A stretch of 64,000 bases of DNA from [Zimmermannella] alba NBRC 15616 (GTDB lineage: Bacteria; Actinomycetota; Actinomycetes; Actinomycetales; Microbacteriaceae): positions 124,001 through 188,000 of the forward strand of contig NZ_BCSO01000002.1 of assembly GCF_001570905.1 (NCBI RefSeq). The letters run 5' to 3'. The notes beneath the pieces were generated by a model. That model saw nothing but the letters and a program-made list of their open reading frames with translations. It made no database searches and was not told the DNA's origin. The translations under genes and the position numbers were made by a program. Position 1 is the stretch's first letter; each line of letters starts with the position of its first letter. This document shows positions 1-64,000 of the stretch, piece after piece.

Positions 1-1
1 C

Positions 2-877
2 GAGGAGCCTTCGCCCACACCGTCGGCGGGAGGCCGCGTCGTCCCGGTCTGGGGTCCGCACGGTTCGCCGGGGCGCACGACGGTCGCCATCGCGCTCGCG
101 GCGGAGGCGGCGCAGCGGGGTGAACGAGTCATCCTCATTGATGCTGACTCGTATGGGGGAGCGGTCGCCCCCGCGCTCGGCATCGTGGATGAAGCTCCCG
201 GCTTTGCTGCAGCCTGCCGACTCGCTGCCTCGCGCTCGCTCACCCCGGCAGAGCTTGACCGCGTCGCGGCGCACTACGGCACTGGGCCTGGATCGTTCCG
301 CGTCCTCACCGGCATCCCGAACCCCTCGCGCTGGCCCGAACTTTCGCGCGAACGCGTGCTCGCGACCGTGAAGCTCTGCCGAGAACTTGCCGACCTTGTT
401 GTCATCGACCTTGGCTTCTCGCTCGAATCGGATGATGAGATTGCGAGCGACCTCATGGCACCGCGTCGAAACGCGTCCGCCTTTGCGTGCCTCGAGTTGG
501 CGAGCGCTGTCGTTGCGGTGACGGGTGCGGATGCCGTGAGCCTGCAGCGCTTCTTGCGAGCCCGGCTCGATCTGCGCGAGCTCGTTGGTGCCTGCCCCAT
601 CGAGGTGGTTGCGAACGGTGTGCGCACCGGGGCGCAGGGCTTTGGTCAGGCGAGTCAGATCGAAGAAGTGCTCACGAGATTTGGTGGGATCGAGCGTGCG
701 CTCCTCGTGCCGTTCGACGCCGCAGCAGCCGACCGAGCGATCGCCGCGCAAGCCCCGGTCACGGTCGCGAGCCCCCGCTCGGGTATGGCGAAGGCGCTTC
801 GACAGCTGCCGGATCGCCTTGGCATCCCAAGCCCGGTAGGGCGAAGCGGTCGCCGAAGTGTGGCGCTTCGCTCCTAG
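2..877 (+). CDS. CpaE/MinD-like P-loop ATPase, 5' partial
   Basis: The reading frame is open from the left edge to the stop at 875-877, so the gene starts upstream. The visible part begins with a strand and P-loop (VVPVWGPHGSPGRTT) and then VILIDADSYGG, the layout of the deviant-Walker ParA/MinD/CpaE group. The lysine expected before the Thr pair is Arg here. Later VIDLGF and VVAVTGADAVSLQR fit the second half of that fold (the D-x-G strand and the strand that contacts nucleotide). In actinobacteria such proteins lie beside SAF-domain and Flp/Tad-type genes, but no pilus gene is in view, so a role in pilus assembly or localisation is inference. The sensor kinase starts 10 bases downstream, suggesting co-transcription. 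Confidence 0.8.
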   Translation, partial: EEPSPTPSAGGRVVPVWGPHGSPGRTTVAIALAAEAAQRGERVILIDADSYGGAVAPALGIVDEAPGFAAACRLAASRSLTPAELDRVAAHYGTGPGSFRVLTGIPNPSRWPELSRERVLATVKLCRELADLVVIDLGFSLESDDEIASDLMAPRRNASAFACLELASAVVAVTGADAVSLQRFLRARLDLRELVGACPIEVVANGVRTGAQGFGQASQIEEVLTRFGGIERALLVPFDAAAADRAIAAQAPVTVASPRSGMAKALRQLPDRLGIPSPVGRSGRRSVALRS

Positions 878-886
878 ACTGAAGCG

Positions 887-2413
887 GTGAGCACTCCGAC
901 GACGCCTGCCGAGATTCGAGACCACCTCGAGCCCGGAGATCGCGCGTGGCTGGATGCACTCAGCCGCGACCTGCAGCTGCTTGCTGACCTCGACTGCGCC
1001 GACCTCGTCCTCTGGATGCCCGACCGGGACGGCAAGCTCATGGCGATCGCGCAGACGCGCCCCTCGAGCGCCCCGACGCTCTTCTACCGCGACCTGCTCG
1101 GCCAGCACCTGCGCGACCAGTGGCGCGTGGAAGTTGAGACGGCGCTCGAGCGCGGCGAGACCGTGCACTCCCGTCAGCCCGACTGGTTCGACGAGCTGCC
1201 GGCGCAGCTCGCCGTCACACCCGTGAACCGGCGCGTGGTCGAGGCGAACGGTGAAAGTGAGCGCGTGGCGGTTGCCGTCATCACGCGGCACACGAACCTC
1301 GCCGGAAGCCGCGGCCGCACCCGCCAGGAGGTGACCTTTCGCGAGTGCGCGGAGGACCTCTTCGACATGATCGTGGCCGGCGACTTCCCAGACCTTGAGG
1401 CTCCCTCGGTTGAGCGTCGCGGTGCGCCCCGCGCCTCGGACGGCCTCATTCGACTTGACCCGGAAGGCATCGTCACCTTTGCGAGCGCGAACGCGCTGAG
1501 CGCCATGAACAAGCTCGGCTTCGGTGGCGAACTCGAGGGGGAGTCGCTCGTCGAAGTCGTCTCGATGCTCGTGCAAGACCGCGTCACTGTGGACGAAGCG
1601 ACACCGCTCGTCGTGACGGGACGTGCACCCTGGACAACCGACATTGAGGTTGGGGACACCACAGTCACGATGCGCGCCCTGCCACTGAGCGATGAGGGCG
1701 TCCGCATCGGTGCCGTGGTCATCTGCCGCGACACCTCGGATGTACGCCACCAGGAGCAGGAACTCCTCACGAAGGATGCGACGATCCGCGAGATCCACCA
1801 CCGTGTGAAGAACAATCTGCAGACGGTCGCGGCGCTGCTTCGTATCCAGGCCCGCCGTTCGCGCTCTGATGAAGCTCGCGAGTCGCTCACACAGGCGATG
1901 CGCCGCGTCGCCTCCATCGCTGTCGTGCACGACACCCTTGCTGGTGGCTTCAGCCAGATGGTCGCTTTCGATGAGGTGTTTAACCGTGTGCTGAGGCTCA
2001 TCGCTGAAGTCTCGAGCTCGCACAACACGCACGTTCGCCCGCGAGTCGAAGGCGAATTCGGCACGCTGCCGAGCGAATACGCGACCCCGCTTGCACTAGC
2101 CCTCACCGAACTTGTTACCAATGCGGTCGAGCACGGCCTCGAAGGTCAGGACGGTGAAGTCGTGGTCGAGGTGAAGCGCGGCAGCGAAGGCCTCGACGTG
2201 GAAGTGCGCGACACCGGGTGCGGCTTTGCTCCCGGGCGCATCGGATCAGGCCTTGGCACCCAGATCATCCGCACGCTCGTGGAGGGTGAACTCGGCGGCA
2301 CGATCGAGTGGCACTCCGAAATCGGCGAGGGCACCCGCGTCGAACTGTCCATTCCTCGCCGTTGGAACGCCGACCTCGAAGCGGCCGAAGTGCAGCACAA
2401 GGCCTTCGACTAG
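887..2413 (+). CDS. pdtaS: PdtaS-like sensor histidine kinase (GAF-PAS-HisKA_2-HATPase)
   Basis: A 508-residue kinase with no obvious membrane segment, so probably cytosolic. Residues about 10-160 look like the GAF-type N-terminal domain of the PdtaS family. Residues about 185-290 form a PAS domain (GLIRLDPEGIVTFASANAL). The phospho-acceptor region is HisKA_2, IHHRVKNNLQTVAALLRIQ, with His304/305, followed by the ATPase N box (ELVTNAVEHG) and G boxes (DTGCGFAPG, GSGLGTQII). In mycobacteria PdtaS signals to the RNA-binding response regulator PdtaR and its gene adjoins whiB1. The same neighbour is present here, in convergent orientation, which supports orthology. GTG start 10 bases after the ATPase stop. 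No PdtaR-like gene is in the window. Confidence 0.88.
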   Translation: MSTPTTPAEIRDHLEPGDRAWLDALSRDLQLLADLDCADLVLWMPDRDGKLMAIAQTRPSSAPTLFYRDLLGQHLRDQWRVEVETALERGETVHSRQPDWFDELPAQLAVTPVNRRVVEANGESERVAVAVITRHTNLAGSRGRTRQEVTFRECAEDLFDMIVAGDFPDLEAPSVERRGAPRASDGLIRLDPEGIVTFASANALSAMNKLGFGGELEGESLVEVVSMLVQDRVTVDEATPLVVTGRAPWTTDIEVGDTTVTMRALPLSDEGVRIGAVVICRDTSDVRHQEQELLTKDATIREIHHRVKNNLQTVAALLRIQARRSRSDEARESLTQAMRRVASIAVVHDTLAGGFSQMVAFDEVFNRVLRLIAEVSSSHNTHVRPRVEGEFGTLPSEYATPLALALTELVTNAVEHGLEGQDGEVVVEVKRGSEGLDVEVRDTGCGFAPGRIGSGLGTQIIRTLVEGELGGTIEWHSEIGEGTRVELSIPRRWNADLEAAEVQHKAFD

Positions 2414-2467
2414 CTCTCCGGTGTCCAGCCTTCAGCTGGATGGCGGCAAACGTTGCCTGGATACGAT

Positions 2468-2501
2468 TCGCCCCGGCACGCGGGGTGGCGGGCCGGGGCG
2501 A
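2468..2501. terminator. Candidate hairpin between convergent kinase and whiB genes
   Basis: A 10-bp perfect stem, TCGCCCCGGC / GCCGGGGCGA, with a 14-base loop lies between the 3' ends of two convergent genes. A smaller stem, TCCAGC-CTTCA-GCTGGA, lies upstream near 2422-2438. Neither has a T tract, so termination is inferred from position and structure only. Confidence 0.4.
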
Positions 2502-2518
2502 GGGATGCTGCGCGTCGA

Positions 2519-2767
2519 CTATGACGCGCGGCGAGCGCGGGCAGCGCGGCGCTTGAGGGCACGACGCTCGTCTTCCGACAGGCCGCCCCAGACTCCGGAG
2601 TCCTGGTTCGTGTCGAGCGCGTACTGAAGGCAGGTTTCGGTGACGCGGCAGGAAGCGCACACTGACTTGGCAGCGTCGATCTGCTCGACGGCCGGACCCG
2701 TGTTACCCACGGGGAAGAACAGCTCAGGGTCTGCATTGAGGCAGGCCGCGCTATCGCGCCAATCCAT
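2519..2767 (-). CDS. whiB1: WhiB-family iron-sulfur transcription factor, WhiB1-like
   Basis: An 82-residue Wbl protein. Four cysteines at positions 9, 37, 40 and 46 (C-x27-C-x2-C-x5-C) would bind a [4Fe-4S] cluster. The GVWGG turn and a basic C-terminal tail (RRALKRRAARARR) for DNA binding follow. Length, cysteine spacing and position beside a PdtaS-like kinase match WhiB1, the essential nitric-oxide-sensitive member that binds the housekeeping sigma factor in mycobacteria. An AGGAGCGAG stretch lies just upstream of the ATG. The regulator is transcribed towards the kinase. Confidence 0.95.
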   Translation of the reverse strand: MDWRDSAACLNADPELFFPVGNTGPAVEQIDAAKSVCASCRVTETCLQYALDTNQDSGVWGGLSEDERRALKRRAARARRAS

Positions 2768-2964
2768 TTCTCGCTCCTTCTCGCGTGGATTCCACGCAGT
2801 GGAGCCCCTGGTGAGGCTCAGCTCAACTCGGCGAATTCCCAGCTAATCGCATCGTGACGGCCTACATTTCAATGAGGGTTCGTCTGTCGCGAGTTATCTC
2901 TACTTGGAGAAAAATAGTGCCACAGGCACGCTCACATGACAAGAGTTTTCTACGAGAGGATGCG

Positions 2965-3408
2965 ATGGACCCGCGGCGAACGTCCCCTTCAGACGGCAAC
3001 ATCCGCGAGATCATGCGGACGCCGATGATGGTTCCGGCGGGCACGCTCGGCTTGCTTGCCACCGTGCTCCTCGTCGAAACGATCATCATGGGTGCCGTCG
3101 TGGGCTTCTACCTCGTCGAGCTGTTCTCGGTGCCGAGCGCAAACCTCATGAGTTCGATCGCGCTGTTCGTCCTGCTCGTCATTGGCCTCGTCCTCCTTGC
3201 CATCACGACGCGCGCCGCCTTCCGTCGTTCGTCGTGGGTGCGCGGTGCTGCGATCACCTGGCAGGTGCTCCTGCTTGCTGCCGCCTACCTCTTCGCGACC
3301 GGCAATATTGTGAGCTGGCTTGGCTGGGTCGTCGGGGTCCTCTGCATCCTCGGCATCGTGTTTGCCGTGCTGCCGTCCACGGCGCGCACCCTCGACCACG
3401 GCGACTAG
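2965..3408 (+). CDS. Small four-helix membrane protein, unknown function
   Basis: A 147-residue protein. The ATG at 2965 is preceded by GAGAGG and was preferred over upstream in-frame starts, which would add a poorly conserved-looking tail. After a polar N-terminus of about 25 residues there are four hydrophobic stretches (around GTLGLLATVLLVETIIMGAV, IALFVLLVIGLVLLAI, WQVLLLAAAYLF and WVVGVLCILGIVFAVL) and a short charged end. Topology resembles the small integral membrane proteins often annotated only as hypothetical in actinobacteria. No catalytic motif is visible. It is convergent with the acyltransferase gene, 6 bases away. Confidence 0.75.
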   Translation: MDPRRTSPSDGNIREIMRTPMMVPAGTLGLLATVLLVETIIMGAVVGFYLVELFSVPSANLMSSIALFVLLVIGLVLLAITTRAAFRRSSWVRGAAITWQVLLLAAAYLFATGNIVSWLGWVVGVLCILGIVFAVLPSTARTLDHGD

Positions 3409-3414
3409 CCGCGA

Positions 3415-4734
3415 TCACGGCGTGCTGGCGGCATCGCCGCTGGTGCGCGTGAACGGCGACGCGGCGGTGAACGCAAGGCCCCCGCTGAGGAGCCACGTCA
3501 CGGCTCCTGCGAGCATCCCGAGTCCGATCGCCGCGCGGCCGAGCGGGAGATAGCCGCCGAGGAGCACGACCGCGACACCGGCTGCGCCCATGATGCCAGC
3601 GACGACTGCCTCTGCCGGGTGCATGTGCCCGCGCCGGGCGGTCTTCGAGAGATCCACGCCACGCGTAGGGATGCAACAGATGACGACGAGCAGCACGATG
3701 AGGCTCGCGAGCCACAGCCAGCGAGTGCTCCACCATTCGCCGCTGCCAGGCTCCGGGAACGGCAGACCGAGCACGAGCTGAGCTGCGATGAGCACGAGCA
3801 TTGCAAAGGTGTGCCAGAGATAGAGCCGCATACCGCGCATGCCGAGCACTGCGATGACCGCGAGCATCGACGGGCGCTGCATGAGCTTTCGAAGGGCAGG
3901 CTGCGCGAGGGCAAAGGTGCTCCACTGCGCGAGCGTGAGGCCCAGGATCATGAGTGTCGGCGGGTTGAGGTTGTCGAGCATGTCGTTCGAGTACCCGCCG
4001 AAGTGCCAGAGCGCGAGCATGCCCGTGTAGCTCCCCGCTGCGACGAGCCCGAGCCGCACAGGACCAAGCCGCTGTGTCGTCCCGTCGCCGAGGGTCGCAC
4101 CGAGTTGCTGCGCCACGAGCCACACGGCGAGCCAATTCAACGGTGCAAGCCAGGGGAGCCCCAGTCGAACCGCCGCATCCACGACGGCGGTGACGCCGAC
4201 GAGTGTGACGAGCACGCCTGCAGGGGAACGGTCGTAGAGGCGCGTCATGAGCGGGATGCAGAACGAGCAAGCCGCATAGATCGGGATGAACCACAGTGGC
4301 TCCGCGAGACGAACCCCGACCGTGCGCAAGAGCTCCGCATCCATGCCGCCTGCCGTGAGGGCTGCCGTGCACGCGAAGATCGCGGCGATCGCGAGTGCGG
4401 TTGGCAGGAGCAGCCGGAGTGCGCGGGACCGGATGTAGTCGCCCCATCCCTCTCCCCGCTCGCGCATGCGCCGCCAACTCAGCGTGTTCGCGAAGCCGCC
4501 CGCGATGAAGAAGGTGGGCATGATCATGAAGGCCCACGTGCCCCAGGCGAGCACCTCGTTGTCGGCGAGTGCGTTGCTTGCCCGGAGAGGATCACCACCG
4601 ACACCCATCTGGAGGGCGTGCAGGAGGACGACAAACGGCAGGCACAGGGCCCGCGCGAGGTCGACGGAGAGATCGCGTCCGGCGGGCATTCGCTCGCTGG
4701 GCGAGGTGGGCGCAGGCGATGCGGCGGCGCTCAC
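3415..4734 (-). CDS. Acyltransferase-3 family integral membrane protein
   Basis: A 439-residue polytopic protein of the acyltransferase-3 (OafA/YrhL-like) family, which moves acyl groups onto extracytoplasmic sugars, lipids or polymers. The first helix carries the family signature around DLARALCLPFVVLLHAL (an Asp-Arg pair, then a His in the membrane). Further segments include FFIAGGFANTLSWRR and a basic loop RSRALRLLLP typical of the family. About ten hydrophobic helices can be counted. The substrate cannot be read from sequence. The start is GTG at 4734, 12 bases after the peroxiredoxin stop; an ATG 15 codons further in is an alternative. The pair probably forms one transcript. Confidence 0.82.
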   Translation of the reverse strand: MSAAASPAPTSPSERMPAGRDLSVDLARALCLPFVVLLHALQMGVGGDPLRASNALADNEVLAWGTWAFMIMPTFFIAGGFANTLSWRRMRERGEGWGDYIRSRALRLLLPTALAIAAIFACTAALTAGGMDAELLRTVGVRLAEPLWFIPIYAACSFCIPLMTRLYDRSPAGVLVTLVGVTAVVDAAVRLGLPWLAPLNWLAVWLVAQQLGATLGDGTTQRLGPVRLGLVAAGSYTGMLALWHFGGYSNDMLDNLNPPTLMILGLTLAQWSTFALAQPALRKLMQRPSMLAVIAVLGMRGMRLYLWHTFAMLVLIAAQLVLGLPFPEPGSGEWWSTRWLWLASLIVLLVVICCIPTRGVDLSKTARRGHMHPAEAVVAGIMGAAGVAVVLLGGYLPLGRAAIGLGMLAGAVTWLLSGGLAFTAASPFTRTSGDAASTP

Positions 4735-4745
4735 GGCAGCGTGCG

Positions 4746-5222
4746 CTAGTCGAGCTCGAGCAGCTTGAGGATGCGGGCGACGTGGCCGGTTGCGCGCACG
4801 TTGTAGAGAGCGTGCTCGAGGATGCCATCCGCGTTGATGATGAAGGTCGAACGGATCGGGCCGACGGCGATGCGGCCGTACTTGTTGCGCTCACCGTAGG
4901 CGCCGTAGGCGGTCTGGACAGTGTGGTCCTCGTCCGAGAGGAGCGTGAACCCGAGGCGCTCGGCGTCGTCGAAGTCGGCGTTCTTGCCCGGTGCATCGCT
5001 CGAGAGGCCGACGAGCTCATAGCCCGCCTCCATGAGGCGCTCGCGGGCATCGCGGAAGTCGCAGGATTCGGTGGTGCAACCCGGCGTCATGGCCTGCGGG
5101 TAGGTGTAGAGGATGACGGGGCGACCGCGGAAGGATTCGAGGGAGACGGGCGTGCCGTGCTGGTTGGGGAGCGTAAAGCTCGGGGCGGGCGTGCCAGCTT
5201 CGAGGCGGATTGGCGTCGTCAT
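4746..5222 (-). CDS. bcp: Peroxiredoxin, BCP/PrxQ type
   Basis: A 158-residue thioredoxin-fold peroxidase that reduces hydrogen and organic peroxides. The active-site region TPGCTTESCDFRD has peroxidatic Cys49 and a probable resolving Cys54 five residues on, the arrangement of two-Cys BCP/PrxQ enzymes. Normally the Pro-x3-Thr-x2-Cys motif is PKAxTPGC; here it is PQAMTPGC, so Lys becomes Gln. GLSSDAPGKNADF and FIINADGILEH match later conserved blocks, and the length is normal. AAGGAG sits 6 bases before the ATG. It is probably transcribed with the downstream acyltransferase gene. Confidence 0.93.
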   Translation of the reverse strand: MTTPIRLEAGTPAPSFTLPNQHGTPVSLESFRGRPVILYTYPQAMTPGCTTESCDFRDARERLMEAGYELVGLSSDAPGKNADFDDAERLGFTLLSDEDHTVQTAYGAYGERNKYGRIAVGPIRSTFIINADGILEHALYNVRATGHVARILKLLELD

Positions 5223-5358
5223 GCGGTGCTCCTTCGGATCGAAATGGTGTCTCTATTGTGCCGTGCATCCGCGACACGCCGAGAAGCGCAACCTTGGTGC
5301 AGGACTTGCACTTGTTCACGGATTGGCGTTAAGCTTCATCGGTCGCGACAAGCGATAT

Positions 5359-5431
<73 letters not shown>

Positions 5432-5436
5432 CGAGA

Positions 5437-5473
5437 GAAACCCCGTTTCCTCTTACCGAGGAAACGGGGTTTC
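5437..5473. terminator. Strong hairpin terminator after tRNA-Lys
   Basis: A perfect 16-bp inverted repeat, GAAACCCCGTTTCCTC / GAGGAAACGGGGTTTC, with a 5-base loop starts 5 bases after the tRNA. The arms end in TTTC, giving a short T-rich exit. Confidence 0.88.
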
Positions 5474-5597
5474 GTCGTTGCTGCGCAGCGTTTGCATCGT
5501 GAGCATCCCGAGGAGACCGTCGCCTCCACTCTGCCTGACCAGGCCAGTTGGCCCAGGCGTGACAGGGGCTCAGCCTCGCTCGGGCTACCATTTTCCA

Positions 5598-7013
5598 ATG
5601 GAGACCATCGCTGCTGCCCTGAAAGCCATTGACGATTTCGTCTGGGGTCCCTGGCTGCTCATCCCGCTCCTGCTGGGAACTGGTCTCCTCCTCTCGATCC
5701 GACTTCGCGCCGTTCAGCTGCGCAAGCTCGGCCCAGCGCTTCGCCTTGGACTCCTCCAACGCTCCGATGACACCGATTCCGGTGACATCTCGCAGTACCA
5801 GGCCCTGACGACGGCTCTCGCCGCGACCGTCGGCGTTGGCAACATCGTCGGTGTCGCGACCGCCATTGCGGTGGGTGGCCCGGGGGCGCTGTTCTGGATG
5901 TGGATGACGGGCCTGGTCGGCATGGCCTCCAAGTACGCCGAAGCCTTCCTCGGTGTGCGTTTCCGCACGCGCGACGCCGCCGGCAAGATGTCGGGCGGCC
6001 CCCAGTACTACCTCAAGCGAGGCATCGGCGGACGCTTCGGCACCTTCCTCTCGCTCTGGTTTGCGATCTTCGCCGTGCTTGCGAGCTTCGGCATCGGCAA
6101 CATGACCCAGGCGAACGCAGTCTCCGCGCAGCTGCACGACACCTTCAACGTCGACCCCATCATCACGGGCATCGTGCTCATGGTGCTCACCGGGCTCGTC
6201 CTCCTCGGCGGTATCTCGGCCATCGGCAAGGTGACCGCTGGATTTGTGCCGATCATGATCGGTCTCTACATCGTTGCGGGCACCGTCGTCCTCATGCTCA
6301 ACGGCCCTGCCCTCCCGGGCGCCATCGCCGCGATCTTCACGCAGGCCTTCACCGGCAGCGCGGCCGCGGGCGGCTTCATCGGCTCGACCTTCCTCATCAT
6401 GCTGCAAATGGGCGTGGCACGAGGCATCTTCTCGAACGAATCCGGCATGGGGTCCGCCGCGATTGCAGCGGCTGCCGCACAGACGAGCCACCCTGTCCGC
6501 CAGGGTCTCGTGTCGATGACGCAGACCTTCATTGACACGCTCATTGTCGTGACCTTCACCGGCCTCATCGTCATTTCTTCGGGCGTGTGGACCGGCGGCA
6601 AGGATGCGGCCGACACGATGACCGCCGACGCGTTCCGGGAGGTGCTGCCGGGCGAATTCGGCGGCTGGATTGTTGCCATCTCGATCGTGTTCTTTGCGTT
6701 CTCGACCGTACTCGGATGGGCCTACTACGGCGAACGATGTGTGGAGCGCCTTGGCGGCGTGAAGTGGGGCTACGTCTACCGCCTCATCTTCACCCTCGTG
6801 GTGTTCGTCGGCGCCACGGTGCCGCTAGAGATCGTGTGGACCTTCGCCGACATCATGAACGGGCTCATGGCGCTCCCGAATCTCATTGGTCTCATCCTGC
6901 TTTCAGGGCTGATCACTCGTGAAACCAAGCACTACCTCGACCACGACCCGAAGCTCACCGCATCGAACCGCGAGATCGACGTGTTCATGCAGGGACACGA
7001 GCGACACGAGTAG
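5598..7013 (+). CDS. Sodium:amino acid symporter, AGCS family
   Basis: A 471-residue polytopic carrier of the alanine/glycine:cation symporter family. Family signatures are visible: ALTTALAATVGVGNIVGVAT near the N-terminus, the SGGPQYYL stretch, FSNESGMGSA (start of a conserved helix-loop) and VFFAFSTVLGWAYYGERCVE. Length and about eleven hydrophobic helices are typical. It probably imports alanine, glycine or glutamine with Na+; which one cannot be told. The ATG at 5598 was chosen because the protein begins in the usual place (METIAAALKAIDDFVWG). An upstream in-frame extension would run into the tRNA terminator. Confidence 0.92.
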   Translation: METIAAALKAIDDFVWGPWLLIPLLLGTGLLLSIRLRAVQLRKLGPALRLGLLQRSDDTDSGDISQYQALTTALAATVGVGNIVGVATAIAVGGPGALFWMWMTGLVGMASKYAEAFLGVRFRTRDAAGKMSGGPQYYLKRGIGGRFGTFLSLWFAIFAVLASFGIGNMTQANAVSAQLHDTFNVDPIITGIVLMVLTGLVLLGGISAIGKVTAGFVPIMIGLYIVAGTVVLMLNGPALPGAIAAIFTQAFTGSAAAGGFIGSTFLIMLQMGVARGIFSNESGMGSAAIAAAAAQTSHPVRQGLVSMTQTFIDTLIVVTFTGLIVISSGVWTGGKDAADTMTADAFREVLPGEFGGWIVAISIVFFAFSTVLGWAYYGERCVERLGGVKWGYVYRLIFTLVVFVGATVPLEIVWTFADIMNGLMALPNLIGLILLSGLITRETKHYLDHDPKLTASNREIDVFMQGHERHE

Positions 7014-7074
7014 TTCACCGTCGGTGCTGAATCGATGTATACGTGGTGGATGCCGTGGCGCGTACACTCAAACC

Positions 7075-7398
7075 ATGGACCTCGAGATGCGTGATGCCCG
7101 CGACGTAGAAACCGCACCCATCGTGGCGCTCGGACTCGTCGGCGGATACCTGGTGGCTCGCGAAACCGGAATCCGTCCGCTCGGTGGTGTGCTGCTCGGC
7201 GCCGCCGGACTCTTCGCTGGCCGCAGCTGGCTCGCCAAGCGCGGCCCCGCGACCGCTGCTGGCCTCGGTGCTGGGTACCTCGCCGCCTTCGGTCTCTCGC
7301 ACCCGCTCGCCAAGAAGATTGGTGCTTGGCCTTCGGTTGCCGCTGTGACGGGTGCTTCGGCGCTCGCGGCCTACCTGCTTGCCGACAAGCCTCACTAG
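7075..7398 (+). CDS. Small hydrophobic protein, unknown function
   Basis: A 107-residue protein beginning MDLEMRDARDVETAPIVALG. After about 13 polar residues it is rich in Gly, Ala and Leu with three or four short hydrophobic stretches ([57 protein letters not shown]). It is probably an inner-membrane protein. It has its own upstream region of about 60 bases after the symporter. I do not recognise a family. Confidence 0.65.
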   Translation: MDLEMRDARDVETAPIVALGLVGGYLVARETGIRPLGGVLLGAAGLFAGRSWLAKRGPATAAGLGAGYLAAFGLSHPLAKKIGAWPSVAAVTGASALAAYLLADKPH

Positions 7399-7502
7399 CA
7401 CTCGCCGCGGTCTCGGCTCGCCGTTCACGCTGACATCCACGCGTGATGGCGCGGATGCCAACCGCCTCCGCCAGCCCAGACGCCCTGCAGGAAAGCACGA
7501 CG

Positions 7503-7793
7503 ATGACCCGACTCCCCGTCGAAGAGCGGCGAAAAGCGCTCCTTGACGCGAGTATTCGCGTCATCGAGCGGGACGGCTACACGGAGACCACGACGCGAAC
7601 AATCGCTGCCGAAGCGAACATGCCGCTCGCATCACTCCACTACGTGTTCGCTTCGCGCCAGGAACTCATTGCGGCAACGCTCAAGCTCATGTCGACGCAG
7701 ATCGTCAACGGGCGGAACTCCACGCGATCCTTGACGACATCGCCCCAAGACATCCTCGAAGGACGAATCACTGATCTTGACCAGCTAATCTGA
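7503..7793 (+). pseudogene. Truncated and frameshifted TetR regulator remnant
   Basis: From the ATG at 7503 (MTRLPVEERRKALLDASIRV) the frame encodes a good TetR DNA-binding domain: RTIAAEANMPLASLHYVFASRQELIAATLKLM. The protein ends after about 96 residues, roughly half the family length. After about 7712 a different frame reads QRAELHAILDDIAP, which looks like normal TetR ligand-domain sequence, while the open frame reads low-complexity Ser/Thr. A frameshift plus loss of the 3' half is the simplest reading. It lies just upstream of, and in line with, the oxidoreductase gene. It may still make a DNA-binding fragment. Confidence 0.6.
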
Positions 7794-7823
7794 ATCGTCC
7801 CGACCCATAAGGAGCGATGCGCG

Positions 7824-9125
7824 ATGAAGTCTCGACGTTCGGCCTGGCGAAACTGGAGCAAGACGGTCGAGGCGGACCCGAGCCGCATCGAGCGCCCCGC
7901 TGACGTTAAGGCTACGCAGGCCATCATCCGCGACGCGCTCGCGCACGGAAGCCGTGTGCGCCCCGTCGGCAACGGCTTCTCCGCATCCGGCATCGCGGTC
8001 TCGCCCGAGATTGCCGTCGACGTGACCGCGCTTCGCGGTCTCGTCCGTGTTGACGCGGAAGCGGGACTTGCGACCTTCCTCCCGGGCACCACGCTCGGTG
8101 AAGCTATGGCGGCGCTCGAAGACGTGGGGCTCGCCTTCGAGAGCTCGACGCGCAATGTTGACGTCACCCTCGGTGGCATTATCGCGACCGGCGGCCACGG
8201 ATGGGGACACGGCTATGGCCCGATCTCCTCGTTCCTCACCGAGATGAAGCTCGTCACCGGCACCGGCGAACTCATCACCGTGAGCGCACGCAAGAACGCT
8301 GAACTCTGGTCAGCAGCCCGCATCAACCTCGGCGCGCTCGGCATCATGACCGAACTCACCTTCCGTGTCGTGCCCGCCTACACGGCGAAGGTCACCGAGC
8401 GGCTCGAAAACTTCCTCGCCTTCACCGACAAGCTTGAAGAGCGGATGGCAGGCGCCCACCACGTGCAGGCGTCGTGGCGCCCCCATACCGGACGCATCGC
8501 GGTGACCCGAGCCATGCACGTGCCGCACCAGGCGTCTGGTGCGATTCGCCCGGGCAAGGTCACGGCATCCGGTCAGGACTTCCGCTCGCAGCTGCGCATC
8601 GGCGTCGGCCGCGTCGTTCCGGCACTTGTGCCCACCCTCAACCGGCTCGCGAACGTCTTCAACACCTCGCGCATGCTCGAGGGTGAGCCGCAGGCAGCGC
8701 TCGCATCCCGTCCCGAAGTGCCGGTCAGCACGCTCGAATACTCCGTCCCGATCGCGGCAACGGGCGCTGTGCTCCGCGAACTCGACCGAGCCATTGAGCG
8801 TCAGCGCCTTGCTGTGCCGAGCGAAGTGCTCGTGACGACCACAGCCCCGGACGATGCATACCTCGCGCAGAGCTACGGACGAGAAGTCGGCAACATCTCG
8901 GTTCGCATGCCGAGCTCGATGAACTCGGGCGCCTACTTTGCCTGTGCCGAAGAGATCTTCATCGACTACGAGGGCCTGCCACACTGGGCGGGTGCGCACA
9001 CGCTGCGCGCAGAAGAAATCGCCTACGTGTTGCCTCGCTTTGGCGACTTCCTCTCGGTGCGCCACCGCCTTGACCCGAACCTCATGTTCACGAACCCGTA
9101 CTTGGAGCGGGTCCTCGGCGAGTAG
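7824..9125 (+). CDS. FAD-dependent sugar-lactone oxidase (ALO/gulonolactone type)
   Basis: A 433-residue VAO-type flavoprotein of the D-arabinono-1,4-lactone/L-gulono-1,4-lactone oxidase group. The FAD_binding_4 region includes VRPVGNGFSASGIAVS and TLGGIIATGGHGWGHGYGPI. The C-terminal ALO domain ends with the characteristic RHRLDPNLMFTNPYLERVLG. Actinobacterial members such as the mycobacterial gulonolactone dehydrogenase use electron acceptors other than oxygen, so oxidase versus dehydrogenase is open. The His that carries 8-alpha FAD in eukaryotic enzymes cannot be assigned with certainty. It follows the broken TetR gene by 30 bases, with AAGGAG before the ATG at 7824. Confidence 0.85.
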   Translation: MKSRRSAWRNWSKTVEADPSRIERPADVKATQAIIRDALAHGSRVRPVGNGFSASGIAVSPEIAVDVTALRGLVRVDAEAGLATFLPGTTLGEAMAALEDVGLAFESSTRNVDVTLGGIIATGGHGWGHGYGPISSFLTEMKLVTGTGELITVSARKNAELWSAARINLGALGIMTELTFRVVPAYTAKVTERLENFLAFTDKLEERMAGAHHVQASWRPHTGRIAVTRAMHVPHQASGAIRPGKVTASGQDFRSQLRIGVGRVVPALVPTLNRLANVFNTSRMLEGEPQAALASRPEVPVSTLEYSVPIAATGAVLRELDRAIERQRLAVPSEVLVTTTAPDDAYLAQSYGREVGNISVRMPSSMNSGAYFACAEEIFIDYEGLPHWAGAHTLRAEEIAYVLPRFGDFLSVRHRLDPNLMFTNPYLERVLGE

Positions 9126-9127
9126 GC

Positions 9128-9159
9128 AAGCGCGCTGCGTCCACGGCCGCAGCGCGCTT
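9128..9159. terminator. Bidirectional hairpin terminator
   Basis: A perfect 12-bp stem, AAGCGCGCTGCG / CGCAGCGCGCTT, with an 8-base loop sits between the convergent oxidase and MFS genes. It ends TTT on the plus strand. Confidence 0.8.
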
Positions 9160-9170
9160 TCGGTCGGGAG

Positions 9171-10475
9171 CTAGTTTTGCTCTTCGGTACGCGGGTCGGG
9201 AATGTCGCTGATCGTGATGATGCCCGTCGCCGGTGCTGAGGGACTCCACATTCGCGCCGCGTCACGCCAGGCAAAAATGCCGGCCTTGCGCAGGATGAGG
9301 AAGGCGAGGATCGCGGCAATCACGCCTGAGAGACCGCCGAGTGCAACCGTGGCCCGCGGCCCGAGTGCCGACACAGCGAGGCCGAGGAGCGGAGCACCAA
9401 GCGGCGTGCCGCCCAGGAAGATCGCCATGTAGAGCGACATGACGCGTCCGCGCATGGTCGGCTCGACCGATCCCTGCACGAGCGCGTTCGCCGTCGTCAT
9501 CGCGGTGAGCGCAAAGAATCCGACCGCGACATTAGCGATCGCGTACGTCCAAAAGTCGGGTGCGGCAGCCGACACGAGCATCGCGACGCCAAAGAGCAGG
9601 CACGAGATGAGAAGCACCCGCATCCGGGCGCGTTCGCGCCGGGCCGACATGAGCGCACCTGAGAGGGAACCAATGGCGAGGATCGAGTTGAGGAGACCGA
9701 AGCCATCGGCGTTGTGATGGAACTCTGTCGTTGCCATCGTCGCGAGGAAGACGGGGAAGTTGAAGCCAAAGGTGCCGAGCAGGAACACCGCCACGAGCAC
9801 CGCGATGATGTCGGGTCGCTTCGAGACGTAGGCGATGCCCTCTCGAATCTGCCCGCGACCGCGGCCGGCCGGGGGAGCAGGGAGGAGTTCGCTGCGGCGC
9901 ATCATGAGGAGCGCCACGATCTGCAGAGCAAAGGTTGCCGCGTTGACGAGGATGACCGGACCCGCGCCAATCACGACCGTGAGGACACCGGCAACGGCCG
10001 GCCCGACCAGGCGTGCACCGTTGAAGGACGTCGAGTTGAGTGCGATCGCATTGGAGAGAAGTTCTGTATCGACGATCTCGGAGACGAAGGCCTGACGAGC
10101 GGGCGCATCAAGCGCCGCGACAATGCCGAGGCCGAGCGCGAAGGCATACACGTGCCAGAGCTCGGCGAGATCCGCGGTCACGAGGATGCCGAGTCCGAGG
10201 GCGAGGAGCCCCAACGCCAGCTGCGTCCAAATGAGGAGCTTGCGCTTGGACATCCGGTCGGCAAACACCCCGGCCATAGGTGCAAGCACGAGCTGTGGGC
10301 CAAACTGGAGCGAAATCACCACTCCGAGAGCCGTTGCGTCGTGGTTCGTGAGGTCGGTGAGCACGATCCAGCTCTGTGCGGTGCGCTGCATCCACGTGCC
10401 GATGTTCGACGCGAGGGACCCGAGGAACCAGATGAGGTAGTTCCGTTCTCGGAGGGAGCGGAACACTGTCGACAC
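9171..10475 (-). CDS. MFS exporter, EntS/MFS_3-like
   Basis: A 434-residue twelve-helix major facilitator of the MFS_3 group, which contains the enterobactin exporter EntS and multidrug pumps. The start STVFRSLRERNYLIWFLGS followed by NIGTWMQRTAQSWIVL is characteristic, as is the loop GVFADRMSKRKLLIWTQ between helices 2 and 3 and the block LDAPARQAFVSEIV. GTG at 10475 was chosen as start because GGGAGG lies 7 bases upstream; an ATG ten codons earlier has no such site. The substrate is unknown. No siderophore genes are nearby. Confidence 0.85.
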   Translation of the reverse strand: MSTVFRSLRERNYLIWFLGSLASNIGTWMQRTAQSWIVLTDLTNHDATALGVVISLQFGPQLVLAPMAGVFADRMSKRKLLIWTQLALGLLALGLGILVTADLAELWHVYAFALGLGIVAALDAPARQAFVSEIVDTELLSNAIALNSTSFNGARLVGPAVAGVLTVVIGAGPVILVNAATFALQIVALLMMRRSELLPAPPAGRGRGQIREGIAYVSKRPDIIAVLVAVFLLGTFGFNFPVFLATMATTEFHHNADGFGLLNSILAIGSLSGALMSARRERARMRVLLISCLLFGVAMLVSAAAPDFWTYAIANVAVGFFALTAMTTANALVQGSVEPTMRGRVMSLYMAIFLGGTPLGAPLLGLAVSALGPRATVALGGLSGVIAAILAFLILRKAGIFAWRDAARMWSPSAPATGIITISDIPDPRTEEQN

Positions 10476-10685
10476 GCTGTATCCTCCCTGAGTTCGAGGG
10501 ACCATGCTACTCGTGCCCTCCTGACAAGCGCCGGTGGATGCGGTCGGGATGGCGCGCCTGGGCCGTCATTTCTGCAGAGAACCCTCGAAAGCGTGAACAC
10601 GCGGGACGTAAGATCGTTGCACTGCGTCTCCGCACTGAAACTGGTTGCAGAGACAACAATCCCCACCACTGATGGAGAACACCCC

Positions 10686-11519
10686 ATGGCGACTAAGGAT
10701 CGCGAGCACATTCGTCGTCTTCGCGAAGAGGCGAACGAAATCCGCCGCAAGCAAGAAGCTGAGGCCAAGCGCAAGCGCCTCGTGACGACGATTGGCCTGA
10801 GCACCCTCGCGGTCGCCGTTGTCGCTCTCATTGTCGTCATGGTCGTCTTCGGCCCGAAGTGGTTTGGCCCGAAGGCTGCCACCGTCGCGGGCTCGGGCAA
10901 CGTTGCCGTCATGGGGAGCGACGGCAAGCAGACCGAGGTTCCGATCTCGATGAGTGAGGATGGTGTCGCCATCATGGTCGGCAAGCCCGAAGCTCCGGTC
11001 ACGCTCGACTATTGGTTCGACTTCTCGTGCCCCCACTGCATCGACTACCACACCGTCATGGACCCGACGATGAAGGACCTCATTGTCTCGGGCCAGGCCA
11101 AGATCAACTACCGCCCCGTCAACATCGTTGCACCGTACGGTAAGGAAGCCGCAGCCGCACTGCTGGCAGTGATGGCGCACCAGCCGGAGCTCTTCTACTC
11201 GGTGATGGACGGCCTGCTCGACATCCCTGCCCAGGAGCAGATGAACTGGACGGCGAACGATTACGCACAGCACCTCTCGGGCCTTGGCGTCACGAACGCC
11301 GACATCATCACCGAGACGGCCAACGGCACCTACCGTTCGAAGGTTGAGTCGAACACGCAGGTTGCTCGTGACGCCAAGCTCAAGGGCACCCCGAGCCTCG
11401 CCGTGAATGGCCAGATGCAGGAACAGCTCCCGGATGCTGCCGGTCTCATCGCCCTCGTCGGTGCCAACGGCGGCGACGTCTCGGCTGTTCCGACGCCTGC
11501 CGCAGCTCCGGCTGCCTAG
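10686..11519 (+). CDS. Membrane-anchored DsbA-like thiol:disulfide oxidoreductase
   Basis: A 277-residue protein. The N-terminus is highly charged (residues 1-35), one transmembrane helix follows (about 36-57, LVTTIGLSTLAVAVVALIVV region), and the rest is an extracytoplasmic thioredoxin/DsbA_2-like domain. The active site is FSCPHC with Cys115 and Cys118, and the cis-Pro loop is KGTPSLAVNG. It should oxidise or reshuffle disulfides in exported proteins. The VKOR gene 21 bases downstream is the expected re-oxidising partner, as in mycobacterial and corynebacterial oxidative folding. The tail is Ala/Pro-rich. An in-frame upstream extension was rejected because it covers the promoter region. Confidence 0.9.
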   Translation: MATKDREHIRRLREEANEIRRKQEAEAKRKRLVTTIGLSTLAVAVVALIVVMVVFGPKWFGPKAATVAGSGNVAVMGSDGKQTEVPISMSEDGVAIMVGKPEAPVTLDYWFDFSCPHCIDYHTVMDPTMKDLIVSGQAKINYRPVNIVAPYGKEAAAALLAVMAHQPELFYSVMDGLLDIPAQEQMNWTANDYAQHLSGLGVTNADIITETANGTYRSKVESNTQVARDAKLKGTPSLAVNGQMQEQLPDAAGLIALVGANGGDVSAVPTPAAAPAA

Positions 11520-11540
11520 CCTCGGAAAGCTGTCAACGAC

Positions 11541-12275
11541 GTGACCACGTCCCCCAGTAGCTCAGCGCCCGAAACGCCTGACGTCGACGGGGCTGAGGTC
11601 GATCAGGGTCACTTCGCCGACCAGGCGGAGCTCGCCGAGCTCGAAGCTGAAATTGCTGCCGCCAAGGCAGGCAAGCGCATCCCCGTGATCTTCACGCGCC
11701 AGTCGCGCTTCGCCTGGATGCTCCTCATCTCGGGCATCATCGGCATCATCGCAACCGGCATCCTCACCGTGGAGTCCTTCCATAAGTTCGAGAACCCGGC
11801 CGAGTCGCTCGTGTGCGACATCAACCCGTTCATCACCTGTGGCCCCGCCATGCTTTCGGACGCTGGCCGAGTGTTCGGCTTCCCGAACCTCATCTTCGGT
11901 TTCCCCGCCTTCGCGGTCTGTGTCACGACGGCGATGGCCATCTGGGCTGGCGCGCGCATGCGCCGCTGGTACTGGATCGGGATGCAGTGCGGCGTCATCT
12001 TCGCTGCCGCGCTCATCACCTACCTGCAGTGGTACTCCGTCGAAGAGCTTCAGCGTCTGTGCCTCTGGTGCATGATCATCTGGTTCGCGACGATTCCGCT
12101 CGTGGTTGCCGTGACGTTCTTTAACAGCATCCAGGGCTACTACGGGTCGAAGATCGCGGCCCGAGCAGAACGGCTCTCTCGTTGGTGGGGTGCCTTCGTG
12201 GCTCTCTGGGACATCCTGCTCATCGTCTACATCGTGGTGGGGCTCCGCGAAGTCATTGCTTTGACCTTCGCGTAG
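11541..12275 (+). CDS. VKOR-family membrane disulfide-bond oxidase
   Basis: A 244-residue vitamin K epoxide reductase homologue with about five hydrophobic helices. All four expected cysteines are present: the loop pair Cys92 and Cys100 (CDINPFITC) and the quinone-side CLWC pair Cys174/Cys177. In actinobacteria VKOR replaces DsbB, passing electrons from DsbA to quinone. A conserved Ser/Asn-rich block (GFPNLIFGFPAFAV) lies in helix 2-3. The start is GTG at 11541. The N-terminal 55 residues are acidic and probably cytosolic. It is almost certainly cotranscribed with the DsbA-like gene upstream. Confidence 0.92.
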   Translation: MTTSPSSSAPETPDVDGAEVDQGHFADQAELAELEAEIAAAKAGKRIPVIFTRQSRFAWMLLISGIIGIIATGILTVESFHKFENPAESLVCDINPFITCGPAMLSDAGRVFGFPNLIFGFPAFAVCVTTAMAIWAGARMRRWYWIGMQCGVIFAAALITYLQWYSVEELQRLCLWCMIIWFATIPLVVAVTFFNSIQGYYGSKIAARAERLSRWWGAFVALWDILLIVYIVVGLREVIALTFA

Positions 12276-12285
12276 CGAACGCGGA

Positions 12286-12319
12286 AGCGGCCCGGCATCC
12301 ATCTGGATGTCGGGCCGCT
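12286..12319. terminator. Hairpin terminator between VKOR and a convergent gene
   Basis: A 15-bp stem, AGCGGCCCGGCATCC / GGATGTCGGGCCGCT, with one G-T pair and a 4-base loop (ATCT). It sits between convergent genes and probably serves both. Confidence 0.8.
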
Positions 12320-12332
12320 GCTGTGCGTGGAG

Positions 12333-13019
12333 CTAGGCGCGGCGGCGGGCCTGCTCGGCGGCGCTGTTCGGGGTAAGGGCCTCGAGGAGTTCGGCGTCGC
12401 TTGGCGCGGGCTTCAGAAACGCATCGAGCGCTCGTTCGCGCTCCTCGTCGTCGTCAGCTGTGAGCTGGCGGGGAGCGCGGGGCGAACGCAGCTCGCGGCG
12501 GCGGGCGTTCGGGGATGCCTCAAGCTCGGCGGTCTCGGCGATCGTGTTCTGGATGCGGCGGACGAGATCAGCGACCATCGTCTCTGCGAACATGGCGTCG
12601 TCGCCCGGCTCGCGGTTCGGGCGCCATTCGAGGCGGTAGCGGCCGCGGGCACCGAAGAGGTCGGTGAGGAGCATCGCGAGCTGTTCGCGGGTGGCCTCAC
12701 TGAGCGCTGCGTCTGGGTCGAGCAGGCGCGGAGCCCCCGTCGTGTCGTCTTCGATGACACCGAGGATGTTCGGGTGCTCGCCAAGCGGCATCGACGGAGT
12801 CGAACTCGGCGCGGCGAGGACGATTTCGCCCGGGGTTGGGGCGATCTCGTGGAGGTCACGCTCGTCCTGCTCCGACTGACCGGGAACGTGGGCGTTCACT
12901 GGCTCACTCTGTTCCGGGGCGGAGTGGTCGACGGGGGTTTTTGGGGTGGGGGCGGCGAGGGGCTCGCTCGGGCCGTTCAATTTATCGGCCTGTGCGCGCT
13001 TGCGGAACCATCCGAACAC
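12333..13019 (-). CDS. Hypothetical protein with disordered N-terminus
   Basis: A 228-residue protein starting at GTG 13019 (MFGWFRKRAQADKLN), placed by AAAGGGG five bases upstream. The first 70 residues are rich in Pro, Glu and Ser and probably disordered. The middle (about residues 70-165: HPNILGVIEDDTTGAPRLLD, then SEATREQLAMLLTDLFGARGRYRLEWRP) looks folded and could bind a partner. The end is charged and Arg-rich. No known domain is recognised. It could be a signalling or division accessory protein, but that is a guess. Confidence 0.7.
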   Translation of the reverse strand: MFGWFRKRAQADKLNGPSEPLAAPTPKTPVDHSAPEQSEPVNAHVPGQSEQDERDLHEIAPTPGEIVLAAPSSTPSMPLGEHPNILGVIEDDTTGAPRLLDPDAALSEATREQLAMLLTDLFGARGRYRLEWRPNREPGDDAMFAETMVADLVRRIQNTIAETAELEASPNARRRELRSPRAPRQLTADDDEERERALDAFLKPAPSDAELLEALTPNSAAEQARRRA

Positions 13020-13144
13020 GGCATCCCCTTTCTCCGCGCGTGGAATTTCCTCGCGACACGTCCAGTGTGAAGCCCTGGTTGAGGCGGTTTTCCGAGACAC
13101 GCCGTGCGGGCCAACGGGGGTGTCTCAGCTTGTGACTGGTGTTG

Positions 13145-13209
13145 CTTGCGTGACGAACGCGAGCTGTTGTCGAGCGTTACTTACGCGACGAGCGCGAGCT
13201 GTTGTCAAG
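13145..13209. repeat. Imperfect 30-bp tandem copy of a gene's 3' end
   Basis: The segment 13180-13209 encodes, on the minus strand, the last residues LDNSSRSSRK of the small gene at 13177-13413. Just past its stop, 13145-13174 carries a near copy (26 of 30 bases) that would again read LDNSSRSSRK. The spacing is 35 bases, so the copies are out of frame with each other. Confidence 0.7.
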
Positions 13210-13413
13210 GCCGTAACCGCGTTCGATTTCCTTCTCGCGCTCTTCATCGCGCTCGTCAAGCACAGCGGCAACGGCGATCGCGACGGACAGTGCCCACGAG
13301 ATCCACATGAGGATGGTCTTCCAGCGGCGGCGCTGGGTTTTGGTCTGGCGAAGCGTCGTGAAGAAGCTCATGACCGAGGAGATCATGGCCCCGCTGGTGA
13401 TGAATTTGCGCAT
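13177..13413 (-). CDS. Small single-pass membrane protein, unknown
   Basis: A 78-residue protein starting MRKFITSGAMISSVMSFF. It has a basic middle (RQTKTQRRRW), one clear transmembrane helix (TILMWISWALSVAIAVAAVL) and a charged tail (DERDEEREKEIERGYGLDN). The basic residues before and acidic residues after the helix suggest the N-terminus faces the cytosol. I do not recognise a family. The ribosome binding site is weak. A degenerate copy of its last ten codons lies beyond the stop. Confidence 0.6.
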   Translation of the reverse strand: MRKFITSGAMISSVMSFFTTLRQTKTQRRRWKTILMWISWALSVAIAVAAVLDERDEEREKEIERGYGLDNSSRSSRK

Positions 13414-13486
13414 GGCCTGATGCTACCGACGGCATCTGAAACAACCCCTGGAGTCGCTCGGACAGCTTGTAGCTTCCCCTGAAATT

Positions 13487-13519
13487 TGACCGAACGGTAA
13501 GTGCCTGACCAAGTGGTCA
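13487..13519. promoter_or_regulatory. Two tandem palindromic TetR operators
   Basis: TGACC-GAAC-GGTAA at 13487-13500 and TGACC-AAGT-GGTCA at 13506-13519 share the pattern TGACC-N4-GGT(A/C)A and are 19 bases apart start to start. The second sits in a perfect 7-bp palindrome (CTGACCA-AG-TGGTCAG). They lie 16-48 bases before the TetR start codon, the expected place for autorepression. Confidence 0.7.
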
Positions 13520-13534
13520 GCTAGCCTGGTTGCT

Positions 13535-14113
13535 ATGGCTCTTGAACGCAGTGACTCGGTCGCGGAACTTCGCCGCATCGCCCTCGAAACGCTCGTCCGA
13601 CTTGGGGTGAAGGGGATGACGGTGCAGGCCGTCGCCGATGCTGCCGGATGCACGAAATCGAACGTGCTCTACCACTTCGGGAGCAAGTCTGGCCTCGTCG
13701 TTGCGGCGCTCGAGCCTGCCCTTGAACGCTTGGCGGGCGTCGCTGATCTTGTGGCCGCTGGGGCCGCCGATGAGTCGCCGAAGGCGAAGAGCCTTCGGGC
13801 CGTCGAACTGCTCGTGGACACGATCGTTGGACACCGGCTTGAGGCCTACGTCGTCCTCAATAGCCTTGCAGAGCTCCCCTCCGAAGTCCTCGCCTCGCTT
13901 CACCAGAGCAGCGAACAGCTCGCGCTCGTGCTCAACGAATGGCGGCAGGACCCACGCTCCACGCTGCGCACACACATCGTGCTCGGCGGTGTCGCTTTTG
14001 CCTTGGCCGGACCATTCAGCTCGACGAGTCTCGCGGATGACCAGCTCAGCGAGGAGGAGCTGCTCGTCATGCTGCGTCCGCTCGTGCTCGAGCTGCTCGG
14101 CGGGGGAGCGTAG
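13535..14113 (+). CDS. TetR-family repressor of the MMPL/YhgE operon
   Basis: A 192-residue TetR regulator. The helix-turn-helix is MTVQAVADAAGCTKSNVLYHFGSKSGLV at about residues 30-56; the remainder is the ligand-binding, dimerising domain. It is the first gene of an operon with the MMPL transporter, which begins 2 bases after its stop, and the YhgE/Pip gene. Two operator-like palindromes precede it. It probably represses the operon until a lipid-like or toxic ligand is sensed; the ligand is unknown. Confidence 0.9.
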   Translation: MALERSDSVAELRRIALETLVRLGVKGMTVQAVADAAGCTKSNVLYHFGSKSGLVVAALEPALERLAGVADLVAAGAADESPKAKSLRAVELLVDTIVGHRLEAYVVLNSLAELPSEVLASLHQSSEQLALVLNEWRQDPRSTLRTHIVLGGVAFALAGPFSSTSLADDQLSEEELLVMLRPLVLELLGGGA

Positions 14114-14115
14114 TC

Positions 14116-17019
14116 GTGGGCCTCACCTTGGCGCGCGTCGGCCGTTGGGCCGCTGGCCATGCTTGGCGGGTGCTCATCGCCTGGATCCTGCTGCTGGGTG
14201 CGCTGCTCGGTGGCGGCGTGGCCGCGGGCGGCCAGCTCCGGGAGGCGTTCGAGATTCCCGGGACGCAATCGCAGGAGGCGCTCGACCGGCTCGCCTCGGT
14301 GTTCCCACAAGTGGCTGGGGGGTCGGCGCAAGTCGTCGTCGTTCCGCCTGAGGGCCAATCGGTAGCCTCAGGGCCGGTGCGGGACGAGCTGGAGGCGCTG
14401 AGCGAAGAGCTTGGCGCGGTGCCAGGTGTGGCGCAGGCGGTCTCGCCCTTCAACAAATACGCCACGGACGGTGTCTCGCTCGACGGCCAGGCCGCGATCA
14501 TCGCCCTCCAATTCGACGTCCCGACGCCAGAAATCCCGGACGCCACGCTCGAGGCCGTGAAAGCGACCGCCCCCGCCATGGAGGCGAAGGGATATCGCAT
14601 CGAGTTCGGTGGCCAGCCTTTCCAGGAGCTCGAGTACGGCATCACCATCACCGAGGCGCTCGGTGTGCTCGTTGCTGGCGCTGTCCTCGTCATCACGCTC
14701 GGCTCCGTGCTTGCAGCGGGTATGCCGCTTGTGACGGCCATCACCGGTGTCGGCGTGACAATGGGCGGCATCCTCCTCGCCGCCCGGTTCGCCGACATTT
14801 CGCAGGCCACCCCCATGCTTGCCGTCATGATCGGCCTCGCCGTCGGCATCGACTACTCGCTCTTCCTCGTCTCACGGCACCGCACAGAGCTGGCCCGAGG
14901 CGCACGCGTTGCGGACGCTGCGGCGACCGCGACGGGCACAGCCGGCGGTGCCGTCGTCTTCGCTGGGCTCACCGTCATGGTCGCCCTCCTCGGGCTCATC
15001 ATCGTCGGCATCCCCTTCCTCTCGGTCATGGGGATCGCCTCGGCCATCGCCGTGCTCGCAGCAATGGCGGTTGCCGTGACGCTGCTGCCCGCGCTGTTCG
15101 GGCTTGCCGGAGAGCGGCTGCGACCACGGACGCGTGCCACGAAGCGTGCCCGCGAACCCCACCGCATGGCCCGCGCCTGGGTGAACGGCGTCACCGCGCA
15201 TCCCATCCTTGCCGTGCTCGGAGTCGTCCTTGTGCTCGGCACGATCGCCATCCCGGCCGCGAGCCTCCACCTCGCCCTGCCGAGTGCGGCGAGCCAGCCG
15301 CAGGGGACGACCGCGCGCGACGCGAACGACCTCCTTGCCGAGCACTGGGGCCCTGGCCAAAACGGCCCACTGCTCGTCATGCTCGACATCACCCAGGCGA
15401 GCAATGACACCCTTATGCAGGACCTCGACCACGTGCGTGATCTCGTCCGAGGCATTGATGGTGTGCGCTCCACGGGCGACGCACTCCCAAACCCCACGGT
15501 CGATTCCGCGATCCTGCAAGTGAACCCGACGACGGCACCGGACGACCCGCGCACCCTCGAGACGGTGCAACGCATCCGCGCGCTCGGGGACACTGTCGCC
15601 CAGGACACCGGGATGACGCTGTCGGTGACCGGCGCCACCGCCGTCGCCATCGACGTCTCCGACCGACTCAATCAGGCGCTCATCCCGTTCGCCCTCGTCG
15701 TGGTCGGCATCTCCTTCGTGCTGCTCATGATGGTGTTCCGCTCGATCCTCGTCCCGCTCAAGGCGGCGCTGAGTTTCCTCCTCTCGGTGCTCGCCGCCTT
15801 CGGTGCCACGGTCGCGATCTTCCAATGGGGATGGTGTGCGGATCTCCTCGGCATCGTGCCCGGCCCCATCATCAGCTTCATGCCGATCCTCTTGCTCGCG
15901 ATCGTGTTCGGTCTCGCGATGGACTACGAGGTCTTCCTCGTCTCGGGGATGCGCGAAGCAGCCGTCGCGGGGAAGACGCCACGAGAGGCGGTCCAGCACG
16001 GATTCGTGCACGGCTCGCGTGTGGTGACAGCTGCGGCACTCATCATGATCTTCGTGTTCGGCGCCTTCGTGCCGGAGGGCGCCGGCGTCATCAAGACCAT
16101 CGCGCTCGGCCTCGCCGTCGGGGTCGCCGCGGATGCCTTCCTCGTGCGCATGACGCTCGTCCCGGCACTTATGGTGCTCTTTGGCCGCTTCGCCTGGCGC
16201 ATCCCTCGCCGCCTTGCGAAGTTCCTCCCTGAGCTCGACATTGAAGGCACGGGGCTGCTCCGCCAGCACGCGGCCGAGGCGTGGCACGCAGACCAGATTG
16301 AGGGGATCCACATCGAAGGTGTGAAGATTGGCGGCGTCAGCTACGACGGCAGTGTTCCGCGTGGCGGGATTCTCCTCGTTCCTGCCGAACAGGATGACGC
16401 CACGCGGTTCCTCGACGTCCTCCGCGGCACGCGCAGTATCGAACACGGGCGACTCGCCATTCACTCGCTTGCTGGGCCCGCGGCACAGCACCACCTGCGT
16501 GAACACGTTGCGCTCATTACGAACGCCGTGCCTCACGAACGAGTGGTCTCGACAAGCGTCGGTAACCTCCTTGCCCTCCACGCGGAACTCGGCACGGGGC
16601 GTGCGACAGCGCTCGGTCGGGACGAACTCGCCGCCGCGGTCAGCCGCCTCGAACGGCTACTCGTGAGCTTTGGCCACGAGGTGCCGACGCCTCTCATCGA
16701 GCAGACCATGGTGAGTCTCGACCCGCTCACACAAGCACTCGTCAACGCGGTGGCCGCGCTCGCGGAAGGTGCCGAGGTGCTCGCCATTGACCTCGGTCAG
16801 CTCATTGCGCCGCGCGCCGGAAACCGTGACGCTGACATCCTCATTGACGCGCTCGGGATGCTCGCCCCCGCTGGCGTGAGCCTGGTCATCGTCGCGCGAG
16901 ATGCCCTACTCGGCGAGCTTGCACAGGGGCCTCGGCACGGCAGAGCGGTCGCGCGGCTGGTACGCCGCTCATCCCAGTCCCGAACCACCACCATGTATCA
17001 CGAGGAGTTCGCATCATGA
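14116..17019 (+). CDS. MMPL/RND transporter with C-terminal ABC-ATPase-like domain
   Basis: A 967-residue protein. Residues 1-710 are a typical MMPL transporter: N-terminal helix, extracytoplasmic domain and two copies of the helix bundle with the motifs VGIDYSLFLVSRHR and GLAMDYEVFLVSGMRE. Such proteins export lipids or drugs using proton motive force. Residues about 726-945 are unusual. IEGIHIEGVKIGGVSYDGSV, then GGILLVPAEQDDATRFLDVLRGTRSIEHGR, and PLTQALVNAVAALAEGAEVLAIDLG follow the order of an ABC nucleotide-binding domain, but the Walker A glycines and lysine are lost (PAEQDDATR). It overlaps the next gene by 4 bases, so translation is probably coupled. Confidence 0.88.
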   Translation: MGLTLARVGRWAAGHAWRVLIAWILLLGALLGGGVAAGGQLREAFEIPGTQSQEALDRLASVFPQVAGGSAQVVVVPPEGQSVASGPVRDELEALSEELGAVPGVAQAVSPFNKYATDGVSLDGQAAIIALQFDVPTPEIPDATLEAVKATAPAMEAKGYRIEFGGQPFQELEYGITITEALGVLVAGAVLVITLGSVLAAGMPLVTAITGVGVTMGGILLAARFADISQATPMLAVMIGLAVGIDYSLFLVSRHRTELARGARVADAAATATGTAGGAVVFAGLTVMVALLGLIIVGIPFLSVMGIASAIAVLAAMAVAVTLLPALFGLAGERLRPRTRATKRAREPHRMARAWVNGVTAHPILAVLGVVLVLGTIAIPAASLHLALPSAASQPQGTTARDANDLLAEHWGPGQNGPLLVMLDITQASNDTLMQDLDHVRDLVRGIDGVRSTGDALPNPTVDSAILQVNPTTAPDDPRTLETVQRIRALGDTVAQDTGMTLSVTGATAVAIDVSDRLNQALIPFALVVVGISFVLLMMVFRSILVPLKAALSFLLSVLAAFGATVAIFQWGWCADLLGIVPGPIISFMPILLLAIVFGLAMDYEVFLVSGMREAAVAGKTPREAVQHGFVHGSRVVTAAALIMIFVFGAFVPEGAGVIKTIALGLAVGVAADAFLVRMTLVPALMVLFGRFAWRIPRRLAKFLPELDIEGTGLLRQHAAEAWHADQIEGIHIEGVKIGGVSYDGSVPRGGILLVPAEQDDATRFLDVLRGTRSIEHGRLAIHSLAGPAAQHHLREHVALITNAVPHERVVSTSVGNLLALHAELGTGRATALGRDELAAAVSRLERLLVSFGHEVPTPLIEQTMVSLDPLTQALVNAVAALAEGAEVLAIDLGQLIAPRAGNRDADILIDALGMLAPAGVSLVIVARDALLGELAQGPRHGRAVARLVRRSSQSRTTTMYHEEFAS

Positions 17020-19304
17020 CGAACACGACCGCACGCACGATGCCGCGAGTGCTGCGTCACCGTCGCGACGTCCTCATTGCCGTGCTCATGCCGCTCCTCA
17101 TCGCGGGCGCCTGGCTTCTCGGCCATGCCGGTGTCGAGGACCGGACCATGGCGATTCCGGCGCTCATCGTGAACAGCGACGAGATGGTCGAACAGACCCT
17201 TCCCGACGGCAGGACCACCCCGGTGGTTGCGGGCCGCCTCGTCGTGAGCCGACTCACGGATCCCGAGCAGCCGACGGGCTTCGACTGGCGGCTTGCGAAC
17301 GAGGACGAGGCTGCGAAGGCGCTCGAGGACGGGAGCGCCTATGTCGTGCTCCGCATCCCGAAGGACTTCTCGGCCTCCGTCGCGAGCTTTGGCGGCGGTA
17401 ACCCGGTGCAAGCGCGCGTGAGCATCACAACCTCGCAGCAGCACGACTGGGCAGCGGGAGCAGCAACTCAAGCCCTCCACGGCGCGATCACGGCGCAATT
17501 TGGGACGATGCTCAGCGAGCAGATCATCGGCGGCATCGTCGACGGTATGGATGACACGGGCGCCGCCCTCCAGCAGGCCGCCGACGGGGCACGCAAGCTT
17601 GAAACTGGCGCGAATCAGCTCGGGAACGGGCTCGACAAGCTCGCTTCGGGGCAATCGCAGCTCGCTGACGGTGCCGACGCTGCCGCGACCGGCACCGATC
17701 AGTACGTCGACGGCGTCGAACGGTACGTCGCCGGGGCGGACTCGCTCGCGAGCGGGACGCGGGAGTACACCGACGGCGTTGGTGAATACGCAAATGGCGT
17801 GCGGGAGTACGCGAGCGGCGTGCAGCAATTCGTCTCACCCGTCGCCGACCTCGGCGACACCTACGGCGACAGCATCGACGAGTTGGGCCAGGCGGATGCG
17901 CTCGCGACAGAAGCCGATCAGCTGTTGCAGGACGCGATCACGGCGTACCGCACAAGCCGCGACACGATGGGTGACGACCCTGCCGCCACAATCGAGGCGT
18001 TCTGTCAGAGCCTGCCGTCGCAGAGCGAACAAGACCGCTGCCGCACCTCCCTTGCTGGAATCGACGTTGACTGGCAGCAAGCGGATGACGCCGTCGACGC
18101 CCTCGAGACGAAGCGTCAACGCATCTCGGACACGCTGCGCGCCGCGGGCGGCCTCAACGGTATCGCCGACAAGATCACCCAGTTCACAGACGGCGCGAGC
18201 CAACTTCGAGATGCAAGCGGGCGGCTCATTGACGGCTCCACGACGCTCGCCTCCGGTGGTGACGCCCTCGCCGATGGTGCTGAAACCTTCGCCGACGGCG
18301 GGGATGCGCTCGTGAGCGGCGGCCGCGACCTCAGTGTGGGCATCACCCAACTCGCAGACGGGCAACGGCAAGCCTCGGACGGTGCCACGCAACTCGCAGA
18401 CGGCGCCGACAAGCTCGCTGAAGGTGCGGGGTCGCTCGCGGATGGCCTGCAGAGCGGTGCGGATCGGGCGAAGAACGCGATCAAGGACCCGGAGCGCTTC
18501 GCGAGCCTCGTCGCGCATCCCGTCGCCAGTACTGTCACGGCTCAGCACGACCCCGGCTTCCCGGCCGTGATCGCGGCAACCGTCATCCCCGGGACCCTCT
18601 GGCTCAGCGTGCTCGTCGCGGGCCTCATCCGCCGCATCCTGCCCGGCGAAGAACTCCGCTCGACGGCATCCCGTGGACGCATTGTGCGGCGTGCCCTCCT
18701 GCGACTCGGCGGGCCTGGTGCCATCGCTGGCGGCGTGCTCGTGACGGTCGCGCACCTCGTCATGGGCTGGCCGCCGATCATGATTCCGGCAAGCATTCTG
18801 GTGTCGTTCGCAGTGCTCGCGACTGCCAGCGCGCTCGCGCTCGCCAGCATCGCCCTCTGGGGTCGTCGCATTGGTGCGATCGCCACGATCGGACTCATTA
18901 GCGCGCAATTGCTCGTGACCCGCGGCTTCATGCCGCTTGAGCTGAAACTCCCGCTCGCGGCGACGCTCGAACCGTTCGCGCCCATCGCGCTCGCCGCGAA
19001 GACACTGCAGGCGATGGCAGCTGGTGGGGCGCTCGCGAGCTGGGGGCCGAGCCTCGTTGGCGTCCTCGTGTGGGCCCTGCTCTCAGCCGCTGCCGCCATG
19101 TGGGCCTTGCAGCTTCGCCAGGGCCGTTCGACGGTCGGTGACGGGGACACGAGCCCCAGGGTCGGCATTGGTACTGGCGGGGCGTCGCCGGATGCTGAGC
19201 CTGGCTTCGACGATGAGAGCTGGCGGCCTTCGACGCCGTCCGAGAGCTCCGAGCACGCCAACCGGCGCGTGAGTGAGCTCTATGAGGAGCTCGGCGCGCG
19301 ATAG
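17016..19304 (+). CDS. YhgE/Pip-family membrane protein
   Basis: A 762-residue protein of the YhgE/Pip (phage infection protein) family. The first helix (about residues 18-38) is followed by a large extracytoplasmic region, then about five helices at the C-terminus (from about residue 510), an ABC-2-permease-like arrangement. The outer domain contains long runs of the family's Gly-Ala-Asp repeats, such as LASGQSQLADGADAA and LADGADKLAEGAGSLADG, likely forming coiled, stalk-like helices. Cys pairs occur near AFCQSLPSQSEQDRCR. Related actinobacterial operons encode YhgE/Pip with an ABC ATPase; here that domain seems to survive only as the tail of the MMPL protein. Confidence 0.9.
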   Translation: MTNTTARTMPRVLRHRRDVLIAVLMPLLIAGAWLLGHAGVEDRTMAIPALIVNSDEMVEQTLPDGRTTPVVAGRLVVSRLTDPEQPTGFDWRLANEDEAAKALEDGSAYVVLRIPKDFSASVASFGGGNPVQARVSITTSQQHDWAAGAATQALHGAITAQFGTMLSEQIIGGIVDGMDDTGAALQQAADGARKLETGANQLGNGLDKLASGQSQLADGADAAATGTDQYVDGVERYVAGADSLASGTREYTDGVGEYANGVREYASGVQQFVSPVADLGDTYGDSIDELGQADALATEADQLLQDAITAYRTSRDTMGDDPAATIEAFCQSLPSQSEQDRCRTSLAGIDVDWQQADDAVDALETKRQRISDTLRAAGGLNGIADKITQFTDGASQLRDASGRLIDGSTTLASGGDALADGAETFADGGDALVSGGRDLSVGITQLADGQRQASDGATQLADGADKLAEGAGSLADGLQSGADRAKNAIKDPERFASLVAHPVASTVTAQHDPGFPAVIAATVIPGTLWLSVLVAGLIRRILPGEELRSTASRGRIVRRALLRLGGPGAIAGGVLVTVAHLVMGWPPIMIPASILVSFAVLATASALALASIALWGRRIGAIATIGLISAQLLVTRGFMPLELKLPLAATLEPFAPIALAAKTLQAMAAGGALASWGPSLVGVLVWALLSAAAAMWALQLRQGRSTVGDGDTSPRVGIGTGGASPDAEPGFDDESWRPSTPSESSEHANRRVSELYEELGAR

Positions 19305-20105
19305 CTAGTGTGCGGCGAGGCCGAGGTGCTCGCGGGCAAACTCGACCGTTTCCAGCAGCATCCCGAGCCGTTCCGCCTCACTCTTTGCGCGGTGGGTCTT
19401 CACCTCGGCAACGACCAAGCCGTCCCACGCTCCCTCACGCAGCCACTCGAGGGTCTCGGCAACCGGCTGGCCGCCGTGGCCGGGCAAGAGGTGCTCGTCG
19501 AACATCTTGCCGCTCTCGTCCGGGCCCTGGCCGTCGCACAGGTGGACGTGGCGGAGCCGTGGGCCGGCACGCTTGGCCATCTCGAGCGCGCTCTGACCTG
19601 AGAGTGCCGCGTGGGAAAAATCGAGGCAGATCGCGTCGCAGTCCATCTCGGTGGGGTCGGTGCCCGGCAGATACGCCTTCAACGGTTGGCCCTGCACCGT
19701 CCACGGGAACATGTTCTCGACGGCCATCGTGATGCCTGTGTCGTGGTGGATCTCGCGGACGGTGTCAAGAAAGCGCTCCGCGTAGCCTTTCTGCCAGCGG
19801 AACGGCGGGTGGACGACGACGGTTTCGGCACCGAGGTCCGCGGCAAGCTCCGCAGTCCGACGAAGCTTCACAGCCTGGTCGCGGCCCCAGACGAATTGGC
19901 TCACGAGGAGCACTGGGGCGTGGATCGAGAGAACGGGGATGTCGTACTTCGTGGCGAGTGCCTCGAGCTGCGCGGCATCTCGGCTCACGGCATCGGTCGA
20001 GACCATTGTCTCGACGCCGTCAAAGCCCGCCTCCGCGGCGAGACGGAAACATGTCTCGATGGACTTTGGGAAGACGGAGGAGTTGGAGAGGCCAATACGG
20101 ATCAC
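19305..20105 (-). CDS. Xylose-isomerase-like TIM-barrel protein
   Basis: A 266-residue sugar phosphate isomerase/epimerase-like (AP endonuclease 2 fold) protein. Barrel strands and metal-ligand positions can be followed: GFDGVET, VLSIHAPVLL, ETVVVHPPF, ITMAVENMF (metal-binding Glu), DAICLDFSHAAL (Asp and His), LRHVHLCDG (His) and VVAEVKTH (Glu). This is the divalent-metal site of the family. The substrate is not evident. Its stop abuts that of the convergent YhgE/Pip gene with no space between them. Confidence 0.85.
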   Translation of the reverse strand: MIRIGLSNSSVFPKSIETCFRLAAEAGFDGVETMVSTDAVSRDAAQLEALATKYDIPVLSIHAPVLLVSQFVWGRDQAVKLRRTAELAADLGAETVVVHPPFRWQKGYAERFLDTVREIHHDTGITMAVENMFPWTVQGQPLKAYLPGTDPTEMDCDAICLDFSHAALSGQSALEMAKRAGPRLRHVHLCDGQGPDESGKMFDEHLLPGHGGQPVAETLEWLREGAWDGLVVAEVKTHRAKSEAERLGMLLETVEFAREHLGLAAH

Positions 20106-20143
20106 GCCTCTGACGGTACCGCGCCAGGTGATCCACCGCAGCT

Positions 20144-20207
20144 AGTGGTCTCGATACACCGTCTTCGGCGGCACTCGACCACCTCAACTGCGAGATCTCG
20201 ACCACCT
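20144..20207. repeat. Intergenic element with repeated CTCGACCACCT
   Basis: The 107-base gap between the isomerase and corA genes holds CTCGACCACCT at 20174 and 20197, and an inverted partial copy (GTGGTCTCGA) at 20145. It can fold with GTGGT/ACCAC pairing around a 20-30 base loop. It may act as a terminator for corA or be a dispersed palindromic repeat; copies elsewhere cannot be checked here. Confidence 0.4.
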
Positions 20208-20212
20208 CGTCG

Positions 20213-21187
20213 CTAGAGCCAGTCTTGTTTCTTGAAGGTGAGCCACAGGGCGAGGGAACTCACGACGATGAGCCCGACCGACATCCATGCTCCCCACTGC
20301 GTGCCGAAGCCGAAGAACTCGAGGTTCTGGCCGAAGAACCCGGTGATCGCGGTCGGCACCGCGATGATGGCAGCCCACGAGGTGACCTGCTTCATGATGA
20401 GGTTCATCCGGTTGCCCTGCAGCGCCACATTTGTCTCAAGCACGTTCGAGATCTGATCGCGCAGGGATTCCGTCCAGTCAGCGGCGTGCAGGGTGTGGTC
20501 GTAGACGTCTGCGAAGTACGGCTGCAGCTCAGGCGGCACGAGTTGGGTGTCGCGGCGAACGAGCGTCGTCACCACCTCGCGCAGCGGGATGGTCGCGTGC
20601 CGCATCCGGGCGATCGAGCGCCGGAACCCGAACGCGCGACGCTGGAGGTCGATCATGTCGCCGTCTTCTTCAAAGAGCTCGCGCGAGAGCTCTTCGGTGA
20701 TGTCGTCGAGGCGGTCGAGCGTTGCAATGTGGTCGTCGACGAGCACATCGAGGAGCGCCCAGAGGATGAACGCCACACCATGTTCGGCGAGGTCGTCGTT
20801 GTCGGCGACGCGCTTTTCTACCCGCTCGATGGGGAACTCATCGTCTCGAACCGTGACGATGAGTCGCGGCATGATGAAGGCGGTGAGGCGGGAGAGCGCC
20901 ACTTCGCCTTCGCGTTCGTCGACGTTCGACTCCGTCACGGTGAGGAGCATGTGCGAGTTGTAGCGCATGATCTTTGGCCGCTCGTGCTCCGAGAAGGCAT
21001 CCTCAACAGCGAGCTCGTGGAGATCGAGCTTGCGGGCGAGCTTTTCGATCATCGCGGCATCTTCGTGTGTGAGATCAAGCCATCCCCAACAGTTGCTGTT
21101 CGGGTCGCGCACGAGGGAGGAAAGCTCGGTCGTGCCCATGGTGGTGCGCTCGAGGTGGCCGTCTCGAAAGATGCGTCGCGTTTGCAT
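20213..21187 (-). CDS. corA: CorA-family magnesium/divalent cation channel, GQN variant
   Basis: A 324-residue CorA-family protein. The long cytosolic N-terminal domain (residues 1-255) ends in the helix that precedes the pore. The two C-terminal helices are ITSWAAIIAVPTAITGFFGQN-like and MSVGLIVVSSLALWLTF, followed by the basic tail KKQDWL. The selectivity loop is FGQN instead of the classic YGMN, a variant I know from other actinobacterial CorA proteins. It probably imports Mg2+. The ATG at 21187 was chosen because this N-terminus (MQTRRIFRDGHLE) fits and upstream sequence runs into the promoter shared with ilvD. Confidence 0.88.
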   Translation of the reverse strand: MQTRRIFRDGHLERTTMGTTELSSLVRDPNSNCWGWLDLTHEDAAMIEKLARKLDLHELAVEDAFSEHERPKIMRYNSHMLLTVTESNVDEREGEVALSRLTAFIMPRLIVTVRDDEFPIERVEKRVADNDDLAEHGVAFILWALLDVLVDDHIATLDRLDDITEELSRELFEEDGDMIDLQRRAFGFRRSIARMRHATIPLREVVTTLVRRDTQLVPPELQPYFADVYDHTLHAADWTESLRDQISNVLETNVALQGNRMNLIMKQVTSWAAIIAVPTAITGFFGQNLEFFGFGTQWGAWMSVGLIVVSSLALWLTFKKQDWL

Positions 21188-21298
21188 GCGATAACCGTAC
21201 GACCCACCGGTGACATTCGGAGGTGACGCGGCGGCGCGCACCGTGAGGCTGTCCCGCTGCACAGCCAGTTGCTCAGCATCACTCACTAGCATGTGGTC

Positions 21299-23029
21299 AT
21301 GGAGCCCTACGACAGCGCAACATCCGGTCCCGACCTGAAGCCACGAAGCCGTGACGTCACCGACGGCATCGAGAAGGCTGCATCGCGAGGCATGCTTCGT
21401 GCCGTTGGCATGGGCGATGACGACTGGGCCAAGCCACAGATTGGCGTTGCGAGCTCCTGGAACGAAGTCACGCCCTGCAACCTCTCGCTCGATCGTCTCG
21501 CGCAGGGATGCAAGGAGGGCGTCCACGCCGCCGGCGGTTACCCCCTCCAGTTCGGCACGATCTCCGTCTCGGACGGTATCTCGATGGGCCACGAGGGGAT
21601 GCACTTCTCGCTCGTTTCGCGTGAAATGATCGCCGACTCGGTCGAGACCGTCGTCATGGCGGAGCGCCTCGACGGCACCGTGCTCCTCGCAGGCTGCGAC
21701 AAGTCGCTCCCCGGCATGCTTATGGCGGCAGCACGCCTCGGGCTCTCGAGCGTGTTCCTCTTTGCGGGTTCGATCGCCCCCGGCTATGTTCGCCTCTCGG
21801 ATGGAACGACCCGCGATGACGTCACCGTCATTGACGCCTTTGAAGCTGTCGGTGCCTGCAAAGCCGGGCTCATGAGCGAAGAAGACTTGAAGCGCATCGA
21901 AGAAGCCATCTGCCCGGGCGAAGGCGCCTGCGGTGGCTTCTACACGGCCAACACGATGGCCTCGGTCGCCGAAGCGCTCGGCATGTCCGTGCCCGGCTCG
22001 GCAGCACCGCCCTCGGCAGACCGTCGCCGCGACTACTACGCCCACAAGTCGGGTGAGGCCGTCGTGAACATGCTTCGCCACGGCATCACCACCCGCGATA
22101 TCCTCACCAAGGAAGCCTTCGAGAACGCTATCGCGGTGGTCATGGCGATGGGTGGCTCGACGAACGCCGTCCTCCACCTGCTCGCGATTGCCCGTGAAGC
22201 CGATGTTGACCTCACGCTCGACGGTTTCAACCGCATCGCCGACCGAGTGCCGCACCTCGCCGACATGAAGCCCTTCGGGAAGTACGTCATGAAGGACGTC
22301 GACCGCGTCGGCGGCATCCCCGTCATCATGAACGCGCTGCTTGAAGCGGGCCTCATCCACGGCGAGGCAATGACCGTCACCGGCAAGACGGTGCGCGAAA
22401 ACCTCGAAGAGTTGAAGCTCCGTCGAGGCATCGACCCGCTCGACGGCGACGTCATCCACACACTCGACAACCCCATCCATGAGAAGGGCGGCATCGCGAT
22501 CCTCCACGGCTCACTCGCCCCCGAGGGTGCGGTCGTGAAGAGCGCTGGCTTCGACCTCGAAGTGTTCGAGGGCCCGGCGCGCGTGTTCGAGCGCGAACGT
22601 GCCGCGATGGATGCCCTCACGAACGGGGAAATTCAGCACGGCGACGTCATCGTCATCCGCTACGAGGGCCCCAAGGGCGGACCTGGCATGCGCGAAATGC
22701 TCGCGATCACCGGCGCGCTCAAGGGTGCGGGCCTCGGCAAAGACGTACTACTCTTGACGGACGGACGATTCTCAGGCGGCACAACCGGCCTGTGTATCGG
22801 CCACGTGGCACCCGAGGCCGTGGACGGCGGCCCGATTGCCTTTGTCCGTGATGGCGACCCCATTCGCGTTGACATTCAGGCCCGCACGATTGACCTGCTC
22901 GTGGACGAGTCTGAACTTGCCGCCCGCCGCGAAGGCTGGGAGCCCCTGCCTCCCCGCTACGAACGCGGTGTTCTCGCGAAGTACGCGAAGCTCGTGAAGT
23001 CCGCCTCACACGGCGCGATCACTGGCTAG
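21299..23029 (+). CDS. ilvD: Dihydroxy-acid dehydratase
   Basis: A 576-residue IlvD, the third enzyme of valine and isoleucine synthesis, converting dihydroxy-acids to 2-keto acids. The three cluster-ligand cysteines are in place: Cys60 (EVTPCNL), Cys133 ([11 protein letters not shown]) and Cys211 ([15 protein letters not shown]). [11 protein letters not shown] and [14 protein letters not shown] are further signatures. The ATG at 21299 is preferred; a GTG two codons earlier is possible. No T-box or leader peptide was seen upstream. It heads the ilvD-ilvB-ilvN-ilvC series and is divergent from corA. Confidence 0.96.
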
Positions 23030-23107
23030 CCGCTGCATCCCGTGTCCTATCCAACCCCGCACCCGGGCCCGCACAATGACGACGGGACCGAGGAAGAAAC
23101 GACACAC

Positions 23108-24877
23108 ATGACGACCAAGGCAACCCCAGAACGCATGACCGGTGCCCAGGCAGTCGTGCGCTCCCTCGAAGAGCTCGGTGTGACCGACGTGTTCGGGCTT
23201 CCCGGCGGCGCCATTCTGCCCGTGTACGACCCGCTCCTTGACGCGGCGAAGATTCGCCACATCCTTGTGCGTCATGAGCAAGGTGCCGGGCACGCGGCCG
23301 AAGGCTACGCATCCGCAACCGGCAAGGTGGGCGTGTGCATTGCCACGAGTGGCCCGGGCGCGACGAACCTCGTGACCGCGATCGCCGATGCCTACATGGA
23401 CTCAGTGCCAATGGTCGCCATCACCGGCCAGGTGTTCTCCTCGCTGCTCGGCACGGACGCCTTCCAGGAGGCCGACATTGTGGGCATCACGATGCCGATC
23501 ACGAAACACTCCTTCATGGTGCGGGATGCCGCTGAAATTCCGCGCTGCATCGCCTCTGCCTACGAGATCGCCTCGACAGGTCGTCCTGGCCCCGTGCTCG
23601 TGGACATCACGAAGGACGCCCAGCAGGCGGAGATGGACTTCACGTGGCCGCCGCCGATTGAGCTGCCCGGCTATCGCCCGGTCATGCGAGCAAACTCGAA
23701 GCAGATCCAGGCCGCTGCGGAGCTCATGCGCACCGCCTCGAAGCCCGTCTTCTACCTCGGTGGCGGCGTCATCCGCGCGAACGCCGCTGAAGTAGTCCGC
23801 ACGCTCGTCGAGCGCACCGGTGCCCCCGCGGTGACGACGCTCATGGCGCGCGGCGCCTTTCCTGACGGCCATCCGCAGCAGCTCGGGATGCCCGGCATGC
23901 ACGGTACGGTTCCGGCTGTGCTCGCCCTCCAGGAAGCCGACCTCATCATCGCGATTGGCGCTCGTTTCGACGACCGCGTGACGGGTCGTTCGGAACTCTT
24001 CGCCCCCAACGCTCAGGTCGTGCACGTCGACATCGATCCGGCCGAGATCGGCAAGATCCGCGAGGCGACGGTCCCGATCGTGGGCGACGCGAAGCTCGCC
24101 GCGAACGACCTCCTGGAAGAGATCGACCGCAGCTGGCACGGCGAGACTCCCGAGATCTCCGAATGGTGGAGCTGGCTGAACGGTCTCCGCACGGAATACC
24201 CGCGCGGTTACACACCCGCAAGCGATGGCCTCCTCACCCCGCAGCACGTCATCGAGCGCATCTCGGCGCTCAGCGGCCCCGAAGCGATCTACGCTGCAGG
24301 CGTCGGCCAGCACCAGATGTGGTGCGCGCAGTTCATCGACTTTGAGCGCCCGAACTCGTGGCTCAACTCGGGCGGCGCCGGCACGATGGGCTACGCCGTC
24401 CCCGCCGCAATGGGCGCCAAGGTTGGCGAGCCCGACCGCGTCGTGTGGGCCATCGACGGCGACGGCTGCTTCCAGATGACGAACCAGGAGCTCGCAACCT
24501 GCGTCATCAACAACATTCCGATCAAGGTCGGCATCATCAACAACTCGTCGCTTGGCATGGTGCGCCAGTGGCAGACCCTCTTCTACGACTGTCGATACTC
24601 GAACACCGAGCTCAACACGGGCCACGAGACGACGATGGTGCCTGACTTCGTGAAGCTCGCTGACGCCTATGGTGCGGTTGGCATGCGCGTCACGAAGGAA
24701 GACGAAGTGGATGCCGCCATCATGAAGGCCCTCGAGATCAACGACCGCCCCGTCATCCTCGACTTCATCGTGAGTCGGGATGCGATGGTGTGGCCGATGG
24801 TGCCGCAGGGCGTCTCGAACAGTTACGTGCAGTACGCCCGCGATCACGCGCCGGCGTGGATGGATGAGGGAGAGTAA
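23108..24877 (+). CDS. ilvB: Acetolactate synthase large subunit
   Basis: A 589-residue thiamine-diphosphate enzyme that condenses pyruvate with pyruvate or 2-ketobutyrate, the first common step of branched-chain synthesis. Glu57 ([13 protein letters not shown]) is the catalytic ThDP-activating Glu. The ThDP/Mg motif runs from [12 protein letters not shown] to [12 protein letters not shown]. The middle FAD/UQ-binding-like domain and the C-terminus ([19 protein letters not shown]) are normal. GAGGAAG lies 10 bases before the ATG at 23108. An in-frame GTG 22 codons upstream has no good ribosome binding site. ilvN follows by 2 bases. Confidence 0.97.
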
Positions 24878-24879
24878 CC

Positions 24880-25386
24880 ATGTCGACCCACGTTCTCTCG
24901 CTCCTCGTCCTCGACAAGCCGGGCCTGCTCACGCGCGTTGCGGGGCTGTTTGCTCGCCGCGGCTTCAACATTGAGTCGCTCGCGGTCGGGGCATCCGAAA
25001 CCCCCGGCATCAGCCGTATGACGCTCGTTGTTGATGTCGATGATGTGCCGCTCGAGCAGGTCACGAAGCAGCTCAACAAGCTCATCCACGTGCTCAAGAT
25101 TGTCGAGCTGGATGCTGCGAACTCGGTCCACCGTGAGCACATGCTCATCAAGGTGCGCGCTGACAGCTCCACTCGCTCGGAGATCATCGAGCTCGCAAAC
25201 CTCTTCCGTGCTCGCATCGTCGACACGAACCCGGACTCGCTCGTCATCGAGACCACCGGAGACTCGGGAAAGGTTCGAGCGCTGCTGCGTAACCTCGAGC
25301 CATACGGAATCAAGGAACTCGTCCAATCGGGCCTGCTCGGCATCGGCCGCGGCCCGAAGTCCGTGACCGAACGCCTCCACCGCTAA
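24880..25386 (+). CDS. ilvN: Acetolactate synthase regulatory subunit
   Basis: A 168-residue small subunit that stimulates IlvB and confers valine feedback inhibition. The N-terminal ACT domain (HVLSLLVLDKPGLLTRVAGLFARRG, then NIESLAVGASETPGISRMT) is followed by the second ACT-like domain (REHMLIKVRADSSTRSEI to LVIETTGD). The closing motif GLLGIGRGPKSVTER is usual. The ATG begins 2 bases after the ilvB stop, so the subunits are made together. Confidence 0.97.
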   Translation: MSTHVLSLLVLDKPGLLTRVAGLFARRGFNIESLAVGASETPGISRMTLVVDVDDVPLEQVTKQLNKLIHVLKIVELDAANSVHREHMLIKVRADSSTRSEIIELANLFRARIVDTNPDSLVIETTGDSGKVRALLRNLEPYGIKELVQSGLLGIGRGPKSVTERLHR

Positions 25387-26457
<1,071 letters not shown>

Positions 26458-26467
26458 GACGCGACAG

Positions 26468-26509
26468 CACGAGGAAGCCCCCGCGAATCATCGCGGGGGC
26501 TTCCTCGTG
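26468..26509. terminator. Strong bidirectional terminator after ilvC
   Basis: A perfect 19-bp stem with arms CACGAGGAAGCCCCCGCGA and TCGCGGGGGCTTCCTCGTG and a 4-base loop ATCA. It lies between ilvC and the convergent ABC ATPase gene and can serve both strands. Confidence 0.88.
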
Positions 26510-26515
26510 TATGGG

Positions 26516-27259
26516 CTAGAGTCGCCCGGCCTCGATGACCTGCTTGAGGAATTCGCGCGTGCGCTCCTCAACCGGGTTCTCGAAGATCTGGCTCGGCGGG
26601 CCCGCCTCGAGAATGCGGCCCTGCTCAAGGAACACGATCTTGTCGGACACTTCGCGCGCGAAGCTCATCTCGTGCGTGGCGAGGAGCATCGTCATCCCAT
26701 CTTGTGCGAGCTCGCGCACGATGTTGAGCACTTCCGCGACGAGCTCCGGGTCGAGCGCCGAGGTGATCTCATCGAGCAGGAGCACCTCCGGCTTCATTGC
26801 GAGCGCGCGGACGATCGCCACACGCTGCTGCTGGCCGCCCGAGAGCTGATCGGGGTAGTAGTCGGCGCGGTGCCCGAGGTTGACACGATTCAGCAGCTCG
26901 CGAGCCTGATCAACGGCATCCGCCTTGGACACTCCGAGCAGCTTCATCGGGCCAATGGCAATGTTTTGCTGGACCGTCATGTGCGGGAAGAGATTGAACG
27001 ACTGGAACACCATGCCGACCTTTTGGCGCAGCTGATCCACATTCACGCCAGGCCCTGAGACGACATCCCCGTCAACAATGATCTTGCCCTCTTGAATTGG
27101 CTCGAGCGCATTCACGCAGCGAAGGAGGGTCGACTTTCCGGAGCCTGAAGCACCAATGAGGCACACGACCTCGTGCTTGTTCACTTCAAAGTCGATACCG
27201 CGCAGCACTTCGTGGTCGCCGTAGCGCTTATGGACGTTGTCGAAGGTGATGAACTTCAT
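26516..27259 (-). CDS. Polar amino acid ABC importer, ATPase
   Basis: A 247-residue ABC ATPase of the GlnQ/GluA/HisP type. Walker A is GASGSGKST, the Q loop is FQSFNLFPHMTVQQN, the signature is LSGGQQQR, Walker B is VLLLDEITSALD and the switch His is in LLATHEM. Glu follows the Walker B Asp, so it should be active. The usual TSALDPE is present. It overlaps the permease gene by 4 bases and is last in an operon with permease, binding protein and amidotransferase-type hydrolase. Confidence 0.95.
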   Translation of the reverse strand: MKFITFDNVHKRYGDHEVLRGIDFEVNKHEVVCLIGASGSGKSTLLRCVNALEPIQEGKIIVDGDVVSGPGVNVDQLRQKVGMVFQSFNLFPHMTVQQNIAIGPMKLLGVSKADAVDQARELLNRVNLGHRADYYPDQLSGGQQQRVAIVRALAMKPEVLLLDEITSALDPELVAEVLNIVRELAQDGMTMLLATHEMSFAREVSDKIVFLEQGRILEAGPPSQIFENPVEERTREFLKQVIEAGRL

Positions 27260-28374
27260 CGCGAACCTCCCTTGCGCTGTGCGCTGCGGTCAAGCCACCA
27301 GTCCACAAGTCGCGTCTGCGGAATCGTGACGAGCACGAACATGATCGCGACGACGGTGACGGCGGAGAGATTGAAATTGGTGGACGAGATGTATTTCGCC
27401 TGATTGAACGCATCCATTGCGCCAATCACATTCACGAGTGCCGTGTCCTTTTGCAGACCGATAAACATCGTGAGCAGCGGCGGAATCACATTCTTGATCG
27501 ACTGCGGCAGGATCATGTATCGCATCGTTTGCGAGAACGAGAACCCGAGCGAACGGGCAGCCGAGAACTGCGATGGGTGAATCGATTCAATACCGGAACG
27601 GTAGGTCTCTGCCACGTACGCGCTGTACGTGAGCGAGAGCGCGATGATCGCAAACCAGGCGGGGGAGAGGTCCTTGAGGACCGGGATGCCAGCGAGCGGC
27701 AGGCCGAACCCGATGAGGTAGATGACGATGATCGCGGGCACCGCACGCATGATGTCGATGTAGGCGATGGCAAGCCAACGGATCGGGGCACCCGCGCGGC
27801 CAGGCAGCATGCGGCAAATCGCGAGGGCGAGACCGAACACGAGCACGATCGCTTCGGCAATGAGCGCGATGAGGATGTTGAGCGAGAACGCCTTGCCAAC
27901 GGAGGCGACGCTCTTGCCCATGACCTCCCAGTTGAGGAAGGTCTTCTGCACGCTCGCGTCATTGCCGACGATGAGGAGCACGAAGCCGATCACGAGGACG
28001 AGCGCACCCGTGATGCCGAGGGCAGTGAGGGCGTGCTCGCGGGCCTTCGTCATCGTCGCACGCGCGACGAGCACGTGCCCAGAGCGCACTTCGCGCTTTG
28101 CCTGAGCGACCTCGCGCAGTGAGGTCACCGACATGATGAAGGGGATGGCGGCACCCACGACACCGAGCGCGAGGAACACCCAGCCGAGGGTTGCCGCGAG
28201 CGATCCTGCCGGAGCGGCCGCGATGGCGCCCGAGGTCATGACGCCGACCGCAGCGAGCACGAGCGTCGCGACCACGAGTGCGCCGATGCCGAGCTTCCAT
28301 GCGGGCTTCGGTTCACTCAGGCGCAGCTCGCGATGCGTTTCGAGTGCTTGCGTGGTGAGATGCGTTGTCGTCAT
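27256..28374 (-). CDS. Polar amino acid ABC importer, permease
   Basis: A 372-residue permease. The C-terminal two thirds is the HisM/GlnP-type permease domain with the coupling-loop motif EAYRSG-like ETYRSGIESIHPSQFSAARS and the usual ILPQSIKNVIPPL. The N-terminal 150 residues hold two or three extra hydrophobic helices and a charged loop, longer than typical GlnP. The ATG at 28374 shares a base with the stop of the binding-protein gene (TAATG), favouring coupled translation; a start 5 codons earlier is possible. One permease gene implies a homodimeric pore. Confidence 0.92.
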   Translation of the reverse strand: MTTTHLTTQALETHRELRLSEPKPAWKLGIGALVVATLVLAAVGVMTSGAIAAAPAGSLAATLGWVFLALGVVGAAIPFIMSVTSLREVAQAKREVRSGHVLVARATMTKAREHALTALGITGALVLVIGFVLLIVGNDASVQKTFLNWEVMGKSVASVGKAFSLNILIALIAEAIVLVFGLALAICRMLPGRAGAPIRWLAIAYIDIMRAVPAIIVIYLIGFGLPLAGIPVLKDLSPAWFAIIALSLTYSAYVAETYRSGIESIHPSQFSAARSLGFSFSQTMRYMILPQSIKNVIPPLLTMFIGLQKDTALVNVIGAMDAFNQAKYISSTNFNLSAVTVVAIMFVLVTIPQTRLVDWWLDRSAQRKGGSR

Positions 28375-29237
28375 TACGGCTGCTCCCACGTCGGGATGGT
28401 GTTCGGGTCAACACCGAACAGCGGCTGCAGGTAGCTCGCCGAGAGCTTGTCGAAGGTGCCATCCGACTTCATCTCTTCGATGGCCTTGTTGACGCCGTCG
28501 ACGTTCGTGCTGCCCTTCGGGAGGGTGATGCCGTAGCCCTGGTCGACCTGGTACTGCGCGATGACCTTGAGCTCGCCATTCGACGCCGAGGTGTTCGTGA
28601 GTGCGAGGGTCGTGTCGGTGATGACCGCGTCAATCTGGCCGGCCTTGAGCGCCGTGAACATCTCGGTCTCCGACTGGAACAGCTGCGGGCCACCGGCGGG
28701 CTTGAGCGTGTCGGTCACGAACTGGGAACCCATATTGCCCTGGAGGACGCCGACGCGCTTCTCGGCAATGTTTTCGGCGGTGACGTCCGCACCATCCTTG
28801 ACCGCGACGCCGAGGTTTGACTGGAAGTAGGGCTCCGAGAAGTCAAAGACTTCCTTGCGCTCGTCGGTGATCGTGGTGCTCGCGAGCGAGATGTCGTAGT
28901 CCTGCTTGCTCGCGGAGATGTACTGATCCCATGACTGGTTCTGGATCGTGAGGGACTTCAGGCCTGCACGGTGGGCGATGTTCGCCACCATGCAGTATTC
29001 GAAACCGCTGTTCACAGCCTCGGGGGAGTCGCCGTTCCACCAGCCGTTGCTCGGGAGCACGGTCGTGACGGTGAGGGTGTCCGGGGTTTGCGGCTGCAGC
29101 TGGATGCTGCCGGGCTGGCCGGTGAGTTCACACTCGCCGAAGCCTTCGCTCGTGCCGTTAAGGGCATCGCAGCCGGTGAGCGAGGTCACCCCGAGCGCGA
29201 GCATCCCGACTGCAGCAAGGGTACGGATGGTCTTCAT
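28374..29237 (-). CDS. Amino acid ABC importer, lipoprotein binding protein
   Basis: A 287-residue solute-binding lipoprotein. The signal peptide ends in the lipobox LTGC with Cys23 as the lipidated residue. The mature part is an SBP_bac_3 (type II periplasmic binding) fold: DISLASTTITDERKEVFDFSEPY is the family's ligand-region block and AGQIDAVITDTTLAL is the second hinge block. AAGGAG stands before the ATG at 29237. The ligand is probably a polar amino acid or gamma-glutamyl compound, judging by the hydrolase gene upstream. Confidence 0.93.
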   Translation of the reverse strand: MKTIRTLAAVGMLALGVTSLTGCDALNGTSEGFGECELTGQPGSIQLQPQTPDTLTVTTVLPSNGWWNGDSPEAVNSGFEYCMVANIAHRAGLKSLTIQNQSWDQYISASKQDYDISLASTTITDERKEVFDFSEPYFQSNLGVAVKDGADVTAENIAEKRVGVLQGNMGSQFVTDTLKPAGGPQLFQSETEMFTALKAGQIDAVITDTTLALTNTSASNGELKVIAQYQVDQGYGITLPKGSTNVDGVNKAIEEMKSDGTFDKLSASYLQPLFGVDPNTIPTWEQP

Positions 29238-29299
29238 TGTTGCTCCTTGGTCGCCGTTGACGTTGGAAGGGAAGAAAGGGAGAAAGAGTCTGTGTGTCG

Positions 29300-30076
29300 C
29301 TAGTTCGCGCGGGCCGTACGGGCCCGGCGGGCAGCATCCACGAACGCGCTCGCGAGGAGCATCATGTGCTCGCGGTTCGCACCCGGGTCCTCCGGATGCC
29401 ACTGGACTGCCGCGGTGAAGTCGTCCGTCGGCACTTCGATCGCCTCGACGATGCCGTCATTTGAACGGCCGGTCACGACGACGCCGTCGGCCGGCTCGGC
29501 GATGGCCTGATGGTGGGCCGAACGAATTGCGATGTCGTGGTCGAGGTAGATGGTGCTCACCGCGCTGTCGTGTTCGAGTACGACGGTGTGGTCGGTCATC
29601 TGGTCGGAGACGGGGTGGTCGTTGTGGACGCGGCCGTCGCCGAGATCGGGCTCCAGCGTGCCGCCGAGCGCGACGTTCATGACCTGAAGGCCCCGGCAGA
29701 TGCCGAAGAGCGGGCGCTGCTTTGCGCGGGCTGCGTGCACGAGGCTGATCTCGAACTCATCGGCCGCGAGGTTGCAGCCCTTGCTGAGCTCGTGTGCGCG
29801 CTCATCGCCCTGGTAGAGCTCGGGGGAGACGTCGGCTCCGCCGAGCATCATGACAGCATCCACTCGCTCGACGAGTTCCTCCACATCCTGTGGGGGACGT
29901 GCCGCATCCACGTAGAGCACCTGGACGTCGGGGGCGATGAGGGTGAGTGCCTGGCCCGCGCTCGTTGCGAGCGTGTGCAGCTCGTTCGAGTACTTCTCGT
30001 CGACCGTGGGGGCGTCCATGGCGTACGAGAGTAGGACGCGAAGTGGCCGCGGGTGGCTGGGGGATGGTTGGCTCAT
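29300..30076 (-). CDS. Gamma-glutamyl hydrolase-like class I glutamine amidotransferase (peptidase C26)
   Basis: A 258-residue PuuD-like enzyme. The nucleophile is Cys127 in FGICRGLQVMNVALGGTL, and the partners are His227 and Glu229 in QWHPED. DAVMMLGGADVSPELY is the family's oxyanion region. In Escherichia coli PuuD cleaves gamma-glutamyl-gamma-aminobutyrate. Here it is the first gene of an amino acid importer operon, so release of glutamate from an imported gamma-glutamyl compound is a sensible inference. No other putrescine-pathway genes are present. It faces a GntR regulator across a short operator region. Confidence 0.88.
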   Translation of the reverse strand: MSQPSPSHPRPLRVLLSYAMDAPTVDEKYSNELHTLATSAGQALTLIAPDVQVLYVDAARPPQDVEELVERVDAVMMLGGADVSPELYQGDERAHELSKGCNLAADEFEISLVHAARAKQRPLFGICRGLQVMNVALGGTLEPDLGDGRVHNDHPVSDQMTDHTVVLEHDSAVSTIYLDHDIAIRSAHHQAIAEPADGVVVTGRSNDGIVEAIEVPTDDFTAAVQWHPEDPGANREHMMLLASAFVDAARRARTARAN

Positions 30077-30084
30077 AGTGACTC

Positions 30085-30145
30085 CTAGTGTTGCGCCGTT
30101 GCAGCATCTGAGGACGAACGTTCGAGGATTACTCTAAACACTAGA
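30085..30145. promoter_or_regulatory. Divergent promoter region with palindromes
   Basis: The 78-base gap between the hydrolase operon and the GntR gene contains CGAACGTTCG (30115-30124, perfect), TCTA-AACAC-TAGA (30133-30145) and CTAGTGTT at 30085-30092, the inverse of AACACTAG at 30137-30144. These are good candidate sites for the adjacent GntR/FCD regulator. Confidence 0.5.
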
Positions 30146-30154
30146 TGATAGAAG

Positions 30155-30877
30155 TTGCCAGTGGTCTACAACACGTTTTCACCGATTGGCGGCCGAGCGA
30201 GCACGGAGCTCATCGTCCAGCGGCTCGTGGGCGCTGTTGCCGCGGGCCAGCTCCGGCCCGGTGACCGCCTGCCGCCCGAACAAGAACTTGCGCAGGCTTT
30301 CGAAGTTGCGCCGATGACCCTCCGCAAGGGACTCGAAGTATTGCGTGATCTCGGTGTCGTCGAATCTCGCCGCGGCCGTGCCGGGGGAACCTTCATCGGC
30401 GATGAAGCGCCACTTCGCATCCAAGAGTATGCCGAGAGTTTTTCGCTCACGAAGCGCTGGCTCGAAGACCTCACCGACTACCGCATTGCGATCAGTGCCC
30501 AGGCGTGCGCGCTCGCGGCCGAGCGTGCCAGTGATGACGCGCTCGCCGCGATCGTTGCGCTCTCGGAGCGCTATGACGGCTCGAACGAGGGGCGCCAGGC
30601 GCTCCGCGCGATCGACGTCGAATTGCACTCGCAGATTGCGCTGCACTCCGGCTCGGAGCGGCTCTACGAGGCGGAGCTTGAAATTCAGCAAGATCTCTCG
30701 CGCGTGCTCGCTTCGCTCCCTGACATCCCACTCATGCACCGAAGCGAAGGTGGCGAGCACGACCAGCTCGTTGCTGCGCTTGCCGCACGCGACGCTGCCG
30801 CAGCGCGCGAAGCGATGATCGCGCACGCCGAGGAGTCGCTCACCTGGTGCCTCGCGCTTCTCGCGCGCGGTGAGTGA
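30155..30877 (+). CDS. GntR-family regulator, FCD subfamily
   Basis: A 240-residue regulator. The N-terminal winged helix is ELIVQRLVGAVAAGQLRPGDRLPPEQELAQAF, with MTLRKGLEVLRDLGVVESRRG as recognition helix and wing. The C-terminal all-helical FCD domain (about residues 95-235) carries the Asp/His pattern that binds metal and a small acid (DVELHSQIALHSG, HDQLVAALAARD). It is transcribed away from the hydrolase/ABC importer operon and probably controls it. The start is TTG at 30155 or GTG at 30161; neither has a strong ribosome binding site, so the message may be nearly leaderless. Confidence 0.85.
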   Translation: MPVVYNTFSPIGGRASTELIVQRLVGAVAAGQLRPGDRLPPEQELAQAFEVAPMTLRKGLEVLRDLGVVESRRGRAGGTFIGDEAPLRIQEYAESFSLTKRWLEDLTDYRIAISAQACALAAERASDDALAAIVALSERYDGSNEGRQALRAIDVELHSQIALHSGSERLYEAELEIQQDLSRVLASLPDIPLMHRSEGGEHDQLVAALAARDAAAAREAMIAHAEESLTWCLALLARGE

Positions 30878-30883
30878 TTTCAC

Positions 30884-30938
30884 GGGCAACATTTGGGGGT
30901 CCAAGCCTGAGTCAGGCTTGGACCCCCAAATGTTGCCC
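30884..30938. repeat. Perfect 55-bp palindrome
   Basis: 27-base arms, exactly complementary, surround a single central base (G30911). The arms begin GGGCAACATTTGG and meet at AGCCTGA-G-TCAGGCT. It starts 6 bases after the GntR stop codon. No T tract follows. It may be a bidirectional terminator, or a cruciform-forming or mobile palindromic element. Confidence 0.85.
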
Positions 30939-30985
30939 TCAGCGTCAGCGCGGAATGCGGCGAGGTCCGGAACCGTTACGGTGAA

Positions 30986-32854
30986 GTGGCCCCCGACACC
31001 GCCTCCAGGATCGAGTCCCGCATGCGTACGCTCCTTCGCATCCTCCGTTTCACGCGCGAACTCGCGCCGTACTACCTCGGCATCGTCGTGTGCTCGATCC
31101 TCGTTGCGCTCGCGGCGCTCGCCTCGCCGTTCCTCATCGGGCGCGCGACCGACGTCGTCGTCGGCGCCGTTGCGGGGGAGCGCACCCCGAGCGAGGCCAT
31201 CACGCTCGTGCTGTGGCTCGCAGGTGGACTGTTCCTTGCGGAACTGCTCTCGACGGCGATTTCGAGTTTCGGCGGGTATCTCGGCGATGTGGCGAGCGCC
31301 CGGATGCGTGCCATCCTCTCGGTGCGCTACTTTGAGCAGCTGCTGGGCCTGCCGCAGCGCTACTTCGATGAGGAGCTCACCGGCACGATCGTGAACCGGC
31401 TGAACCGCTCCATCATCGAGACGACGAACTTCCTCAAGTCGTTTGCGAACACGTTCTTCACGATGCTCCTTACGACCTTCGCGGTGCTCATCATCACTGC
31501 GTTCTACGCGTGGCCGCTGGCGGTGCTCCTCGGCATCATGTTCCCGCTCTACGTGTGGCTTACGACCCTCACGAGCAAGCACTGGCAGGAGGTTGAGGGG
31601 CGAAAGAATGAGCACATTGATCAGGCCTCGGGTCGCTTCAGTGAAGTGGTCGCGCAGATCCCGGTCGTGAAGAGCTTCGTGCAGGAGTTCCGCGAGCTGC
31701 GCATCTTCCGCGGCCACTTTGCCGACACGGTCTCGCTCACGAAGCGGCAGTCGACGCGCTGGCACCTCATGGACGCCATCCGCCGGGGCGTGCTTGCACT
31801 CGTCCTCTTTGCCATGATGGCGATCATCCTCGTGAAGACCGCGGCGGGGGAGTTCTCGGTCGGCGACATGGTGCTGCTCATCCAGCTCATTGCGATGGCT
31901 CGCCAGCCGGTCACCATGATGAGCTTCATCATCGACTCGGGGCAGCATGCGGTGGCTGGGTCGAAGGACTATTTCTCGGTCATGGACCTTGCGCCCGAGC
32001 GTCCCCTTGCCGAGCTCGCCGCACGTACGGGCGTGGAGCAGGATGCAACGCCTGTGCGCTCGCACGAGCTTCACCCGGACACCCCGGCCGTCGAGTTCCG
32101 AAACCTCGCCTTCGCCTACGAGGAGGGGGAAGGGAGCGTCCTGCAGGACGTTTCGCTCTCCATTCGCCAGGGCGAGCGGGTCGCGTTCATCGGCGAATCG
32201 GGTGCTGGCAAGACGACGCTCGTGAGCCTCCTGCTGGGGCTGTACCCGCTGTCTGCTGGTGAGGTCTTCGTGGAGGGGATGCTTGCTTCGCAGCTCGAGG
32301 TCGCGAAGCTTCGCGAACGCATCGCGGTCGTATTCCAGGATGCTTCGCTTTTCTCCGGGACGATCCGCGAGAACATCTCGTACGCGCGCCCCAATGCGAG
32401 TAACGAGGAGATCGTGGTGGCCGCCCGCCGCGCGAATGCCGAGCAGTTCATCGAAAAGTTCCCCGAGGGATACGACTCGCTCATTGGTGAGCGCGGGCTC
32501 AAGCTCTCGGGCGGACAGCGCCAGCGCATCGCGATTGCGCGCGCCATCTTGAAGGACGCCCCGATCCTCGTGCTCGACGAAGCTACGAGCGCCCTCGACA
32601 CGAAGTCGGAGCGTCTCGTGCAGGCGGGCCTCGACGAGCTCATGCGTGGCCGCACGAGCCTCATCATCGCCCACCGCCTCTCGACGATCGCGAGCGTCGA
32701 CCGCATCGTGACGCTCCGAAACGGGCGGATCGACGAGGTTGGCTCGCCCGCAGAACTTGCCGCCTCGGGCGGACTCTACGCGGAGCTTCTCGCACTCCAA
32801 AACGAGGGCACGGCCGAAGCGAAGAAGCGGCTGCAGGCGTACGACCTGAGCTAG
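30986..32854 (+). CDS. ABC exporter half-transporter (membrane domain plus ATPase)
   Basis: A 622-residue type IV ABC half-transporter acting as a dimer. Six helices occupy about residues 25-310, and the nucleotide-binding domain runs from about 370 to 605: Walker A GESGAGKTT, Q loop VFQDASLFSGTIRENISY, signature LSGGQRQR, Walker B PILVLDEATSALD and H loop IIAHRLSTI. All catalytic residues are intact. Related proteins export lipids, drugs or peptides. The GTG at 30986 is the longest start; the ATG at 31022 (MRTLLRILRF) is equally credible. There is no partner gene, so it is probably a homodimer. Confidence 0.9.
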   Translation: MAPDTASRIESRMRTLLRILRFTRELAPYYLGIVVCSILVALAALASPFLIGRATDVVVGAVAGERTPSEAITLVLWLAGGLFLAELLSTAISSFGGYLGDVASARMRAILSVRYFEQLLGLPQRYFDEELTGTIVNRLNRSIIETTNFLKSFANTFFTMLLTTFAVLIITAFYAWPLAVLLGIMFPLYVWLTTLTSKHWQEVEGRKNEHIDQASGRFSEVVAQIPVVKSFVQEFRELRIFRGHFADTVSLTKRQSTRWHLMDAIRRGVLALVLFAMMAIILVKTAAGEFSVGDMVLLIQLIAMARQPVTMMSFIIDSGQHAVAGSKDYFSVMDLAPERPLAELAARTGVEQDATPVRSHELHPDTPAVEFRNLAFAYEEGEGSVLQDVSLSIRQGERVAFIGESGAGKTTLVSLLLGLYPLSAGEVFVEGMLASQLEVAKLRERIAVVFQDASLFSGTIRENISYARPNASNEEIVVAARRANAEQFIEKFPEGYDSLIGERGLKLSGGQRQRIAIARAILKDAPILVLDEATSALDTKSERLVQAGLDELMRGRTSLIIAHRLSTIASVDRIVTLRNGRIDEVGSPAELAASGGLYAELLALQNEGTAEAKKRLQAYDLS

Positions 32855-32872
32855 GAAGCCGCAGGCGCGGGC

Positions 32873-33415
32873 ATGGCACACTCGAAGGCATGCGCATTCG
32901 CCAGAGTGCGGATCACTGGCCCGGACGTGCACGGGGCAAGACCACACCAGGGGAATAACGCCGCCGAGACCGCCGCGGACATCACGGCCGCGGTGCGCGG
33001 TGTCCGCGCCAATCCGCTCGTGCCACATTCCGCGAAGGCGACCTGGATTCGAGCTGGAACCGGTCTTCTCAATGTCATCCCCGGAAGTTGTGAGCTAGGT
33101 ATTGACGTCCGAGCAGCCGAGACGGCACTGCTGAGCGAGCTGCAGGATGACATCGAACGCCGCTGCCGGAGCATCGCGGACGCCGCTGGCACGAACGTGG
33201 ACATGACGTGGAAGGACGTTGTGCCGGCCGCGCTGGTCGGCCCCGTGCGGAAGCCTTCCTGGAGCAGGCCATTGTCGAGATGCAGGGCACTGACGTGCTC
33301 GTGCCGTCAGGCCCGACGCCAGGCTCGGACGACTTCCACTGCTACACCGTTCACCGACCGGAGCTCGAGGCGGCTCGCTCGGCGCGGCACTCCTCGTCGT
33401 GGGTGGCACGGACGC
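32873..33415 (+). pseudogene. M20-family amidohydrolase remnant (5' truncated, frameshifted)
   Basis: From 32876 one frame encodes the dimerisation domain of an M20D amidohydrolase: VHGARPHQGNNAAETAADIT, then VPHSAKATWIRAGTGLLNVI and ELGIDVRAAE. Around 33240 the likeness moves to another frame ([14 protein letters not shown], then [16 protein letters not shown]), which is the family's C-terminal metal-binding block. The N-terminal half with the zinc ligands is absent and the ending is decayed. The enzyme cannot be functional. It is wedged between the ABC exporter and leuB. Confidence 0.75.
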
Positions 33416-33534
33416 CGCTGGTCACGCGATCTCGAGTTGTGATCGCGCCCAGTGCGTTCGTGCCGCCGCGCGGGGAAGCACCCAGGCGGTGCAGCCTAGA
33501 ATTGAGCGTCACAGCACGCGGAAAGGGCCGCCCT

Positions 33535-34605
33535 ATGACACACACGCTCAACCTCGCAGTCATCGCCGGAGATGGAATCGGGCCGGAGGTGACGGCCGAA
33601 GCGCGTAAGGTGCTTCGCGCAGCGCTCGCCCTCGATCAGGTTGAGCTTGTCGAACACGAGTACCCCTTCGGAGCCGGTCACTACCTCGAGACCGGCCGCA
33701 TCCTCGACGACGAAGACCTCGAATCGCTCCGTCAGCACGACGCGATCCTCCTCGGTGCGATCGGCGGCGACCCGTCCGACCCTCGCCTCGCGGGCGGCCT
33801 TGTCGAACGCGGGATGCTCCTCAAGCTCCGCTTCGCCTTCGACCACTACGTGAACCTCCGCCCGGCGACGCTCTATCCGAGCGCGGAAAGCCCGCTCGCG
33901 AAGCCCGGCAATATCGACTTCCTCGTCGTCCGTGAAGGGACGGAAGGGCCCTACGTCGGCAACGGCGGCTCCATCCGCACCGGCACGCCCCTCGAGATCG
34001 CGAACGAGACGAGCGTCAACACGGCCTTCGGCGTCGAGCGACTCGTCCGCTTCGCCTTCGAGCAGGCTGAGGCCCGCCCACGCAAGCGCCTCACGCTCGT
34101 CCACAAGAAGAACGTCCTCGTGCACGCCGGCAACATGTGGCAGCGGATCGTGAACGAGGTCGCGAAGGACTTCCCCGAGATCACCGTCGACTACCTGCAC
34201 GTTGACGCGGCCACGATCTTCTTCGTGAAGGACCCGAGCCGCTTCGACGTCATCGTCACCGATAACCTCTTCGGAGACATCCTCACGGACCTTGCCGCTG
34301 CCATCACGGGCGGCATTGGTCTCGCCGCATCCGGGAACATCAACCCAGAAGGCACCTTCCCGAGCATGTTCGAACCCGTACACGGCTCGGCACCCGATAT
34401 CGCCGGTCAGCAGAAGGCAGACCCGACCGCCGCGATCCTTTCGGCAGCACTCCTCGCCGGATCGCTCGGCCACACGGCCGCCGCCGCACGCATTGAAGCT
34501 GCCTGCCGCGCCGACCTCGCAGCCCGTGGCAGCGGCATCGAACGCACCACCGCCGAGACCGGCGACGCGATCGTGGCGCTCCTTGACGCTGAGCCTGCCG
34601 CCTAG
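33535..34605 (+). CDS. leuB: 3-isopropylmalate dehydrogenase
   Basis: A 356-residue LeuB, which oxidatively decarboxylates 3-isopropylmalate in leucine synthesis with NAD+. The start [12 protein letters not shown], the substrate loop [13 protein letters not shown], the Mg2+-binding Asp block [20 protein letters not shown] and the cofactor block [14 protein letters not shown] are complete. GGAAAGGG lies before the ATG at 33535. An in-frame upstream extension encodes the M20 remnant and is not part of the protein. ilvE follows 43 bases later. Confidence 0.96.
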
Positions 34606-34648
34606 GCGCGCACCAACACGCATCCCCACGCATCTCAGGAAAGAAGCA

Positions 34649-35737
34649 ATGACCGCTCCTGCATTCCGCATTGAACAGAACCCCACGCCGATCTCCGCAG
34701 AAGAGTGCGCCGCAGTGCTCGAGAACCCCGGCTTCGGCAAGCGCTTCACCGACCACATGGCGCTCATCGACTGGACGCTTGAGGAAGGCTGGCACGACGC
34801 CCGCATCGTCCCGTACGGCCCCTTCCAGATGGACCCCGCCTCCTCGATCTTCCACTACGGCCAGGAGGTCTTCGAAGGGCTCAAGGCCTACCGTCACGCG
34901 GATGGCAGCATCCACACTTTCCGTCCGGAACGCAACGCTGCCCGCCTTCGCCAGTCCGCGAAGCGCCTCGCGCTGCCCGAACTGCCGGATGAGCTCTTCA
35001 TCGGTGCCATTGAAGAACTCGTGAAGATTGACGCCGAGTGGGTGCCCGCGCACGGCGAAGGGATGTCGCTGTACCTGCGCCCCTTCATCATCGCGAACGA
35101 GAGCTTCCTCGGCGTCCGCGCCGCCCACCGCGCCACTTTCTGCGTCATCGCGTGCCCGGCCGGTTCGTACTTCGCTGACCCGACGCGCCCTGTGAGTATC
35201 TGGCTTTCGCAGCAGTTCTCGCGCGCGGGTCGTGGCGGCACGGGCTTCGCGAAGTGTGGCGGCAACTACGCGGCGTCGCTTCTCCCGACGACGGAGGCCT
35301 ACGCCCAAGGGTGTGAACAGGTGCTCTTCCTCGACTCGTGCGAGAACCGCTACCTCGAAGAGCTCGGCGGCATGAACATCCTCCTCGTGAAGAAGGACGG
35401 CACGATCCTCACGCCGGACTCCGACTCCATCCTTCCGGGCATCACCCGCGACACGCTCCTCGAGCTCGCCGAGCAGGACGGCCACCGTGTGGAGCGTCGC
35501 CGCATCGCCCTCGATGAGTGGCGGGATGGCGTTGCCTCGGGCGAGATCGTCGAAGCCTTCGCCTGCGGCACCGCGGCCGTCGTCTCACCGATCGGCGTCC
35601 TCAAGGCACCGAACTTCACGCTCGAGAACCCGCCGGTGACTGCCGAATCGGTGTCCATGAAGCTGCGTGCCAAGCTCACCGGCATACAGAACGGCGACGT
35701 GGCCGACACGAACGGCTGGCTCCACCGCCTCGTCTAG
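34649..35737 (+). CDS. ilvE: Branched-chain amino acid aminotransferase
   Basis: A 362-residue fold-type IV PLP enzyme for the last step of leucine, isoleucine and valine synthesis. The PLP lysine is Lys202 (GTGFAKCGGNYAASL). FHYGQEVFEGLKAYRH and YLEELGGMNI are family blocks, and EAFACGTAAVVSPI binds the cofactor phosphate. GGAAAG precedes the ATG at 34649. G+C is high up to its stop at 35737; the low-GC island begins immediately afterwards. Confidence 0.96.
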   Translation: MTAPAFRIEQNPTPISAEECAAVLENPGFGKRFTDHMALIDWTLEEGWHDARIVPYGPFQMDPASSIFHYGQEVFEGLKAYRHADGSIHTFRPERNAARLRQSAKRLALPELPDELFIGAIEELVKIDAEWVPAHGEGMSLYLRPFIIANESFLGVRAAHRATFCVIACPAGSYFADPTRPVSIWLSQQFSRAGRGGTGFAKCGGNYAASLLPTTEAYAQGCEQVLFLDSCENRYLEELGGMNILLVKKDGTILTPDSDSILPGITRDTLLELAEQDGHRVERRRIALDEWRDGVASGEIVEAFACGTAAVVSPIGVLKAPNFTLENPPVTAESVSMKLRAKLTGIQNGDVADTNGWLHRLV

Positions 35738-35817
35738 CTGGTGATTCGTTGCGGCTTTGTGTATTCACACCTATCGCTCAGGAGTGGGGCTTGGCGGATG
35801 CCTGACATTGAGCTACG

Positions 35818-35832
35818 TTGTTCTCCGAACAA
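35818..35832. promoter_or_regulatory. Palindrome before the short peptide gene
   Basis: TTGTTC-TCC-GAACAA, a perfect 6-bp inverted repeat with a 3-base spacer, 21 bases before the start codon of the 30-codon gene. It could be an operator or a small 5' hairpin. No clear -35/-10 pair was assigned. Confidence 0.45.
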
Positions 35833-35853
35833 TGGAGTTCGAGGAGGTTAGTT

Positions 35854-35946
35854 ATGGAGAAGCTGATCGAAGAAATTCGTCGCGAGCACCTCGACGCGCT
35901 TCGTGCCGTCGACTTGGATTGCTGCTCAAACATGACTGCGGTCTAA
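35854..35946 (+). CDS. Putative RiPP precursor peptide (30 aa)
   Basis: A 30-codon gene with an ideal ribosome binding site, GAGGAGG at 35841-35847, 6 bases before the ATG. The N-terminal two thirds begins MEKLIEEIRR and is a charged amphipathic helix, like a leader peptide. The last eleven residues read DLDCCSNMTAV, with adjacent Cys23-Cys24, Ser25 and Thr28 as candidate modification sites. Just after the stop is a perfect 12-bp hairpin, then three close-set genes for a small protein, a PLP enzyme and a polytopic membrane protein. This is the usual order of a precursor followed by weaker downstream maturation genes. That it is a RiPP precursor is inference; I know no matching family. Confidence 0.6.
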   Translation: MEKLIEEIRREHLDALRAVDLDCCSNMTAV

Positions 35947-35952
35947 TCTAAC

Positions 35953-35981
35953 GCTTGGCCGGAGCTTGTCTCCGGCCAAGC
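35953..35981 (+). terminator. Hairpin (attenuator-like) after the precursor gene
   Basis: A perfect 12-bp stem, GCTTGGCCGGAG / CTCCGGCCAAGC, with loop CTTGT, followed by TTTG, begins 6 bases after the peptide stop. Partial termination here would give more precursor transcript than enzyme transcript, as is common in peptide natural-product operons. Confidence 0.7.
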
Positions 35982-35999
35982 TTTGACAAAGGGGTCAAG

Positions 36000-36524
36000 G
36001 TGATTTCAGACCAGTATGTTCGACACATTCGTTCCCGAATCGCGGGGCAATCTATTGAGCAGATCGACCTTGAAATAGTTGAGGTGCTCAAGTTCCTAGC
36101 AATCGTTTCCGCGTCAACTGGGCGTCGCTTCCCATTGACGCAAGAAGCTGATCAAGTGTGGCATGAGTTGATCCTGCAAACGGGACTTTATGCTCGTCTG
36201 TGTCGAGAATTGCCCGGCGGGCATTTTCTTCATCATGAGTCCATTACTCCAGTTGAGTATCATGATCGCGTCGGTGATGATACTTTTGTGCGTGAGTGGG
36301 TCCAATGGGTTCCTGACTATGTTCAGAATTTTGGGCCATTCGTCGGTGAAGCTGCTCGGGCGTGGAATGTGGTCGTATTTCTCCAGAATGAAATGGGGCT
36401 CTCCCTTCAGGAAATCAACGATTTGGGCCAGAGTGAGGCTCCGTCTTGTCGTGTCCCTGGGAAGGTGGGTCAGCAGCTGAATCTACTTGAAGCGCGGCTA
36501 CGAGCAACTCGAAAGCATGGTTGA
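36000..36524 (+). CDS. Small WHxxIL/HH-motif protein, unknown (peptide cluster)
   Basis: A 174-residue protein starting at GTG 36000 with AAAGGGG upstream. The core reads EADQVWHELILQTGLYARLC, then GGHFLHHES. This Asp-x2-Trp-His, Leu-x2-Thr-x2-Tyr, Cys and Phe-x-His-His spacing resembles small bacterial proteins related to the DUF1399/glycine-rich-domain-like family, whose function I do not know. The histidines and Cys could bind a metal. The rest is helical and polar. It sits between the precursor gene and the PLP enzyme gene and overlaps the latter by 8 bases. It could bind the precursor or be an enzyme. Base composition is lower in G+C than flanking genes. Confidence 0.7.
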   Translation: MISDQYVRHIRSRIAGQSIEQIDLEIVEVLKFLAIVSASTGRRFPLTQEADQVWHELILQTGLYARLCRELPGGHFLHHESITPVEYHDRVGDDTFVREWVQWVPDYVQNFGPFVGEAARAWNVVVFLQNEMGLSLQEINDLGQSEAPSCRVPGKVGQQLNLLEARLRATRKHG

Positions 36525-37449
36525 GTCCATTCGTTATCGGTTGCCGCCGGATGGGGTCAGTTTCGCCCTCCCGGATGACAGGCTCCCTTCTTGGTTTAAA
36601 GCCGAAGTCTGCCAAGCCGTACTTGATTCGCCTTGGAACGGGTATATTGCTGACGGACAGTTTGAATTTGAGTCGTTCGCATCTCTAGATGGCGCGTCAG
36701 TAAAAGATAACGTAGTCGTGCTGACGCGTGGGGCAGATGAAGCGATACTGCTCCTGGCCGCAGCGGTTAAGCGAGTCGTTGTCCCTCTTGGGTGTTATCC
36801 GGGTTATGATCGTTTGAAGCTACGGGGCCTCGGTGTTGATGTTCGCTACTATGACCCCTCTGGATTTCCACGTGGCCTTGGGGAGCCGGATACGAGGGTT
36901 TTCGTTTGCTATCCAGGTAACCCTGTCGATCCCGCGTGGTTTGATGCTGTCTGTTCGCGATCGATGGATCTCAGTGGTCTAGTTGTAGATGCCACCTATT
37001 TTTGCCCCTTCTCTGAGGAATTCGAGAACCTGGCGTCTCGTGTAGTGGCATCGGGCGGCTTGGTGATTTTTTCGCTGTCCAAGACGCTTGGTGTAGCTGC
37101 TGCCAGGCTGGGAGGGATAGTTGGCCCAATCGGACAGGTTCCGCCGTCTTTGGATGTCTCGAGGATTGACGTTTTTCAAGCTGCTCTATGGAGAGTGTTC
37201 AATACGCCGTCTGGTCGTGGGGTTGCCAGAACTATCTTGGAATCACTCCGTTGTTGCAAGAATGATCTCGAGGCTCGTGTAAAAAGCTTGGGCTATTCCG
37301 TTCGGCCTAGTCTTGCCGAGTCGTTCTTACTCGTTGAAGAGCCCTCGTGGTCCCTTATTTCGGGTCTCGCTGCGAAACGATATCCCGAGTTTGGCTTGCT
37401 TCGTGTTGATGTGTGTCAAACGAATCTTGACTTCTTGGAAGCTGTCTAA
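36517..37449 (+). CDS. Short fold-type I PLP-dependent aminotransferase-like enzyme
   Basis: A 310-residue protein related to HisC/CobD-type class I/II aminotransferases. Visible landmarks are VVLTRGADEAILLL (cofactor-phosphate region), CYPGNPVDPAWF (Asn135), GLVVDATYF (Asp159, which pairs with the pyridine N) and IFSLSKTLGVAAARLGG (Lys189, the Schiff base). An Arg in GLLRVDVC near the end matches the substrate-carboxylate Arg. It is about 40 residues shorter than HisC. The ATG at 36517 was preferred over a TTG ten codons upstream. Linked to a Cys-Cys peptide gene, it may act on a small amino acid or on the peptide; that is not determined by sequence. Confidence 0.75.
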   Translation: MVESIRYRLPPDGVSFALPDDRLPSWFKAEVCQAVLDSPWNGYIADGQFEFESFASLDGASVKDNVVVLTRGADEAILLLAAAVKRVVVPLGCYPGYDRLKLRGLGVDVRYYDPSGFPRGLGEPDTRVFVCYPGNPVDPAWFDAVCSRSMDLSGLVVDATYFCPFSEEFENLASRVVASGGLVIFSLSKTLGVAAARLGGIVGPIGQVPPSLDVSRIDVFQAALWRVFNTPSGRGVARTILESLRCCKNDLEARVKSLGYSVRPSLAESFLLVEEPSWSLISGLAAKRYPEFGLLRVDVCQTNLDFLEAV

Positions 37450-37453
37450 GCGC

Positions 37454-38716
37454 ATGAAGAGTGTTTTGGGTCAGCCAGCTGTTTTTGCTAAGAATCGGAT
37501 TATGTTTCTTAAGAAGGGGGGCATGCTTGGTCTCGCTGCCATCCTGCCAGGCGGACAGGCGTTAGCGATGGTGGCCCTTGCGGGACTCTTGCATGGCGCA
37601 TCGAGCGGTTCTCGAGTTGGCCTGGTGTTGCAGCTTGCCGGTCTCTCGACGGTTGCATTTGTTGGAGTAACCATACTCGTGGTGAATCGATGTGGGGCGA
37701 AAACATCGGAATGGCGCGTGCGACTCCACGAACTGCGCTTGCTTGCTCGGTGCGCTTCCCTCATTTCGGCAACTGTATATGCAGGCTTTGTGGCGTTTCT
37801 TGCCTCGCTCGAGGAATTGGCTGGGGCTGGATTGGTTTTTGCAATAGCCTCGGGCGTAGCGGTGAGTTGCATTCCTCTCTTGTCCTGGCAGGCGGGTGTC
37901 ATGCAGGTGCTCGACTTGGAGCGCTTGAATCTCGTATGGGGGGTACTTATCGCAATCGCTCCTGTAGTGGCTCTGATATTTTTGCGGGGTTGCGCCGCAT
38001 CAGTTGCTCTCGGGGTTGCTGGATCTGTGTGGAGTCTCGTTGTTGTTGCCTCAGTGTTACATCGTGAATACGCCGCGTCGAGAGCCGGTGCGACAATTGG
38101 CCGAGTGCCCCCTGGCGTAGCTGGCCTCAGGGGTGTTGTCCGAGACTTGATCTCAAGTCTGCTTGGCGCGTCCGACGGCCTCATGATGATGGTTGTGTTC
38201 ACGGTTCTTCTGACGTTGGCGCATATTGCGGGTGATTCTGAGGCGTTGGGGGTTGCATTCGCCATTAATGTTGCCCGCATATTTGTGCTGCCGCTCAAAC
38301 AGTTTGGCATGGTAGGTGGGCGTCTTGTGCTGCAAGGCGCGGGGGCGGTCTCCTCCTACGTTGGTCTCATGTGTGCTGTTTTGAGCATCATTGCGATTGC
38401 CCTCGTCGCATGCGCGATGTTGGATATTCATCTATCGGGTGTGTCGCCGGAACTCTTTCTGTTGCTTGCCTTGCAAATGACTATCGAGCCATTCGGCGCC
38501 TTTCTCTCAACGATGCGAAAGGTGATTGAAGGGCCGTCGGCGACGGTCGCTGGCCTTGCGGTATGTCTTGTTCTTGTTGTCGCTGCGTCGTGTTGCTTGC
38601 TTTATTTCGGCTTGTTCACGGCCGTGAACGTGTGGCTTGTGTGGGTCGCTGGCCGAATCGTATTTGCCGTGAGTACATGCGTCGGACTGCGAAGCCGGGA
38701 ACTGACAGCAACGTAG
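37454..38716 (+). CDS. Polytopic membrane protein, MOP/flippase-like (putative exporter)
   Basis: A 420-residue protein with about twelve hydrophobic helices, beginning MKSVLGQPAVFAKNRIMFLK, 4 bases after the PLP enzyme stop. Length, helix number and the polar residues in the first helix suggest the MOP flippase superfamily (MATE, Wzx), but no signature is decisive. Hydrophilic loops are short. As the last gene of the peptide operon it is the best candidate for export of the product, or for self-protection. Codon use includes many A/T-ending codons unlike the flanking ilvE and PucR genes. Confidence 0.7.
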   Translation: MKSVLGQPAVFAKNRIMFLKKGGMLGLAAILPGGQALAMVALAGLLHGASSGSRVGLVLQLAGLSTVAFVGVTILVVNRCGAKTSEWRVRLHELRLLARCASLISATVYAGFVAFLASLEELAGAGLVFAIASGVAVSCIPLLSWQAGVMQVLDLERLNLVWGVLIAIAPVVALIFLRGCAASVALGVAGSVWSLVVVASVLHREYAASRAGATIGRVPPGVAGLRGVVRDLISSLLGASDGLMMMVVFTVLLTLAHIAGDSEALGVAFAINVARIFVLPLKQFGMVGGRLVLQGAGAVSSYVGLMCAVLSIIAIALVACAMLDIHLSGVSPELFLLLALQMTIEPFGAFLSTMRKVIEGPSATVAGLAVCLVLVVAASCCLLYFGLFTAVNVWLVWVAGRIVFAVSTCVGLRSRELTAT

Positions 38717-38891
38717 CTGGTGGAGCGTGAACTCAAGTCGCTGAGAAACCTGTGCAGGGAGGTGAACTGGGCACGCACGGATAGCCCTCTGCGAAGCGCA
38801 TAGTCCGGTGCTCTGCCGTAACGAGGTATGCAGCATCGGGATCGCATGACAACTTGCGCGAAGCCCGTGGCCGGAACCCTCTCCTCGGCGG

Positions 38892-40352
38892 CTACCCGCG
38901 GCCGCCGAGGCGACGGGCAGCTCGCGCGAGCCAGAGCTGCACGGCATCGCCGGTGACGCGCGGGTCAAGGCCCGTGAGCTGCGTGATCTGGTCGAGGCGG
39001 TAGCGGACCGTGTTGCGGTGCGTGCCGAGAATCGCGGCCACCGTGGCGACGGCGCCCGACTCTGCGAGGTAGGCGTCGAGTGTGTCGACGAGGGCCGAAC
39101 CGTGGTCGCGGTCGGCGCGCTCAATCGGGCCGAGGATCTCTGCCGCGAGCTCCTCAACCGGCACGTCCTCGCTCGCGAGAATGAGCGAAGCGATCGACAA
39201 GCGTGATGCCTCGGCAACGGATGCCTCCTGCTCGAGGTGGCTGAGCGCATCCCGCGCCTCGTAGTAACTCCAGCGAAGCGCCTGCGACACGGGGTAGGCA
39301 TCGCCGATACCCACGCGCACCTGCAGGCCGGCCGCACGGGCGAGACCCACAATTGAATCGGCGGCGGCGCGAGCATCCTGCTTGCCCGGGACGAGCACGA
39401 CGAGCTCCTCGTCGATCATGGCCGCCACGGCGTGCTCGAGCGACTTCGGCAGCGGCATCGAACCGAGGCCGCGGCCACGGCGGGCATCGGCCGCGACAAC
39501 GAGCGCGCGGTAGCGGCCACCAGCCACGCCGAGCGCACCAAGACGGACCTCGGCCTCCTCGGCCGGAACACGACCGCGGACGATATCCGCGAAACTCTGG
39601 CCGGCTTGCTCGCGGTCGCCCTGAATCCGGCGCGACTCCTCAGTGAGCTGCAGACTCACAAGTGAGCGCGCATAGTTGAGGACCCGTTCGTGGCGGCGGG
39701 GACGCGAAACGTGGAGCGTTGCAAGCATGTTCGTGCCTGCGCTCACGGCGAGGGTGTCCCATCCCTCAATGTCTTCTTCGGGATCGTGGTTCGGGCCCTC
39801 GCCCGCCTCGACGTCACCCGCGAGCACCTCACCGTAGCGGCTCACTGCAACACGAGCGTTCGTGATGTGGGCGAGCTGCGCGACAAGCCCGTCGAGGCCG
39901 CCGTTCGTGAGCATGGCCTGCACAAGTTGCTGGTGCAGACGGTGCATCGTCTCAATCGCTGCAACCTGTTCCGAGGCATGTGCCTGCGAAATGAATCGAA
40001 CGATGCGACTGAATGGCACCTCGTAGGGCAAGAGCACGATCGGGAGACCGCTCTTGCGCGCCTCATCGACGAGCGCCTCGGGCATCTCATCATGCTCGAA
40101 ACCGAGACTGAAACACAGGCCACGGGAGTCAGCCGCCACGAGGGCGCGAACAAAGCTGCGCTGCACCTTCGGGGTCTGCAAGCGCATGCCGGTCGTCAGG
40201 ACGAGCTGGCCGCCAGTGAGGAACGGCCCCGGCTCCGGAACCTCCGTGGTCGTTGCCCACTCAATCGGCTCTCGCAGTCGCTCACCCTCACCGCAAATGA
40301 GCTCGAGACGAAACTCGGAGGTATTGAGGAGTGAACGAATTGAAGCGGGCAT
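38892..40352 (-). CDS. PucR-family transcriptional regulator
   Basis: A 486-residue regulator. The N-terminal PucR domain (about residues 1-125) starts MPASIRSLLNTSEFRLELI and contains EVPEPGPFLTGGQLVLTTG. A GGDEF-like/CdaR middle region follows. The C-terminal HTH_30 domain reads VATVAAILGTHRNTVRYRLDQITQLTG, the family signature. Members control purine or other nitrogen-compound catabolism. The gene points towards the peptide island, with a 175-base gap in which I see no gene. The next gene upstream is a TetR regulator 49 bases away, and target genes are not obvious. Confidence 0.9.
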   Translation of the reverse strand: MPASIRSLLNTSEFRLELICGEGERLREPIEWATTTEVPEPGPFLTGGQLVLTTGMRLQTPKVQRSFVRALVAADSRGLCFSLGFEHDEMPEALVDEARKSGLPIVLLPYEVPFSRIVRFISQAHASEQVAAIETMHRLHQQLVQAMLTNGGLDGLVAQLAHITNARVAVSRYGEVLAGDVEAGEGPNHDPEEDIEGWDTLAVSAGTNMLATLHVSRPRRHERVLNYARSLVSLQLTEESRRIQGDREQAGQSFADIVRGRVPAEEAEVRLGALGVAGGRYRALVVAADARRGRGLGSMPLPKSLEHAVAAMIDEELVVLVPGKQDARAAADSIVGLARAAGLQVRVGIGDAYPVSQALRWSYYEARDALSHLEQEASVAEASRLSIASLILASEDVPVEELAAEILGPIERADRDHGSALVDTLDAYLAESGAVATVAAILGTHRNTVRYRLDQITQLTGLDPRVTGDAVQLWLARAARRLGGRG

Positions 40353-40401
40353 AGCTCCAGTCTAATGCCGGTTGTGCGGCCGCACAGCATCCTGCAGTGG
40401 G

Positions 40402-41127
40402 CTACTCATCCTCGGTGCTTGAACTTGTGTGACACAGACCCGCGGGCCACGGCACACCCATCCGCTTCGTGAAACCTTCGAGCAGTGCGTCGAGCCCGGT
40501 ATGGAAGGCGATCTCAGCCGCCGAGCGATCCGGCTCCGCCTCAAGCTGGGCACGGTTCGCCGCCGTAAAAACTGGGGCGTCAGCATCCGCCTCAAGCTCA
40601 AAGATGTTCGCGGGGGCGAGCGCGTCATACGCCGAACCAAAGACGAAGGATTCGAGTGCCACGATCGTCGGCACGATCGACTCCTTCGGCCAGCCATAGG
40701 AACTGAGCGCCGTCGCGACACGTTCGTACATCACCGTCGTCGCCCGTGCGCCGTTGATGGGCATGAGTGCGATGAGTGCGATGAGGTCCGGCTGGGCCGC
40801 CATGATGTTGCGGTAGCTCACTGCCCAACGGCGCAGCGCCACCGGCCACGGATCCTCATCGAAACCGGCGAGATCCAGCTGGCCCATGATGCGGTCCTGC
40901 ACCTCGCGGAGGATTTCATCCTTTGAGGACACGTGGTTGTAGAGCGCCGCCGGGGTCACCTCAAGCGCGCCTGCCAGGCGTGACATGGTGAGCGAGTCAA
41001 GCCCTTCATCCGTGACGATCTCAAGTGCCCGATCAACGATGAGGCGCATCGACAGGATGCGCTTGGAAGGCCGTCCGACACGGCGGCGCGGGGTCGTCTC
41101 CGGGGACTCGTGCAACGGTAGGACCAC
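40402..41127 (-). CDS. TetR-family regulator
   Basis: A 241-residue TetR protein with a longer basic N-terminus (PRRRVGRPSKRILSMRLIVDRAL). The helix-turn-helix is LTMSRLAGALEVTPAALYNHVSSKDEIL at about residues 44-71. The remainder resembles the TetR_C_1-type ligand domain. It is divergent from the APC permease gene 352 bases away and probably controls it. The C-terminal tail is Ser/Glu-rich. Confidence 0.88.
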   Translation of the reverse strand: MVLPLHESPETTPRRRVGRPSKRILSMRLIVDRALEIVTDEGLDSLTMSRLAGALEVTPAALYNHVSSKDEILREVQDRIMGQLDLAGFDEDPWPVALRRWAVSYRNIMAAQPDLIALIALMPINGARATTVMYERVATALSSYGWPKESIVPTIVALESFVFGSAYDALAPANIFELEADADAPVFTAANRAQLEAEPDRSAAEIAFHTGLDALLEGFTKRMGVPWPAGLCHTSSSTEDE

Positions 41128-41479
41128 TCCTGTCGCTCATTAGTGTCATGTTCAATCCAGGGGAGCGTAACCCTTGAATGAACGAAGTCCTCTCGATAGC
41201 GTAAATGAACCCTGTTTACCGGCGGCTGAGGCCGCCTCGCGAACCTGCGTATTGGCGACGCGTCCGTCGCCGAAGGAGTGCAATCCATGCAAACCCTCGA
41301 GATGCGAATGGCCTCATTCGCACGCTCATCCGCAGGGGGTGCCAAGCTGCGCAGCGAAGCTTCGAGTCGGAGTATGCTGCACTCGCTCTGCAGTTTCTGC
41401 GTCGGCGGGCGCCTTCCTGGCGTCCGCCGTCGTCTGCCCGCAGCAAACCCCACACACGAGGACATTGGAGTCCCAGACC
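41128..41479. promoter_or_regulatory. Long divergent regulatory region (TetR/APC permease)
   Basis: 352 bases without a convincing gene. It holds inverted repeats CAGGGG-N7-CCCTTG (41158-41176) and GTAAA-N9-TTTAC (41201-41219), a hairpin GGCGGC-TGAG-GCCGCC (41221-41236) and an 11-bp stem at 41403-41429 (CGGCGGGCGCC / GGCGTCCGCCG, one G-T pair) about 50 bases before the permease ATG. The first two may be TetR sites; the last is a possible 5'-UTR structure. Confidence 0.45.
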
Positions 41480-43171
41480 ATGCCTGAAGTCATCCCTGTA
41501 CCACCGTCGCCACCGACCGGAGCCATCCCGACCGTCAACGCGTCGGGCCTTTCCAATAAGGGCCTCTCCATCGGCAAGGTGGGCTCGATCGCCGGTGCCA
41601 TCATCGGTATCTCGTGCATCGCGCCGGCGTACACCTTGACGTCTGGCCTTGGTCCGACCATCTCTGAGGTCGGCTACCAGGTGCCTGCGATTCTCCTGCT
41701 GGGCTTCTTCCCGATGCTCCTCGTCGTGTTCGGCTACCGTGAGCTCAACAACGCGATGCCCGACTCCGGTACGAGCTTTGCCTGGGCGACGCGCGCCTTT
41801 GGCCCGTGGGTCGGCTGGATGACCGGTTGGGGCCTCATCACGGCGACGATTCTCGTGCTCTCCAACCTCGCGGCCGTCGCCGTCGACTTCCTCTTCATCC
41901 TGCTCGCGCAGGTCTTCCACAACCCGGACCTCGCGGACCTCACCCGTAACCTCTGGATCAACATCCCGATCACGGCGCTCTTCCTCGCCGTGGCAGCCTG
42001 GATTTCGTACCGAGGTGTTGAAGAGACGAAGATCTTCCAGTACGTCCTCGTCGGCTTCCAGGCCATCGCCCTCACCTGGTACATCGTCGCAGCCTTCGTG
42101 GGTGTTTCGAATGGCACCGCCTTCGACCCGACGCCCGTCTCGCCCGAATGGTTCAACCCCTTCGCCGTGGGTGACCTCTCGGTCGTCATCGCTGGTGTGT
42201 CGCTCTCGATCTTCCTCTTCTGGGGCTGGGACGCCGTCATCACCATGAACGAAGAGGCCAAGGACCCGGAGAAGACCCCGGGCCGCGCTGCCCTCCTCAC
42301 GATCCTCTCAATCATGGCCGTCTACCTGCTCGTCACGGTCGCCACGCTCTCGTACGCGGGTATCTCGACGGACGGTGAGTTCTCGGCCGGTAACCCCGAG
42401 AACCAAGAGTCGATCTTCGCCGTCCTCTCGGGCCCGATCATGGGGCCGGTCGCGATCCTCATGTCGATCGCAATCCTCTCCTCCTCGGCCGCCTCGCTGC
42501 AGTCGACGATGATCTCGCCCTCGCGTACGATCCTCGCGATGGGTCACTACGGCGCCCTCCCGAAGCCCTTCGGCCGCGTTCACCCGGTCCGTAAGACCCC
42601 GGCTGTCGCCACCCTGGCGTCGGCGCTCGCCGCAATCGGCTTTTACGTCGTGACGCGTCTGCTCTCCGAGAACGCGCTCTGGGACACGATTACCGCGCTA
42701 GGCCTTATGGTCTGCTTCTACTACGGTCTCACCGGTCTCGCCTGCGTGTGGTACTTCCGCAAGACCGCCTTCAAGTCGACCCGCACGATCTTCTTCCAGT
42801 TCATCTTCCCGCTCATGGGTGGTCTCGGCCTCGTCGCCATGTTCGGCAAGACGCTCATCGACTCGATGAGCCCCTCGTACGGTTCGGGTTCGGCGCTGTT
42901 CGCGACGAGCTACGACGCGAACGGTGTCGCCCAGGACGGCATCGGCCTCGTGTTCATCCTCGGTATGGGCGTGCTCCTTCTTGGCGTCGTGCTCATGCTC
43001 ATCACCGCATGGCGCAACCCCTCGTTCTTCCGCGGAGAGAAGATCAGCATGGGTACCTCGGCCGACACCGGCCAGATCGAGGTCCTCTCTGAGTTCGCCC
43101 TCCTCATGGAGGAAGAAGAGCGTCAGCAGAAGCTCCGCGAGGAAGCTGCTGCCGCCGAAGACGTGAAGTAG
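41480..43171 (+). CDS. APC-family amino acid/polyamine permease
   Basis: A 563-residue amino acid-polyamine-organocation transporter with about twelve helices. LSIGKVGSIAGAIIGISCIAPAYTL is helix 1 with the unwound substrate region. WGWDAVITMNEEAKDPEKTPGRA is the conserved loop of the family, and ILSSSAASLQSTMISPSRTILAMG is another signature. GGAG lies before the ATG at 41480. The C-terminal tail (LMEEEERQQKLREEAAAAE) is charged and helical. The substrate is unknown; putrescine or a related amine is possible. Confidence 0.9.
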   Translation: MPEVIPVPPSPPTGAIPTVNASGLSNKGLSIGKVGSIAGAIIGISCIAPAYTLTSGLGPTISEVGYQVPAILLLGFFPMLLVVFGYRELNNAMPDSGTSFAWATRAFGPWVGWMTGWGLITATILVLSNLAAVAVDFLFILLAQVFHNPDLADLTRNLWINIPITALFLAVAAWISYRGVEETKIFQYVLVGFQAIALTWYIVAAFVGVSNGTAFDPTPVSPEWFNPFAVGDLSVVIAGVSLSIFLFWGWDAVITMNEEAKDPEKTPGRAALLTILSIMAVYLLVTVATLSYAGISTDGEFSAGNPENQESIFAVLSGPIMGPVAILMSIAILSSSAASLQSTMISPSRTILAMGHYGALPKPFGRVHPVRKTPAVATLASALAAIGFYVVTRLLSENALWDTITALGLMVCFYYGLTGLACVWYFRKTAFKSTRTIFFQFIFPLMGGLGLVAMFGKTLIDSMSPSYGSGSALFATSYDANGVAQDGIGLVFILGMGVLLLGVVLMLITAWRNPSFFRGEKISMGTSADTGQIEVLSEFALLMEEEERQQKLREEAAAAEDVK

Positions 43172-43184
43172 CTCCTTCCAACTC

Positions 43185-43221
43185 AAAGGTCCGGGTCAGC
43201 GCTGTGCTGGCCCGGACCTTT
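43185..43221 (+). terminator. Terminator after APC permease
   Basis: A 16-bp stem, AAAGGTCCGGGTCAGC / GCTGGCCCGGACCTTT, with one G-T pair, a 5-base loop and TTTT at the end: a classic intrinsic terminator. Confidence 0.88.
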
Positions 43222-43240
43222 TGTGCGTACACTCGGCCGC

Positions 43241-44017
43241 GTGAAGATTGCGCGTTTTGACCACCAGGGCCAGCTCGGATACGGGATCCTCGACGAAGAA
43301 ACGAACGAGCTGGTGAAGCTCTACGGCGACCCGCTCTATGTCGGGTTCGAGACGACCGAAGAACGAATCTCCGTGGACGAGGTGCAGATTCTCGCACCGT
43401 TCATTCCCCGCTCGAAGGTCATCGCCTTTGGCCGCAACTATGCCGCCCACGCAGCAGAACACGGCACCACGGTGCCTGAGGACCCGATGATGTTCCTCAA
43501 GCCCAACACGTCCGTGATCGGCCCGGATGCGCCGATCATTCTGCCGCCGCAGTCGGAGCAGGTTGAGCACGAGGTGGAGCTTGCGGTCGTCATCGGCCAC
43601 ATTGCCCGAAACGTCCCCGCTGAGGACGCCTCGAAGGTGATCTTCGGGTACACGGTGAGCAATGACGTGACCGCCCGCGACCTGCAGCGCAGCGACGGCC
43701 AGTGGTCGCGTGCGAAGGGCTTTGACTCGTTCTGCCCGACCGGTCCGTTCATTGAGACGGACTTCGACCCGTCGGAGGGTGCGGTGCTCTGCCGTGTAAA
43801 CGGAGAGCTGCGCCAGGAAGGCGACCTCAACCTCATGGAGCGCGGTGTCGGTGAGCTCATCGAGTACGCCTCGAGCGTGTTCACGCTGCTGCCCGGCGAC
43901 ATCCTGCTGACCGGCACGCCCGCCGGCGTCGGTCCGCTCAACCACGGCGACGTCGTCGAGTGCGAGATCGAGGGCCTGGGCGTCCTCCGCAACCCCGTCA
44001 TCGGCTCGAAGAAGTAG
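43241..44017 (+). CDS. Fumarylacetoacetate hydrolase-family enzyme
   Basis: A 258-residue FAH/HpcE-type protein. KVIAFGRNYAAHAAEH and MMFLKPNTSVIGP open the domain. EHEVELAVVIG supplies metal-binding Glu residues and YTVSNDVTARDLQ contains the metal Asp. The ending DILLTGTPAGVGPLNHGD is characteristic. Family reactions include acylpyruvate hydrolysis and oxaloacetate decarboxylation, so the exact substrate is unsure. The start is GTG at 43241 (MKIARFDHQGQ), only 20 bases after the terminator stem, so the promoter must overlap the preceding terminator. Confidence 0.88.
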   Translation: MKIARFDHQGQLGYGILDEETNELVKLYGDPLYVGFETTEERISVDEVQILAPFIPRSKVIAFGRNYAAHAAEHGTTVPEDPMMFLKPNTSVIGPDAPIILPPQSEQVEHEVELAVVIGHIARNVPAEDASKVIFGYTVSNDVTARDLQRSDGQWSRAKGFDSFCPTGPFIETDFDPSEGAVLCRVNGELRQEGDLNLMERGVGELIEYASSVFTLLPGDILLTGTPAGVGPLNHGDVVECEIEGLGVLRNPVIGSKK

Positions 44018-44024
44018 GCCCGCC

Positions 44025-44095
44025 GTCAAAATGCACGCTCAGTGAGCTATGTGCCCGTATTTGGACTCGTGGTTTGCTGAGCGTGCATATTTGCC
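44025..44095. repeat. Imperfect palindrome, left border of the DUF559 cassette
   Basis: Outer arms TGCACGCTCAG (44032-44042) and CTGAGCGTGCA (44077-44087) pair perfectly, flanked by A/T runs. The sequence GTCAAAATGCAC-N6-TGAGCTAT at 44025-44050 recurs with near identity in the element at 45066-45139, in the same orientation. The stop codon and last 16 codons of the DUF559 gene lie inside this element. Confidence 0.75.
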
Positions 44096-45057
44096 AATTC
44101 GGCGGCACATGCTCGCCACGAACTCTCAATTTCTGATGGCACTCGTCCCTGCACAGGGTCGATGTCCCACACCCTATTGCGGCTGGACCAACGGTGTTCC
44201 CCTCGGGCGAGGAGACAACGGATGAGCGACTTCACCTCGTTCGGTCGATGGAGGATGTCGTCATAGGTGAATCGCACACACTTGAACCCCAGCCGTTCCA
44301 GCGCGAGGTCACGAGCACGGTCCTTGCGGACGAAGTCGCCGCTATGGAACGCGAGCCCATCTGCCTCGACGACGAGTCGGTCGCCAATGAGAAAGTCGAC
44401 CCGACCAACTCCCCGAATCGCAACTTGCGTTGTGAACTTGACGCGCATGCTCCGAAGAATGAGCCGCAGTGCAGATTCAATGCCCGATTCGGCACATGGC
44501 GATACCGCAGCCGCTAGCTTGAGGCCACGACGCCCTGCCCGCGACAGTGCACTTGAGACCTCATGAGGAGTGAGGAGTCCCGCCCGCAAGATGCTGTCGA
44601 CGATAGGTACTGCGGTGACTTGTGGGACGCACTGGGCGAGGCAACTCACCGCGAGGCGGGGGTCGTCGATCGGGACATGCGTCGGGACACGACCGGAGAG
44701 AACATGAGGCACGCATCGCGCACGTTGGTCTCGAGCCTGCGCGAGGCGTACATGGACGGAACCGGGTACGCCATGCGGTTGCCAAACTGAGGGCAGCCGC
44801 AACGCATCCATGCAGGTGAGTGCCCCGCCAGCTTTGACAGCAGCTACGACACGTTCATCGGCATCAGGCGTTGCGTACCATCCATTTCGCACCCGGCGGA
44901 ACCCATATCGCACCTCAAGAGTTCGAAATCTCTCGCTGGCACCAAGCTCGACGAGGCGGCGACGTGCGATTACGCCCCGGCCGCGTTGCAGCTCCAGTTC
45001 CAGCTTGATCACGCCACCATGACAGCGCACCCGTGACAGCGAAATGCGGTTATCCAC
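44047..45057 (-). CDS. AbiEi-like/DUF559 nuclease-fold protein
   Basis: A 336-residue protein. The N-terminal part resembles the winged-helix domain of AbiEi-type antitoxins (RRRLVELGASERFRTLEVR, then RVRNGWYATPDADERVVAAV and GGALTCMDALRL). The C-terminal part is DUF559, a Vsr/MutH-like restriction-endonuclease fold: the Glu in GIESALRLIL, the Asp in GVGRVDFLIGD, VEADGLAFHS and KDRARDLALERLGFKCVRFT give a plausible E-D-E-x-D/K site. No partner toxin gene is present. The start is GTG at 45057; a later GTG is possible. Two related hairpins border it within 9 bases of the start and across the stop. Its role is not known: solitary antitoxin, defence nuclease or selfish cassette. Confidence 0.8.
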   Translation of the reverse strand: MDNRISLSRVRCHGGVIKLELELQRGRGVIARRRLVELGASERFRTLEVRYGFRRVRNGWYATPDADERVVAAVKAGGALTCMDALRLPSVWQPHGVPGSVHVRLAQARDQRARCVPHVLSGRVPTHVPIDDPRLAVSCLAQCVPQVTAVPIVDSILRAGLLTPHEVSSALSRAGRRGLKLAAAVSPCAESGIESALRLILRSMRVKFTTQVAIRGVGRVDFLIGDRLVVEADGLAFHSGDFVRKDRARDLALERLGFKCVRFTYDDILHRPNEVKSLIRCLLARGEHRWSSRNRVWDIDPVQGRVPSEIESSWRACAAELANMHAQQTTSPNTGT

Positions 45058-45065
45058 AGTGCTCG

Positions 45066-45139
45066 TGTCAAAAATGCACTCCTGGTGAGCTATCCCCTCC
45101 TATATCGGGGGATAAGTCACTGTGAGTGCAATTTTGAAC
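45066..45139. repeat. Imperfect palindrome, right border of the DUF559 cassette
   Basis: Outer arms TCAAAAATGCACTC (45068-45081) and GAGTGCAATTTTGA (45124-45137) pair with one mismatch, and inner arms TATCCCC (45091-45097) and GGGGATA (45108-45114) pair perfectly. The left arm shares GTCAAAA(A)TGCAC-N6-TGAGCTAT with the element at 44025-44095. It lies between the DUF559 start and gltX. Confidence 0.75.
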
Positions 45140-45190
45140 CGGGGCGGGTGAAGCAGCGGGGCTGACTGCGCGGCGTAAAATGGGGCCACA

Positions 45191-46726
45191 ATGTCTGAGA
45201 CGCTCAATGCCCCCGTAACCACCGCCACCGGCGCGGACATCCGTGTTCGCTTCTGCCCCTCGCCGACGGGCACGCCCCACGTCGGCATGGTCCGCACCGC
45301 CCTGTTCAACTGGGCCTACGCGAAGCACGTTGGCGGCACCTTCGTCTTCCGTATCGAGGACACCGACGCGGAACGTGACTCTGAGGAAAGCTACGAGATG
45401 ATCCTCGAGGCGCTCCGCTGGCTGGGCCTCGAATGGGATGAAGGCATTGGCGTGAGCGGCCCGCACGAGCCGTACCGTCAGTCGCAGCGCGACGAGATCT
45501 ACCAGGACGTCATCGAGAAGCTCAAGGCAGCCGGCTACCTCTACGAGTCCTTCGCGACTGCTGAGGAGATCGAGGCCCGTAACATCGCGAACGGCCGCGA
45601 CCCCCGCCAGGGCTACGACAACTTTGAGCGAGACCTCACCGAGGAGCAGCGCGAGGCGTTCAAGGCTGAGGGCCGCCAGCCCTCGCTGCGCCTGCGCGTT
45701 CCGGACGTCGACCTCTCCTTCGACGACCTCGTGCGTGGCGAGATCACCTTCAAGGCTGGTTCCTTCCCCGACTTCGTCCTCGTGCGTCCGAACGGCAAGC
45801 CGCTCTACACGCTTGTGAACCCGGTCGACGACGCGCTCATGGGTATCACCCACGTGCTCCGGGGTGAAGACCTCCTGTCCTCGACGCCCCGCCAGATCGC
45901 GCTCTACCAGGCGCTCGTGGCCGTTGGCGTCGCCGACTTCGTGCCGCGCTTTGGTCACCTTCCCTACGTCATGGGCGAAGGGAACAAGAAGCTCTCGAAG
46001 CGTGACCCTGAGTCGAACCTCTTCCACCACCGCGACCGCGGCTTCCTGCCCGAGGGCTTGCTCAACTACCTCTCGCTCCTCGGCTGGTCGATCTCGGCCG
46101 ACCGCGACGTGTTCACGATGGACGAAATGACGGCCGCCTTCGACGTGTATGACGTGAACCCGAACCCGGCCCGCTTCGACCTCAAGAAGGCAGAAGCGAT
46201 CAACGGCGAGCACATGCGCAAGCTCACGCCGGAAGACTTCACGCAGCGGATGGTCCCGTACCTCGTTCGCGAGAGCGTCTTTGGCTCGGATGCTGCTGAG
46301 CCGAGTGCTGAGCAGCTGGAGCTCCTCGCGAAGGCAACTCCGCTCGTTCAGGAGCGCATGACGCTCCTCGGTGAGGCGCCTGGCATGGTCGGCTTCCTCT
46401 TCCGCCCGACCTCGGAGATTATCGTCGAGGATGACGCTCGCAAGACGCTCAAGGCGGACGCACCCGAGGTGCTCGACGCCTCCATCGCCGCCCTTGAGGT
46501 GCTCACGGACGAGCAGTGGTCGACCGAGCCGATCGAAGCGGTGCTTCGTGCGGCACTCATCGAGGAGCGTGGTCTCAAGCCGCGCGTCGCCTTCGGTTCG
46601 CTGCGTGTGGCCCTCTCGGGTCGCCGCGTCTCGCCGCCGCTGTTCGAGTCGATGGAGCTGCTCGGACGCAAGGTGACGCTCGAGCGCCTTGCGCAGCTGA
46701 AGGCGCAGCTGACTGCGGGGGAGTAG
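45191..46726 (+). CDS. gltX: Glutamyl-tRNA synthetase
   Basis: A 511-residue class I synthetase that charges tRNA-Glu (and, in bacteria lacking GlnRS, tRNA-Gln). The HIGH-like motif is PTGTPHVGM and the KMSKS-like motif is [28 protein letters not shown] is the glutamate/tRNA block. The length is usual and the ATG is at 45191. A tRNA-Gln and a tRNA-Glu gene lie within 4 kb downstream. The oxidoreductase gene starts 3 bases after its stop. Confidence 0.97.
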
Positions 46727-46729
46727 CGC

Positions 46730-47821
46730 ATGGGTCCGGAGGTAGAGCATGGCGACTATGACGTCGTGGTTGTCGGCGGCGGCCCCGCTGGTTTGCAGGC
46801 GGCCATGCTGCTTGCGCGCATGCAGCGGCCGACGCTCGTCATCGACTCGAATCGTCCGCGCCATGCCGCGACGCTCGCCGCGCACGCCTTCTTGACGCGC
46901 GACTACATCCCGCCGTTCGAGCTGCGTCAGGCGGGTCGCGACTCGGTCACGCACTATGAGCACGGCGAGGTCGCTTTTGGTGAGGTGACGTCGATCGAGG
47001 TGCTGCCGGAGGACGGTGACGATGCCCGCGCGGGTTACCGCTTCCGTGTGCAGTCGCGTTCCGTGCGCGGCTCTGCGCCGAAGGATGTGCGGGCGAAGTC
47101 CGTGCTCCTCACTGCTGGCATCTCCGAGCGTCTGCCGGAGGTCGAGAACCTCCGCGCTTTCTACGGGACGTCCATCCACTCCTGCCTTGCCTGCGACGCC
47201 TGGGACCACCGCGGCAAGCGTATTGCGCTTTTCGGGTACTCCGGGGCGCCGCGTCTTGATGAGCGGGCGGTGCTGCTCACGCAGTGGAGCGACGACGTCA
47301 TCCTCTTCGCTGACACGGATTCGGTGGACGAGGAAACGGCCGAGACGTTGCGGAACCGCGGCATCACGGTTGATCGTCGTCACGTGGTCGCGGCGGTGGG
47401 GGACCAGACGGGCTTGACTGGCCTCACGATCGAATGCTCGGAGGGCGAACGCTCCGTCGTCCCGGTCGACGCAGCCTTCGTGCGTCCTCACTACGAGGTC
47501 AAGCTTGGCTTCGCGGAGACGCTGGGCATTGCGGTGACCGCCGAGGGCTTCGTCCGTGTGGATGACGAGGGCCGCACTTCGGTGCCCGGCGTCTACGCGG
47601 CCGGCGAGGTGACACCTCCGGGCCCGCAGATGCTCATCATGGCGGCAGGCATGGGAGCGCACACGGCAGTGACTGTAAACCGCGATCTGCTCGGCCTTGG
47701 CCCGGATTTGCGTCGCCAGCGCGGTGCAGATGCGCGCGCTGATGCCGAACGCGGCTCGGTCGACGAGCAGCGAAGACACACCGGCGAGTCGGATTTGCGC
47801 AGGCGAGGTGAATTGCCCTAG
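46730..47821 (+). CDS. Thioredoxin-reductase-like FAD/NAD(P) oxidoreductase
   Basis: A 363-residue two-dinucleotide-domain flavoprotein. The FAD motif is VVVVGGGPAGLQAAMLLARM and the closing FAD block is VPGVYAAGEVTPPGPQMLIMAAGMG. In place of the TrxR CATC site it has SCLACDAWD (C-x2-C), and the NAD(P) motif is degenerate (GYSGAPRLDERA). This fits the actinobacterial TrxR-like group rather than classical TrxB; activity with thioredoxin is doubtful. The last 40 residues are Arg/Asp-rich and probably disordered. It is likely cotranscribed with gltX. Confidence 0.85.
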   Translation: MGPEVEHGDYDVVVVGGGPAGLQAAMLLARMQRPTLVIDSNRPRHAATLAAHAFLTRDYIPPFELRQAGRDSVTHYEHGEVAFGEVTSIEVLPEDGDDARAGYRFRVQSRSVRGSAPKDVRAKSVLLTAGISERLPEVENLRAFYGTSIHSCLACDAWDHRGKRIALFGYSGAPRLDERAVLLTQWSDDVILFADTDSVDEETAETLRNRGITVDRRHVVAAVGDQTGLTGLTIECSEGERSVVPVDAAFVRPHYEVKLGFAETLGIAVTAEGFVRVDDEGRTSVPGVYAAGEVTPPGPQMLIMAAGMGAHTAVTVNRDLLGLGPDLRRQRGADARADAERGSVDEQRRHTGESDLRRRGELP

Positions 47822-47846
47822 GCTATCCGCTGGTGTTCTTCACCAT

Positions 47847-47918
47847 TGGGGTATGGTGTAATTGGCAACACGGCTGATTCTGGTTCAGTTGTTCTTGGTT
47901 CGAGTCCAGGTACCCCAG
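47847..47918 (+). tRNA. tRNA-Gln(CTG)
   Basis: A complete cloverleaf: acceptor TGGGGTA with TACCCCA, anticodon stem GCTGA/TCAGT with loop TTCTGGT (anticodon CTG, reading CAG), T-loop TTCGAGT and discriminator G47918. CCA is not encoded. A terminator follows directly. Confidence 0.96.
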
Positions 47919-47922
47919 CGCG

Positions 47923-47952
47923 AAAGCTCCGGTCGCTGACCGGGGCTTTTTT
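47923..47952 (+). terminator. Intrinsic terminator after tRNA-Gln
   Basis: A 12-bp stem, AAAGCTCCGGTC / GACCGGGGCTTT, with one T-G pair, a 3-base loop and six T residues at the end. Confidence 0.92.
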
Positions 47953-48088
47953 CGTTGCTCCGGCGCGGTTCGTTGCCTTCCAAGTGGCCCGCTTCGGCTT
48001 GCTCGGCTGTGGCGTGATCGCATCCGCTAAACTAATCGGCGTTCATTTTGACGGCTACCGCCAGCGTCGGCGGAAGGGGTTCCACGAC

Positions 48089-48499
48089 ATGCGTCGCGCC
48101 ATCCTGCTCATTGCTGCCATCCTCACGGAAGTGGGTGGCTCACTCGCCCTCAAGGGCGGACTCGAATTTCCGTGGCTGTACGCACTGACAGTGCTCGGCT
48201 ACGTTGCATCCTTCATCCTGCTCGCCATGGTGTTGAAGGCCGGGCTTCCGCTCGGCGTCACCTACGGCATTTGGGGTGCGACCGATGTTGCGCTCACGGC
48301 CATCGGCTCATCGCTCATCTTTGGCGAACCGTTCACGCCCCTGATGGGGCTCGGCATCGTCCTCGTTGCGGCCGGCGTGCTCTGCGTCGAATTTGGCGCC
48401 GCTGGCGGTTTCAAGGATGAGGATGAGGATTCGCCGCACGGTGTCGCCTTCGGTGGTGCACCTACCGGTCCCATCCCTGTCGTGACGGGAGGGAAGTAA
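48089..48499 (+). CDS. SMR-family efflux protein, long subunit
   Basis: A 136-residue small multidrug resistance protein with four helices. The essential Glu is Glu14 in the first helix (IAAILTEVGGSLALKGG). LGVTYGIWGATDVALTAIGSSLIFGE covers helix 3 and its loop. It has a 30-residue hydrophilic C-terminal tail (KDEDEDSPHGVAFGG) absent from its partner. The ATG at 48089 is preceded by GGAAGGGG. It is 3 bases from the second SMR gene, so the two form a paired, probably antiparallel heterodimer. Guanidinium, quaternary amines or polyamines are possible substrates. No guanidine riboswitch was recognised upstream. Confidence 0.9.
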   Translation: MRRAILLIAAILTEVGGSLALKGGLEFPWLYALTVLGYVASFILLAMVLKAGLPLGVTYGIWGATDVALTAIGSSLIFGEPFTPLMGLGIVLVAAGVLCVEFGAAGGFKDEDEDSPHGVAFGGAPTGPIPVVTGGK

Positions 48500-48502
48500 A
48501 CC

Positions 48503-48820
48503 ATGTCGTGGCTCTGGCTCGCATTCGCGATCATCTTTGAGATCCTCGGGACGCTTTCCCTCAAGCAGGCGGCAACCGCGTCGAAGCGCTGGTATCTCGC
48601 CGTCGTTGCTGGCTACGGCATTTCCTACGCCTTTCTCGCGATGGCGCTCGCGGACATCCCGCTTGGTGTCGCCTATGGCATCTGGTCGGGCGTGGGCGTC
48701 GTGGCGATGGCCATCCTCGGCCGCCTCATCTTCAAGGAGCGCCTGACCTGGGTGATGGGGCTCGGTATTGTGCTCATCACGGGCGGTGTTGTGCTCATCC
48801 AGCTCGGCTCGACGGCGTAG
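48503..48820 (+). CDS. SMR-family efflux protein, short subunit
   Basis: A 105-residue four-helix SMR protein, partner of the preceding gene. The essential Glu is Glu13 (FAIIFEILGTLSLKQA). ADIPLGVAYGIWSGVGVVAMAI and the last helix LGIVLITGGVVLIQLGS are typical. It ends GSTA without the extra tail of its partner; unequal tails usually fix opposite membrane topologies in paired SMR systems. Confidence 0.92.
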   Translation: MSWLWLAFAIIFEILGTLSLKQAATASKRWYLAVVAGYGISYAFLAMALADIPLGVAYGIWSGVGVVAMAILGRLIFKERLTWVMGLGIVLITGGVVLIQLGSTA

Positions 48821-48929
48821 CGTGCTCGCGAGAACGTGGGCGACACACCGAGCTCGTCGCGATGTTGCGTTGCGTACAAAAGCTGTGGCATAGTAGTCGA
48901 GTTGTCAGCGCGCAGGCGCTCAACAGTCC

Positions 48930-49002
48930 GGCCCCATCGTTTAGCGGCCTAGGACGCCGCCCTCTCACGGCGGTAGCGCGGGTTCAAATCCCGCTGGGGT
49001 CA
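48930..49002 (+). tRNA. tRNA-Glu(CTC)
   Basis: A complete cloverleaf: acceptor GGCCCCA with TGGGGTC (one G-T), anticodon stem CCGCC/GGCGG with loop CTCTCAC (anticodon CTC, reading GAG), T-loop TTCAAAT and discriminator A49002. CCA is encoded at 49003-49005, unlike the other two tRNAs in the window. Confidence 0.96.
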
Positions 49003-49008
49003 CCAAAA

Positions 49009-49039
49009 AAAGCGCCCTCCCGAAACGGGAGGGCGCTTT
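49009..49039. terminator. Terminator after tRNA-Glu
   Basis: A perfect 14-bp stem, AAAGCGCCCTCCCG / CGGGAGGGCGCTTT, with a 3-base loop, directly behind the tRNA. Confidence 0.88.
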
Positions 49040-49143
49040 GGTGTTTCCACCAGCTTGTCGCCACTCATCGAGAGCCAAGCTGAAACCCGGATGCCGTACC
49101 ATGAGCGAATCGTCCGCATCGTCCGGCCTGAAGGTGTCAGCTA

Positions 49144-50025
49144 GTGCAAGCAGAGTTTTCCACCACCTACGAGCGTTCTTTCGGCTCGCTGACACTGCAT
49201 GTGTCGGCCGCGAGCAACGTCGGCCTGGTCCGCCAGATCAACGAGGACTCGTTCTTCGCGAAGGCGCCGGTGTTCTTCGTGGCTGACGGCATGGGCGGCC
49301 ACGCCTACGGCGATCGCGCGAGCCAGACCGTTGCTCGCACCTTCGACGAGGCCGTTGACTCGGAAGAGCCGCTTCGCCCGGAGCGCGTGCTCGAGCTCAT
49401 CGACGAGGCGAACACGAAGGTTCAGCAACTCATCACCGAAGACGACGGGCCCGGCGCTGTTGCTGGCACGACGCTCTCGGGTATCGCCCTCGTTGATGTC
49501 GAGGAGATCGGCGGCGACGACCTCCACTGGATGATCTACAACGTCGGTGACTCGCGCGTGTACGGCTGGAACGGCCGCTCGCTCATCCAGGTCACGGTCG
49601 ACCACTCGGCCGTGCAGGAAATGGTCACGATGGGGCTCATCACTCCCGCCGACGCGCTCATCCACCCTGACCGCAACGTCATTACGCGCGCGGTGGGTTC
49701 GGAGCGCCACGTCGAAACCGACATTTGGCTCATGCCCACGCGCGGCCACCAGGTGTTCCTGCTGTGCTCGGACGGTCTCACGAAGGAACTCGACGACACG
49801 CAGATCGCCCAGGTGATGACCGAATACAGCACCCAGGCAGAGCCCTCCATCACGCTCTCGGAAGCCCTCGTTGAGGCAGCCGTTGCTGCCGGTGGCCGCG
49901 ACAACATCACGGTCGTGGTCGTCGAATCCGAGATCATCGCCAACATCAGTGCAACGGCGGGCCCGGCCGCCGAGTCGAACCTCACTCCCGAGCAGGAACA
50001 AACCACGCCGAGGACAGCGGAATGA
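49144..50025 (+). CDS. PP2C-family Ser/Thr protein phosphatase
   Basis: A 293-residue PP2C (PstP-like) phosphatase without a membrane helix. Metal-binding aspartates lie in NEDSFFAK, VADGMGGHAYGD, LLCSDGLTKEL and GGRDNITVVVV, all present. GDSRVYGW is a further family block. The tail after residue 265 is Glu/Thr-rich and disordered. It is the first gene of a run encoding an FHA protein, a Ser/Thr kinase and a second FHA protein, overlapping the FHA gene by 4 bases (ATGA). It should reverse phosphorylation by that kinase. The start is GTG at 49144. Confidence 0.94.
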   Translation: MQAEFSTTYERSFGSLTLHVSAASNVGLVRQINEDSFFAKAPVFFVADGMGGHAYGDRASQTVARTFDEAVDSEEPLRPERVLELIDEANTKVQQLITEDDGPGAVAGTTLSGIALVDVEEIGGDDLHWMIYNVGDSRVYGWNGRSLIQVTVDHSAVQEMVTMGLITPADALIHPDRNVITRAVGSERHVETDIWLMPTRGHQVFLLCSDGLTKELDDTQIAQVMTEYSTQAEPSITLSEALVEAAVAAGGRDNITVVVVESEIIANISATAGPAAESNLTPEQEQTTPRTAE

Positions 50026-53000
50026 CGTCATCACCCTTCGAGTTCGGCGGTCGAACGTGGCTCTATGTCGAGGGGGGCCAGCTTCAGCTCCTCATCGATG
50101 AGGATGCGCACGCACGCCAGCTGGAACGAATCCAGGATGCGGCGAGTGACGGGCTCGAAGATGTGCTCGATGCCATCCTCTCGCGTGGGCTTCGCCGGGC
50201 TCCTGAATTCGTGCTGCTTGAGAACTCGCACTCGAAGGGGCACGCCTTTGTGCGTGCAGATCTTTCGGTTCGTGTGGACGGCGCGGTTGAGGCCTGCGGC
50301 GGGCGACTGAGCTGGGCTGAGCTTGTCTTGTCGGATCCCCGACTGGAGGCATCCACTGCTGACGGCAGCGCGTGGTTCGCGCTTGAGCCTGGCAAGGCAC
50401 CTGAGGTCATCGAAGCTCCGGCAGAGGCTGCGAAGCCGTCGGCCGATGAGGAAGCCGCGGAGTCGGCGGTCGTGAGCGACGAGCCGAAGTCGGAAGCTGA
50501 AGAACCTGGCGAAGATGCCGCTGCTGTGGTGGCAGGCGCTGCAACCGTTGGGGCTGCGGCGGTTGCTGCCGCTGCGACGGGCGACGAGGCGCAGACGGAC
50601 GAGACTCCTGAAGTGCCCGCGAGTGAGGAATCGAAGGCCGACGACGGCGAGGGCGCCGAACAGCCTGATGACAAGACGGGTGACGACGCGCAGGCTGAGG
50701 ACGAGCAGGCTGAACTCGACGCTGAGGGCGAGCAGCCCGAGCTGGAGACTGACGTGTCGACGTCGGACGAGGAGACATCTGAGGAGTCTGAGCCTCAAGC
50801 CGAGGCTGATGAAGCGAAGGACGGCGAGGAGCCGTCTGACGCGAAGGCTGACACGAAAGACGAGGCGTCGGAGTCAGACGAGACGTCGGATGATGAGAAG
50901 TCCGACGAGAAGCTTGAGCCGAAGGACGACAACGACACCGCGGAGCCGAAGGCTGACGACGAAAAGGGCGGCGAGGAATCCGACGGTGAGAAGGCCGAAG
51001 GCAAGGCTGACGATACGGCCGAGTCGAAGTCCGACGGGGAGAAGGCCGAGGCCGAGAAGTCGTCTGACGACGAGAAGGCCGAGGCCGAGAAGTCGTCTGA
51101 CGACGAGAAGGCCGCGTCCGAAATGTCGTCCGACGATGACAAGGCAGAGGCTGGCAAGAAGGCCGAGGACGAGAAGCCATCCAAGGACGCGAAGTCTGAC
51201 GACGCCGCATCCGAAGAGATGAAGCCAGCAGCTGCCTCCGCCGACGTGCCGAAGGGCCAGATCGACCCGAACGCTGACCCCAACCTTGACTTCACCGGGA
51301 TCGAGGGCGTCGCCCCCGACATCATCGAGATGCTGCAGGGCAAGCGCCCGATCCCGACGATGGAACAGCTCCTCATCGAGGCCGGGATCGACCCGAACCA
51401 GGAGTTCACGAGCCGACCGCAGGTCCGCAACGTCCGCGGTGAGATCATGCAGGCCCGCCGAAAGCTCCGCGAGCGTGAGCGTGATCAGCAAAAGCGTGCC
51501 CGTCAGGCAGAGCGCGAGAAGGCCGAGGCCGAGCGCAAGGCGAAGACCGCCGCCCAGAACAAGGAACGCGAAAAGCAAGAGGCCGAACGCAAGGCGACCC
51601 GCGCCGCAGTCGCTGCTGAGCGTGACAAACAGGTTCGGGAACGCGCCCTCGCAAGCCGCTGGCAGGCGAGCGCCTCCGCATCCCGAGGACGTGCCGCAGC
51701 ATCGAAGCCGGAGCCGACTGAAGACGAGAAGTCCGAGCGCGAGAAGCGGCGCGCGGAGCGTAAGGCCAAGGAGGCCGCGCGCGCTGCCGCCTTCGCCGCA
51801 CAGCACGGTGGGGGAGCAGCGGCTCCCGCAACGGCCGCTGCTGCCGCCGCTGCAGTACCAAACGCACAGGCCGCAGCGGCCGCGCCCGCAGCAGCCCCTG
51901 CTGTCGACACCTCGAACATGAGCGAGCGAGAGCGCCGTCGCGCGCGCTTCGCCGAGCGCCGTGCGGCCCGACGTGCCCGCGCTGCTGCCGCGGCCCGAGG
52001 CGAGTCCGTCGACACCGCGACGCCAGCAGCGCCCGTGAGCGCCCCGGAGGCTGCCCCTCCCGCCGAGCAGCCCGCAGCAACTCCTGCTCAGCCGCAGGCG
52101 GATGCAGCAGTGCAGCAGACGGCAACGAACCCGGCCCAGCCCGAGGCCGCACAGCCACAGACGGCTATGCCTCAGGCTGCGGTCCCCGGTGCGCCCCAGC
52201 AACCGGGTCAGGTCATGCCGGATGCCGCCGCACAGACAGCGGCACTCGCCGCAGCTCAGCAAGCAGCTGCCCTGCAGGCAAGTGCGCAGCAGGCTCTGCC
52301 GCAGCAGCTCGCCGGCCAGCAGCTTGACCCGCAGCAGCTCGCGGCGCAGCAGGCGCAGCAGTCCCAGGCCCCGCAGGGTATCGGCGCAGAGACCACACCC
52401 TCGCAGCCCGCCTCAGCGGCAGCCGCGCCCGACTTCGCGCCACAGCCCGCCCAAACGGCGCAGCCCACGCAGCGGGTGCCCCCGGCAGAACCTCCCTCGG
52501 TGGCACCCGCGGCGCCTGCGGCACCCGCCGCGGCCGAGCAGGCCGACGACGACTTCGACCCGACGGCTTACGACTTCCTCTTCGGCAGCACGGTTACCGT
52601 GAACCAGCTCGCCAAGGAGCGCAGCGCCGCGGCGGAGCAGGCCACGGCAGCACCCGCAGCCGAACCCGCCCCCGAGGCAGCAGTTCCGGCGTCCGCACCC
52701 GCGGCTCCGCAGATGCCTGCGATGCCACCAGCGCCCCCTGCCGCATCCGTGCCACCGGCGCCCCCTGCCGCACCGCTCGGTCAGATGCCGCCCGCACCGG
52801 CGATGCCCGCGGCCCAGCCGTCAATGCCCACACCGGCACACCCCGCCTTCCAGCAGGAGATGCCGTTGCCGCAGCCTCCGACAGCAGCCGAGGCACAGCT
52901 TGGTGACCACGACGGCCACACCGTCATGAGCAGCCAGGTCCGCGCATGGCGCCAGCAGCCGGGCCGTCACGCGGGTCCGCTCGTCGCAGACCCGAGCCAG

Positions 53001-53537
53001 ATCGCCGAGGCGCCGGCCGTTGACGACGGCAATCACGATGGTCACACCGTCCGAGCTGACCTCGTGGCCCGCCTGCGCGCCCGCTACGGGACGGCAGCAC
53101 CCGCAGCAGATCAGCCCGCAGCACCCGCAGCAGGACCGATTGCTGCGCCACCTGCGGTGCCCGCACAGGTCCCCTCCGCGAGCATTGTTGTCGAGACATC
53201 CTCGGGTGATGTGCGGCCTCTTACGGGCGTCATCATCTACGGTCGTGCCCCGAGCGCCGACCACCCGGGAGTGATGGCAGGACTCTCGCCGCAGCTGGCA
53301 CATGTCCGACCAGAGACGGTTCTTCTGCACGGTTCGACGGATATTTCCCGCAACCACGTTCGGATTTCACTCGAAGGTGGTGTGATTGTCGTAACCGACC
53401 TCCACTCGCGTAACGGCACTGACGTCACGCTCCCTGAGCGTCCCAAGCAGCGCCTCCGCGGTGGAGAGCCGACCGCCGTTCTCCCCGGTACCGTCGTCGA
53501 TCTCGGCGATGGCATCACCCTCACCATCCGAAAGTAG
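50022..53537 (+). CDS. Long acidic/Ala-Pro-rich protein with C-terminal FHA domain
   Basis: A 1171-residue protein. Residues 1-120 look folded (FEFGGRTWLYVEGGQLQLLI, then AFVRADLSVRVDGAVEACGG). Residues about 125-405 are extremely acidic with Glu/Asp/Lys/Ser repeats. About 470-600 is a charged Arg/Glu/Lys helix (likely coiled coil). About 600-1020 is Ala/Pro/Gln-rich and disordered. The end is an FHA domain (about 1085-1171): GVIIYGRAPSADHPG, STDISRNHVRISLEGG and DLHSRNGT, with the Arg, Ser-Arg-Asn-His and Asn that bind phosphothreonine. Two HDGHTV motifs before the FHA domain may be phosphorylation sites. It is probably a scaffold for the adjacent kinase and phosphatase. Confidence 0.85.
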   Translation: MTSSPFEFGGRTWLYVEGGQLQLLIDEDAHARQLERIQDAASDGLEDVLDAILSRGLRRAPEFVLLENSHSKGHAFVRADLSVRVDGAVEACGGRLSWAELVLSDPRLEASTADGSAWFALEPGKAPEVIEAPAEAAKPSADEEAAESAVVSDEPKSEAEEPGEDAAAVVAGAATVGAAAVAAAATGDEAQTDETPEVPASEESKADDGEGAEQPDDKTGDDAQAEDEQAELDAEGEQPELETDVSTSDEETSEESEPQAEADEAKDGEEPSDAKADTKDEASESDETSDDEKSDEKLEPKDDNDTAEPKADDEKGGEESDGEKAEGKADDTAESKSDGEKAEAEKSSDDEKAEAEKSSDDEKAASEMSSDDDKAEAGKKAEDEKPSKDAKSDDAASEEMKPAAASADVPKGQIDPNADPNLDFTGIEGVAPDIIEMLQGKRPIPTMEQLLIEAGIDPNQEFTSRPQVRNVRGEIMQARRKLRERERDQQKRARQAEREKAEAERKAKTAAQNKEREKQEAERKATRAAVAAERDKQVRERALASRWQASASASRGRAAASKPEPTEDEKSEREKRRAERKAKEAARAAAFAAQHGGGAAAPATAAAAAAAVPNAQAAAAAPAAAPAVDTSNMSERERRRARFAERRAARRARAAAAARGESVDTATPAAPVSAPEAAPPAEQPAATPAQPQADAAVQQTATNPAQPEAAQPQTAMPQAAVPGAPQQPGQVMPDAAAQTAALAAAQQAAALQASAQQALPQQLAGQQLDPQQLAAQQAQQSQAPQGIGAETTPSQPASAAAAPDFAPQPAQTAQPTQRVPPAEPPSVAPAAPAAPAAAEQADDDFDPTAYDFLFGSTVTVNQLAKERSAAAEQATAAPAAEPAPEAAVPASAPAAPQMPAMPPAPPAASVPPAPPAAPLGQMPPAPAMPAAQPSMPTPAHPAFQQEMPLPQPPTAAEAQLGDHDGHTVMSSQVRAWRQQPGRHAGPLVADPSQIAEAPAVDDGNHDGHTVRADLVARLRARYGTAAPAADQPAAPAAGPIAAPPAVPAQVPSASIVVETSSGDVRPLTGVIIYGRAPSADHPGVMAGLSPQLAHVRPETVLLHGSTDISRNHVRISLEGGVIVVTDLHSRNGTDVTLPERPKQRLRGGEPTAVLPGTVVDLGDGITLTIRK
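51042..51140 (+). repeat. 33-bp tandem repeat within the FHA gene
   Basis: Two identical 33-base units at 51042-51074 and 51075-51107, encoding KAEAEKSSDDE, and a third, diverged unit to 51140. They extend the acidic low-complexity region and could change copy number between strains. Confidence 0.85.
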
Positions 53538-53539
53538 AC

Positions 53540-55366
53540 ATGTCCACCACGCGCCGCGCCCCTGCGCAGCCGCCCGAGCTGCCAGGATTCGTCTTCCAGC
53601 GTCTGCTCGGTTCCGGTGGCTTCAGCGACGTCTACCTCTACGAACAGCAGCTGCCTCGCCGCCTCGTCGCGGTGAAGGTGCTGCTCGGTGGTGACGACCT
53701 CAACGAGACGAGTCGTCAGGCGTTCATCGGTGAGGCGAACCTCATGGCGCAGGTGTCGTCGCACCCCTACATCGTGACGATCTTCCACGCTGACGTTGCG
53801 CAGGACGGGCGTCCCTACTTCGTCATGGAGTATGCCCCCGGCAAGAGCCTCTCGGAGCGCTACAAGACCGAGACGATCCCGATCGAAGAAGTCCTCCGCA
53901 CTGGCGTGCGTGTCTCGAGCGCGGTGGCCACAGCCCACCAGGTCGGCATCCTCCACCGCGACATCAAGCCCGCGAACATCCTCTCGAACGACTACGGCTG
54001 GCCGGCCCTCACCGACTTTGGTATCTCAAGCGCCGTCGACGACGACCTCGCCGATGCCGCGCAGGGTGCTGGTGCCTCGGCAGGTATGTCGGTGCCGTGG
54101 TCGCCGCCCGAAATGTTCGACGACGACCCGAACCCGGATGTGCGTTCGGAAGTTTTCTCGCTCGCCGCGACCATCTACACGATCGCGGCCGGCCACTCGC
54201 CCTTCGAGCAGCCCGGCAAGCCGAACGGCACGATCGAGCTCATCGCCCGCATCGAGCGCGGTCAGATCACCCCGATCACGCGACCGGACGTGCCCCGCAC
54301 GCTCATCTCGGTGCTCCAGCGCGCCATGTCGGTGCGCCCGAACGACCGCTACCAGAGTGCGATCGACTTCGCTCGCGCGTTGCAGCGCGTCGAACTCGAA
54401 CTCGGCTACCCGCCGACGCCGATCGATGTTCCCAAGCTGCACATTGCAGCGCCCGACCGATCCGGGGCCCCTGACGGCGACGAGACGAGCATCCGCCACG
54501 TTGAGAACATCGACGCGCAGGGCGCCTACGAAGGCAGCCGCGCAAGCCAGGCCGAGCGCACCTCGACTCGCGCCATCGCACGCGTTGCCGCACAGCAGAC
54601 CACCACACCGCAGGTCGCATCCGGATGGAGCGCAGCCGCCGAGCAGCCGACGACTGCAGCTGCGATCCCGAGGCTTGACCCGAGCCTGGCGAGTGCGCCC
54701 GAGACACCCGCCCACAAGGTGCCTGACTTTGGTGCGGCACCCGAGCTGCGCATCAACCGCGGCAGCGAACGGGCATCCACTCCGGTTTTTGAACGCCAGC
54801 GTATTGAGCTGCCCGAAGACACCGCCAGCGGTGCCGACATTGCGGCGCTCCGCTCGCGCGGCACCGTCTCGCAGACCTCGAGCATGGAACACCGTGGTCG
54901 CCAGCGGGGCGACCACGAGAACCCCTACGGTGACGCACCCAAGCCGAAGAACTCGAACCTGCTCGTCGGCATCCTCGCGGGCATCATCGTCGTCCTCATC
55001 GCGGTGCTCGTCGTCCTCGGCTGGGTGTTCCGCCCGAAGGACACCCCGACTGGCCAGGGCGACGCTGGGCAAGGCCCCGTCACCGTGGGCCAGCAGGGTT
55101 TCCCGCCTGCACCGGTCGCCCCGGTCGTCGTGCGCTCGCCAGACGGCTACATCACCTTCCGCTGGCAGAACCCCGACCCGCAGAACGGCGACACCTACTA
55201 CTGGCGCGTCTCCGACAAGTCGCAGCCGGGCGAAACCACGGATGAGCCGACCGCCGTCGTCGGCCCGTCACCTGAAGGTGTCAAGGTGTGCATCGACGTG
55301 GAGATTCGCCGGAACGGCAAGACGAGCGCCGAACCGCTCGTGGCCTGCTACCCGCAGGGTTCCTAG
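53540..55366 (+). CDS. Transmembrane Ser/Thr protein kinase
   Basis: A 608-residue eukaryotic-type kinase. The catalytic domain covers about residues 15-285: glycine loop LLGSGGFSDVYL, Lys46 (VAVKVLL), HRDIKPANIL with Asp141 and the DFG motif at Asp159 (LTDFGISSA). A Pro/Ala/Thr-rich linker (285-470) is followed by one transmembrane helix (about 471-494) and an outer domain of about 110 residues with an Fn3-like stretch (YITFRWQNPDPQNGDTYYWR). No PASTA repeats are present, so it is not a PknB-type lipid II sensor. It is coded 2 bases after the FHA gene. Confidence 0.93.
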   Translation: MSTTRRAPAQPPELPGFVFQRLLGSGGFSDVYLYEQQLPRRLVAVKVLLGGDDLNETSRQAFIGEANLMAQVSSHPYIVTIFHADVAQDGRPYFVMEYAPGKSLSERYKTETIPIEEVLRTGVRVSSAVATAHQVGILHRDIKPANILSNDYGWPALTDFGISSAVDDDLADAAQGAGASAGMSVPWSPPEMFDDDPNPDVRSEVFSLAATIYTIAAGHSPFEQPGKPNGTIELIARIERGQITPITRPDVPRTLISVLQRAMSVRPNDRYQSAIDFARALQRVELELGYPPTPIDVPKLHIAAPDRSGAPDGDETSIRHVENIDAQGAYEGSRASQAERTSTRAIARVAAQQTTTPQVASGWSAAAEQPTTAAAIPRLDPSLASAPETPAHKVPDFGAAPELRINRGSERASTPVFERQRIELPEDTASGADIAALRSRGTVSQTSSMEHRGRQRGDHENPYGDAPKPKNSNLLVGILAGIIVVLIAVLVVLGWVFRPKDTPTGQGDAGQGPVTVGQQGFPPAPVAPVVVRSPDGYITFRWQNPDPQNGDTYYWRVSDKSQPGETTDEPTAVVGPSPEGVKVCIDVEIRRNGKTSAEPLVACYPQGS

Positions 55367-55416
55367 CGCGTTCCACCACTGGATTTCAACATTGGATGTG
55401 AGAGGGCAGAGCGGAC

Positions 55417-56223
55417 ATGTCGAAGGCTGAGGTAGCGAACGAGACGGCGGTCGAGCAGGCCACGCCGGATCACTCGGGCCCCCGCGAGGCGGCGACGACC
55501 GGTGCACTGCAGATCGAGTTCTGCGGTGAGTGGTACGAACTCGACCCCACGAAGGACTTCACGATCGGGCGTGAAGCCGACCTCACGATCGACGAGAACC
55601 CCTATCTGCACCGCACCTTCCTCATCGTCCGCTTCGAGTACGGCATGTGGTGGCTGCAGAATGTCGGCCGCACGCTCTCGGCAACCATCTCAGATGTATC
55701 CGGTCAGGTGCAGTCGTGGCTTGCGCCCGGCTCGAAGCTGCCGATTGTCTTCCAGCACACGAACGTCATGTTCAGCGCAGGATCGACCACGTACGACTTC
55801 GCCGTGCACTCGAAGGCCGACTTCTACAACACCTCCCAGATGACGATCACCGCATCCGGGAACACGACCCACGACACGGTGCACCTCACCTCGAGCCAAC
55901 GACTGCTCGTTGTCGCCCTCGCCGAGGACGTGCTCCGCCAGAATGCGCCGGGTCGCGGTGAGATCCCTTCCTCGGCCGAAGCGGCCAAGCGGCTCGGATG
56001 GTCCATGACGACCTTCAACCGCAAGCTCGACAACGTCTGCGACAAGCTCGACAAGATGGGCGTGACAGGCCTCCGCGGTGGTCGCGGCAAGCTCGCCACC
56101 AACCGTCGCGCCCGCCTCGTCGAGTACGCGAGCTCGACCCGCCTCGTGACGATGGACGACCTGGTCCTCCTCGACCTCAACGACGCAGACAAGGACAACC
56201 CGGCCGCGCCGACCGCGAACTAG
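55417..56223 (+). CDS. FHA-like domain protein with C-terminal helical (HTH-like) domain
   Basis: A 268-residue protein. Residues about 28-130 resemble an FHA domain (LDPTKDFTIGREADLTIDEN, then HRTFLIVRFEYGMWWLQNVG). The conserved Gly-Arg pair and a His-Arg are present but the Asn expected near the end of the site is uncertain. Residues about 155-235 form a helical region (TSSQRLLVVALAEDVLRQ, then AAKRLGWSMTTFNRKLDNVC) that looks like a helix-turn-helix. It may link kinase signalling to DNA or to another partner; neither is proven. It is the fourth gene of the phospho-signalling block, with 50 bases after the kinase stop. Confidence 0.8.
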   Translation: MSKAEVANETAVEQATPDHSGPREAATTGALQIEFCGEWYELDPTKDFTIGREADLTIDENPYLHRTFLIVRFEYGMWWLQNVGRTLSATISDVSGQVQSWLAPGSKLPIVFQHTNVMFSAGSTTYDFAVHSKADFYNTSQMTITASGNTTHDTVHLTSSQRLLVVALAEDVLRQNAPGRGEIPSSAEAAKRLGWSMTTFNRKLDNVCDKLDKMGVTGLRGGRGKLATNRRARLVEYASSTRLVTMDDLVLLDLNDADKDNPAAPTAN

Positions 56224-56338
56224 CCGGTCGTAGGTCAGCCGCGGCACACGTCACGCGCTGGCAACCGCACTGTTGCCGGGTTCGCCTACACTGAGCGCTC
56301 CTGCGGGGGGCAGGACGGACGAGACAGGGAGGGGAGAC

Positions 56339-59300
56339 ATGAAGCTGTGGCCGCCGAAGCTGTCATGGCCCAAGCGGATTCGCATTCCGCAAGCGGTGCT
56401 CACCGGCATCCTGCTCGTTATCATCATTGCCCCGCTCACGCTCGCTGTCATTCACCCCGGTTTTGCGGGCTCCCGGCCCAAGCCTGAACCCGCACAGATT
56501 TGGGCGGTGAATGAAGCCGCCGGGCTCGTTGCGCGCGTCAACACGACGATCGAAGAGTTCGACGCGTCGATCGAGCTGCCTAAGGGTGGCTCGCTCATCC
56601 AAGACGGCCTGCGCACCTTCGTCTACGACGAAGAAGGAGGCGTGCTGGGGCGCATTGATGAGCCTCGCGCCGAGCTCATGGACCGCATCCACGTGCCGAA
56701 GGATGCTCGCATTACCGCATCCTCCGGCACCATCTCCATCTTGGAACCGAGCACGGGCAAGCTGTGGACGATTCCCGCCGACGGCCGGCTCGAGTTTGAT
56801 GCGCACACGATGCAGCCCATCGCGGAGCTCGGTCCGGGTGCGCAAGCGGTGACAACCGACAAGGGGTACACCGTGGCCTACGGCCCACGCCAGGGCATGC
56901 TCATTCGACAGGACGGTCCAGGGAAGTCGGTCAACCACACCCCGGTCCCGTTCCCCGACATCACCGACTATGAACTCACCACCGTCGGCTCGCGTGCGGT
57001 CATCTTTGATCGCGGCGAGAACCGCCTGCTCATTGACGGGCAGCGTGAGATCGCCCTCTCGGTGATTGCCTTCCACGTGCAGGTGCCCGGGCCCGAGAAC
57101 AAGCGCGTGCTTATTGCGACGGCCGATATGGTCATGCAGATTGAGCTTGATGAACCGCAGAAGCCGCTCTTCCAGCGTCGCGGTGGGAACCGCACCGACC
57201 CGAAACCGGACGACCTCTCCTCGGGCGGTAACCTGCCGCAGGGAGCCACCGCAGATGCGCGAGGTGTGAGTCAGCCAGTTCGCGTGGGCAACTGCATTTA
57301 CGGCGCCTGGGGCATCACGGCATCCATCGCCTCGCAGTGCCTCGGGCAAGAGCCGCGGCAGCTGCACATCGTCGATCCGCTCGACGGCGGCGCGCTCGAG
57401 ATCAGTCACAATTCGAGCGAGGTTGTTGTGAACAACCTCGCGAACGGCCGCGTGTACCTCCCGGAGCGAAACCTTCGCCAAATCACTGGATGGGAAGGGC
57501 TTGTCCCACCAGAGCCCAAGGGCGCCGACGCCTTCCAGCCGGATGCCCTGGCCGAGCTCATCGCAGGCCGTACCGCGCAGAACCACGCGCCGCAGCTGGA
57601 GGATGACGTCGCGGGTATCCGCCCCGGCAGGACGACCATCGTGCGGCCGCTCCTCAACGACACCGACTCCGACGCCGACATCCTCTCGATTGAAGACATC
57701 CGTGGCGCAGTGCCGCCGGAGTTCGGTGAAGTGAAGATTATCGAACACGGCCGTGCTCTGCAGGTCACCGCGAGCGAGCGCGCGGAAGGCTCGGTGCAGC
57801 TTGGATACATTGCGAGTGATGGCCGCGCGGGTGGTGTCTCGATGGCGGATCTCACGCTCCGCGCCGTCGACCACGATGCCAACCGTTCGCCCGAGACTCC
57901 GCGGCGTGATGAACTCGCCGTCGAGCTCGGGCAGAGCGTGAGCTACAACGTGCTCGACTCGTGGGTCGACCCCGATGGCGACCCGCTGAAGATCGTCAAC
58001 GCGAGCGCGGATGCGGGAACGCGTGTCGAGATGCGCGCCGACGGCCAGCTCACAGTGACCGCCGATGGCGGTAAGGAAGGGGAACGGCCGGTTCGTTACG
58101 AGGTGAGCGATGGGCGGCGGAGCGCCTTCGGCACCCTGTGGCTCAACGTTGGCGCCGCGGGCAGCCTGAACCCTGTGGCGACCGCTGACCGGTCCGAGGG
58201 CCGGGCTGGTGAACGCATCGAAGCGAAGGTTCTGGAGAACGACGAGTCGAGGTCCAAGGATCCGCTCCGCTTGACTGCAATCCGCGAGCTTGACGGTGGT
58301 GTCGGCGGTGCTTCCTTTGACGCAACGACCGGCACTGTGAGCTATGAGGCGCAGGCCCCCGGCAGCTACTACGTCGAATACACGATCGCTGCGGGCGGCA
58401 AGGAATCCCTCGGCATTGTCCGCTTCGACGTGCGCGACCCGAATGACCTTTCGGGTGAGCTCTCGCCGGCGCAGGATGTCCTCTTCCTTGAACCCGGCGC
58501 GAGTGCCTCCATTGACCTCACCGCGAACGACGTCGCGCCCGGTGGCGGTGTCGTGGGCGTGAGCGAACTCGTGCGCCCTGACTACGCGGTTGCGCCGGAT
58601 CTTTCGGTCGAGCTGCGGGACGGCGCGATCGCGCGCGTCAGCTCGCGCGGTGCCCTCAATGAGCCGGTGAGTGTGCCGTACTCGGCGCACGATGGTCGAA
58701 GCGATGCATGGGGCGAGCTGCTCATCGTGCCGGTGTCCCGGAGCACGAGTAAGGCTGCGCCGAAGGCGTCTGACGACGTGGTCACGGTGCGGGCCATGTC
58801 GACGGTCACGGTGGACGTGCTCGCGAATGACGAGTCGCGTCGCGGTCGGGGTGTGGCATCCGAGCTCACACTCGATCAGAAGCTGCTCGCGTCGCCTGAG
58901 CAAGGCGATGCCTTCGTGAGCGGCAACACGGTGCGATTTGTCGCGCCCGAAAAGGCTGGTACCTATACGGCGAGCTATGGCGTGACGGATGTTGACGGGC
59001 GTCAGTCACGCGCCACCGTTACCTTCAACGTGCTCGCGATCGGTGCTGAGAACCACGCGCCTGAGGCGCCGCTGCGCACCGTTCGCGTTCTCGAAGGCAC
59101 GACGAGCGACATCCTGTTCCCGACGACCGGTGGCGACCCCGACGGCGATTTCACCCGGGTAACGCAGATTTCGGGCGTCGCGAGCGCTGGTGTGCTCACG
59201 ATGGAAGGCCCCGACCGTCTTCGCTATGCAGCGACCCCCGGTGCGACGGGAGTTGAAGAGTTCAAGGTGACGGTTGAGGACAGCTACGGCTCGAGCACGA

Positions 59301-59905
59301 CTGGTTCCCTCCGTGTTGTTGTCATGCCGCGGCCCGTGCGGGAGAACGATCCGGCCGTCGCTGACGACGAAGTGAGCGTCCGCCCAGGGCAGATTGCGAC
59401 CGTCCATCCGCTCGTCAACGATGCCTCCGCGAGCGGTTCTTCGCTTGCCCTGCACCGCGTCGACGAGCGGAATACTGCTGACGCCGCAGTTCAAGTTCGA
59501 GACGGCGGCGCGCTCACGATTCAGGCGCCGACTGATGTGTCCTACTTCTCCATCCCGTATGAAGTCGTGGATGAGGACGGCCGCACGGCTCGAGCCTTCG
59601 TGCATGTCACGATTGACCCGAGTGCGCCCATTGCCGCCCTCGAGGCGCCAGATGTGAGCGTGCAAGCGAAGAGCGGACAGAGCGAGGCGAGCGTCGTCGA
59701 TGTCCGTCAGCAGATCCTTGACCCGAGCGCAGGGAATCCGCTTGAAGTGGCCCTCGAAGGCGAAACCGAGGGGATCTCACTCGCCGCGGACGGAACGATC
59801 GCGGTGAAGCCCGCCCAGCAGTACCGGGTGGTTCGCTACACGGTTCGTGACCCGGAGACCGGGGCCCAGGGGAGCGGCCTGCTCTACGCGGTGCCTGCGC
59901 ACTAG
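56339..59905 (+). CDS. Giant membrane-anchored Ig/cadherin-like repeat protein
   Basis: A 1188-residue protein. The N-terminus is basic and Trp/Pro-rich (MKLWPPKLSWPKRIRIPQ), followed by one transmembrane helix (about residues 19-42, GILLVIIIAPLTLAVI). The next 380 residues resemble a beta-propeller-like region (VYDEEGGVLGRIDEPRAEL and similar blocks). From about residue 415 there are six or seven repeats with the signature LLNDTDSDADILSIEDIRG or VDPDGDPLKIVN, the bacterial Ig-like/cadherin-like (VCBS/Big_9-type) module. It is probably exposed outside the cell. GGGAGGGGAGA precedes the ATG at 56339. The next gene is a paralogue, so a tandem duplication. Confidence 0.85.
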   Translation: MKLWPPKLSWPKRIRIPQAVLTGILLVIIIAPLTLAVIHPGFAGSRPKPEPAQIWAVNEAAGLVARVNTTIEEFDASIELPKGGSLIQDGLRTFVYDEEGGVLGRIDEPRAELMDRIHVPKDARITASSGTISILEPSTGKLWTIPADGRLEFDAHTMQPIAELGPGAQAVTTDKGYTVAYGPRQGMLIRQDGPGKSVNHTPVPFPDITDYELTTVGSRAVIFDRGENRLLIDGQREIALSVIAFHVQVPGPENKRVLIATADMVMQIELDEPQKPLFQRRGGNRTDPKPDDLSSGGNLPQGATADARGVSQPVRVGNCIYGAWGITASIASQCLGQEPRQLHIVDPLDGGALEISHNSSEVVVNNLANGRVYLPERNLRQITGWEGLVPPEPKGADAFQPDALAELIAGRTAQNHAPQLEDDVAGIRPGRTTIVRPLLNDTDSDADILSIEDIRGAVPPEFGEVKIIEHGRALQVTASERAEGSVQLGYIASDGRAGGVSMADLTLRAVDHDANRSPETPRRDELAVELGQSVSYNVLDSWVDPDGDPLKIVNASADAGTRVEMRADGQLTVTADGGKEGERPVRYEVSDGRRSAFGTLWLNVGAAGSLNPVATADRSEGRAGERIEAKVLENDESRSKDPLRLTAIRELDGGVGGASFDATTGTVSYEAQAPGSYYVEYTIAAGGKESLGIVRFDVRDPNDLSGELSPAQDVLFLEPGASASIDLTANDVAPGGGVVGVSELVRPDYAVAPDLSVELRDGAIARVSSRGALNEPVSVPYSAHDGRSDAWGELLIVPVSRSTSKAAPKASDDVVTVRAMSTVTVDVLANDESRRGRGVASELTLDQKLLASPEQGDAFVSGNTVRFVAPEKAGTYTASYGVTDVDGRQSRATVTFNVLAIGAENHAPEAPLRTVRVLEGTTSDILFPTTGGDPDGDFTRVTQISGVASAGVLTMEGPDRLRYAATPGATGVEEFKVTVEDSYGSSTTGSLRVVVMPRPVRENDPAVADDEVSVRPGQIATVHPLVNDASASGSSLALHRVDERNTADAAVQVRDGGALTIQAPTDVSYFSIPYEVVDEDGRTARAFVHVTIDPSAPIAALEAPDVSVQAKSGQSEASVVDVRQQILDPSAGNPLEVALEGETEGISLAADGTIAVKPAQQYRVVRYTVRDPETGAQGSGLLYAVPAH

Positions 59906-60037
59906 TGCCGGAGAGGAGGCACCGCTCATCGAGAGGCATTCTCGAACGAGTTAACCCGCTCGTCACGCTGATCACTCAGAATCTGCCTTTTGGGGGGATT
60001 CTCCCTTCGTGTAGGGCACGTCAAGGAGTGGTGTCGG

Positions 60038-63000
60038 GTGGGAACGCAGCGTAGGTGGCGCAAGGGATTGCCGCGCAAACGTGGGCAAATGATCACTTCC
60101 ATCCTGCTGGCCCTCGTCGTTGCGGTGCCGCTGACGCTGGCGGCTGTCCACCCGGGCTTTCCGGCGACGCACGTCGAGATGCTCGGCCGTGACGTGTGGG
60201 TGACGAACGGCGCTGACGAGCGGGCTGGCCGTCTCAATGCTCAGATCAGTGAGATTGACGCCTCGGTGAGTCTCGACTCGAAGAAGCTCGACGTCGTGCA
60301 GGACGGCGACAACGTCTTCATCCACGACAAGGGCTCGGGCACGCTTGGCCGCGTTGATCCGAAGTACACCGACCTTCGTGAACAGATCGCCGTCCCGAGC
60401 GAAAGTATCGTCAAGTTTCACGGCACGACGCTCGCGATCCTCGATGCCGCATCCGGCAAGCTCTGGACCCTCGACACCGAGCAGCCGCTGAGCTTTGATG
60501 CTGCCGGTGCGAGCCCTGCTCTGACGCTCGGCGCTGGTGCCCAGGTGGTCGTGACCGACGGTGGCGAAGTGCTGGCGGTGAGCCCGCAGTCGGGAGAGCT
60601 TTACCGCATCCCGAAGCTCGGCGCTGAGCCGGTGAAGTCGAAGATCGGTGACGGTGGCCTCACCGACTACGAACTCACCGCAGTAGGCAACCAGGCCGCA
60701 GTGTTTGACCGCTCGGGCAACCGCGTGCTGCTCGAAGGTGAGAAGATTGTCAGCCTCGACACGCTCGGCGTGCACATTCAGGATGCGGGCCCCGACGCCG
60801 ATCACGTTGTCGTCGCCTCAGCCTCGGACTTCATCTACGTGCCGTTGAGCGGTGCCGCACCGACGCACGTCGGCTGGGATGGTGCGAACGGCACAGCAAC
60901 CGACGCGCTCTCGGTCGCCCGTCCCGTCGTCGTGAGCGGCTGCGCCCACGGCGCCTGGGCCTCGATGGACCAGACGGTGACGGCGTGCCCGAACATGCCG
61001 GTGCAGGTGCAGCCGCTGCCGGCACGTGACCAAGCGGGCGAACTCGTCTTCCGCGTGAACCGCAACGTTGTCGTCCTTAACGACCTCGCGACCGGAAACG
61101 TCTGGATGCCGCAGGATCAGCTCCGCTTCGTGGAGAACTGGGAAGACACGGTTCCGCCCGAAGACTCGGAAGGTGAGGACGGCGACCAGGAAGCCACCGA
61201 ACAGACCTTCGAAGACACGCTCGCCGAACGCACGGATGAGAACCACCCGCCGGAGCTGCTCGATGACAATTTTGGTGTTCGTGCAGGCGGATCCGCCTAC
61301 CTGCCGGTGCTCGACAACGACACTGACCCGGACGGCGACCTCATTTCGATCACCGAACTCGCGGGTCAAATCCCCGCCTCGGTCGGAACGCTCAACATCG
61401 TTGACCACGGACGTGCACTCCAGTTCGTCGCAGCCCCGGAAGCATCCGGTGAATACACCGTCACGTACAAGGGCACAGATGGTCGTCCGAATGGTCTCGC
61501 GCAGGCGCGCGTCAATATTCGCGTCATCAGTAACCCGGCCGAGAATACGGCTCCGACACAGAAGCACGTCTCGACTGTGACGGTCGAGGCCGGCCAGGAG
61601 ATCCGCTACAACGTCATGCCGGACTGGCAGGACCTCGAGGGCGACCCGATGTATCTCGTGTCGGCCACCCAGCCGGGTGGTTCGAGTGTGACGACCTCGC
61701 CAGATGGCACGCTGAGTTTCCACGCGCTCGGTGCAGAATTGGGTGATCGACTGGTGAGCTACGTCATGTCAGACGGCATGAACGAGACGACGGGTGAGCT
61801 CAAGGTTCAGGTTGCTGCTCCCGGCACGCTGTCGCCGGTGGCTACACCTGACTATGCCGAAGGATTTGCTGGCGCGACCGTTTCAGCGCGTCCACTTGAG
61901 AACGACCTTGCTCCTGCCGGTGCCGCACTGCAGATCATTGAGATCATTGAACTTGGCACGGGTGGCGGTCGAGGTGGTTCGAGTTACAACGCCGACCAGC
62001 AGACGGTGAGCTACGAGACGGACCAACCGGGCGACTACTACGTGCAGTACACGGTGAAGTCGGGTGCCAAGGATACGAAGGGTCTCATTCGTTTCCACAT
62101 CGCGGATCCGAAGACGAGTGACAAGGCGATCATCCCTGTCCGTGACACGCTGTATCTGCGCCCGGGCGACCAATCGAGCGTCTCGCCACTGCTCAACGAT
62201 CAGGCGACGACCGACAAGGTACTCTCGGTGCAGTCGGTGGAGACGACCGACGAAGCTCGCATCGCGGGTCTCTCGGTTGAGTTGCTCGACAACACGAGGG
62301 TTCGTGTCTCCACCCAGAACGCACTCCTTGGTCCCATCGAGCTGCCTTATACGGTGACTGATGGTGCTGAGACGGCGGACGGTGTCATCGTCGTCATGCC
62401 AGTCGAGCCTGCCGTTGAGAACCACCCTCCGGTCGGAGTTGACGACCTGCGCACGGTGCGTGCTGGCGACTATGCCACGGTTGACGTGCTGAAGAACGAC
62501 GTGCATCCCGACGGTGCGTCGATGTCGCTTGATGCGAATCTCACCGACCTCCAACTCGGCGGTGGGTTTGCCTTCGTCGCAAGCGACAAGGTGCGCTTCC
62601 AAGCTCCGGACAAGCCGGGTACTTATTCGCTCGCATATATCATTCGGGACGAAAACGGCGAGCAAGGTGGCGCACGCGTCACCTTCACGGTGACCGGCCT
62701 GGATGAGGCAACGAACCGTCCGCCCGAACCCGACAGCCAGACCGCCCGCGTGTTCGAAGGAGCGACGATTCGCGTCAATGTGCCACTGACCGGTGTCGAC
62801 CCGGATGGTGACTCGGTGACCTTCAACGGCATCGTCGGGCACCCGAATCTCGGTTCGGTTCGTTCGCAGGATGAAACCTCATTCCTCTACGAAGCGTTCC
62901 CAGGCGCACAGGGCACCGACGAGCTCAAATATGAGGTTGTGGACGCCTACGGTGTGCGCGGCACCGGCACGATCAAGGTCGGTGTGGTTCCGCGCCCGGA

Positions 63001-64000
63001 GGAGACTCAGCCACCGGTCGCTGTTGACGACCTGCTCGAAGCCCGGCCCAACACCATCGTCTCGGTGCCGGTGCTGCGCAATGACTCGGACCCCAACGGA
63101 TACCGGGTTCAGATCGTCGACGATCTCTCCAAGATTGATCCCGTGTACGAACCTGCGATCGATGGCGATGCGATCCTCATTCGAGTGCCGGAGGACGAGC
63201 CGTTCTTCAGCATTCCGTACTCGATCACCAACGGAAATGGCGGTGTGGATGACGCCTATATTCACGTCACGGTGACGCCGGAGGCACGTGATCGTGTTCC
63301 GACCGCGATCGACCATGTTGTCGCTCGCGAAGACTTTGACGGTGTGGATCACGTCGACGTTCCGCTGCGCGACGGTGCCTGGAATCCCTCGGGCAAGACC
63401 GCAGACCTCAAGGTTGCAGCCGCCGGCGTCTACGCGTCGAGCGCAGAAATTACCCCCGAAGGCAAGCTGCGACTGCGTCCGAGCGACAAGCGTCAGGTGA
63501 TTGCCTACACGGTGACTGACGAGCAGACCAAGCTCTCTGCGAGTGCCTTTGTGCTCGTTCCGGCTCTCATCACCACCAGCGAATCGAAGCGTCAGTCGCC
63601 GTACCTGCGCACTGATTTGAAGCCACAGACCACACGCGTGGACACGCCAATCGAGTGGAACGTGAACGATCTCGTTGTCGCACCATCCGGCTTGCCAGTG
63701 CACGTGATTGAGCCGGATTCGGCATGGGCGGAGCAGGGCAATGGTTCATCCATCGTGCTGAGCGACCAGAAGCTCCGCTTCACACCGAAGCCCGGTTTCC
63801 GTGGCCCTGCCTCCATCACCTTCCTCGTCTCGGACGGTCAGAACGCCGAAGATGAGAAGCTTGCTGGCATCGCAACGATTCGTGTGCCGATCACAGTCGG
63901 TGACCCAGACATGTACGACGTCGCGCCCACCTTCGTAACACCGCAGCTGTCGGTGCCCATCGGTGAGTCGAAGTCGGTCGATTTGAAGACGGCGACGGGC
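60038..64000 (+). CDS. Second giant Ig/cadherin-like repeat protein, 3' partial
   Basis: Open to the right edge: 1321 codons without a stop. The GTG at 60038 with AAGGAG 9 bases upstream gives the N-terminus GTQRRWRKGLPRKRGQMITS, then a transmembrane helix (MITSILLALVVAVPLTLAAV) ending VHPGFPATHVE, closely like VIHPGFAGSRP of the gene before it. A propeller-like section (LGRVDPKYTDLREQIAVPS) is followed by repeats such as VLDNDTDPDGDLISITELAG and VDPDGDSVTFNG. Cys residues near SGCAHGAWASMDQ and TACPNM occur as in the first copy. The module count is at least eight. It is a paralogue of the upstream gene. Confidence 0.85.
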   Translation, partial: MGTQRRWRKGLPRKRGQMITSILLALVVAVPLTLAAVHPGFPATHVEMLGRDVWVTNGADERAGRLNAQISEIDASVSLDSKKLDVVQDGDNVFIHDKGSGTLGRVDPKYTDLREQIAVPSESIVKFHGTTLAILDAASGKLWTLDTEQPLSFDAAGASPALTLGAGAQVVVTDGGEVLAVSPQSGELYRIPKLGAEPVKSKIGDGGLTDYELTAVGNQAAVFDRSGNRVLLEGEKIVSLDTLGVHIQDAGPDADHVVVASASDFIYVPLSGAAPTHVGWDGANGTATDALSVARPVVVSGCAHGAWASMDQTVTACPNMPVQVQPLPARDQAGELVFRVNRNVVVLNDLATGNVWMPQDQLRFVENWEDTVPPEDSEGEDGDQEATEQTFEDTLAERTDENHPPELLDDNFGVRAGGSAYLPVLDNDTDPDGDLISITELAGQIPASVGTLNIVDHGRALQFVAAPEASGEYTVTYKGTDGRPNGLAQARVNIRVISNPAENTAPTQKHVSTVTVEAGQEIRYNVMPDWQDLEGDPMYLVSATQPGGSSVTTSPDGTLSFHALGAELGDRLVSYVMSDGMNETTGELKVQVAAPGTLSPVATPDYAEGFAGATVSARPLENDLAPAGAALQIIEIIELGTGGGRGGSSYNADQQTVSYETDQPGDYYVQYTVKSGAKDTKGLIRFHIADPKTSDKAIIPVRDTLYLRPGDQSSVSPLLNDQATTDKVLSVQSVETTDEARIAGLSVELLDNTRVRVSTQNALLGPIELPYTVTDGAETADGVIVVMPVEPAVENHPPVGVDDLRTVRAGDYATVDVLKNDVHPDGASMSLDANLTDLQLGGGFAFVASDKVRFQAPDKPGTYSLAYIIRDENGEQGGARVTFTVTGLDEATNRPPEPDSQTARVFEGATIRVNVPLTGVDPDGDSVTFNGIVGHPNLGSVRSQDETSFLYEAFPGAQGTDELKYEVVDAYGVRGTGTIKVGVVPRPEETQPPVAVDDLLEARPNTIVSVPVLRNDSDPNGYRVQIVDDLSKIDPVYEPAIDGDAILIRVPEDEPFFSIPYSITNGNGGVDDAYIHVTVTPEARDRVPTAIDHVVAREDFDGVDHVDVPLRDGAWNPSGKTADLKVAAAGVYASSAEITPEGKLRLRPSDKRQVIAYTVTDEQTKLSASAFVLVPALITTSESKRQSPYLRTDLKPQTTRVDTPIEWNVNDLVVAPSGLPVHVIEPDSAWAEQGNGSSIVLSDQKLRFTPKPGFRGPASITFLVSDGQNAEDEKLAGIATIRVPITVGDPDMYDVAPTFVTPQLSVPIGESKSVDLKTATG

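Follow-up and report, generated by a model that had tools for sequence, protein, structure and literature searches.

A four-gene cassette of [Zimmermannella] alba NBRC 15616 can be described, with moderate confidence, as RiPP-like, resembling in plan the peptide, transaminase and exporter of methanobactin operons but lacking MbnB. The cassette lies in a window of 64,000 nucleotides (contig NZ_BCSO01000002.1, positions 124,001 to 188,000), where four consecutive plus-strand genes at 35854-38716 encode, in order, a short peptide, a small protein with a WHxxIL motif (the WH protein), a PLP enzyme and a membrane protein. The WH and PLP genes overlap by 8 bases, the PLP and membrane genes are 4 bases apart, and a ribosome binding site of the peptide gene, GAGGAGG, is read from the sequence at 35841-35847 on the plus strand. 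GC content is 0.52-0.56 in 1-kb windows fully within the cassette genes against 0.61-0.68 in the flanks, and the resulting low-GC tract spans 35750-38716, with approximate edges. Each of these features, along with a hairpin behind the peptide gene, was part of the initial annotation and is borne out. The low-GC tract probably reflects horizontal acquisition. The cassette edges carry an inverted repeat (35811-35825 and 38704-38718) that is within chance at its length.

The cassette also occurs in three other genomes (G1057, G1053 and G940; loci L036, L037 and L038, the last in G940), with differing flanks, and the four cassettes represent four genera of one family. The L036 and L037 cassettes are likewise lower in GC than their own flanks, the L038 cassette more weakly so, and purine-rich sites precede the peptide genes at all three loci. 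Comparison of the loci finds four gene families common to all four and no further shared gene. Within the family, 4 of 398 genomes carry the cassette, the window's own included, and the distribution is patchy: one of 27, one of 26 and one of 7 species of the three other genera. A second sample of the family (198 genomes) overlaps the first; its one match is G940, and it adds no cassette. In a second family (f18), 186 genomes searched with no positive control returned no cassette. Plasmid searches with the PLP protein, the membrane protein and the cassette DNA found nothing, and no further cassette came from scanning viral sequences with the PLP protein and cassette profiles or from a genome-contig scan. 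The sole match of the latter scan (L017; 40% identity over 54 residues) is faced by a long ORF on the opposite strand and is attributed to chance.

The peptide gene (35854-35946, plus strand) encodes 30 residues, MEKLIEEIRREHLDALRAVDLDCCSNMTAV, a putative precursor with a conserved N-terminal segment and a C-C tail. Peptides of 28-34 residues, each with C-C, are found in all four cassettes, and M1, E2, L4, I8, C23 and C24 are invariant; the residues behind the C-C pair vary, and the C-termini are V, T, T and Q. The window peptide is 40-57% identical to the other three, compared with about 30% for the PLP enzymes, and this conservation exceeds chance, since none of 1000 shuffles is as good at any of L036, L037 and L038. 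The 30-codon Cys-Cys peptide that had been proposed from the window is thus upheld, and is conserved in three other genomes. The L038 match is weak alone (tblastn E 0.003) and falls below the E 1e-3 list; it rests on tblastn, position and the shuffle test. At the codon level, third positions change most between the window peptide and those of L036 and L037 (9 of 21 changed codons for L036 and 7 of 19 for L037 are synonymous). The synonymous share is just 4 of 21 changed codons between L036 and L037, which counts against a RiPP-like reading. Pfam, NCBIfam, PHROGs and PADLOC contain no match for the window peptide.

The operon could also be an ordinary one, for a small-molecule pathway or a transporter, in which the short ORF has an unrelated role, for example as a small chaperone of the membrane protein. 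The kinship of the PLP enzyme with enzymes of primary metabolism and the generality of the WH family would fit such a role. It is nonetheless improbable, because the peptide is present in all four cassettes, matches its window counterpart more closely than the PLP and membrane proteins match theirs, and always comes first, adjoining the WH gene, while the PLP and membrane genes swap order between loci. A search for short Cys peptides upstream of PLP homologues, as the initial annotation had proposed, agrees: for all three close homologues, a Cys-Cys peptide gene directly precedes the WH gene. The RiPP-like label of that annotation stands to the extent that a conserved, precursor-like peptide gene lies beside its putative enzymes in all four cassettes; modification and export of the peptide are putative.

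A 12-bp hairpin lies between the peptide and WH genes (35953-35981, plus strand), without a long U tract. Its predicted energy is -29.6 kcal/mol (z -5.35), equalled by 0 of 200 shuffles. Hairpins of unrelated sequence stand at the equivalent place in L036 and L037 and none in L038 (three of four loci). With its place first in the operon, its C-C codons close to the end and the hairpin directly behind, the ORF might be a regulatory leader, with ribosomes stalling on the pair of Cys codons, or an arrest peptide, controlling the operon through the hairpin. Several observations make this role unlikely, though a conserved arrest peptide is still conceivable. The N-terminal half is kept at the amino-acid level, beyond the Cys codons, which number only two; L038 lacks the hairpin; and, judged by eye, a U-rich stretch follows one of the three hairpins, that of L036. 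The window hairpin is, moreover, outside the list of terminator-like sites, and Rfam gives no match.

The WH protein (WHxxIL ... C ... HH; 174 residues, GTG start, 36000-36524, plus strand) is 47-53% identical to its counterparts in the other three cassettes, with D51, H55, C68 and H79 invariant. A TGA counted within the G940 match is, by its coordinates (L038 9522-9524), the gene's own stop and no break. The structure model is all-helical, with no strands; its pLDDT averages 75 and reaches about 92 over residues 1-70, and prediction is poor across much of residues 112-174. Comparison of the model with the PDB gives no clear fold match (best Foldseek E 3.0; best VIA Z 4.6 over 89 residues), which does not establish a new fold. 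Pfam, NCBIfam, PHROGs and PADLOC have no match for the window protein. Thirteen WH members compared with Pfam return four single-member names (best E 0.0043, TonB_N), and PDB sequences give best E values of 0.07 for the single sequence and 0.035 for the profile; all are taken as chance. Four members matched no NCBIfam model. Homology to the plant GRDP/DUF1399 proteins was considered and dropped: no such Pfam match appears at E 10.

Distant relatives of the WH protein on Streptomyces plasmids and viral contigs form a wider family, in which D-x-x-W-H, T, Y, C and the second H of the HH pair are conserved. Relatives in G624, G318, G456 and G520 occur without the cassette, and the WH protein is therefore no marker for the system; G168 (E 0.007, one in-frame stop) and G072 (E 0.009) give weak matches. 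Most of the members read end in a Cys-bearing tail, which the cassette WH proteins lack; these instead carry another extension of about 67-93 residues, helical by low-confidence prediction. At least two Cys follow the HH motif in 36 of 42 relatives from IMG/VR viral contigs, many of which are closely related and hence not 42 independent cases, whereas three of the four cassette proteins have none there and the fourth has one. This difference raises the possibility that the peptide is a partner of the WH protein, supplying in trans the cysteines that its relatives hold in cis, for instance as metal ligands, and that the PLP enzyme and transporter produce and secrete a small compound derived from an amino acid. 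Such a partnership would fit an invariant C-C pair followed by variable residues. It is nevertheless rather unlikely: nothing in the cis tails evidently corresponds to the helical part of the peptide, four of 40 untruncated relatives (L061, L062, L067 and L073) have one Cys after HH and still belong to the family, the relatedness of the 42 weakens the count, and the interaction itself is conjectural.

The PLP enzyme (310 residues, 36517-37449, plus strand) is a fold-type I enzyme and a distant relative of HisC and CobD, as judged by profile matches, alignment and a tree. N135, D158, Y161, K189, R197 and R296 are invariant in all four cassettes, and the catalytic residues align with those of solved HisC-type chains, the C-terminal Arg with an Arg of 3euc. 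N135 and K189 had been named correctly from the sequence; the aspartate is D158 by alignment, not residue 159. R296 in particular points to a substrate whose alpha-carboxylate is free, a description that suits a free amino acid more than the N-terminus of a peptide, and as an invariant carboxylate-type Arg it favours the partner role of the peptide.

The window enzyme is about 30% identical to those of the other cassettes. Its best profile matches are HisC, CobD and CobC-like and are weak, with scores of 33.1 against a curated cut-off of 290.55 and of 23.3 against 276.55; the other three enzymes reach a best profile E of 1.6e-21, to hisC. Fold type and catalytic motif set are shared with these families, but the window enzyme is shorter and far below their cut-offs. 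The four cassette enzymes form one clade (100/99) that excludes E. coli HisC as well as six enzymes of HisC/CobC-like type, so that close grouping with an aminotransferase of primary metabolism, which the initial annotation held would speak against its reading, is not seen. PLP matches in G037, G040, G046, G456, G520, G656, G690 and G693 fall short of every cassette pair and were assigned to HisC/CobC-like or other aminotransferases; of these eight, six are in the tree, G037 being left out and G046 not compared. A single-sequence structure model (pLDDT 35.6) was not used.

The membrane protein (420 residues, 37454-38716, plus strand) has 12 helices by hydropathy, with 10-12 across the cassettes, and is from this count a probable exporter. 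The twelve helices described earlier are confirmed; the MOP-like label reflects helix number and spacing, and no MOP family was matched. The other cassette proteins are 24-31% identical to that of the window, the weakest being G1053. The L037 match is weak alone (E 0.001 over 192 residues) and below the E 1e-3 list; it rests on the search and on position. Pfam, NCBIfam and PADLOC have no match for the window protein, and PHROG 35517 (function unknown, E 0.0023 over 68 residues) is uninformative on its role. The orthologues have no Pfam match and one chance name in NCBIfam (E 0.11). Against PDB sequences the single protein finds none, and the profile finds a best E of 0.14, taken as chance. A profile of only four sequences does not match MdtK, MurJ or RfbX, but two unrelated controls give the same picture, and hhalign of that profile against a single E. 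coli MdtK sequence gives a probability of 0.05%.

A short Cys peptide encoded with a HisC/CobD-annotated transaminase and a MATE exporter has a working precedent in methanobactin (PMC3621798, PMC8788703). Methanobactin operons are described as holding mbnA and mbnB, with mbnC, mbnM and mbnN in part of them, the transaminase MbnN in three surveyed operons and a MATE exporter in many (PMC3621798). MbnN deaminates the N-terminal Leu (PMC8788703). The MbnA precursor, given as 23-35 residues with core Cys (PMC3621798), is like the cassette peptide of 28-34 residues with C-C. The systems differ in that an unrelated WH protein stands where MbnB would, and in that the cassette peptide has adjacent cysteines and the methanobactin precursor separate X-Cys pairs, from which the oxazolone and thioamide groups of methanobactin derive. 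MbnB (PF05114) is found in none of the four cassette genomes at E 0.01; a control search matched 2 of 14 named genomes. Daptides, the first of which came from the actinobacterium Microbacterium paraoxydans, likewise combine a peptide with a PLP aminotransferase (PMC10036551). Their RRE-DUF protein, alcohol dehydrogenase and methyltransferase are, however, absent from the four shared cassette families, their aminotransferase is PF00202 and the cassette enzyme PF00155-like, and their precursor is reported to end in an invariant Thr (PMC11002830), unlike the cassette peptides. Amino-group carrier proteins and PEARL scaffold peptides were considered and dropped because no partner enzymes are present.

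Under a RiPP-like reading, the peptide would be made in excess, as its strong ribosome site and the hairpin behind its gene suggest. Its N-terminal half (M-E-x-L-I/V-x-x-I) might be recognised by one cassette enzyme, and the C-C tail with its variable end may be the part that matters in the product. The WH protein might act on or bind the peptide cysteines, perhaps via a metal. The PLP enzyme, with its HisC/CobD-like site intact, would perform amine chemistry, most likely, by analogy with MbnN, on the N-terminal residue after leader removal; its target might alternatively be a free amino acid that is then joined to the peptide. No protease is evident in the cassette, so cutting off the leader would fall to one of the host. 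The 12-helix protein would export the result. Counting against a RiPP-like operon are the want of an evident peptidase or recognised RRE, R296, the small number of known cassettes (four), two weak homologies, the occurrence of the wider WH family outside the cassette and the missing L038 hairpin.

RiPP classes have been found mostly through known enzymes or RRE domains. Searches of Pfam and NCBIfam recognise no known RiPP enzyme family or RRE in the cassette, the only matches being the weak HisC/CobD-type ones of the PLP enzyme, and searches of the usual kind would therefore probably pass over it. RREs are small and variable, and one may be present in a form that these models miss. The claim that it fits no known RiPP class holds in that the window WH and membrane proteins have no Pfam or NCBIfam family and the carrier genomes no MbnB. 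A stronger proposal, possible but doubtful in its entirety, is a new RiPP class: a minimal mobile four-gene cassette in which a WH protein of a kind not yet described, and in no need of an RRE, would modify or load the peptide with its vicinal Cys-Cys, a dedicated PLP enzyme derived from HisC/CobD would work on the amine of the peptide itself, and a new exporter family would release the product, which possibly binds metal. If that were true, the large WH family of Streptomyces and phages would represent further Cys-tail chemistry with enzyme and core fused.

The cassette, at four genes and roughly 3 kb, can be expressed whole, and its PLP enzyme may act on a peptide. It also gives a first functional context to the WHxxIL family, which has no significant match in Pfam (13 members) or NCBIfam (4 members) and counts 42 members from viral contigs alone. 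The four relatives read on Streptomyces plasmids sit near helix-turn-helix regulators.

Four plus-strand genes in the window form the cassette: a 30-codon peptide gene (35854-35946), a gene for a 174-aa protein with a WHxxIL...C...HH motif (the WH protein; 36000-36524), a gene for a 310-aa fold-type I PLP enzyme (36517-37449), and a gene for a 420-aa membrane protein (37454-38716). RiPP-like synthesis is the most likely function of the cassette, a reading that is modestly favored. An ilvE-like aminotransferase class IV gene ends at 35737 to its left, and a PucR-type regulator lies to its right on the opposite strand. GC content is 0.52-0.56 across the four genes versus 0.61-0.68 outside. The initial annotation correctly described a ribosome site at the peptide gene, here GAGGAGG, as well as the tight spacing of the cassette genes, with an 8-base overlap and a 4-base gap. 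Among the window's cassette proteins, only the PLP enzyme shows likeness to named families, and that weakly; a PADLOC search with these proteins returned no match. An inverted repeat at the cassette edges (35811-35825 and 38704-38718; 10 exact bases, 15 at 87%) is at chance level for the size of the region.

The same four gene families stand side by side in three other genomes, G1057, G1053, and G940 (loci L036, L037, and L038). In the window and L037 the genes run peptide-WH-PLP-membrane, whereas L036 and L038 have the last two swapped (peptide-WH-membrane-PLP). In an all-against-all comparison of ORFs of at least 27 aa from ~16 kb around each cassette, the only families common to the loci at E 1e-3 are the four of the cassette. 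Links are weakest for the peptide of L038 and the membrane protein of L037, which this shared list lacks; both were recovered by position and with the window's versions as tblastn queries (E 0.003 for the peptide; E 0.001 over 192 residues for the membrane protein). With these two links as its weak points, the conserved, patchily spread four-gene unit with its dedicated short Cys-Cys peptide is real. The cassette is flanked by leucyl-tRNA synthetase and competence protein genes in L036, by Mutator-family transposase and melibiase genes in L037, and by histidine kinase and glycosyl hydrolase genes in L038; its GC content lies below that of the flanks in L036 and L037 and, more weakly, in L038. 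Such a pattern would be expected of a self-contained unit that moves between genomes. The transposase gene (L037:4413-5636), ~1.1 kb upstream of the G1053 peptide gene, is only a hint of mobility.

The PLP enzyme occurs in 4 of 398 genomes of the same family, presumably Microbacteriaceae (the window's own, G1057, G1053, and G940), each from a different genus, and is absent from all nine genus relatives of the window genome. Within the genera of the three other genomes, the WH profile is positive in 1 of 27, 1 of 26, and 1 of 7 species. No further cassette came from WH-protein searches of 297 order-level and 396 phylum-level genomes, from a PLP-enzyme search of 396 phylum-level genomes, or from a WH-profile search of 186 genomes of another family, the last run without a positive control.

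The four cassette peptides (MEKLIEEIRREHLDALRAVDLDCCSNMTAV, MEELVARIEKDHLEALKRVELDCCSNPVAT, MEKLIEQIKNEKLAEIRAVEMDCCAEVT, and MELLIDRILDRHFDALRNHAQSCCGGAPSPGPDQ) share M1, E2, L4, I8, and both cysteines. Identity to the window peptide is 53, 57, and 40%, higher than for the PLP enzymes or membrane proteins. In 1000 dinucleotide shuffles per locus of the 300-base region ahead of the WH gene, none reached the observed peptide score in L036, L037, or L038. Codon comparison covered the window, L036, and L037: third positions differ most between the window and L036 (16/27; 9 of 21 changed codons synonymous) and between the window and L037 (14/27; 7 of 19 synonymous). Because only 4 of 21 changed codons are synonymous between L036 and L037, and L038 was left out, the codon signal alone is only moderate. 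The peptides would fit a leader followed by a core, given their conserved first half, invariant C-C, and tails that vary in sequence and length, but none of the four shows a cleavage site. The hairpin placed 3' of the window peptide gene by the initial annotation is indeed present (z -5.35), and hairpins of unrelated sequence follow the peptide genes of L036 (-3.81) and L037 (-3.51), with none behind that of L038 (-0.33).

The window PLP enzyme scores 33.1 bits against CobD (cut-off 290.55), 23.3 bits against HisC (cut-off 276.55), and 15 against Aminotran_1_2 (cut-off 19.7). The PLP-enzyme profile matches solved structures of HisC-type aminotransferases (best E 1e-14) and also threonine-phosphate decarboxylases. 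Identity to the other cassette enzymes is 31, 30, and 30%, and N135, D158, Y161, K189, R197, and R296 are unchanged in all four. In an 11-sequence tree, a branch with 100/99 support separates the four cassette enzymes from seven outsiders, E. coli HisC plus six hits taken as HisC/CobC-like; the inner order of the tree is untrustworthy because several branches are long, the hits were cut to their last 365 residues, and the G037 hit was left out. The separate clade and the invariant residues suggest an intact enzyme with its own history, rather than one copied recently from primary metabolism, as far as comparison with the seven outsiders goes. R296 aligns with the LR-motif Arg of the HisC-type chain 3euc, the residue that generally grips the substrate carboxylate. 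Its presence suggests a substrate whose carboxylate is free, and this counts against direct action of the enzyme on a peptide.

The four membrane proteins have 12, 12, 12, and 10-11 hydropathy helices, and the other three are 31, 24, and 24% identical to that of the window. The window protein has one weak match to a PHROG of unknown function (E 0.0023); single E. coli sequences of MdtK, MurJ, and RfbX did not align (0.05-0.16% probability), and the unrelated controls MdtH and WbbH behaved alike, so these alignments do not discriminate. By position, the membrane protein is likely an exporter, and it is a candidate MOP-superfamily member. A methanobactin survey describes operons with a Cys precursor of 23-35 aa, MATE exporters, a transaminase in three of those surveyed, and MbnB in all (PMC3621798); the transaminase MbnN deaminates the N-terminal Leu (PMC8788703). 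The cassette has a similar plan of short Cys peptide, transaminase-like enzyme, and putative exporter, but a search for MbnB was negative in all four cassette genomes. If it works as a RiPP system, the cassette would resemble methanobactin in plan, yet it is no methanobactin. Daptides share a PLP step and an actinobacterial home (PMC10036551), but differ in their C-terminal Thr, aminotransferase family, and other enzymes (PMC10036551; PMC11002830). Among the titles and abstract openings listed by searches of mainly open-access literature, none describes this gene set. The decRiPPter study reports 42 candidate classes and names aminotransferases as one of the enzyme types found (PMC7794033); the cassette may overlap one of these classes.

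Cassette WH proteins are 47-53% identical to the window's. D51, W54, H55, T61, G74, H78, and H79 are invariant in a 37-sequence alignment; L036 has Asp at residue 78, which leaves H79 as the one invariant His of the HH pair across cassettes. The conserved residues may bind metal. The predicted structure is all-helical, confident for residues 1-80, with no clear match among PDB structures, and no Pfam or NCBIfam model matches the family members tested. Four Streptomyces plasmids and 44 viral stretches from IMG/VR supplied relatives; the viral stretches yielded 42 proteins, many closely related, and two stretches with no start codon in range were dropped. At least two Cys follow the HH motif in 36 of the 42; the other six comprise two truncated or very short proteins (L048 and L089) and four with one Cys. 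The cassette WH proteins have 1, 0, 0, and 0. In the main rival to RiPP-like synthesis, the peptide would pair with the WH protein and supply cysteines in place of the Cys tail found in the WH relatives. The 59 loci with WH relatives, some of them overlapping, span 564,043 bases and contain no PLP or membrane gene of the cassette type at E 0.05; the one peptide match is weak (E 0.013). A class V PLP gene is present on one Streptomyces plasmid, ~5.7 kb away from the WH gene there.

All four plasmids have a gene for a helix-turn-helix regulator in the neighborhood of the WH gene, and three also have one for a DUF397 or DUF6879 protein. The G1053 WH gene has no ATG, GTG, or TTG at the homologous place (L037:6926-6962); candidate starts are a CTG at 6929, preceded by AGGAG, and a TTG farther in, at 6962. 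In G456, a WH gene overlaps a gene for a 369-aa protein without a Pfam match (L020:4839-6612), and by eye both proteins share a similar C-terminal stretch (PGDLS...), suggesting a common extra domain in a different two-gene system. An IMG/VR contig encodes a 359-aa protein in which a WH domain is combined with a hydrophobic N-terminal stretch and a tail rich in Ser, Gly, and Cys (L042:7623-8702), next to what appear by eye to be phage tail and amidase genes.
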